From the IMG/VR virus record IMGVR_UViG_3300025466_000149, positions 1-27,057 of that record: 27,057 nucleotides of DNA. One strand, 5' to 3'. Origin of the DNA: a virus. Positions within the stretch are counted from its first letter, which is position 1, and each line of letters opens with the position of its first letter. Positions 1 to 27,057 of the stretch are shown here, piece after piece. Both the position numbers and the translations under genes were made by a program. Under the pieces are notes generated by a model. That model ran no database searches, had not been told where the DNA came from, and worked only from the letters and a program-made list of their open reading frames with translations.

Positions 1-1255
1 GTTTTTCTTCTGCAGACCATACAGGCATACCGGTTGATTTATCATAAAACTGAGAGTGTTTGCGTGGGTCCATACCAATTTGAGTATAGTTAGGATCTTG
101 CATCATCTCTGCCATCATACGACGAACCTCTTCGTCTGATGTGCCCTGATGAGTGCCCTTTATGAGGGCAAAAGGTGACTTGTCAGCGCCATGCTCAGCT
201 GCCATGGGGGTCAGGGCTTGTGGTTTTGTTCCAAGGCCAACACGAACCGCTTTGTCAGGATTTGAACCAAACTCAACGTCTTTTAAGTGACCTGTTCTAC
301 CGTAGCTAATAGGCTTGCCTGCGGTGTCGTGTGTAGTATCTACATACACACCTTTTTGTGTGTATGCCGGAATGTCCAAACGATTACCAACGCGCATGCC
401 TTCCGGTACCGGCGCCAATGCCTTAGGTTGTTTGTTCGACATCAAGGCATTTCTAATTTCTTCATCACTGTAGTTCGGTGGTAGTTCTTTCCACTGACGC
501 ATAGGCAAGAACTGATTCATAATCCGAATGCGTTCCTCTTGGCTGATGTTACCCTTGAGGTATTGCTCTAATGCCTGAGCCACTTTTGGATCTTGGCCAT
601 GCGGATGGCGTACTAATTTAGCAATCTCATTAGCCACAGCAAGTCTACCGCCAGCCATGTGCTGAACCTCACCACCCTCTGCCTTCATAAAATCCGGTGA
701 CTCTGCGTCTTCTGGATTGTACTTAGCAAATTTACCACGGATGTCTTTAGGGTCAAAGATACCAACGTTAGGTATGCCGCCCTCCATTACGTGAAAAGTG
801 TTATGCCCTGTGTTTTGTAAATGTTCTAAAAAACTTGGGTCTTCAATACTAGTCCACTCTCCTCGCAACAAACCTTTTTTAATATTAGCTGGGGTGTCCC
901 ATTCATTTTTTTCAACACCACTTTTCATATAGTCTACAACCGTTTGTTTGCCTTCCGGAGTATTTGGGTTCCAATGTTTACCTAAATTAACATTAACTGG
1001 GTACATTGTAGCTCCAGCTTTGTAACCACCACGTTCGGAGCCGGGTAAAAAAGATTCAGCAAAATCTGGATCGCGCGTAACAAAAGTAACACCCGGAGTT
1101 TCTAGTTTATAAGGATCAGCATTTCGGGAGGAGTCAAATTCTTTAATTTTATTTGACGGGCTGCCGTGATAAAAGCCAGGTGTGAATTTTTCCTTGAACG
1201 CTTTCTGGGCGACCGCCAACGCGGCCTGCATGTCCTTAGGTGAGAGCTTTGGCAT
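1..1255 (-). CDS. Polyvalent protein with ADP-ribosyltransferase-like domain (3' end outside window)
   Basis: Open for 418 codons from the ATG at 1255 to the window edge; I read the frame triplet by triplet and found no stop. Residues 27-181 resemble the ADP-ribosyltransferase fold of phage polyvalent proteins (ART-PolyVal type): GFYHGSP at 27-33, a GVTFVTRDPDFAESF strand-helix at 55-69, MYPVNVNL at 84-91, and a closing IFDPKDIRGKFAKYNP at 166-181. These would correspond to the first His, the central aromatic strand and the C-terminal strand of the fold. A second region from about residue 240 to the edge (GMRVGNRLDIPAY, GKPISYG, QIGMDPRKHSQFYDK) resembles a domain often linked to large polyvalent virion proteins. 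ART activity would transfer ADP-ribose from NAD+ to a target; whether this copy is active, injected, or merely structural is inference. The start overlaps the preceding stop as TAATG. The third catalytic residue (often Glu) is not clear. Confidence 0.75.
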   Translation of the reverse strand, partial: MPKLSPKDMQAALAVAQKAFKEKFTPGFYHGSPSNKIKEFDSSRNADPYKLETPGVTFVTRDPDFAESFLPGSERGGYKAGATMYPVNVNLGKHWNPNTPEGKQTVVDYMKSGVEKNEWDTPANIKKGLLRGEWTSIEDPSFLEHLQNTGHNTFHVMEGGIPNVGIFDPKDIRGKFAKYNPEDAESPDFMKAEGGEVQHMAGGRLAVANEIAKLVRHPHGQDPKVAQALEQYLKGNISQEERIRIMNQFLPMRQWKELPPNYSDEEIRNALMSNKQPKALAPVPEGMRVGNRLDIPAYTQKGVYVDTTHDTAGKPISYGRTGHLKDVEFGSNPDKAVRVGLGTKPQALTPMAAEHGADKSPFALIKGTHQGTSDEEVRRMMAEMMQDPNYTQIGMDPRKHSQFYDKSTGMPVWSAEEK

Positions 1256-3246
1256 TATTTCTTTTTGCCTTTTTTAACTTTACCGCCTTTTTTCTTAGAC
1301 TGTGCATCATCTTGGGATGCGCCAGCACCAGCGATAGCACCAATCCCGTAGATAGGTTTATTTTTTAGTAATTGAGCTAACGCCTCATCTTGCGAAATAC
1401 CTAGCACGCGACTTGTTCTATGAATCATTTGATTAACATCTTCTATCATAGGCTGACCTATTTTAGATAATTCTTCTGGAGTTAGTTCTTTACCTTTAGC
1501 ATCTTTAAGAGCTTTTAATCCAGCCCAAGTGACAGACTGCCAATCGCTAGGCTCTTTAACACCTTTAAGTGCGGCCTGTTTAGCGCCTTCTAACTCAGCT
1601 AAACCATAAGATCCTTTAGGGGGTGCAGCCATGCTAAATGGAGTCATCATCTGCTCATCCATAGTAAGTCCTTGATGACCCATAAAATTACCGCTAAAGT
1701 CATATCTCTTTGGATTTTCTAAAGGGTTTAATTGATTACCAGCTTCTGCATATTTATTAGCCTGCGCAAGATTTGCACCAATACGGCCGCCTTGAACTGG
1801 GTGTGGTGCATCAAATGAATATCCTGTGTATTCACCAGGGGCATGCCCTGGTAAAGGTAATCCACTGGCATTCATATGATTAACATATCCCGCAGTCAAT
1901 AAATTGTTTGTGGGCGTTACACCACTGGTAGTATTGGCCATCTGATCCGCAAATTCAGTTTTGAATTTTTGTCTTCCTAACTCAGGACCGTATGCTTTAA
2001 CATATTCTTTCTCTAACTGATCCATTGCATAAAAGTGGTGTGCGTTAGGAGAATTTTTTGCTAACTCGTACGCGTCACTCCACTTTTGTATTGCTTCAGG
2101 ATTTTGAAATTTAGCAGTATAGGCATCAATTGTTTTTTGTTGTTTTGGTATAACGCTAGTAGTTTGTGGTCCTGGCAAAGGATAATTTGCTGGGTCTACA
2201 TACCCACGCTTTGAAATATCAAAGTAAGGTTTGTACGCAGAACTTCCAGATTTAATTTCTTCTTGTGCAAAATCTCTTGCAGCTTTAAGTGCTAATTCTT
2301 CAGAAGATGGATTTTTAGCTGCATAGTATGCTTCTTTATTTTTGTCCCATGCAGATACAGGAAAAGAAGTTTGCGGGTATTCATTTCTTAACTTGACAGG
2401 ATCATATCCAAATTTTTCGGCAAGTGTCAAAGGTTTAGACTTAGGTAATATTTTTCCTAGTGACCCTTCAATTGCCGGAGACATTTTAGCTGCCATTTTT
2501 GCGGCTGTCGCCAGTTTACCACCGGCAAAATTTTGAATCAAGCCGCCGGTTGCTTTTTCTTCCGGACTAGCAAGTTTATCAATTGCATAATTTACTGCGG
2601 GGACACCAAGCTGTAGTCCCTTAGCAATATTTTTCAATTTACCTGGAAGGTGTTTTTCTACCCAAGGAGCAGCCGCGGCCAATGCAGACGCACCAGCCTG
2701 TACGTTACTAAGCGGTCCCTCACCGGCATGCTGTAGCGCGTCCATGGCGTTGTATCCAGTAGAAAATGATTTCCCTGGCTTACTAGTGCGAAGGTTCTCT
2801 AACCCACTAACAGCCCTTTGGCCAACACTTACAGGCGGCTCTGGTGGGGTTACACGTTCAAAACCGGGGTAACGTTTAGCCAGTTCGTTATTGCGGCGAA
2901 TAATTTTAGCTTTTTCATTGATTGCATTTGCAGAACCAAACCAACGATCTTCGCCGGGAATATTTGTTGGAGCTGGAGGAGGCGCTGCAGGCACACCACC
3001 AAATAAATTTTTAGCAGCACCAAGCGCTGCCTTAGGAAGGCCAACACCATAGGCTAGAGCAGTCGCCTCGGCCCCACCGCCAAGATTAGCTAATGTACTA
3101 GGGCCTTCTTTTTCTGCGGTAGCGGCGGCAGTGATAGGCCCAAAACTAGAGGCAATTTCATCGACTACTTTATGCTGCTCGTCTTCTGACATATCCTTAA
3201 AATTGTCATCAACCTCAACCTGGCGACCATGAATCTCAATTTTCAT
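1255..3246 (-). CDS. Large virion-associated protein, probably internal/ejected
   Basis: 663 residues. The N terminus is a short acidic module (residues 1-36, MKIEIHGRQVEVDDNF then a helix rich in E and D). Alanine- and glycine-rich hydrophobic stretches follow near residues 50-85 and 230-265. The long middle is Pro/Asn/Tyr-rich without a recognisable enzyme motif. The last 70 residues hold a helical segment, a small hydrophobic patch (IYGIGAIAGAGA) and a Lys/Gly tail, KKKGGKVKKGKKK. Such proteins occur next to internal virion proteins of podovirus-like phages, so a role inside the capsid or in DNA ejection is plausible, but no function can be proved from sequence. It sits two bases after the upstream start region and couples to the ART-like gene by TAATG. 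Confidence 0.7.
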   Translation of the reverse strand: MKIEIHGRQVEVDDNFKDMSEDEQHKVVDEIASSFGPITAAATAEKEGPSTLANLGGGAEATALAYGVGLPKAALGAAKNLFGGVPAAPPPAPTNIPGEDRWFGSANAINEKAKIIRRNNELAKRYPGFERVTPPEPPVSVGQRAVSGLENLRTSKPGKSFSTGYNAMDALQHAGEGPLSNVQAGASALAAAAPWVEKHLPGKLKNIAKGLQLGVPAVNYAIDKLASPEEKATGGLIQNFAGGKLATAAKMAAKMSPAIEGSLGKILPKSKPLTLAEKFGYDPVKLRNEYPQTSFPVSAWDKNKEAYYAAKNPSSEELALKAARDFAQEEIKSGSSAYKPYFDISKRGYVDPANYPLPGPQTTSVIPKQQKTIDAYTAKFQNPEAIQKWSDAYELAKNSPNAHHFYAMDQLEKEYVKAYGPELGRQKFKTEFADQMANTTSGVTPTNNLLTAGYVNHMNASGLPLPGHAPGEYTGYSFDAPHPVQGGRIGANLAQANKYAEAGNQLNPLENPKRYDFSGNFMGHQGLTMDEQMMTPFSMAAPPKGSYGLAELEGAKQAALKGVKEPSDWQSVTWAGLKALKDAKGKELTPEELSKIGQPMIEDVNQMIHRTSRVLGISQDEALAQLLKNKPIYGIGAIAGAGASQDDAQSKKKGGKVKKGKKK

Positions 3247-3248
3247 AA

Positions 3249-5114
3249 TTAAAGAACCTTGTATTTAACGCCTGATTTAGTTGTCTTGTGGTCAGATGGT
3301 GCATCTAAAACATCCACAGTAATACCGGGGTATCTACTAATTAAAAGATCGCGCTCGTCTTTCATCATTTTTTCGTACTCTGGTGTAGCTAAAAATTTAC
3401 CGTAAGTTTTTAGTGGATCATCATTATGCCATTTTTCAAAGGCGGTGTTCTTTTTAACTTCAAACTCTGCACCATCTCTGGCTATTGTGGCGTATAGTTT
3501 ATTAACCTGAGGTAAAAATTCAGGGCTAACACCCTTACCTTTTAGTCCTAGTTTTTCTAAACCGATACCAAGTCTTGCACCCTTAAACATTTGCTGGGTA
3601 TACTCAATTCCAAGCTGTGTGGCATCAGTACTAAGACGTTCATCGGCGGCTATTAAATCTTTATCGCCAGACCATGCCAATTGCTTGGCCATCTCTTCTA
3701 CCTTGTCACCCTTACCTACCATCTCTGCAGCAAGTCTTGGAACGGCACCTAAGTACGTGGCCGGTGTACTACCACCGTGCATCCAACCCATTACTTTATT
3801 TAGCTTAGGATCATCTGCCATTTTAATAACACGATCTGCGGCTGCGGTGGTGGCCATAGCACGCTCAGTATCTTTTTTCAGTTGAGCTAAATCTTTACCA
3901 GTTTCTGTGGCGTAGGTTGTTGCCTCTTGTTTAGCAGCCTCAACAGGAATGGCTTGTTTTTGTTTGTATAACTCTAACGCATTTTTATATGCGTCTACGC
4001 TGCCATAATCTTTCATCTGTGGCGCATCTGAAGCTGCAGCTGCAGGGGCAGCAGCAGCTGGCGTGGCAAACAATTTTTGTAGATTGCCTTCTTGCTTGAT
4101 AATAGCCGTGCTAAGTGCCTGTCTAACCGCTGGATTTGTTAGATCAATTTTTTGATTAGGATCAATACCTAAGAATTGAGACGCGTTTTTAATTAGTGTT
4201 GGTGTATCGTTTTCACTAGGTGGTGCCCAGCGATTAATAATTCCAGATAATGTATTGATACCCTTGTCGCCGTATGCTTTTAAATTATCATCAATTCTAG
4301 CTAAGTCTTTATCTACAGACACCGGCGGCTGAAAGCCTGTGCTTTGACCAACGGGGCGCATGTTGCCTAAGTTAGTAGTGCCGGCTGTAGGGGTAGCAGC
4401 TGCACCGCTAGGAGCAGCCTGACCAGTTGGCAATTTTCTTGTAGCCTTAAACTCCAAATATTCATTTGGTGTCATGCTTACTAGTCCATCGCTACCGTTT
4501 GGACCAATTCCTGGAATGGTATACACCTCTGGTTTATTTCCAGCGGCCTCATATTTGCCTTTTGTAGCAGCACCGAACTCAGTCTTAGCTGCATCTTTAA
4601 TAACCGCCAACCTGCCTGCGTAGTCATTAGGGGCAAGAGTATCTAGCTCCGCCTTAACGCTAGGGTTGTTTGCAATAGTATTGATTTGCTGTGCAGTTAA
4701 ACCTGGAATAGAAGGCGCTCCAGCTGTTCCGGGGGTGGCAGCTGTGCCCGCTGGAGGATTAACAGATTCGTATTGTTTTTTAAGTAGCTCTTGTTGTGTC
4801 TGAGCAGAACGTAACCCAGCCATATCGGTGCGCATCTTAAATAGCTCTGCGGCCTCTTTAGCTTTTTGCTCATCGCGCATTTGAATTGCAGCTGTAGGGC
4901 CTGCTCGACCACCAGATCCAGCGGCGGAGGCGTCTTTTAGTCCACTCATAAAAAGATTTAACGGGCTTTGTCGCTCGTCAATAATCTTTTGCATACTGGC
5001 CAACAGCTTTGCATTTTCTTCTGGCCCCAAAGACATAGTACCAGATGGCACCAACGCGCCTTTGGTAGTCTCTTTGACCGGTATACTTAAACCACCTTGA
5101 ATTTCATCTACCAT
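3249..5114 (-). CDS. Virion protein with conserved RWAPPSENDT domain, probably internal/ejected
   Basis: 621 residues. Residues 1-115 are helical and charged and may form a coiled coil (EEQ/K-rich around 75-115). Ala/Pro/Thr-rich linkers follow (118-140, 230-248, 350-370). Residues 248-350 form a compact domain: NLGNMRPVGQSTGFQ, then INTLSGIINRWAPPSENDT and FLGIDPNQKIDLTNP. I recognise this domain from large phage virion proteins, often beside peptidoglycan-active or ejection proteins. No catalytic Glu/Asp set typical of lysozymes is evident. The C-terminal 240 residues are helical. Start ATG at 5114 has only a weak purine-rich ribosome site (AAGAGA). Position in a run of large Ala/Gln-rich proteins suggests an internal virion component. 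Confidence 0.7.
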   Translation of the reverse strand: MVDEIQGGLSIPVKETTKGALVPSGTMSLGPEENAKLLASMQKIIDERQSPLNLFMSGLKDASAAGSGGRAGPTAAIQMRDEQKAKEAAELFKMRTDMAGLRSAQTQQELLKKQYESVNPPAGTAATPGTAGAPSIPGLTAQQINTIANNPSVKAELDTLAPNDYAGRLAVIKDAAKTEFGAATKGKYEAAGNKPEVYTIPGIGPNGSDGLVSMTPNEYLEFKATRKLPTGQAAPSGAAATPTAGTTNLGNMRPVGQSTGFQPPVSVDKDLARIDDNLKAYGDKGINTLSGIINRWAPPSENDTPTLIKNASQFLGIDPNQKIDLTNPAVRQALSTAIIKQEGNLQKLFATPAAAAPAAAASDAPQMKDYGSVDAYKNALELYKQKQAIPVEAAKQEATTYATETGKDLAQLKKDTERAMATTAAADRVIKMADDPKLNKVMGWMHGGSTPATYLGAVPRLAAEMVGKGDKVEEMAKQLAWSGDKDLIAADERLSTDATQLGIEYTQQMFKGARLGIGLEKLGLKGKGVSPEFLPQVNKLYATIARDGAEFEVKKNTAFEKWHNDDPLKTYGKFLATPEYEKMMKDERDLLISRYPGITVDVLDAPSDHKTTKSGVKYKVL

Positions 5115-5126
5115 ATTTATCTCTTA

Positions 5127-6209
5127 TTATCCAGTCAACGCACTGTAATCAACATTATCAATTGCTGATGTATCACTAGCACCAGAGCTTAATGAAGTTC
5201 CACTTGTATCAGGAATAATGTTTTGATTTTGAAGATCTTGAGCACTTTGTGTAGCAAAACTACTATTTGTTGGGTTTCCGTATTGATCAAAATATTGAGC
5301 AGTTCCGTCTTGTGCCGTAATAGTTTTATTACCCATTGCGTCTACATTTATTGTACTACCGTCGGCTAAATTATAACTTCCTGGTGTTACACCGCCAGAT
5401 GCTGTTTGTGTCATACCACTTCCACCACCGGTCAAATTACCGAGCAAACTGGAGATAGATGCCCCTGGGGAAATTTGATTGAGTAACGCGTTTAATCCTG
5501 TAGTACCACCCTGTAGTGCGCCTCCGGCAGCAATAATCTGATTTAGTGGAGATACCTGAGTAGTTCCAGTTACAGTGGTAGGTACATTTAACCCACTAAT
5601 GGTTTTGCCTAAGTTAGAGGCCGCGGCCATTGGTGCAGACTGTTGTAAGTTTGCTAACCCAGTGGCAGTTGTTCCATACTGGTTGGCTACGTTGCCCATT
5701 GCAGAACCGGCTTGAACGCCTGTCTGTTGATTTGTTAGCGCCGCCTGGTTCTGCGCAGTAAATAGCTGAGCCTGTGCATCGGCCAATGCCTTATCTGCTG
5801 CTGTCTGTGTACGAAGACTTCCAAACTGTCCCTGAGCCGTACCACCGGCTGTAACCGGAGCCATAATGTTTGGTGCAAGCTGAGCAAGCTGTTGGTTTTG
5901 TGCCTGAAATAGACCACCCATTGCTGTGTTAGTGTTTGGAGTTACTGCACCAGTAGTTGGGTCTGTGATCCATGGGTTAGCGGCACCACTAGCGATCTGT
6001 CCTAACGAGGTCTGTGCCTGCGTAAACGGATTAGATGCTGCACCAATCTGGTTGATCGCGCCCTGCGCCGCAGTGTTTTGTAGCTGAGGTACACTAGCCG
6101 CACCGATAGTCGCCTGGTTGACAACGTTTTGCTGCGCTGTGTCCATCCATGACGGTAGCGTAGTTGCGTCGGTTGTTGTGTTTGCTATTAGGTTGCTTAA
6201 GCCTGCCAT
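5127..6209 (-). CDS. Ala/Gln/Thr-rich virion protein, unknown role
   Basis: 360 residues, strongly low complexity: Ala, Gln, Asn, Thr and Gly dominate, with few charges. The first 200 residues are heptad-like and probably helical (QAQNQQLAQLAPNIMAP, ADAQAQLFTAQNQAAL). The last 130 are Gly/Ser/Thr-rich and end in short acidic segments. No Cys and no enzyme motif. Proteins of this composition are common just before internal virion proteins in podovirus-like phages. It has not been possible to separate scaffold-like, tail or ejection roles. Start ATG at 6209 lies two bases after the previous stop (6212), consistent with coupled translation. Confidence 0.65.
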   Translation of the reverse strand: MAGLSNLIANTTTDATTLPSWMDTAQQNVVNQATIGAASVPQLQNTAAQGAINQIGAASNPFTQAQTSLGQIASGAANPWITDPTTGAVTPNTNTAMGGLFQAQNQQLAQLAPNIMAPVTAGGTAQGQFGSLRTQTAADKALADAQAQLFTAQNQAALTNQQTGVQAGSAMGNVANQYGTTATGLANLQQSAPMAAASNLGKTISGLNVPTTVTGTTQVSPLNQIIAAGGALQGGTTGLNALLNQISPGASISSLLGNLTGGGSGMTQTASGGVTPGSYNLADGSTINVDAMGNKTITAQDGTAQYFDQYGNPTNSSFATQSAQDLQNQNIIPDTSGTSLSSGASDTSAIDNVDYSALTG

Positions 6210-6211
6210 GA

Positions 6212-7441
6212 TTATGCTTTCGCCTTTTTAAATGCTTGTTCCAAATAGGCCAACGGGCCTTTACTGTCTGGTGGTAGTTCGTGCGGGTCGTGATCATTTT
6301 TGTCTTCTCTAACGACAGATAAAAACTGATCTAGGACATGTGCCCCGGCGTTGCTGCTGCCGTTGCCTAGTCTTGATACTACATCGGCTGGGATAACAAA
6401 CTCGCCATCGGCCAACATTGCGGCCACGTCATCAGACGTGCCATTACCCTCACCTTGAACGTAACGGTTCTCCATACCACCCTCACTGAAGAATGATGGG
6501 TTGTGTTGGTAGGCACCATTACTTTGAACATCACCACCCATAGCGTAACTTTGTGTTGCAGGGTTTGGCGCCGGTGTCTGTGCCTGTTGAATTCCAGTGT
6601 TTGTTGGTGTACCATAAAGATCTAACCCTGGGGTTGTTCCAGATCCTATGGTATAGTTTGCATTTCCAGATGATAATCCAGGTGTAAGATGCCGTTGACC
6701 TGAGGTTGTAGTTGCAGGGGCTTGAGTTTGTGTTTGAGTTGTTGGTAGTCCACCGGTAGTACCCGGAGCAGTTGGATTAAAGCCTGTCTTACCAGCAAGT
6801 GCCTTAGTGGCTGGGGCCAATAAGTTGTTGTATGCAGTCTTTGCTAGGTTACCATACTTAAGTGCATCGGCGGCACTTGGTAAAGATAATGGATCTGCAG
6901 GTGCTGGTGTGTTGCTAATTACATTACCGGCGGAGTCTGTGGTAAGTGTAGATCCGTCGTCAAACGTTTGGGTAATATTTCCGGTTGCCTGATCTAATGA
7001 GCTTCCGGTAAGATCGGTTGCCTGTAGTCCCTCTGAGGTTAGGTTACCTAAAGACTGACCCGTGGCGTCAATGATGTCACCAGTAACGGTATTAAGTAAA
7101 GAGCCATCGCCTAGCTGAGTCATAGCCTCACCGCTTGCGCTTACTAAATCACCGGCGGCTGTTTGAAACACACCAGAGCTAATCTCAGGAAGTGCAGAAC
7201 CAGCGGCGTCAACAAGAGCGCCAGTTGAAGCATTTAAGAATGCCCCACCACCAACGTCAGTGAGCATAGAACCAGTTGCTGTGTCGATCAACGCGCCGGT
7301 TGCATCTAACGCAAGGCCACCGCCAATGTCTGTCAGAGCGCCTGTTGCTAATCCTTCAGCAATAGTCGTACCAGCCGCAACACCTTCGGCAACTGTCGCG
7401 TCTAAAGCAACCTCTCCAACAACCGTAGCGGTAACACCCAT
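6212..7441 (-). CDS. Virion protein with ~24-residue tandem repeats and conserved C-terminal GTSDDVAAMLADGEF motif
   Basis: 409 residues. Residues 35-155 form degenerate tandem units of about 24 residues, each with a pattern like LTDxGGGxxLxAxTGxLIDxATG. The Gly and Asp spacing would suit a repetitive beta fold, which is inference. Residues 160-300 are Thr/Pro/Gln-rich linker. The C-terminal part has NGTSDDVAAMLADGEFVIPA followed by DVVSRLGNGSSNAGAHVLDQFL, a motif I recognise near the ends of phage structural proteins. No catalytic residues are visible. Genes on both sides are also large, low-complexity virion-type proteins; only 2-base gaps separate them. Confidence 0.7.
   Translation of the reverse strand: MGVTATVVGEVALDATVAEGVAAGTTIAEGLATGALTDIGGGLALDATGALIDTATGSMLTDVGGGAFLNASTGALVDAAGSALPEISSGVFQTAAGDLVSASGEAMTQLGDGSLLNTVTGDIIDATGQSLGNLTSEGLQATDLTGSSLDQATGNITQTFDDGSTLTTDSAGNVISNTPAPADPLSLPSAADALKYGNLAKTAYNNLLAPATKALAGKTGFNPTAPGTTGGLPTTQTQTQAPATTTSGQRHLTPGLSSGNANYTIGSGTTPGLDLYGTPTNTGIQQAQTPAPNPATQSYAMGGDVQSNGAYQHNPSFFSEGGMENRYVQGEGNGTSDDVAAMLADGEFVIPADVVSRLGNGSSNAGAHVLDQFLSVVREDKNDHDPHELPPDSKGPLAYLEQAFKKAKA
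6977..7339 (-). repeat. Degenerate tandem repeats (~72 bp, ~24 codons) within the 409-residue virion gene
   Basis: Five units can be laid out at about residues 35-58, 59-82, 83-105, 106-129 and 130-155. The first two are the closest copies (ALTDIGGGLALDATGALIDT and MLTDVGGGAFLNASTGALVD); later units keep the G-D/S-G and TG-x-IID features but drift. The repetition is at protein level; exact DNA copies are not seen. Confidence 0.6.
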
Positions 7442-7443
7442 AA

Positions 7444-7896
7444 TTATTCCAATACTATCGAATATGTTTTTTCAAAATAATGACCACCAAGTCTTTCAAC
7501 TATCTTTCCATAATCCAAAAATGGTTTCATGTGGAATAGTATGCGCTGTGGGTTACGTTTTTTAATTTCTTCAGTCGTCCATTTGATGAACTTATAACCC
7601 AGCATTCCTTGTCGGTACTCTGGGCTAATATAAAGAACATCTGAAGATGCTGTGATACTTTTTTTGTAGTGCATGTGGTTTACAACCACCCATAAACTAT
7701 AACCAATTAATTTACCGTCGTCTCTTGCGGTATGTATCTCTAAGATTTTACTATTATATAATTGGTTATATTTTTTAATGTCGGGATCTAGCTCGATGAC
7801 GTCTTGTCTCTCGGCTATCTCCTCATAATGATTTTTAAATAACTCTACCGCCTCATCCGCAAATGGTGATGGTGCTTCTTTTTGAAACGTAATCAT
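7444..7896 (-). CDS. GNAT-family N-acetyltransferase
   Basis: 150 residues, the usual length of a single GNAT domain, which moves an acetyl group from acetyl-CoA to an amine. The order of elements fits: acidic N-terminal helices (1-40), a beta strand with a Gly turn (IHTARDDGKLIGYSLWVV, 54-71), then motif A at 87-110, with VLYISPEYRQGMLGYKF giving the R-Q-G-x-x-G pyrophosphate-binding loop, and a C-terminal FHMKPFLDYGKIVERLGG with the typical beta bulge/helix. Substrate is unknown. Single GNAT genes are common among late genes of podovirus-like phages. Start ATG at 7896 has a strong AGGGAGG ribosome site five bases upstream, and that site lies in the loop of a small hairpin (see leader). The gene follows the 50-residue gene after a 79-base gap. 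Confidence 0.85.
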   Translation of the reverse strand: MITFQKEAPSPFADEAVELFKNHYEEIAERQDVIELDPDIKKYNQLYNSKILEIHTARDDGKLIGYSLWVVVNHMHYKKSITASSDVLYISPEYRQGMLGYKFIKWTTEEIKKRNPQRILFHMKPFLDYGKIVERLGGHYFEKTYSIVLE

Positions 7897-7970
7897 TTGG
7901 ACCTCCCTGTCCTAGTTGGTGCCGCTATCTCTAAGGGAGTAGAGAAGGGGAGCGACCCCCGTTCGCGGCA
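7897..7970 (-). promoter_or_regulatory. Structured mRNA leader: three-way junction with possible anti-Shine-Dalgarno kissing loop
   Basis: On the transcribed strand, TGCCGC (7970-7965) can pair with GCGGCA (7925-7920) as a closing stem. Inside it lie GGGGG-TCGC-TCCCC (7960-7947, four G-C pairs plus a G-U) and a perfect 6-bp hairpin TCTCTA-CTCCCT-TAGAGA (7945-7928). Downstream, GGAC-AGGGAG-GTCC (7912-7899) forms a 4-bp hairpin whose loop is the ribosome site of the GNAT gene. The two hexaloops, CUCCCU and AGGGAG, are exact complements, so a kissing interaction or strand exchange could hide the ribosome site. Pairing was worked out by eye; no folding energy or homolog was available. Chance is possible because Shine-Dalgarno and C-rich stems complement each other easily. 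Confidence 0.45.
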
Positions 7971-7975
7971 AAGAT

Positions 7976-8128
7976 TTAAGCTGCTACTTTTTCTTCAGCT
8001 TTTTTAGCTAATGCCTCAGCAAAATCTTTAGACTGCTGTGAGCTTAGTTGCTCTTTGCTGTGCTTGGCCATAATTGCATCGGCCACCGCTTTGTCGTTCA
8101 GATACTTCATAGTTTGTTGTCCATGCAT
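7976..8128 (-). CDS. Small conserved-looking phage protein, 50 residues
   Basis: ATG at 8128 to TAA at 7976; product begins MHGQQTMKYLNDKAV and ends AEEKVAA. It is mainly charged and predicted helical, with no Cys, no membrane segment and no recognised domain. The case for coding is a good ribosome site (AAAGGA, seven to eight bases before ATG), placement right after a terminator hairpin plus promoter-like motif, and a compact gene with a clean stop before the structured leader. A second in-frame ATG is at codon 7. It is the first gene of the unit that continues into the acetyltransferase. Confidence 0.65.
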   Translation of the reverse strand: MHGQQTMKYLNDKAVADAIMAKHSKEQLSSQQSKDFAEALAKKAEEKVAA

Positions 8129-8146
8129 GATATTTCCTTTTTGGTT

Positions 8147-8168
8147 GTTCTACATATATTAATGCAAA
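8147..8168 (-). promoter_or_regulatory. Promoter-like conserved motif, copy A
   Basis: Reads TTTTTGCATTAATATATGTAG on the minus strand, one of four copies of a TTTGCATTATTATA motif in gene gaps of this window. It lies about 20 bases before the start of the 50-residue gene and just after a hairpin. This copy differs from the others at one position (AAT for ATT). I infer a promoter (phage polymerase or extended -10), because no fixed -35 block can be aligned among the copies. Confidence 0.5.
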
Positions 8169-8188
8169 AAATCAAGGGTTTGCGCCCT
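8164..8188 (-). terminator. Weak intrinsic terminator after the nozzle/84-residue genes
   Basis: On the minus strand AGGG (8188-8185) pairs with CCCT (8178-8175) around a six-base loop CGCAAA, followed by TTGATTTTTT. The stem is only four pairs, so termination is probably partial. It begins three bases after the stop codon of the 84-residue gene. Confidence 0.45.
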
Positions 8189-8190
8189 AA

Positions 8191-8445
8191 TTATCTACTT
8201 GGGCCATTTATTTGCTCAGTGAAGTCTGTGGCCCACTGATCCCACTGTTCGTAATGCTCTGGTCTTGGTACCGGGTATGAGGCAAACGTGGATAGCTCTA
8301 CAATATCTTTTGCTGCCTCTTTCCAGTTTAGCTCGTCTACCAGGGGTATAAGCTCCTGGTTATAGTATATCGCCACGTTACCCAGCCAGTCGTCCCAGGT
8401 GCTATATGCTGGTAAAAATGGAAAGAATGGTTGTGTCCCTGACAT
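8191..8445 (-). CDS. Small virion-associated protein following the nozzle gene
   Basis: 84 residues, rich in Trp, Tyr, Phe and Pro (FFPFLPAYSTWDDWLGN, SYPVPRPEHYEQWDQW). I recognise short proteins of this style directly downstream of the nozzle/hub-like gene in many podovirus-like phages, so it is probably a virion or tail-assembly component; its function is unknown. The ATG at 8445 overlaps the stop of the upstream gene as TAATG. It is the last gene before a hairpin and promoter-like motif. Confidence 0.7.
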   Translation of the reverse strand: MSGTQPFFPFLPAYSTWDDWLGNVAIYYNQELIPLVDELNWKEAAKDIVELSTFASYPVPRPEHYEQWDQWATDFTEQINGPSR

Positions 8446-10574
8446 TAAGGTCGTTCGTCCCCATACTCTGCGGTAATCAAAATACGACCCATCTCATAGT
8501 TGCCGTCGATTACATTTGACTCAAACTGTAGTTTCATCTCACGGTGTTCAATACGCATATCAATCTTACCTGTTTCTGGTGAGAACATAAAAGGCTCAGA
8601 GGTTGTGATATCCCCCCTAGCAAATTTACGCCCTAGTACGGTCATGGTCATCTCACCACCCTGTACAAAGTCCGGCTCAACGCGTCGAAGGTGCATACGA
8701 CGATTAACTCCGGTAGTTGAGTCTGCGCTTGGTGTTCCACCGACCCAACTAATATCTGCTGTTGTAAAGTTAGACTGAACCGCTGTCTCACTAGAGAACG
8801 ATACCTGGTTTAGGCCAAACTCATGCTGCCAGATTGCATATCCACCATTGATATAGTACACCAAGTCGCCGGGTAACGCGGCACTAGCAAAACTATCTGA
8901 ACAGGTGACTAGTGTAACACCGTTTGGATATAGTGTATGAATTGTAGAGTTAAAGGTAAATATGCTGGTTGTTACCTGGTATATATAGTCTTGTGGTATA
9001 GTTGAAAAAGATAGATAGTCGCCGGGGCTAAATGTGGGTGTTACATCCCCCGCCACATAAAATTGGTTTGGGCCAGGTGCGGCTAAGCTGGTTGGGTGTG
9101 TGACAATGGTAAACGGTTGGCTGTATACTGCAGAATAATTCCAGTCGGCCCAAATGGGTGTAGGAAAAATCTCTGTGGTGTAACCACAAGATCTTTGTGC
9201 ACCAACACCAGACCCGGCGTCGTACCATATTTGATCTTTTACGTTATAGATAATGGCGTCAGTACACTCGGTGGCCTGGCCTCTAGGATAAAAGAACCAG
9301 ATCTCGTTATACTTAGGTACCTTTGTGGCCCATACTTTTTGACGCTGTTCATAGTTAAGGTTGTCAAATAGCCAGTTTACGTTTTTATCATTAGGCAACA
9401 CCTTAACTGCACCGTTGTATAAATAGAAACGGTCAACACCAAGCCAGTAGTACACGCCGTCCATCTCTACAACAGACGAGGATGACATGATTGAGATCTG
9501 GCTAGAAATAATATCATAGCGCCAGTAATAGGGCGCTGTGCCAGTAAACGAGACACGGATCAGTGAGTCGGTTGCCCAGAACAGTCCTGCGGGGGAGTTG
9601 GTACCGCCGCGCATTGGGACACCCTTAACAATCTTACTAGATGCCATATTGACCTGGTTGGCTGTCGCCCCGTTCCAGTCAGATAATGACTGCGCTGAGT
9701 AGGTTGTGTCTACGTGATTGTTTGCGATATATCCGTTTGATCCATATACAAATAGATATGGGTACAATACGCATACACCGCCGTCTACCGCAATAGGTTT
9801 GTATGTTGGGTTTTGTCCTGAGGTATCAGCTAATCCGGTAAAGGTCCACTGCTCTGATGAGTTTGGAAGTACACTACCAACCTGTACCTGTGAGGCCACG
9901 CCGTTGTCTATGTTGTCTAAGTTTAGACCAGGGTGAGCAATAAGCTCTAACGCACCACCCAATGGATTGTACTGTAGATCAAACTGCCACAGGTTACGCT
10001 CGTCTGCCTGAAACATGGTCTCATATAAAGATACCGTTGTCTTAGTAACACCTGCGCCTAGCGCTGGGCTAAATATGACAGTCGTGTTTGGTGATGTGTA
10101 AGATGAACTTGTGACAGTGTATACCGTAGTCGGGTCACTGTTAAAAATAAACTTACGACCAGCTGGAAACGCGGCAATATAGCTAGTCGCTGGTGAGCTT
10201 GTTACTACAAACTGTGTAGTAGTGTTAGAGGCTAGGTTAAACAGTGCATAGCCAGGAACAAACTGCCCCTGGTATGGTCCGCTACCAATACCGTATGTGG
10301 TACCGGTAGTAAATATATCTAAACCAATTGATGTGCCAGCAAAAATATAGTTAACACCGTTATATGCGTTTGATACCATACCGCGTAGAATGCCACTAAA
10401 GGTAGAAAATATCTGACGATATCCACCCATCTTTTTGGCAACACCCCTCTGAAAACGACACCACAGACCGTCGCTGCAGTCTTCAGATTCAAACATTGTA
10501 CCGTCACGTTTAATACCCGCTTTTGTTAGTAGGGTATATATCTGACTATACTGCGGATCAATTTGATCAGCCAT
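8445..10574 (-). CDS. Tail nozzle/hub-like virion protein (P22 gp10 / SU10 nozzle type)
   Basis: 709 residues, close to the long beta-rich tail-hub proteins of short-tailed phages. The N terminus (DPQYSQIYTLLTKAGIKRDG, then SDGLWCRFQRGVAKKMGGYR) and the middle (YWRYDIISSQISIMSSSSV, YNEIWFFYPRGQATECTDAI, DQIWYDAG) match a family I know from phage genomes as a structural protein between adaptor and small Trp-rich protein. The C terminus (RRVEPDFVQGGEMTMTVLGR ... GKIDMRIEHREM) belongs to the same family. Its expected job is to form or plug the tail tube below the adaptor ring. The gene lies downstream of the SU10-like adaptor, which supports this. It overlaps both neighbours by one base (TAATG). 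Confidence 0.75.
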   Translation of the reverse strand: MADQIDPQYSQIYTLLTKAGIKRDGTMFESEDCSDGLWCRFQRGVAKKMGGYRQIFSTFSGILRGMVSNAYNGVNYIFAGTSIGLDIFTTGTTYGIGSGPYQGQFVPGYALFNLASNTTTQFVVTSSPATSYIAAFPAGRKFIFNSDPTTVYTVTSSSYTSPNTTVIFSPALGAGVTKTTVSLYETMFQADERNLWQFDLQYNPLGGALELIAHPGLNLDNIDNGVASQVQVGSVLPNSSEQWTFTGLADTSGQNPTYKPIAVDGGVCVLYPYLFVYGSNGYIANNHVDTTYSAQSLSDWNGATANQVNMASSKIVKGVPMRGGTNSPAGLFWATDSLIRVSFTGTAPYYWRYDIISSQISIMSSSSVVEMDGVYYWLGVDRFYLYNGAVKVLPNDKNVNWLFDNLNYEQRQKVWATKVPKYNEIWFFYPRGQATECTDAIIYNVKDQIWYDAGSGVGAQRSCGYTTEIFPTPIWADWNYSAVYSQPFTIVTHPTSLAAPGPNQFYVAGDVTPTFSPGDYLSFSTIPQDYIYQVTTSIFTFNSTIHTLYPNGVTLVTCSDSFASAALPGDLVYYINGGYAIWQHEFGLNQVSFSSETAVQSNFTTADISWVGGTPSADSTTGVNRRMHLRRVEPDFVQGGEMTMTVLGRKFARGDITTSEPFMFSPETGKIDMRIEHREMKLQFESNVIDGNYEMGRILITAEYGDERP

Positions 10575-11839
10575 TAAAACGCACCGCCAGAAATTAATCC
10601 AGCGGTAAACGTTGCCGGTGTAGATATTTGTGGGCTCATTGTGTTGGTGTTATCAATTCTTAGCATCTGTGTTGAGTTGGCTGTAAAACCTAAGGTACTA
10701 GTACCCACTAGATACATACCGGTATGGCCGTCTGATGAAAAAGAAAATGATGGTGTTGTTACGGAGCCGTTATTTGCTAAAAATAGACCTGTGGTAGTTA
10801 CGTTAAGTGAGTATAAAGAATTACCATCACTTAACACGGTGGCCACCTGACCGGCGGACAACACCACTGCAGGTGTAGAGCTTCCGGTTACATTAAATGA
10901 TAGATTGTATCCCCCCGCTGCGGTGTTGTTTACCAAGATATAGATCTGGGTAACGTTAGGCAATACAATGCTTAGTGTGGTAGATCTTGTACCAGACAGA
11001 GCGACGTATGTCTGAATAATTGGTGCATACGAGACTAAGTTTAGTGTACTACCCGATATGCTATCTACGTCATAGGTTGATGATGAGAAGGTTACGTTTG
11101 CGGGAACGGCCCATCCCACGGTAAAGAAGTTACCAGTAGATTGCTCTAAGATAATAAATCCAGAGTCGCCAGGGTTTACAGAGATGCCCGATAGTCCATT
11201 TATTAGTGATGTACCTTGTGGGTTAATCGCCAGCGTACCGTTACCATTATTTCTAAAGCTAATATACCACCCACCAGATAAAGAAGAGGCGGTTGGTAAT
11301 GTGATTGTTCCATTACCGGCGGTCCATACAAATGTAGCAGCGCGGCTTCCGTCGTTAACTGTAGGTGTTGAGGATACCTCAACAATGTTACCAGTAGTAG
11401 CAAGCTGACCTGAGATTGTGGTAAGTCCATTACCGGCTAATGTTGCCGCATCCGCAGAAGAGGTACCAGTACCAAAGGTTACATTTTGCCATATACCGGC
11501 CTGTGTGGTGTTGCTAGATAGGTAGTAATACTTTGATACTCCGGGGTTGACAGTAACGCTGGATGTCCCAGAAAAATTAACAACAGTAAAGGCTACAGAC
11601 CCAAAGTTACGAAACAAGATATCTGAGCCAACAGAGCCTTGGTCACCTTGAGGTAAAAATATTTTTAGCCCAGTAGTCGATGGTGTGCAGTCCATAATAC
11701 GAGCTGCGGGTATCTGTGTCGGGTTTACAACCGCAGGCCAGTATAACTGTGTGTTGTCGCTAAACGATAGCGCGTAGTATGATACGTCCGTTGGTTGGAC
11801 AACTGTACCAGTAAAGGGTGATGTAAATGTTGTAGACAT
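10574..11839 (-). CDS. Tail fibre-type protein
   Basis: 421 residues, almost entirely beta-type: Ser, Thr, Gly, Val and Asn rich, no Cys apart from one near residue 51. The N terminus (FTSPFTGTVVQPTDVSYYAL, YWPAVVNPTQIPAARIMDC) and LPQGDQGSVGSDILFRNFGS are a conserved block that I recognise from fibre-like proteins next to nozzle genes. The C terminus SFSSDGHTGMYLVG ... TAGLISGGAF resembles fibre-tip repeats. It probably attaches near the adaptor or nozzle, with its distal part solvent-exposed; receptor binding is inference. It ends by overlapping the nozzle gene start. Confidence 0.65.
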   Translation of the reverse strand: MSTTFTSPFTGTVVQPTDVSYYALSFSDNTQLYWPAVVNPTQIPAARIMDCTPSTTGLKIFLPQGDQGSVGSDILFRNFGSVAFTVVNFSGTSSVTVNPGVSKYYYLSSNTTQAGIWQNVTFGTGTSSADAATLAGNGLTTISGQLATTGNIVEVSSTPTVNDGSRAATFVWTAGNGTITLPTASSLSGGWYISFRNNGNGTLAINPQGTSLINGLSGISVNPGDSGFIILEQSTGNFFTVGWAVPANVTFSSSTYDVDSISGSTLNLVSYAPIIQTYVALSGTRSTTLSIVLPNVTQIYILVNNTAAGGYNLSFNVTGSSTPAVVLSAGQVATVLSDGNSLYSLNVTTTGLFLANNGSVTTPSFSFSSDGHTGMYLVGTSTLGFTANSTQMLRIDNTNTMSPQISTPATFTAGLISGGAF

Positions 11840-11842
11840 ATT

Positions 11843-12463
11843 TTAAGGTTCCTGAACCGTAACGTTGCGGTCGATCCGACGTGCGCTGTCTTCTTTTTTA
11901 AGAGCAGCAAGTGAGTCTGTGTAGTATGATTTCCAGATAGGTAGCTTGTCCATAGCCTTTAAGTAGCCCTGAGCCTGTAGCAGCGTACCAAACAGCATCG
12001 CCTGCGGACACTCGCGGGTAAACAGATTAACCTGGTTGGTGCTATCTAATGGCTGGATTTCGCTGTAATAGGTAATCTCTAACGGGTATGCTGCGTCTGG
12101 TGCTGGTGCAAACGCCCAGTTGTTGTAGTCATAATCTGCGTAGTAAAGTGGTACGCTGCTACTAGACTCTGACTGGTACTGTGCGATGTAGTCTTGTGAG
12201 CGAAGTAAAATAGGTTTACCGTTTGTCTTCATGGAGATGGTTTTTCTCCAACGAGCTGGTTTGTTTAATACTACCTGATTTTCTTCGATCGTTGTCTCGA
12301 CAACTGTGAGCTGCAGATAAGTCTTTAGCTCTGCCGCGATGGCAGACTCTGCCAGGCCAATCAGGCTAGGTATCTGCGCGATAAAGCCTGCGTCGTCTCT
12401 TTCCATGTACGAAATCACATCGGCGATGAGATTGTCGTAGGTCATTTGATATGCACCGCTCAT
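11843..12463 (-). CDS. Head-to-tail adaptor, SU10 adaptor-like
   Basis: 206 residues. It has the features of the SU10/phiEco32-type adaptor family: an N-terminal helix with YDNLIADVISYMERDD, a helix with LIGLAESAIAAELKT, then NKPARWRKTISM, a YYADYDYNNWAFAPAPDAAY block and PLEITYYSEIQPL, ending in a basic helix. The length is right for the family. Twelve copies are expected beneath the portal to carry the nozzle; that is family knowledge. The first ATG overlaps the preceding gene by four bases (ATGA). Neighbouring genes are the large 351-residue virion protein and the fibre/nozzle pair. Confidence 0.8.
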   Translation of the reverse strand: MSGAYQMTYDNLIADVISYMERDDAGFIAQIPSLIGLAESAIAAELKTYLQLTVVETTIEENQVVLNKPARWRKTISMKTNGKPILLRSQDYIAQYQSESSSSVPLYYADYDYNNWAFAPAPDAAYPLEITYYSEIQPLDSTNQVNLFTRECPQAMLFGTLLQAQGYLKAMDKLPIWKSYYTDSLAALKKEDSARRIDRNVTVQEP

Positions 12464-13515
12464 CGTGTGTAGTAACTTATATTTGGTTGAAAGTAAATTG
12501 GCGATTTATCGCGCTCTTCGTTTGCAGCATCAAGCTCTAACTTAGCGGCCTGTGCCTCTAAGTAAGTGATACGGCTCATATCAACACCAGGTAGTTGTAG
12601 CGCCAGTTTGTGTGATAGCGTTGCCTGTACAGATGCAATCCAACGATTTGGTACGTAGATCTGGTCTGTCAGTGTGCCGACGTCCTGGATCTCTTTTTCA
12701 ATGATCAGCTGAAACATTTGAAAGTCGTTGTTAGGTACTGGCCACAGATACATAGAAGGGTCAATCGTACGATCAAACCAGTACTGTAGTGAGCGAACCG
12801 ATGGGAATTGTTTGTTAGGAAGATTCCAGTAGTCGTCACGGTTTAAACGTGCGAGTGGTATAACCTGCTGTGATGTGGAGAATACAATTTGACGTACAGA
12901 GAATGTTGTTGCAACAGTCTCTCTTAAACGATAGTAAAGATAATTTGGTGTAGTGGCTATATTAAAATAGACCCACTCACGGTCTTTTAGTGTTGTCTCT
13001 GGAAATTGTTGCACCGTTTTCCAGGTAATGTTATCATTACTAACCTCATAGGCTAAATTATATGTTGAGTCGCCGGCGCTATTCCAGCCAACATAGAACA
13101 CCGGCTGTGCCTGTTGATACTGAAGGCCAAGATAATTCTCACCTACCAAAGAGGTAGATATAGTGTTTAAATTTTGATCAAAGGCGTTTGGTGCCTCGAC
13201 GTTATTTGTTGGTAGATACTCAGACGCGGCTGAGTTAATAATATAGACCCAGTTTGATTCACGTACGTCAATAGTACCTGGGGGCATGATTAACTGTTGT
13301 TGAGCTGTTAGCGCGCCGCAGAGATAGTTCTCCAGCATCCACAGGTTAACACCGCGGTTAGACATGTTCATCAGGTTGTAGAACAGCGCCTGCTTGGCCG
13401 CGCCCACATACTCGGGCGTGATCTCTTCTGACTGCTTACCGGCGTCACGAAACGCGTAGGAGATAAGCTGGTCTACGTTGACTGTTGTCTGATTGGTTGT
13501 GCCACTATACGCCAT
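12460..13515 (-). CDS. Virion structural protein upstream of the adaptor
   Basis: 351 residues. N-terminal 80 residues are helical (VDQLISYAFRDAGKQSEE, YVGAAKQALFYNLMNMSNRG). The middle (about 130-215) is beta-rich with Trp and Tyr (VFYVGWNSAGDSTYNL, REWVYFNIATTPNYLYYR) and reads like a carbohydrate-binding-type or jelly-roll insertion. The end is helical again (IPLARLNRDDYWNLPNKQ, RWIASVQATLSHKLALQLPG). The outer halves look like an adaptor or tail-hub protein of the same family neighbourhood. It is probably part of the connector; whether it is a second adaptor is inference. The four-base overlap with the adaptor gene suggests coupled expression. Confidence 0.65.
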   Translation of the reverse strand: MAYSGTTNQTTVNVDQLISYAFRDAGKQSEEITPEYVGAAKQALFYNLMNMSNRGVNLWMLENYLCGALTAQQQLIMPPGTIDVRESNWVYIINSAASEYLPTNNVEAPNAFDQNLNTISTSLVGENYLGLQYQQAQPVFYVGWNSAGDSTYNLAYEVSNDNITWKTVQQFPETTLKDREWVYFNIATTPNYLYYRLRETVATTFSVRQIVFSTSQQVIPLARLNRDDYWNLPNKQFPSVRSLQYWFDRTIDPSMYLWPVPNNDFQMFQLIIEKEIQDVGTLTDQIYVPNRWIASVQATLSHKLALQLPGVDMSRITYLEAQAAKLELDAANEERDKSPIYFQPNISYYTR

Positions 13516-13683
13516 TTAGCGTCCTCTTCCGGCTGCCCGTTTGGTTACTTTATTAGGCAGCTTGTTTGACGCAGGGCCGGCCTTGACAAACTCTTTGCCA
13601 ACCTTTTTAGGGATGCCGAGTGTTGACTTGCCTGCCGCTGCGGCGTACATCGCGCCCTGTTGTGCCTTTGACTTAATTGGCAT
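13516..13683 (-). CDS. Conserved basic phage microprotein, 55 residues
   Basis: Starts ATG at 13683, ends TAA at 13516. The product begins [20 protein letters not shown] and continues [17 protein letters not shown], with a Lys/Arg-rich end. I recognise this short sequence type from many phage genomes; its function is unknown. Its composition suggests contact with nucleic acid or a virion surface, which is inference. Coding support comes from the TAATG overlap with the upstream gene, the stop lying directly against the next start, and the recognisable sequence. Confidence 0.8.
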
Positions 13684-14297
13684 TAGCACTTACCTTTTAC
13701 TTTACCGCCGCGTTTTTGAGTTGGGACAGGACCCGCTGGGCTTACGCCACCGGGTGCTTGAACCGGAAGTGCTGGTCTGGCTACTGGGGCTGGTGGGGGT
13801 GTTAGACCGGCCGCTGCTGGGCTTTGGCTAATAAGCTGACCCTGTTGCGTTGGGCTAAGGGTTCTTGCGCGCATCATCTTTTCCATCTGCTGCTGCTTTA
13901 ATAGCTGTGCCAGCTTTTGATCTGTGGCAGACATCCTGCCGCCGACAAAGCTGCCGTCACTACCGCTATACTTTTTTACTCCACCACCAGTCTTGAACTT
14001 ATTTACTGTCCCGGTATCTTTTTTGTTGCGGCCCTTTACGGCGGCGCTAGGCGCGTCTGGTGTCTTGCCAGACTCTTTGCTCTTGATGTATGGGTCTTTG
14101 TGGCCAGATGCGCCAACGGTCTTGGCGCCAAAGTCTTTGCTTTTTACGGCTGCCTTAGATGGGGCTTCTGCGGGACCTGCCTTGATGGCCTTAGTCTTTT
14201 GAATGTTGTCCTTATCGCCAGAAGACTTTTTAGCCTCGTAGACGTTAGATACAAATCCGCCAGTTTTCATTTTTACAATCTTTTTAAAGCCGTCCAT
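13683..14297 (-). CDS. Lys/Gly-rich basic protein
   Basis: 204 residues, strongly basic with many Lys, Gly, Ala, Pro and Ser. The N-terminal half carries motifs such as [16 protein letters not shown] and [14 protein letters not shown] helix around residues 125-145 ([20 protein letters not shown]) precedes a Pro/Ala-rich tail that ends [10 protein letters not shown]. No enzyme motif. The K-x-GG-x-V elements recur in other proteins of this window. It is the first gene after promoter-like copy B; ribosome site TAAGGA lies eight bases before the ATG. A DNA-binding or disordered virion role is possible but unproven. Large plus-strand frames here are antisense shadows. Confidence 0.65.
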
Positions 14298-14320
14298 GCT
14301 GTGTTCCTTAAGGTTGTGTC

Positions 14321-14340
14321 CTACTTATAATAATGCAAAA
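14321..14340 (-). promoter_or_regulatory. Promoter-like conserved motif, copy B
   Basis: Reads TTTTGCATTATTATAAGTAG on the minus strand, 24-27 bases before the ATG of the Lys-rich gene. It shares TTTGCATTATTATA exactly with copies C and D, and the following AGTAGGACACAACC resembles the sequence after copy A (TGTAGAACAACC). Confidence 0.55.
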
Positions 14341-14359
14341 TACGGGGTGTTTACGCCCC
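14337..14359 (-). terminator. Hairpin at the end of the endolysin gene, possible terminator
   Basis: GGGG (14359-14356) pairs with CCCC (14347-14344) on the minus strand, with one C-A mismatch and one further G-C pair closing a TAAA loop. GTATTTT follows. The stem includes the TAA stop of the endolysin gene. The stem is short, so readthrough is likely. Confidence 0.4.
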
Positions 14360-14872
14360 TAAGAATAGTGCTCTCTCACGTTTTCTGCGGTTTACCAGCA
14401 CGTCTGGCTTGTTCCACATCAGAATGGCGTCTGCCGCTCCCTGTAGGTCGTTTTCGTTGATCTTCTTTACCACGGTAGACTTGGCAAAGTTAGTGCCTCC
14501 AATGTTGAAGCACAGGCTGTACAGGGCGTCAAATTGGTGCTGCTGTAGGGGTACCTTCACCGAGGTCTCTACGGCCTCGCTACACCACTTTAAATCGCTC
14601 CTAAGCAGGTCTTCTACCTGTTCGTCTGTCAGGGTGGCGGTGATGAGGTTTTGTTCGTCCGCCTTGATGAGGTGGCCCACGCCGATCGTCCACAGTCCCT
14701 TGGAGTCCTTGTACGCCTTGTTGCGGGCGCCTTCCTCCTTGGTGATGAAGTCTAGTGTGGATTTTGCTATTGCCATAATGTTTTCTTCGATCTGGGTGTA
14801 ACGGTCTGTAAAGTGAATTGCGGCGAATGCGCCCAGCAACCACAGTAGTACTACTACTAACTTCTTATTCAT
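14351..14872 (-). CDS. Signal-anchor (SAR-type) endolysin, GH24 lysozyme
   Basis: 173 residues. A GH24 phage lysozyme, which cuts the MurNAc-GlcNAc bond of peptidoglycan. The catalytic spacing matches T4 lysozyme: Glu47 (in KEEG), Asp56 (YKD) and Thr62 (WTIGVGH), i.e. E-x8-D-x5-T. LYSLCFNIGGTNFAKSTVV and the C-terminal NRRKRERALFLGA are typical. Residues 5-21 (LVVVLLWLLGAFAAIHF) form an N-terminal membrane segment with Ala/Gly content and no lipobox or clear signal-peptidase site, as in signal-anchor-release endolysins that pass through Sec and activate on leaving the membrane. Preceded by copy C of the promoter-like motif and an AAGGAG ribosome site. A second ATG at codon 33 would give a soluble lysozyme. 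Confidence 0.88.
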   Translation of the reverse strand: MNKKLVVVLLWLLGAFAAIHFTDRYTQIEENIMAIAKSTLDFITKEEGARNKAYKDSKGLWTIGVGHLIKADEQNLITATLTDEQVEDLLRSDLKWCSEAVETSVKVPLQQHQFDALYSLCFNIGGTNFAKSTVVKKINENDLQGAADAILMWNKPDVLVNRRKRERALFLGA

Positions 14873-14884
14873 TTTTACTCCTTA

Positions 14885-14905
14885 CTTTGCATATAATAAT
14901 GCAAA
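14885..14905 (-). promoter_or_regulatory. Promoter-like conserved motif, copy C, with palindrome
   Basis: TTTGCATTATTATATGCAAAG on the minus strand, about 13-17 bases before the endolysin ATG. In this copy the motif forms a perfect inverted repeat, TTTGCAT-N6-ATGCAAA (14886-14905). Unlike copies A, B and D there is no clear G/C hairpin just upstream. Confidence 0.5.
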
Positions 14906-14918
14906 TTGGGGTACGAGG

Positions 14919-15326
14919 CTATTTTAGTGCGTCGTATTGTTCGTAGCAGGCTTGGAGGCCTGTTCTGAGGACGTCTGCTCTGGCAGCCTCCCTGACAAGA
15001 AACTCTGCATCCTCGGCAGAAAGGGTTGCCCCAGTTCCGCCTTGTCCATTGCCGGTGGCTTGGGAGCGATTGGGACGGCTACGCAGCTGGCTAACAGCAT
15101 CGAGCAGCTGATTGTTAATAGAAGCGATTTGAGCATCTTTTTGGGTCCTTATTTCGTCTGTTGCTGCTTGATGTAGTTCTTGAGCTTTTTGCGTTTGTTC
15201 CGCTTGGAGAGCCTTGTAGCGCTCAAAACGACTAGCCTCGATGCTATAGCCAGTATAGCCAGCGACAAGAATAGCCAGAGCAAATAGTCCAATTTTGATG
15301 TAGGTGATAAGTCCAAGGGGAAACAT
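14919..15326 (-). CDS. Rz: i-spanin (Rz-like)
   Basis: 135 residues. A single N-terminal membrane segment (residues about 7-27, TYIKIGLFALAILVAGYTG) with a short cytoplasmic end is followed by a long periplasmic helix rich in Gln, Glu, Lys and Ala (ASRFERYKALQAEQTQKAQE) and a C-terminal helix ending TGLQACYEQYDALK. This is the layout of Rz inner-membrane spanins, which join the o-spanin to fuse inner and outer membranes in the last step of lysis. The nested lipoprotein gene in another frame supports the call. The start overlaps the holin-candidate stop as TAATG. Confidence 0.85.
   Translation of the reverse strand: MFPLGLITYIKIGLFALAILVAGYTGYSIEASRFERYKALQAEQTQKAQELHQAATDEIRTQKDAQIASINNQLLDAVSQLRSRPNRSQATGNGQGGTGATLSAEDAEFLVREAARADVLRTGLQACYEQYDALK
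14924..15136 (-). CDS. Rz1: o-spanin (Rz1-like outer-membrane lipoprotein), nested in Rz
   Basis: 70 residues, entirely inside the i-spanin gene in a different frame and ending five bases before it, as in lambda. The N terminus is a lipoprotein signal: Lys3, hydrophobic 5-16 and a lipobox LASC with Cys18. The mature part begins CVAVPIAPKPPAMD, proline-rich like Rz1 proteins. A ribosome site (AAGGA) lies nine bases upstream of the ATG inside the Rz gene. It would be anchored in the outer membrane and pair with the i-spanin C terminus. Of the alternate frames in this window this is the one I take as real. Confidence 0.82.
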   Translation of the reverse strand: MLKSLLLTISCSMLLASCVAVPIAPKPPAMDKAELGQPFLPRMQSFLSGRLPEQTSSEQASKPATNNTTH

Positions 15327-15556
15327 TACTGTGGCTCTGCGCCGGATAGTTGTTTACCCGCCACAGAGGCCGCACCAGAGCCAGATACGATGCCCAGCGC
15401 GCCGGCGAGCTCGGTCAGGCTGATCTCCTTGCCGGCGTAGATCAGGTAGATGGCAGAGGCCCCGACTAGCAAGAAGCCCAGCATCCACGCCCAGCGGGCG
15501 ATGTCGTGGGTTGAGTTGTCTTTACCGGTTAGTATGTGTTTGAGTATGTCGTTCAT
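15326..15556 (-). CDS. Holin-like small membrane protein
   Basis: 76 residues. A membrane segment at about 24-42 (WAWMLGFLLVGASAIYLIYAG) follows a charged N terminus with HDIARW. A second, weaker hydrophobic Gly/Ala/Ser segment spans about 48-66 (ELAGALGIVSGSGAASVAG). The arrangement, size and position directly before Rz/Rz1 and the endolysin suit a holin, which forms the membrane lesion that times lysis. The GKDNSTHDIARW style N terminus is one I know from phage holin-like proteins. With a signal-anchor endolysin it could be a pinholin; this is inference. The two other small membrane proteins upstream are rival candidates. Confidence 0.65.
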   Translation of the reverse strand: MNDILKHILTGKDNSTHDIARWAWMLGFLLVGASAIYLIYAGKEISLTELAGALGIVSGSGAASVAGKQLSGAEPQ

Positions 15557-16006
15557 TTATTTAATACCCCAAGTAAGATACCACGCAATGAGCGCAGCAA
15601 CTGCAAAACAGTAGAACTGCACTCTTCTAACCTCTTTAAGGTCATGTTGAAATTCTTCGTTATTCTTTCGTTCAAGGTTCTCTATGTCCAGTTTTAGTTT
15701 TAGCAGTGCGTCCCACTCCTTGGCGCCGTACTTCTTTACGAAGTCGATCTTGAGCTTGGCCTCTTGGTCGCTGATCTGCTTCTTGCGGTTCCACTCATCT
15801 AAGGCTTTGATGAGTGCGTTTTGTTTCTTGAGCTCTGCCTCTCGGTAAGCACGTTGGCGCTCACGGGCTTTTTGTTGTGCAACCTCTAAGCCGTCGTGCT
15901 GTATGCCCTCGATTGACTTGCTTAGTTGCTTTGATCCTTCACGGGCGGAGTCTAGGCTCCCTGCGAGGGCTTTGGTGCCCTCTGTTATTCCGAATGGGTC
16001 TGGCAT
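15557..16006 (-). CDS. Coiled-coil protein with C-terminal membrane anchor
   Basis: 149 residues. Residues 20-125 are charged and helical (AQQKARERQRAYREAELKKQ, EWDALLKLKLDIENLERK), with a likely coiled coil. One hydrophobic segment near the C terminus (FYCFAVAALIAWYLTWGI) would give a tail-anchored inner-membrane protein with the coil in the cytoplasm. No known domain is recognised. Located between the 68-residue and holin-like genes, it probably belongs to lysis control or to a membrane step in particle release. Antiholin is one possibility, without direct evidence. Confidence 0.6.
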   Translation of the reverse strand: MPDPFGITEGTKALAGSLDSAREGSKQLSKSIEGIQHDGLEVAQQKARERQRAYREAELKKQNALIKALDEWNRKKQISDQEAKLKIDFVKKYGAKEWDALLKLKLDIENLERKNNEEFQHDLKEVRRVQFYCFAVAALIAWYLTWGIK

Positions 16007-16009
16007 GAA

Positions 16010-16216
16010 TCATTTGAGTGTGTGGTTGGTGATGAATCCAATGAAGGCGGAGACGGCGGAGACGACCATCATGCCCATCCAAAACCCGCCACGGCCCTTG
16101 TTGGCGAGCTCTAGGAGCTGCTCCATGCCGGCCTCGAGCTTGTCGATCTTCTTCTCCATGGCCTCAACTTGGGCCACCAGCTGCCCGTACTTGAACAGGT
16201 CGATTTCGTTAGACAT
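16010..16216 (-). CDS. Small coiled-coil/membrane protein (holin or antiholin candidate)
   Basis: 68 residues. The first 40 form an amphipathic helix (FKYGQLVAQVEAMEKKIDK), and residues 44-64 (GFWMGMMVVSAVSAFIGF) form one membrane span. This organisation resembles haemolysin XhlA-like small phage membrane proteins. It starts the run of three membrane-protein genes ahead of Rz/Rz1 and the endolysin, so a role in lysis timing is likely. The start ATG at 16216 follows the previous stop by eight bases. Confidence 0.6.
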   Translation of the reverse strand: MSNEIDLFKYGQLVAQVEAMEKKIDKLEAGMEQLLELANKGRGGFWMGMMVVSAVSAFIGFITNHTLK

Positions 16217-16224
16217 TTATTGCC

Positions 16225-16599
16225 CTACGCCGGTGTTGATTCTGTGACTGCGTCCCAAGTCTGAGTTTCCTCATTCCAAGAATAGGGTCCGCCTTCTGTT
16301 GGCATCGCTACTGGAGCCTCCCAGATGTAACTGTCTTGGTTTAGTGTCCAAGAAGCGTATGGCTGTGGTGCGTGAAAGCCTGTGCCGTCGTATGTGTAGC
16401 CAATCCCAGCGTAGTTCTTATTGAGTGCCTCTTGGTCGTCTGGCTGACCGTCTGCACCGTAGTGAACTCCGCCACGGGTGTTGTATGAGGTCTGTACCCA
16501 TGATGCTGGGTCGCCCAGTGCGCCAGTGGCGATGAAGTCTGGCTCGGCTACGATAACCTGAGTTACCAGACCGTTTTCAACTTTTGCAAAATGACTCAA
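16225..16599 (-). CDS. Conserved phage protein of unknown function, TTG start
   Basis: 124 residues. The product begins SHFAKVENGLVTQVIVAEPD after the initiator, and this start matches a family known mainly from aquatic phages, often annotated as hypothetical or tail-related. The initiation codon is TTG (16599-16597), with an AGGAG ribosome site seven bases upstream. The TTG overlaps the TGA stop of the endonuclease gene as TTGA. No other in-frame ATG precedes the conserved SHFAKV sequence. The rest is rich in Gly, Tyr, Trp and Asp (WVQTSYNTRGGVHYG, SYIWEAPVAM) with no enzyme motif. Confidence 0.7.
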   Translation of the reverse strand: MSHFAKVENGLVTQVIVAEPDFIATGALGDPASWVQTSYNTRGGVHYGADGQPDDQEALNKNYAGIGYTYDGTGFHAPQPYASWTLNQDSYIWEAPVAMPTEGGPYSWNEETQTWDAVTESTPA

Positions 16600-17096
16600 T
16601 TTAATTCTCCTAATTTAACTTGTTTAAATGTTGGGTTTTCTAGGTATTTTAAAGCTCTTTTTAAACCTTCAATATCATCGCCTAAATGCCCTAATCCAGT
16701 ATTACATCCAGAACACAACAAACCTCTTACCTGACCTGTTTTATGGTCATGGTCTATATTCATGCGCTTACTAAGTTTTGTAATTGGTTTGTTACAAATA
16801 GCGCAACCATGTTTTTGAAATTCCAATAGCTTATCAAATTCTTGCATAGATATGCCATATTGCCTACGAATGATGGCATCTTCACGCTCAAAACCAGACC
16901 AATTTGGCGCTCTGTATTGGTTGCATTTTTTACTTCTAGCTCCAACACGCAAAGAACGAGTTTCCATTACATGAACATCACCACATAACTTGCAACTTGT
17001 ATTCCAATAACCAACAGAATGCTCTGACAAAACAATGCCGTATTGGTACTCATGTCCATTCCAATCCCTACCTTTTATTGGTCGTTGTCTATTCAT
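16596..17096 (-). CDS. HNH endonuclease, recombination endonuclease VII type
   Basis: 166 residues. The C-terminal part is an Endonuclease VII-type HNH domain: zinc cysteines C98-x2-C101 and C128-x2-C131, catalytic D115/H116 in MNIDHDHKTG, and Asn132 in CSGCNTGLGHLGDD. The C101 to D115 distance equals that of T4 endonuclease VII. A separate N-terminal module holds C35-x2-C38 and C58 with SEHSVGYWNTSCKLCG, which is typical of DNA-binding modules of phage homing enzymes. The DNA here is visibly richer in A/T than the genes on either side. It overlaps its neighbours at both ends (TGATG upstream, TTGA downstream). Either a homing/free-standing endonuclease or a resolvase; position between fibre genes favours the former, as inference. 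Confidence 0.85.
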   Translation of the reverse strand: MNRQRPIKGRDWNGHEYQYGIVLSEHSVGYWNTSCKLCGDVHVMETRSLRVGARSKKCNQYRAPNWSGFEREDAIIRRQYGISMQEFDKLLEFQKHGCAICNKPITKLSKRMNIDHDHKTGQVRGLLCSGCNTGLGHLGDDIEGLKRALKYLENPTFKQVKLGELN

Positions 17097-18187
17097 CAGC
17101 GGGCATTCGCAAATTTCAGGGGGTTTTCGGCAAAGGCTGCGTATATGTATGTACCACCAGATAAATTATATCCACCGTAACCAGATGTTGAGCTACCACC
17201 ACGAATTTTTACACCATTAGATACAAAATCCATTGCGGCAGCATAAGCACCTTCTGCATCAGCTAAACTTGGATATAATGCCAATCCTTCTGCGTTATAA
17301 GTATCTCTTGCAGAATCAAATATTCTCCAATTAGAACCAGCGGTATCAGTTTGCTTAAACATCACAAATCTAGGTCTAAATCCCAAATAAATAAATGGAC
17401 CATCAGTCGAACCATTGCCAACATACGAGCCAAATGCGGAGTAGCCAGTGATGGGAGCCCAGCAGTATGCTACATAATTGTTCGAGCTTGCATTGACATT
17501 TGAGTTGTTTCCACGCAATCCAAATACAGAGCTAGATATTTGAGTTCCGTTATAAAAAACAGATGTAGTTGATGCTGCACCTGTACTATTTAAATAGATA
17601 TACCCTGCGTCTGTAGCAGTAGCACTAGGTAAACTTTGATGCCATGTAACCCAACTAGTAGAACCAGTAGTCCTATTTTTAGTAATAATCATAGCTGGAG
17701 TTACACCAAGACCATGACCTACTGTACCAGCAGCACCACTACCAGCCCAAGTAACTACACTAAATCCAGCAGTAGCATTAACGCTTACTGTTGATGTAAT
17801 AGAACCGCTTGTATTAGATACATTAGTGCCTTGGTTAGCTTTCCAATACCAAGAAACATAAGTTTGACCACTACCATTTGTTGCTTTATATGTTGGATCA
17901 GAACCCGATACAGCAGTATAGCCATTAGAAAGAATTGTACTAATACCACCGTAAACAGTTCTATCATTACCGCCAGAATTTTCAGCGTCACCTAAATCTG
18001 AACCTAATTGATTAGGCGCACCTCTGTTTGAATCAACCCAACAATGAGATACTGGATTACTTCGGTTTTTTGTCCAAATCAAATCAGGCTGAAAACTGAA
18101 TCCTGTAATGTTTGTTGTTCCGCCAGAACCTGTATAGGTAGTAGCGTTCATGTACAAATTGCCAGCGGGGATTGTTGGTGTACTCAT
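17096..18187 (-). CDS. Tail adhesin/receptor-binding-type protein (DUF7483-like)
   Basis: 363 residues. Recognisable blocks of a phage adhesin family: GFSFQPDLIWTKNRSNPVSH near the start, TYVSWYWKANQGTNVSNTSG, FSVVTWAGSGAAGTVGHGLG, then NNYVAYCWAPITGYSAFGSY, GPFIYLGFRPRFVMFKQTDT and AFAENPLKF at the end. This is the layout of DUF7483-type proteins that follow or branch from fibre proteins. It is probably exposed on the particle and binds a cell-surface target; the target is unknown. Ser/Thr/Gly/Asn-rich beta structure throughout. The stop overlaps the endonuclease ATG by one base. Confidence 0.75.
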   Translation of the reverse strand: MSTPTIPAGNLYMNATTYTGSGGTTNITGFSFQPDLIWTKNRSNPVSHCWVDSNRGAPNQLGSDLGDAENSGGNDRTVYGGISTILSNGYTAVSGSDPTYKATNGSGQTYVSWYWKANQGTNVSNTSGSITSTVSVNATAGFSVVTWAGSGAAGTVGHGLGVTPAMIITKNRTTGSTSWVTWHQSLPSATATDAGYIYLNSTGAASTTSVFYNGTQISSSVFGLRGNNSNVNASSNNYVAYCWAPITGYSAFGSYVGNGSTDGPFIYLGFRPRFVMFKQTDTAGSNWRIFDSARDTYNAEGLALYPSLADAEGAYAAAMDFVSNGVKIRGGSSTSGYGGYNLSGGTYIYAAFAENPLKFANAR

Positions 18188-18191
18188 AGTC

Positions 18192-21100
18192 TTATAGGTT
18201 GTAAGTGTTAAGGGCTACGAAGCCAGTTGGAGGTGTGTAAGTAAAGCCTTGTTGACCGAAGTTGTAAGAGAACACTTCACCAGTTGAGTAGCAACTTGCA
18301 AACGGGAAATGTGAGTATGCTGTATCAACTGCACTATTCCAAGTCTCAACAAGTGTTCCGTTCTTATACACACTAAAGTTTCCTGTAGTTGCATCCAAGG
18401 CAAACCCAAGCAAGTCACCACTAGCAACAGTCCAAGTTGTGCCTGTTGAAGCTGTACCGTATCTGTTTCTTATTCCAGAAGTTGCGTTCCAGTAAACATC
18501 AACATTGTTATTCCAAGTACCATTATTAATAGTGCTGTAAATAACGCCAAAGTTCCAGTTGCCAGATGCGTTCACTGTTGTGACATACAATTCCCAATAC
18601 CACTTGCCAGTACCAGCAGGAATAGCTTGAGTAGCTGGAACAATGTAGTTTCCAGTACCACTGCGAGTTTGGGTTAAGTTGCCGTTAGATACAGTGACAT
18701 TACCACCCAAGTTCAACAATGGGTTTGACACAGCATAGTTCGCTGCCGTTGCGCTGGTCAGCGTTGGGACGTCGGTCATGTAGTCTAGCGTAGAGCCAGA
18801 CGCACCAGAGATGTTATTAGGTGTCCAGTTGTTACCTGCTGGTCCTTGGTCGTTAAATATATAACCAGCAGAGAACGGATAAGTTTGCGCTGTTGTTACG
18901 GAACCATTATTTGTAATGCTAAACGCATTTGTTGAGTTATCAATAATAGTAGCATTTTGCAATGTTAATAATTGTGTACCTGTAACAGCAGTTAAATTGG
19001 TTGTTGGTACTGTTAAAGAAGTTGCAGTTGGAGAATACGCATTACTACCGCTAACAAAACGGAAATTTGATGCTGAACCTAGCCAAACACCTGAAGGCCC
19101 ATTTTCAGCAAGTAACCACATTGTTGTTCTAGTTGTAGGTTTAGTAATTGCGTTTGTTCCAGTGGCAACTTTTACACCATCAACAAACATAGAAATATTG
19201 TTTGAAGCATCTGTAGCAACAACAACCCAATACCATTGACCTATATTTCTTGCTATTGGGTCAGCTAATGTGGCAGGAGAGCCAGCGTTGTTGTATTGGA
19301 ATGTAAATTTATATGCGGAACTAATGTATAAAATATATTCCCAACCATTGCTGGTACTCCAACTAGCACTTCCACCCTGCTTACCAAAAATATCCTTACC
19401 TGTTGATAAAGACCCACTAACATAAACAAAACCCTCAAATGAAGTAGTTGCGCCACCCATATCAAGTACATTACTAGAATCGGTAAAAGTTAAATATTGG
19501 CTAGAACCGTTAAAACTACCAGCATAACTTAAACTATTTGTTTTAAACGGCAAATAGAAGCCGTTTGTGCCGTAGCTACCACCGTAGGTAATAGGTTGCC
19601 ATACACCGTAGCTGTTAAATGTACCAAAGCTGTTTGGTGTTAGTGCCTGACCGTCAATGAAGTTAATCTCGGTCTGATAGCCGTCAAAGTAATAACCAAC
19701 ACCGTTTAGGTATCCAATGGTATGTAAATTTGCTGAATTAACTGCTAATCCTGTGTTCTGAGCTGGATAGTTGGCAGAAGAAAGTGAGGTAACTTGATTA
19801 CCATTTACATATAATTTTGCACGGTTACTTGCTGTTGCTTGTGTAGTGTCAATTGCTAAAACAATATGATACCAAGCTGCTGGGTCACGGTATACAGCAT
19901 TTGTATAAAGTAAAGATGTTGAGTAAAGACCTACATTAATATTGTCAGATGAAAAAGATACATATAATTGACTTGTATCGTTATTTGCAAAATAACAATT
20001 AAATAATGCTTGGTTTCCACCTAAACTACCACGCTTAACCCAAGCACTCCATGTCCAAGTTGTTCTATTAGAAGCAACAGTTGGGGTACGAGTTAAGTTT
20101 GCAGATGCACTTGAACGGAAACGCAGTGAGTTGTTAACCAACTTCAATGGTGTTAAATATCCGCTTGAGGTAAATGTGTGGATTACGTTGCCGCCAGAGA
20201 TTGTGACTGTACCTCCAGCCATTTGCTGGACAGAGCCAGCGTAGCTGATGATTACGATGCCTGAGCCACCAGTACCACCTATAGTTCCTGTTGCTCCATT
20301 AGCATAAGCACCAGCACCACCATTACCAGTGTTTGCCGTTCCTGCTACGCCATTAATATTGCCTGTATTGTATAAACCGCCAGTACCGCCAGTTGCGTAA
20401 GTTGTTGATGTTCCAGAAATAGATGATGCTGTTCCTGTGCCGCCAGAACCTGGAACGGTTCCACTAGGGCTATTTGCACCAGCCGCTGAAGCACCGCCAC
20501 CACCGCCGCCCGGATAATTTGGAGCGCCACCTTGACCAGCATAGTTACCAATACCGCCAGCGTTACCTTGACCAGAAGTTCCTGTTCCCCCAGCAAGTGA
20601 TGAAAAACCACCAGAACCACCACCAGAGCCACCGCTTGTTGGAGCAGTATTTCCATTAGACGAGCCACCACCACCGCCACCTATTGAAGCGGTTGCGTAT
20701 GCACTAAATGAAGAATTTGTACCACTACCGCCTGTAGTTGTTGTGCCAGAACCACCAGCACCAACGGTAACTACATAAATAGAATTTGTATCAATGGTTG
20801 TGCCAGAGCCAGTTTGATAACCACCAGCACCACCGCCACCACCGATTTGACCACCACCAGCTCCGCCACCAGCTACGATTAAATAGCTTGTTGAGAGTGT
20901 AGACAATGGAGAAAGAGTTCCAGAAGTCTGGAATGTATGAATTGTGTTTGAACCGCTAGTTGTGACGATACCGCCACCGAATTTCTGTGGGGCTGGGTAG
21001 GAAATAATCACTACTCCTGAGCCACCTGAGTAACCTGTGTTTGCAACACCAACACCGCCACCACCGCCACCGCCTGTATTTTGTGTTCCAGCAGTACCAT

Positions 21101-21767
21101 TATTTGCTCTGCTATATGCAGAATTACCACCACCACCTAGACCGCCAAGAGCTTGAGTTGTGCTTGATGGGTCTGCAGCTCCACCACCACCACCTGCGTA
21201 GTAAGTTGCTGTACCAGAAATGGAAGATTGCAAACCAATACCGCCAGCACCACCTTGTGTAAGGCTTACACCATTACTACCTGCAGCACCAGCTCCACCA
21301 CCGCCACCAGCAGCTGGTCCATTGTTGCTACCACCAGCGTTACCTTGTCCACTTGTACCAGAACCACCAACAGCACCAGCTCCATAACTAGCGCCACCAC
21401 CAGAACCGCCTGTAGCTCCGTTTTGACCAACAGAGAAAGTCCCTGTCATGCTACCACCACCACCGCCACCGATGGATGCCGTTAATGTTCCAAACTGTGA
21501 ATTTGAACCATTGTTAGCTGTTGGGGCTGGACCAGTTACAGCAAATGTTTGACCTGCACCACCAGCACCTACAACTACAGTATATGACTGCGTTGGATTA
21601 AGTGAAGTTGTGCCTGTTTGATAACCACCAGCGCCTCCGCCACCACCGTCCAATGGTCCACCAGCGCCACCACCAGCGACGACTAAGTAGCTTGCAGTAA
21701 CAGTAGATAACCCTGTCCAACCGAATGCTGCGAGTGCGGCTGCTCCAATTTTAGATAAACGTGGCAT
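18192..21767 (-). CDS. Large Gly-rich adhesin with LamG-like and SPRY-like domains
   Basis: 1191 residues, the biggest protein in the window. The conserved start MPRLSKIGAAALAAFGWTG leads to two Gly-rich modules: about 25-290 (ASYLVVAGGG ... VVIISYPAP ... IHTFQTSG) and 303-540 (TSYLIVAGGG ... IVIISYAGS ... IHTFTSSG). Runs of five to seven Gly suggest stacked polyglycine helices as in phage adhesins such as S16 gp38. Two laminin-G/concanavalin-like domains follow: about 546-740 (NRTTWTWSAWVKRG, YHIVLAIDTT, KLYVNGNQVT) and 745-960 (YSF-type strand, WYWVVVATDASNNISMFVDG). The C-terminal 190 residues (GKWYWELYVTT, LLGFALDATTG, SYNFGQQGFTYTPPTGF) look SPRY-like. Probably the main receptor-binding adhesin; receptor unknown. 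Confidence 0.8.
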   Translation of the reverse strand: MPRLSKIGAAALAAFGWTGLSTVTASYLVVAGGGAGGPLDGGGGGAGGYQTGTTSLNPTQSYTVVVGAGGAGQTFAVTGPAPTANNGSNSQFGTLTASIGGGGGGSMTGTFSVGQNGATGGSGGGASYGAGAVGGSGTSGQGNAGGSNNGPAAGGGGGAGAAGSNGVSLTQGGAGGIGLQSSISGTATYYAGGGGGAADPSSTTQALGGLGGGGNSAYSRANNGTAGTQNTGGGGGGGVGVANTGYSGGSGVVIISYPAPQKFGGGIVTTSGSNTIHTFQTSGTLSPLSTLSTSYLIVAGGGAGGGQIGGGGGAGGYQTGSGTTIDTNSIYVVTVGAGGSGTTTTGGSGTNSSFSAYATASIGGGGGGSSNGNTAPTSGGSGGGSGGFSSLAGGTGTSGQGNAGGIGNYAGQGGAPNYPGGGGGGASAAGANSPSGTVPGSGGTGTASSISGTSTTYATGGTGGLYNTGNINGVAGTANTGNGGAGAYANGATGTIGGTGGSGIVIISYAGSVQQMAGGTVTISGGNVIHTFTSSGYLTPLKLVNNSLRFRSSASANLTRTPTVASNRTTWTWSAWVKRGSLGGNQALFNCYFANNDTSQLYVSFSSDNINVGLYSTSLLYTNAVYRDPAAWYHIVLAIDTTQATASNRAKLYVNGNQVTSLSSANYPAQNTGLAVNSANLHTIGYLNGVGYYFDGYQTEINFIDGQALTPNSFGTFNSYGVWQPITYGGSYGTNGFYLPFKTNSLSYAGSFNGSSQYLTFTDSSNVLDMGGATTSFEGFVYVSGSLSTGKDIFGKQGGSASWSTSNGWEYILYISSAYKFTFQYNNAGSPATLADPIARNIGQWYWVVVATDASNNISMFVDGVKVATGTNAITKPTTRTTMWLLAENGPSGVWLGSASNFRFVSGSNAYSPTATSLTVPTTNLTAVTGTQLLTLQNATIIDNSTNAFSITNNGSVTTAQTYPFSAGYIFNDQGPAGNNWTPNNISGASGSTLDYMTDVPTLTSATAANYAVSNPLLNLGGNVTVSNGNLTQTRSGTGNYIVPATQAIPAGTGKWYWELYVTTVNASGNWNFGVIYSTINNGTWNNNVDVYWNATSGIRNRYGTASTGTTWTVASGDLLGFALDATTGNFSVYKNGTLVETWNSAVDTAYSHFPFASCYSTGEVFSYNFGQQGFTYTPPTGFVALNTYNL
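20148..21695 (-). repeat. Duplicated Gly-rich module (protein-level tandem repeat)
   Basis: Module 1 spans about 21695-20898 and module 2 about 20861-20148. Both open with (A/T)SYL(V/I)VAGGGAGG, pass through GGGGGAGGYQTG and V-GAGG, share GTSGQGNAGG, and end with IISY then a GG-TIHTF-like hairpin. The inner glycine-rich spacers differ in length and sequence, so this is an old duplication or two independently shuffled modules. Confidence 0.65.
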
Positions 21768-21777
21768 CTATAAGACC

Positions 21778-22740
21778 TTAAGCGAATTTAGTTTGTGATG
21801 CGAGTACTGTGTATGTTGCGGATGCTGTTTTAACAATGACATAGGTATATGAGTCAATGCCACTTGCATTACCGCTAGTAGGCGCTGAACCGCCTTGCCA
21901 CTTAGGAGTTACTGAAGAACCATCAACCTGAACAGCAGAGTTGTAATAGGCTGTTGAACCTTGTGTTGTCAACATGGTGCATGAGATAGAATCACCCACA
22001 GCCATCGCTGTGTTTAACGATGTGCCAGAGCTAAACGCAAAGTTAACAGTCCAGTTGTTTGCTGCGTTGGTTGTGTAGTACTGAACCGCACCAGAATTAA
22101 CATAGAAGTTTGTTGTAGAGCTTGGTGCTGCGGCAACAATGTTTGCTGGTTCAGCAATGTTCAATACTTTAACTGCTTCGGTTGAAGAAGAGCCATTAAA
22201 TGTTTGAGTTGCTGTCCATGTTTGTGCAGTATTAAATAAAGCAATATTGGCACCAGCTAATGTTGTAGCACCTGTACCACCAGAAGCAATTGGCAGTGTG
22301 CCAGTTGTTAACGCAGAGGTAGATGTTGCATAAACTGCTCCACCAGATGTAAATGATGTTAAGTTAGTACCACCAGCGGTTGTTGGCAATGTTCCAGTTG
22401 TCAGAGCTGATGTGGAAGTTGCATAGACAGCACCACCAGAAGTAAAGGACGTTAATCCTGTACCGCCGTTAGTAGTGGCTAATGTACCGGCTAAAGTAAT
22501 TGCCCCGCTAGTGGCAGATGAAGGCGTAAAGCCTGTTGTGCCAGCAGAGAATGTGCTTACGTTAGTTGTCGCCGCATTAGAGGCTAACAGTTTAACAGTA
22601 CCAGTATTGTCTTTATAGTAGAGCTTACCGTCGGTAATGTTAATCGCCAACTCACCATTGACGAGGTTTGTATTTACAGGAACTGCAGAGGCAGTCGTGC
22701 TGTAATATAACGAAATTGGTGTGTAGCCAGTAGCTGCCAT
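21778..22740 (-). CDS. Tail fibre-like protein with internal duplication
   Basis: 320 residues. The N terminus (ATGYTPISLYYSTTAS, LVNGELAINITDGKLYYKDN) is an attachment-type block common in phage fibres. A repeat region follows at 92-153. The C-terminal part (LNTAMAVGDSISCTMLTTQG, YYNSAVQVDGSSVTPKWQGG, SYTYVIVKTASATYTVLAS) is a conserved beta-rich tip domain that I know from fibre-like phage proteins. Probably a trimeric fibre piece working with the genes on either side. Ribosome site AGGAAATAAAC precedes the ATG. Confidence 0.7.
   Translation of the reverse strand: MAATGYTPISLYYSTTASAVPVNTNLVNGELAINITDGKLYYKDNTGTVKLLASNAATTNVSTFSAGTTGFTPSSATSGAITLAGTLATTNGGTGLTSFTSGGAVYATSTSALTTGTLPTTAGGTNLTSFTSGGAVYATSTSALTTGTLPIASGGTGATTLAGANIALFNTAQTWTATQTFNGSSSTEAVKVLNIAEPANIVAAAPSSTTNFYVNSGAVQYYTTNAANNWTVNFAFSSGTSLNTAMAVGDSISCTMLTTQGSTAYYNSAVQVDGSSVTPKWQGGSAPTSGNASGIDSYTYVIVKTASATYTVLASQTKFA
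22282..22467 (-). repeat. Two 31-residue direct repeats in the short fibre gene
   Basis: Residues 92-122 and 123-153 both read GGT-x-LTSFTSGGAVYATST then SALTTGTLP. The protein copies are almost identical, while the DNA copies differ at many third codon positions (for example the YATST codons). Confidence 0.8.
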
Positions 22741-22753
22741 GTTTATTTCCTAG

Positions 22754-25060
22754 TTAAAATGTACCGCCGGTTATACCAGCAGTGATCGCATTATTGGTTG
22801 CGTTAAATGTTAATCCTGTGCTTGTGTACTGCAAAGCGTTACCTGTTGTTGCGGTGCTAAATGTAATATAGTTAGTTGCACCAGAACCTGCTGCAAGCAA
22901 TAGGTTTGTTGCGTTAGTTGCGTTTGTTGCTGTTAAATTTGCAACTGCTGTTGTACTAGCTACAGTAAATGGTGCAGTACCAGTAGCTACAGTAGAAGTA
23001 ATTACTCCTGATGCGGATACAGTGGTAAACGCACCAGTTGTTGGTGTAGTAGCACCAACGGTACCGTTAATGTTAATGCTTGCAGTACCAGTTAAGTTAG
23101 TTACTGTACCGCTTGAAGGTGTACCTAATGCACCGCCGTTAACTACAAACGCACCAGCAGAACCAGTGTTTACACCCAGCGCAGTAGCAACGCCAGTGCC
23201 GGTAGTAATGGTAGAAGGTGCTACACCTGCGCCACCACCGATCATCAAAGCGTTAGCTGCAAGAACTGCTGAAGATGCCCAAGTAGACGCACTTGAAAAG
23301 TAAGGTATACCACCAGATGTTCCAGCAACAGTTAAAGCTAATGTGCCAGAAGATGTGATTGGTGAGCCACTTACAGAAATCAAACCACCAGTAAATGATT
23401 GTGCAACGCTTGTTACAGTACCTTGTGGGTTTGCTGCTGTAGTTACGCTAGTAACTTGGCCCTGAGCGTTAGTAGTAATAACAGGAATCAGTGTAGCAGA
23501 GCCGTAAGTTCCGGCTGTTCCGGTGTTGGTAATGCTAAACTGTGTGCCAGTAAGGGTTAGGCCTGTACCGGCTGTGTACGAGCCGGCGCCAGAGAACTGG
23601 GCCCAAGTAACGGCCGTGACGCCCAGTGTGCCACCCGGATCAACGGTACACACCCAGCCAGTGTCGGCCTGTGTTGTACCCTCTTCAACAAACACATAGG
23701 CAGAAACCAATTCATTCCATGTGTCTGCATCTGTTGCCCTAGTCCATGCTGTAGCAGAAGATACATAAATACCGTTTTGTGAAGATACTGTTTGATTCTT
23801 AACCAGTACACGACTAGCAGATGTAGTAATGCCATCAATTGTTTGCTCACCCACCAGTGTAATGTTTGCCGTAGTGGCAACCAATACTGCAGGCTTAGTA
23901 TTTAATCCTTGGGCTACGGCGTCAACATATTGCTTTGTAGCAAGTTGCAGTGCAGATACTGGATCTTGTGTTACCGCAACGCTTGTTAGTCCGCCTAGTG
24001 TAAGGCTTGTTGCTCCTAGTGCAATACTGGTTGTGCCAATAGTCAATGAGCTATTTGTTAAGCTGCTGTTGCCAATATTGGTTAATGTATTTGTACTACC
24101 ACTGATTGATACGCCAGCTAATGTGCTAATTGTGCTACCAAGCGATACGCTAGTTGAGCCAATAGTAATTGCGCTGTTTGTTAGTTGAGCGTTACTAATT
24201 GTTCCGCTCAATGCGCTGGTTGGGATAGTTGCACTTGCTGTAAACGCAGATGTTCCGTTACCAATTAAATAACCAGTAAGTGTAGAGGCACCTGTACCGC
24301 CGTTAGCGACGTTTAATCTGCCGCCTAGGGTAATGGTACCTGCGTTGGTAATCGGGCCACCAGAGGTCGTTAAACCAGTGCTGCCGCCAGATACATCAAC
24401 ACTAGTGACAGTACCCAAACCAGAAATGGTAATCCACTTCGTATTGTAATCGGTGCCGTCTACTTTAGCTAAAACTTGGTTTGTATTACCGCCGGGGGCA
24501 ACACCGGGACCAACTGGGCCCTGAGCACCTTGTGCGCCTGCAGCTCCTGCGGCACCCATTGGAATACCAAAATTTAAAATTGCAGCGGAAGATGTTCCGC
24601 TGTTTGTAACTGTTGCATAACTACCAGCAGATAGTGTGTTTGTTGAACCAACAGTTACTGATGCTGCTGCGCCTGCAGTGCCTTGTGGGCCTGTAGCACC
24701 GGTGGCTCCGGTGGCACCTGTGGCACCTGTGGCGCCTGTTGCGCCTTGCGGACCAACTACAGAACCGGCATCAGTTGTGTAGCCAAGTGAATTGGTTAAA
24801 ATTAAATGGCCAGAACCATTTACGGTTGCTGATACATAACCCGGGATTGGGCCAGCTGATGATGTTGTGCCATCAGAGTAAAAGAATATTAAATTGTTGC
24901 CAACAAAACTAACTGAGGTAATAAGTTTACCTGGTGAGATTGCGTTAGCAATCTGCGACACTTGAGCCTGTTTTGTAATGCCATTTTGTACAACAACAGT
25001 TAGCTCATTACCTGTTATGGTAGCGGCTACTGGTAGTTGTGATATACTTTGATCGGCCAT
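22754..25060 (-). CDS. Tail fibre with collagen-like repeats
   Basis: 768 residues. The N-terminal block MADQSISQLPVAATITGNEL is a common phage fibre attachment start. Collagen-like Gly-x-y runs lie at 103-130 (mostly GAT triplets) and 169-186 (GAA/GAQ/GPV). A conserved shaft segment near 370-500 has LATKQYVDAVAQGLNTK, then RVLVKNQTVSSQNGIYV and WTRATDADTW, as in many T4 gp37-like shafts. Long Thr/Ser/Gly-rich beta repeats lead to a C terminus of NAITAGITGGTF. It is expected to form a trimer pointing away from the tail. It is the first of four consecutive fibre/adhesin genes. Confidence 0.82.
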   Translation of the reverse strand: MADQSISQLPVAATITGNELTVVVQNGITKQAQVSQIANAISPGKLITSVSFVGNNLIFFYSDGTTSSAGPIPGYVSATVNGSGHLILTNSLGYTTDAGSVVGPQGATGATGATGATGATGATGPQGTAGAAASVTVGSTNTLSAGSYATVTNSGTSSAAILNFGIPMGAAGAAGAQGAQGPVGPGVAPGGNTNQVLAKVDGTDYNTKWITISGLGTVTSVDVSGGSTGLTTSGGPITNAGTITLGGRLNVANGGTGASTLTGYLIGNGTSAFTASATIPTSALSGTISNAQLTNSAITIGSTSVSLGSTISTLAGVSISGSTNTLTNIGNSSLTNSSLTIGTTSIALGATSLTLGGLTSVAVTQDPVSALQLATKQYVDAVAQGLNTKPAVLVATTANITLVGEQTIDGITTSASRVLVKNQTVSSQNGIYVSSATAWTRATDADTWNELVSAYVFVEEGTTQADTGWVCTVDPGGTLGVTAVTWAQFSGAGSYTAGTGLTLTGTQFSITNTGTAGTYGSATLIPVITTNAQGQVTSVTTAANPQGTVTSVAQSFTGGLISVSGSPITSSGTLALTVAGTSGGIPYFSSASTWASSAVLAANALMIGGGAGVAPSTITTGTGVATALGVNTGSAGAFVVNGGALGTPSSGTVTNLTGTASININGTVGATTPTTGAFTTVSASGVITSTVATGTAPFTVASTTAVANLTATNATNATNLLLAAGSGATNYITFSTATTGNALQYTSTGLTFNATNNAITAGITGGTF
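24671..24754 (-). repeat. Collagen-like GAT triplet repeat (9-bp unit) in fibre gene
   Basis: On the plus strand this appears as repeated ggcacctgt/ggctccggt-type 9-mers. Translated, residues 103-130 read GPQ, six GAT triplets, GPQ, GTA. Third positions vary between units, so it is under protein-level constraint rather than a recent slippage tract. Confidence 0.8.
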
Positions 25061-25064
25061 GGTC

Positions 25065-25460
25065 TTATATAATTAGGTCGCCAGAATCGCCGGCGGTTGT
25101 TGACTTTGTTTTATCCTGCGTAATAAAGATTGAATTACGTCCAGGGTTGTTTGGTTTTCTTGTTCCGTTTACAGGACTATCAACAGGTCCATCTGGAGCC
25201 TGCCCTGTTACCACTTGCTGACCACTTATTGGGCCAGTTGCCACAGATACGTCTGGGCGTGGAAAACGTAATGCAATATTTTCTGTTTGAATAGCAGGAA
25301 GACGCCATGGATCAAAATTATCCAAGTCTTCCTTACACACGCGCATACCCGGAAAATTTGGGTCGGGCATTAAATCTACATACGCAAATTTCCTGCTGCA
25401 GCGATCACAGATCGCCACAGACAGGACAGAATTACCGCGCGTATCAATGTAGACAGGCAT
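25065..25460 (-). CDS. Cys-containing virion-associated protein
   Basis: 131 residues. Near the N terminus AICDRCSRKFAYVDLMPD gives C18-x2-C21, and RVCKEDLDNFDPWRLP gives C42. The pattern looks like a zinc knuckle with Asp45 where a fourth ligand would be expected. FPRPDVSVA follows. I recognise this protein from structural regions of podovirus-like phages, where it is usually hypothetical. The C-terminal half is Gly/Pro/Ser/Thr-rich and probably disordered. It lies between the virion protein and the first fibre gene. Confidence 0.65.
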   Translation of the reverse strand: MPVYIDTRGNSVLSVAICDRCSRKFAYVDLMPDPNFPGMRVCKEDLDNFDPWRLPAIQTENIALRFPRPDVSVATGPISGQQVVTGQAPDGPVDSPVNGTRKPNNPGRNSIFITQDKTKSTTAGDSGDLII

Positions 25461-25469
25461 TTATCTGCC

Positions 25470-26273
25470 TTAAGCTGATTGACTATCGTTCTTGATTAAA
25501 ACACCACCAATGTTTATGCTAACCACTGCAGCTGAAGCGGCACTGCTTGCAACTTGGAATCTTAAATCTGTTCCACTAGCATAAGGGAAAGGGAAATGAC
25601 GTTGCACTTCGTATGTGGTGTTGTATGGAGTTTGAACAATAACCCTTTGCACACCAGAAGAAGCATTTGTTAATGCTCTGTAAGTTGTGTAGTTGGCAGT
25701 ATTACCGTTAAAAGATGAATACGCGCCATATCTATAACCATAAAAAGTATAGCCGTTAGGTACGGTATACACGCCCATCTGAGATGTGCCAATGCTGGTA
25801 GTAACTCCATTAACAACTTGTGTATTAATTTGTGCATACACTGTAGTACTTACAGACAATGTAATTACGCCTGTAGGATTGGTTGCAGAGCCTACTGATA
25901 CCGCAATGTTGTTAATACGGAAATAGGAGTTAACTGTTGTTACACCAGTTGTTCCGTTTAAAACCAAATTTTCTGTTAACAGATTGTAATTTGCATCTAA
26001 ACCAGTAATTGTGATAGTGGCTGTATCTGTGTTAACAGTACTAACCAAAGTCATTGTAGATGCAACCGTAGGAAACACATAGTCGGTTGTCGCCATGTTT
26101 TCCCAAACGGTTCTAAACAAATTTGCTGTTGCTGGAGTAGTTCCGTATGCAAAAATATTTGCTGTGTTGTGACCCATAATTTGATTACGGGAAACTTGCA
26201 ATTCAAATGGCTCGTAAGCGCCTTGAACGGTTACGGAATGTGGGGGTGATGTGTAAAACTGTGGACCTGCCAT
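25470..26273 (-). CDS. Virion structural protein, beta-rich
   Basis: 267 residues without Cys. It is rich in Thr, Val, Asn, Tyr and Ser in alternating patterns (TMTLVSTVNTDTATITITGL, GVITLSVSTTVYAQIN). The N terminus (GPQFYTSPPHSVTVQGAYEP) and the end (YEVQRHFPFPYASGTDLRFQ) are the most distinctive parts. Proteins of this kind follow capsid genes in aquatic phages. It may be a head fibre or tail-associated component; no exact role can be assigned. An AGGAGAAATC ribosome site precedes the ATG at 26273, just after the strong hairpin. Confidence 0.65.
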   Translation of the reverse strand: MAGPQFYTSPPHSVTVQGAYEPFELQVSRNQIMGHNTANIFAYGTTPATANLFRTVWENMATTDYVFPTVASTMTLVSTVNTDTATITITGLDANYNLLTENLVLNGTTGVTTVNSYFRINNIAVSVGSATNPTGVITLSVSTTVYAQINTQVVNGVTTSIGTSQMGVYTVPNGYTFYGYRYGAYSSFNGNTANYTTYRALTNASSGVQRVIVQTPYNTTYEVQRHFPFPYASGTDLRFQVASSAASAAVVSINIGGVLIKNDSQSA

Positions 26274-26291
26274 GATTTCTCCTAAAAGGTT

Positions 26292-26314
26292 AAAGAGGCG
26301 GGATTATTCCCGCC
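26292..26314 (-). terminator. Strong intrinsic terminator hairpin
   Basis: GGCGGGA-ATAA-TCCCGCC on the minus strand (26314-26297): a perfect 7-bp stem with a 4-base loop, then TCTTTAACCTTTT. It follows the stop of the decoration-like gene by seven bases. The T tract is interrupted, so partial readthrough into downstream genes is likely and would reduce their dose relative to the first gene. Confidence 0.75.
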
Positions 26315-26321
26315 ATCTGTA

Positions 26322-26891
26322 TTAGCTGTTAGAGAGACCAGAACCGTAAGCAGTGATAGAACCGTCAACGTTACGTGCAGTGTAATCTACAGAGAATGTG
26401 CCACCTAAAGTGCCGGTGTTAGCAGATACAGTAGCTGCAGAGAATGTCAATGTAGCGTCAAGTGTACCAATGTTTTCGATGATAGCTGCAGTTGCTGCAG
26501 TTGCTGTGAATACACCAGCGATACGACCACCAGCTGCAGTTGGAGTAATTGTGCCAATTGCTGTAGTTGTCAAAGAACCATCAGTTGGGCTAGTTTGAAC
26601 GATAGATACAGTGATCACACCACCAGTTAAACCAGTAGCTGCTACGTCTTGATAGAGGGTAAAACCTTCAATGATCGCGCCAGCTGGCAATACAAATGGA
26701 GTTACTGTAGTAGAACCGATGTCAGCAGTTGTCAAAACTGTTGCGCCAGAAGTTGTGCCTACGATTGGGTTGGTGATGTAGCTTTGTTGGGACAGACGGG
26801 CTGCGCCAGTGTTATCTGAGGCGATTGTGCCGTTGTTAGTTGGGTTGTTACGCTTAAATACGCGAATTGGGCCTGTAAATGTGCTTGACAT
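26322..26891 (-). CDS. Decoration-like head/virion protein
   Basis: 189 residues, strongly beta-type (Thr, Ala, Gly, Val, Ile), no Cys. Starts SSTFTGPIRVFKRNNPTNNG, continues GAARLSQQSYITNP and has FVLPAGAIIEGFTLYQDVAA. I recognise this family from genes just after the major capsid in uncultivated aquatic phages. A surface decoration role is inference. Expression appears tuned high: promoter-like copy D and a long leader before it, ribosome site AAGGAAAC, and a strong terminator right after. It may be the most abundant protein encoded in this window. Confidence 0.65.
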   Translation of the reverse strand: MSSTFTGPIRVFKRNNPTNNGTIASDNTGAARLSQQSYITNPIVGTTSGATVLTTADIGSTTVTPFVLPAGAIIEGFTLYQDVAATGLTGGVITVSIVQTSPTDGSLTTTAIGTITPTAAGGRIAGVFTATAATAAIIENIGTLDATLTFSAATVSANTGTLGGTFSVDYTARNVDGSITAYGSGLSNS

Positions 26892-26980
26892 TTGGGTGTT
26901 TCCTTATCTTAGTGGGTATCCCAAGCTGTCTCTAAGTCGTCTCACCGGGAAGTGTCGGCGGTCAGAATGGGATTAATCTT
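26892..26980 (-). promoter_or_regulatory. Leader of the decoration-like gene (~90 nt)
   Basis: A gap of about 90 bases between promoter-like copy D and the ATG at 26891. It has no ORF of note. A TGGG-ATA-CCCA hairpin (26909-26919 region) lies close to the ribosome site AAGGAAAC, and GAGAC occurs twice as a direct repeat. It may be an mRNA-stabilising or translation-enhancing leader; I see no known riboswitch. Confidence 0.35.
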
Positions 26981-27001
26981 CCTTATATATAATAATGCAA
27001 A
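26981..27001 (-). promoter_or_regulatory. Promoter-like conserved motif, copy D
   Basis: TTTGCATTATTATATATAAGG on the minus strand. It has the exact 14-base core shared with copies B and C. It follows a G/C hairpin and precedes the long leader of the decoration-like gene. Confidence 0.55.
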
Positions 27002-27021
27002 TAAGGGAGAAAAACCGCCCT
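27002..27021 (-). terminator. Short hairpin after the upstream gene, possible terminator
   Basis: AGGG (27021-27018) pairs with CCCT (27007-27004) around a 10-base loop containing a T run; TTATTT follows. The stem has four pairs and merges directly into copy D of the promoter-like motif, the same layout as copies A and B. Confidence 0.4.
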
Positions 27022-27057
27022 AAACTGTAAAGGAGTTGGATTTTTTGACGTTGTCTG
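27020..27057 (-). CDS. 3' end of an upstream gene (partial)
   Basis: Reading inwards from the window edge, one minus-strand frame gives DNVKKSNSFTV and a TAG stop at 27022-27020, exactly where the hairpin begins. The other frames either stop elsewhere or run through the hairpin and promoter-like motif, so this is the likeliest end of the preceding gene. In phages of this type that gene is expected to be a capsid or capsid-near gene. Only 11 codons are visible and no family can be assigned. Confidence 0.4.
   Translation of the reverse strand, partial: DNVKKSNSFTV

Follow-up and report, generated by a model that had tools for sequence, protein, structure and literature searches.

The window analysed here, a virus record of 27,057 nt (27 kb), has a series of virion genes encoded on its minus strand. 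A gene for a 150-aa GNAT-type acetyltransferase on this strand is preceded by a structured leader, the parts of which are listed in Table 1; its ATG, at 7896, lies 2 nt past the last hairpin, P4. MFE prediction on the leader returned exactly a three-way junction (3WJ) followed by P4, at -28.4 kcal/mol, with P1 and P3 of 6 bp each and P2 of four strict pairs (five in the MFE fold). The first-pass annotation of this DNA had drawn the stems P1, P2 and P3 as nested inverted repeats between 7897 and 7970, and both the coordinates and the repeats were borne out by the sequence and by the MFE fold. It was also correct that the loop CUCCCU is the exact complement of AGGGAG, the Shine-Dalgarno (SD) sequence in the loop of the GGAC/GTCC hairpin.

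The folding energy of the window leader is unremarkable and by itself weak evidence of structure, with a z of -1.29 against dinucleotide shuffles and 20 of 200 shuffles equal or better. Across folded members of the family described below, z ran from about -0.7 to -2.7, and the MFE z-score was set aside as uninformative. The window element stands above chance because its fold is conserved with compensatory changes and because the loops L3 and L4 co-vary.

Table 1. Positions of the leader elements and neighbouring features in the window.
Feature	Position	Strand	Basis
Whole RNA element, 3WJ + SD hairpin, 72 nt	7899..7970	-	MFE fold; covariance model R1 match
P1 5' strand UGCCGC	7965..7970	-	MFE fold; compensatory GC to AU in L044, AU to GC in A7
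J1/2 GAAC	7961..7964	-	GAA invariant in alignments A3, A5, A7
P2 hairpin GGGG-GUCGCU-CCCC	7947..7960	-	MFE fold; compensatory changes in L044, L048
P3 5' strand UCUCUA	7940..7945	-	MFE fold; 3 pairs altered on both sides
L3 kissing loop CUCCCU (anti-SD)	7934..7939	-	Perfectly complementary to L4; L3/L4 co-vary as 11 pairs across the family
P3 3' strand UAGAGA	7928..7933	-	MFE fold; pair changes in relatives
J3/1 UA	7926..7927	-	Kept in all members decomposed
P1 3' strand GCGGCA	7920..7925	-	MFE fold; compensatory changes
Linker CCAACUA, single-stranded	7913..7919	-	MFE fold
P4 hairpin GGAC-AGGGAG-GUCC containing the SD	7899..7912	-	MFE fold; AU to UA compensatory change in L048/L049
P4 strands GGAC / GTCC	7912-7909 / 7902-7899	-	
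L4 kissing loop AGGGAG = SD core	7903..7908	-	Pairing with L3; AGGGAG(G) complementary to 16S 3' end
Regulated gene, 150-aa GNAT-type acetyltransferase	7444..7896	-	PHROG 1249 acetyltransferase, E 9.7e-10
Promoter-like TTTGCATTAATATATGTAGAAC	8147..8168	-	Sequence comparison; promoter function inferred

The surroundings of the leader are variable. The slot after a conserved 84-aa gene (8191-8445, minus strand), together with about 200 nt beyond, is a cargo site that holds GNAT, cupin-like and other genes in different phages (loci L051-L130). Between the promoter-like motif and the element lies a 50-aa ORF (MHGQQTMKYLNDKAVADAIMAKHS...; 7976-8128, minus strand), for which a family search gave no match; small proteins similar to it occupy the same slot in L070, L103, L106, L116, L119 and L126. 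The motif TTTTGCATTAnTATATGTAGAA (8147-8168, minus strand) recurs between genes in many relatives, often as a direct continuation of a terminator-like hairpin (AGGGCG...TTTTTTGCATTAGTATATGTA). It resembles a promoter of the phages themselves, its spacing being unfit for sigma-70, and in L004, L005, L044 and L048 a promoter-like motif lies directly 5' of the element.

Members of the family and their common anatomy

Pattern, BLAST and covariance-model searches placed the element in about 35 phage contigs. Near-duplicate contigs are present, and distinct loop pairs rather than contigs were counted. The member phages are almost all metagenomic, the exception being the cultured Escherichia phage EP_H11, which carries one copy (BLAST, E 3e-5 against L153).

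The covariance model R1, built from five sequences of the GNAT/cupin group, matched the window at 7899-7970 with 100 bits and, in related phage genomes, found two copies elsewhere (L145 and L146); a model made from GNAT/cupin leaders alone recovers the endonuclease group. A pattern derived from the shared P2, fixing CGAAC-GGGGUnGCUCCC, brought in about 23 additional contigs that show the complete architecture. Since many endonuclease-type members were collected with this pattern, the conservation of J1/2 and P2 is partly a matter of ascertainment. The converse model, R2, was built only from endonuclease-type copies and EP_H11, and it recovered the GNAT-type copies of G003 (E 5e-6) and G001 (E 5e-5; a copy identical to the window's), from which we conclude that the two groups form one family. 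R2 also found L195 and L196. Neither has the P2 sequence on which the pattern search relied, so this sequence is not essential. A descriptor consisting of the 3WJ, P4 and exact L3/L4 complementarity, run on 1.1 Mb of collected loci, gave 22 distinct matches, 20 of which are genuine copies of the element; a Markov control produced no match.

The descriptor matches in L073 and L102, where P2 is absent, were treated as chance. A pattern with free loops and a fixed 3' P1 strand returned only known members apart from L131-L137, chance matches by inspection. The pattern matches of L138-L140 in genome contigs were likewise chance, as were the P2-pattern matches of L152, L154, L157, L159, L167, L176, L177 and L179, in which the fold is absent; T5-like BLAST matches covered only the AAACTAATTGGAGTT stretch, without the junction. 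The P2 pattern had no match in 399 genomes from the phylum to which the Rhodospirillaceae MAG G111 (source of L139) belongs, and thus there is no evidence of prophage copies in that phylum; the EP_H11 copy had no match in E. coli genomes. The record L141 (PQ492659.1) is Limnohabitans phage DC33, of 39 kb and 52 features and labelled Inoviridae. The label is probably a taxonomy error, as the length and the 52 features fit a tailed phage better.

The elements measure 65-74 nt and run in a constant order: P1 (4-6 bp), J1/2 (GAA(C/A)), P2, one to three letters, P3 (usually 6-8 bp) with L3 (usually 6 nt), J3/1 (UA), the 3' strand of P1, a linker, and P4 with L4. The conserved junction letters are GAA(C/A), U and UA. 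P4 was counted at 2-4 pairs in the member decomposition, and the fold of EP_H11 extends it to 6. The SD spans the boundary between L4 and the 3' strand of P4, taking in the end of the one and the beginning of the other, and the start codon (ATG or TTG) follows P4 by 1-6 nt in all members measured.

Covariation of the stems and of the loop pairs

A protein search in viral contigs found 39 relatives of the GNAT gene. The element precedes six of them (L001-L003 and L035, identical to the window, and the diverged L004 and L005) and is absent from the other 33, which makes it optional, or dispensable, for GNAT. A pattern search added L048/L049, where the element stands before a more distant GNAT, and L044, where it stands before an unrelated gene. 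The latter (2682-3569, minus strand) encodes a 295-aa protein in the phage cargo slot; its C-terminal part matches a SET domain (Pfam, E 8.5e-8), and its N-terminal half gives tail-fibre-like PHROG matches.

Within this subgroup the stems change in step. P1 of L044 replaces GC by AU, P2 changes from GGGG/CCCC either to GGGC/GCCC or to GAG/CTC, P3 has three pairs altered together, and P4 of L048/L049 turns GGAC/GUCC into GGUC/GACC; in alignment A3, seven pairs are altered on both sides. The loops CUCCCU and AGGGAG, on the other hand, are invariant throughout. The first-pass annotation had proposed to test homologous GNAT leaders for compensatory changes in the stems and paired changes in the loops, and in this subgroup only the former were found. 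The loop covariation comes from the homologues before other genes.

The same MFE fold was obtained for L004, L005, L044, L048, L145, L178, L180 and others; MFE did not show the full fold in L149, L164 and L166. All helices of the element carry compensatory changes, and in alignment A7, 11 pairs are altered on both sides. Over the whole structure 97.7% of the cells in A7 pair, compared with 35-58% in slid registers. None of 500 shuffles reached the observed covariation.

The pairing of the two loops, a guess in the first-pass annotation, is now supported. Members with strict 6-nt loops show 11 distinct combinations of L3 and L4, each Watson-Crick at six of six positions, whereas none of the 110 mismatched L3/L4 combinations is fully complementary and none of 20,000 permutations reached the observed total. 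Every sequence in A7 pairs throughout the kissing helix (100%), and both sides have changed at five of the six positions; the sixth, a C-G that touches the SD, is invariant. Its G belongs to the SD, which explains why this first kissing pair stays C-G whereas the other five vary freely but in step. The loops have changed together in L145 (CCAAUU/AAUUGG) and L146 (CUCAUU/AAUGAG), and EP_H11 has CCGCUU/AAGCGG. Four further pairs are CUAAUU/AAUUAG (L149), CUUACU/AGUAAG (L196), CCCUA/UAGGG (L153, pairing shifted by one) and CUAGGAA/UUCCUAG (L164, seven bases paired).

Downstream genes and insertion sites

Outside the window group, the genes that follow the element are mostly of the HNH, endonuclease VII or GIY-YIG kinds: Endonuclease_7 in L146, HNH_3 in L149 and L165, and, in L158, a weak GIY-YIG match below Pfam's cut-off. 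The leader is also found with two replication-type genes, one of them replication-initiator-like (L164), with a gene of no assigned function in L178, and with the GNAT and cupin/SET cargo genes of the window's relatives. The regulated gene is thus not an endonuclease in the window, L004, L005 and L048/L049 (GNAT), L044 (SET-domain match) or L164. The proposal of a switch particular to the GNAT gene did not survive the 33 of 39 GNAT relatives without the element and its placement mostly before endonuclease genes. Identical leaders precede the HNH_3 gene of L149 and the GIY-YIG-like gene of L158, which indicates that recombination can bring one leader together with different genes.

At a single intergenic site (loci L200-L219), flanked by genes for proteins of 131 aa and 360 aa, the RNA and an endonuclease are present together in 12 contigs (gap of 636-804 nt), and seven relatives have neither, with about 230 nt between the genes. 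The empty sites contain a terminator-like hairpin and a promoter-like TTGCATTAGTATATGTA before the downstream gene. At the occupied sites the hairpin beside the upstream gene is missing, and most retain the promoter-like motif in front of the downstream gene. In the majority of cases measured, only 5-12 nt separate the upstream stop from the start of the RNA, so that transcription of the endonuclease would come by read-through from upstream; no obvious promoter was found between that stop and the RNA.

Proposed mechanism and relation to known systems

We propose, with a probability of about 0.78, that the element is a mobile cis-acting translation lock and represents an undescribed RNA family. 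Its fold, covariation, kissing pairs, SD position and joint presence or absence with endonucleases are observed; repression and any switching are inferred from these, there being no expression data. The small junction of P1, P2 and P3 would position P3 so that the 6-nt L3 can pair with the 6-nt L4 of P4. With the SD shared between L4 and the 3' strand of P4, and only 1-6 nt upstream of the start codon, the kissing complex would hide it from the ribosome, and the default state would presumably be one of low translation. The leader is portable, occurring with endonuclease, replication-type, GNAT and cupin/SET genes. Rough duplex energies, -3.7 to -8.6 kcal/mol for L3:L4 and -5.5 to -11.8 for SD:anti-SD, are of similar size and compatible with competition between lock and ribosome. 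A broader version, in which the portable lock is a new and widespread phage RNA class, co-mobile with homing-type endonucleases and used by cargo genes, and in which the junction senses an infection signal (a metabolite or a phage protein) and times selfish endonucleases, remains tentative.

The lock might be opened by a ligand, a phage or host protein, temperature, RNA processing or upstream translation. The likeliest of the alternative explanations is a riboswitch or protein-binding operator in which a metabolite, or a phage or host protein, at the 3WJ stabilises or breaks the kissing loop, and translation follows. Class-II cobalamin riboswitches have this architecture of a receptor domain with a kissing loop to an RBS hairpin (PMC10907184), the junction letters GAA(C/A), U and UA are conserved, and the attachment of several unrelated genes is often seen with sensors. 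However, only about seven unpaired letters are conserved, which is small for a ligand pocket, and the downstream genes share no common pathway. The ligand dependence of the env8 riboswitch comes from a bulge or mismatch in its loop-loop helix (PMC10907184), whereas the 6-nt loop pairs here are all perfect, and a corrinoid riboswitch given a stronger kissing loop of four pairs seldom attained the unbound, open state (PMC10653944). By this analogy the perfect 6-bp pairs would argue for a firm lock over a finely tuned metabolite switch. One cannot exclude a ligand or protein at the junction, and we regard this possibility as real but doubtful.

Somewhat harder to sustain is timing by alternative 5' ends or RNA processing, by which transcripts with the whole leader would be silent and those starting or cut inside the 3WJ would lose L3 and be translated. 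Such timing is documented for I-TevI in T4, with similar arrangements at other phage homing endonucleases (PMC2988022), and the occupied endonuclease sites, without an obvious promoter and presumably read through from upstream, would suit it. In L004, L005, L044 and L048, however, the promoter-like motif stands upstream of the complete element, so that transcripts would include the lock, and no internal promoter or processing site has been demonstrated. We hold it to be unlikely.

Compact structured 5' leaders can shield mRNA. The structure could accordingly protect or stabilise the message, or present the ribosome site instead of blocking it, with the SD in L4 a by-product, and the element does begin soon after the promoter-like motif in L004, L005, L044 and L048. 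Simple protection, however, does not need exact L3/L4 complementarity beside a start codon, and in each member examined the SD is inside the P4 and L3-L4 helices, with loop position 1 a C-G where the SD overlaps; we give this reading little weight. For inverted repeats arisen by chance, or a coding segment under conservation, one might cite the energy within the shuffled range and a reading frame through part of the element in L044 and L048. Both are already contradicted by the covariation, by the empty Markov control, by single-base indels that break the shared frame (e.g. window versus L005) and by stops in it, and we consider them practically untenable.

If the element is a translation lock, it would explain how endonuclease genes can be inserted harmlessly behind active phage promoters. 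One riboswitch class is known to conceal its ribosome site by loop-loop contact, and a smaller unrelated RNA appears to do likewise while seeming to travel with phage endonucleases of several families. Its scaffold accepts no fewer than 11 distinct 6-nt loop pairs, so that it would be a naturally reprogrammable lock and possibly a useful translational part.

The family is absent from Rfam 15. At the gathering threshold, the window and seven member loci gave no match to the element, and at E<=10 the window and the EP_H11 and L146 copies gave only chance-level matches far below gathering, none of them cobalamin, in agreement with the earlier statement that no named riboswitch has this layout. 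No description was found in the open full-text literature; an earlier one in subscription papers is not excluded. The annotation had also seen neither a hammerhead nor a tRNA here, and rightly: the hammerhead core (CUGAUGA...GAAA) is absent by inspection and without an Rfam match, and a tRNA-like reading prompted by GCGGCACCA found no support from ARAGORN or Rfam. The DUF2815 RNA (RF03084), an Rfam motif about 2 kb downstream of the element in L146 (577-641, minus strand; just before a DUF2815-like gene), L153 (1204-1265, minus strand) and L155 (2843-2901, minus strand), is a different locus and model, to which the element itself had no match.

Among leaders with a described function, SAM-III (S-MK) and preQ1-II are also three-way junctions that occlude an RBS (PMC10907184). 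Their RBS lies inside the junction, whereas that of the element lies in a hairpin of its own, contacted through loop-loop pairing, and the element has no Rfam match. The pseudoknot of the T4 gene 32 leader is likewise a phage leader in translational control (PMC3014915), but it is autoregulated by protein and lies 67 nt upstream of the start codon, without a kissing loop over the SD.

Closer in gene content are the homing endonucleases of T4 and Aeh1, which are kept off by RBS-sequestering hairpins that, in T4-type phages, are opened by a late start site (PMC2988022). The leaders of T4 I-TevI/II/III and segB and of Aeh1 mobE hide the RBS of an HNH or GIY-YIG endonuclease (PMC2988022, PMC3014915), and the element equally places an endonuclease RBS in RNA structure, with the SD inside P4/L4 in L146, L149, L165 and L158. 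Those leaders are simple local hairpins, in contrast to a conserved 3WJ with a kissing loop, and the element, unlike them, spans different endonuclease families and non-endonuclease genes.

Closest in mechanism are the class-II cobalamin riboswitches (env8 HyCbl, E. coli btuB), in which a junction domain is followed by a hairpin with the RBS in its loop, occluded by loop-loop pairing (PMC10907184, PMC10653944). In the off state of env8 the aptamer loop L5 kisses L13 over the RBS hairpin (PMC10907184), and this L5-L13 contact is a mechanistic precedent for a layout that the first-pass annotation could not assign to a named riboswitch. The kissing loop that marks this class is matched here by the L3/L4 covariation, as an analogy of mechanism only. 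The element is one small junction of about 50 nt with no Rfam cobalamin match and no known ligand; its loop pairs are perfect over 6 bp and very variable, in contrast to the UCCCG consensus of L5 and the bulge and mismatch of env8, and its genes are phage endonucleases and cargo rather than B12-related. We classify it as a new RNA family, unrelated to the class-II cobalamin riboswitches, with a proposed mechanism of a known kind.
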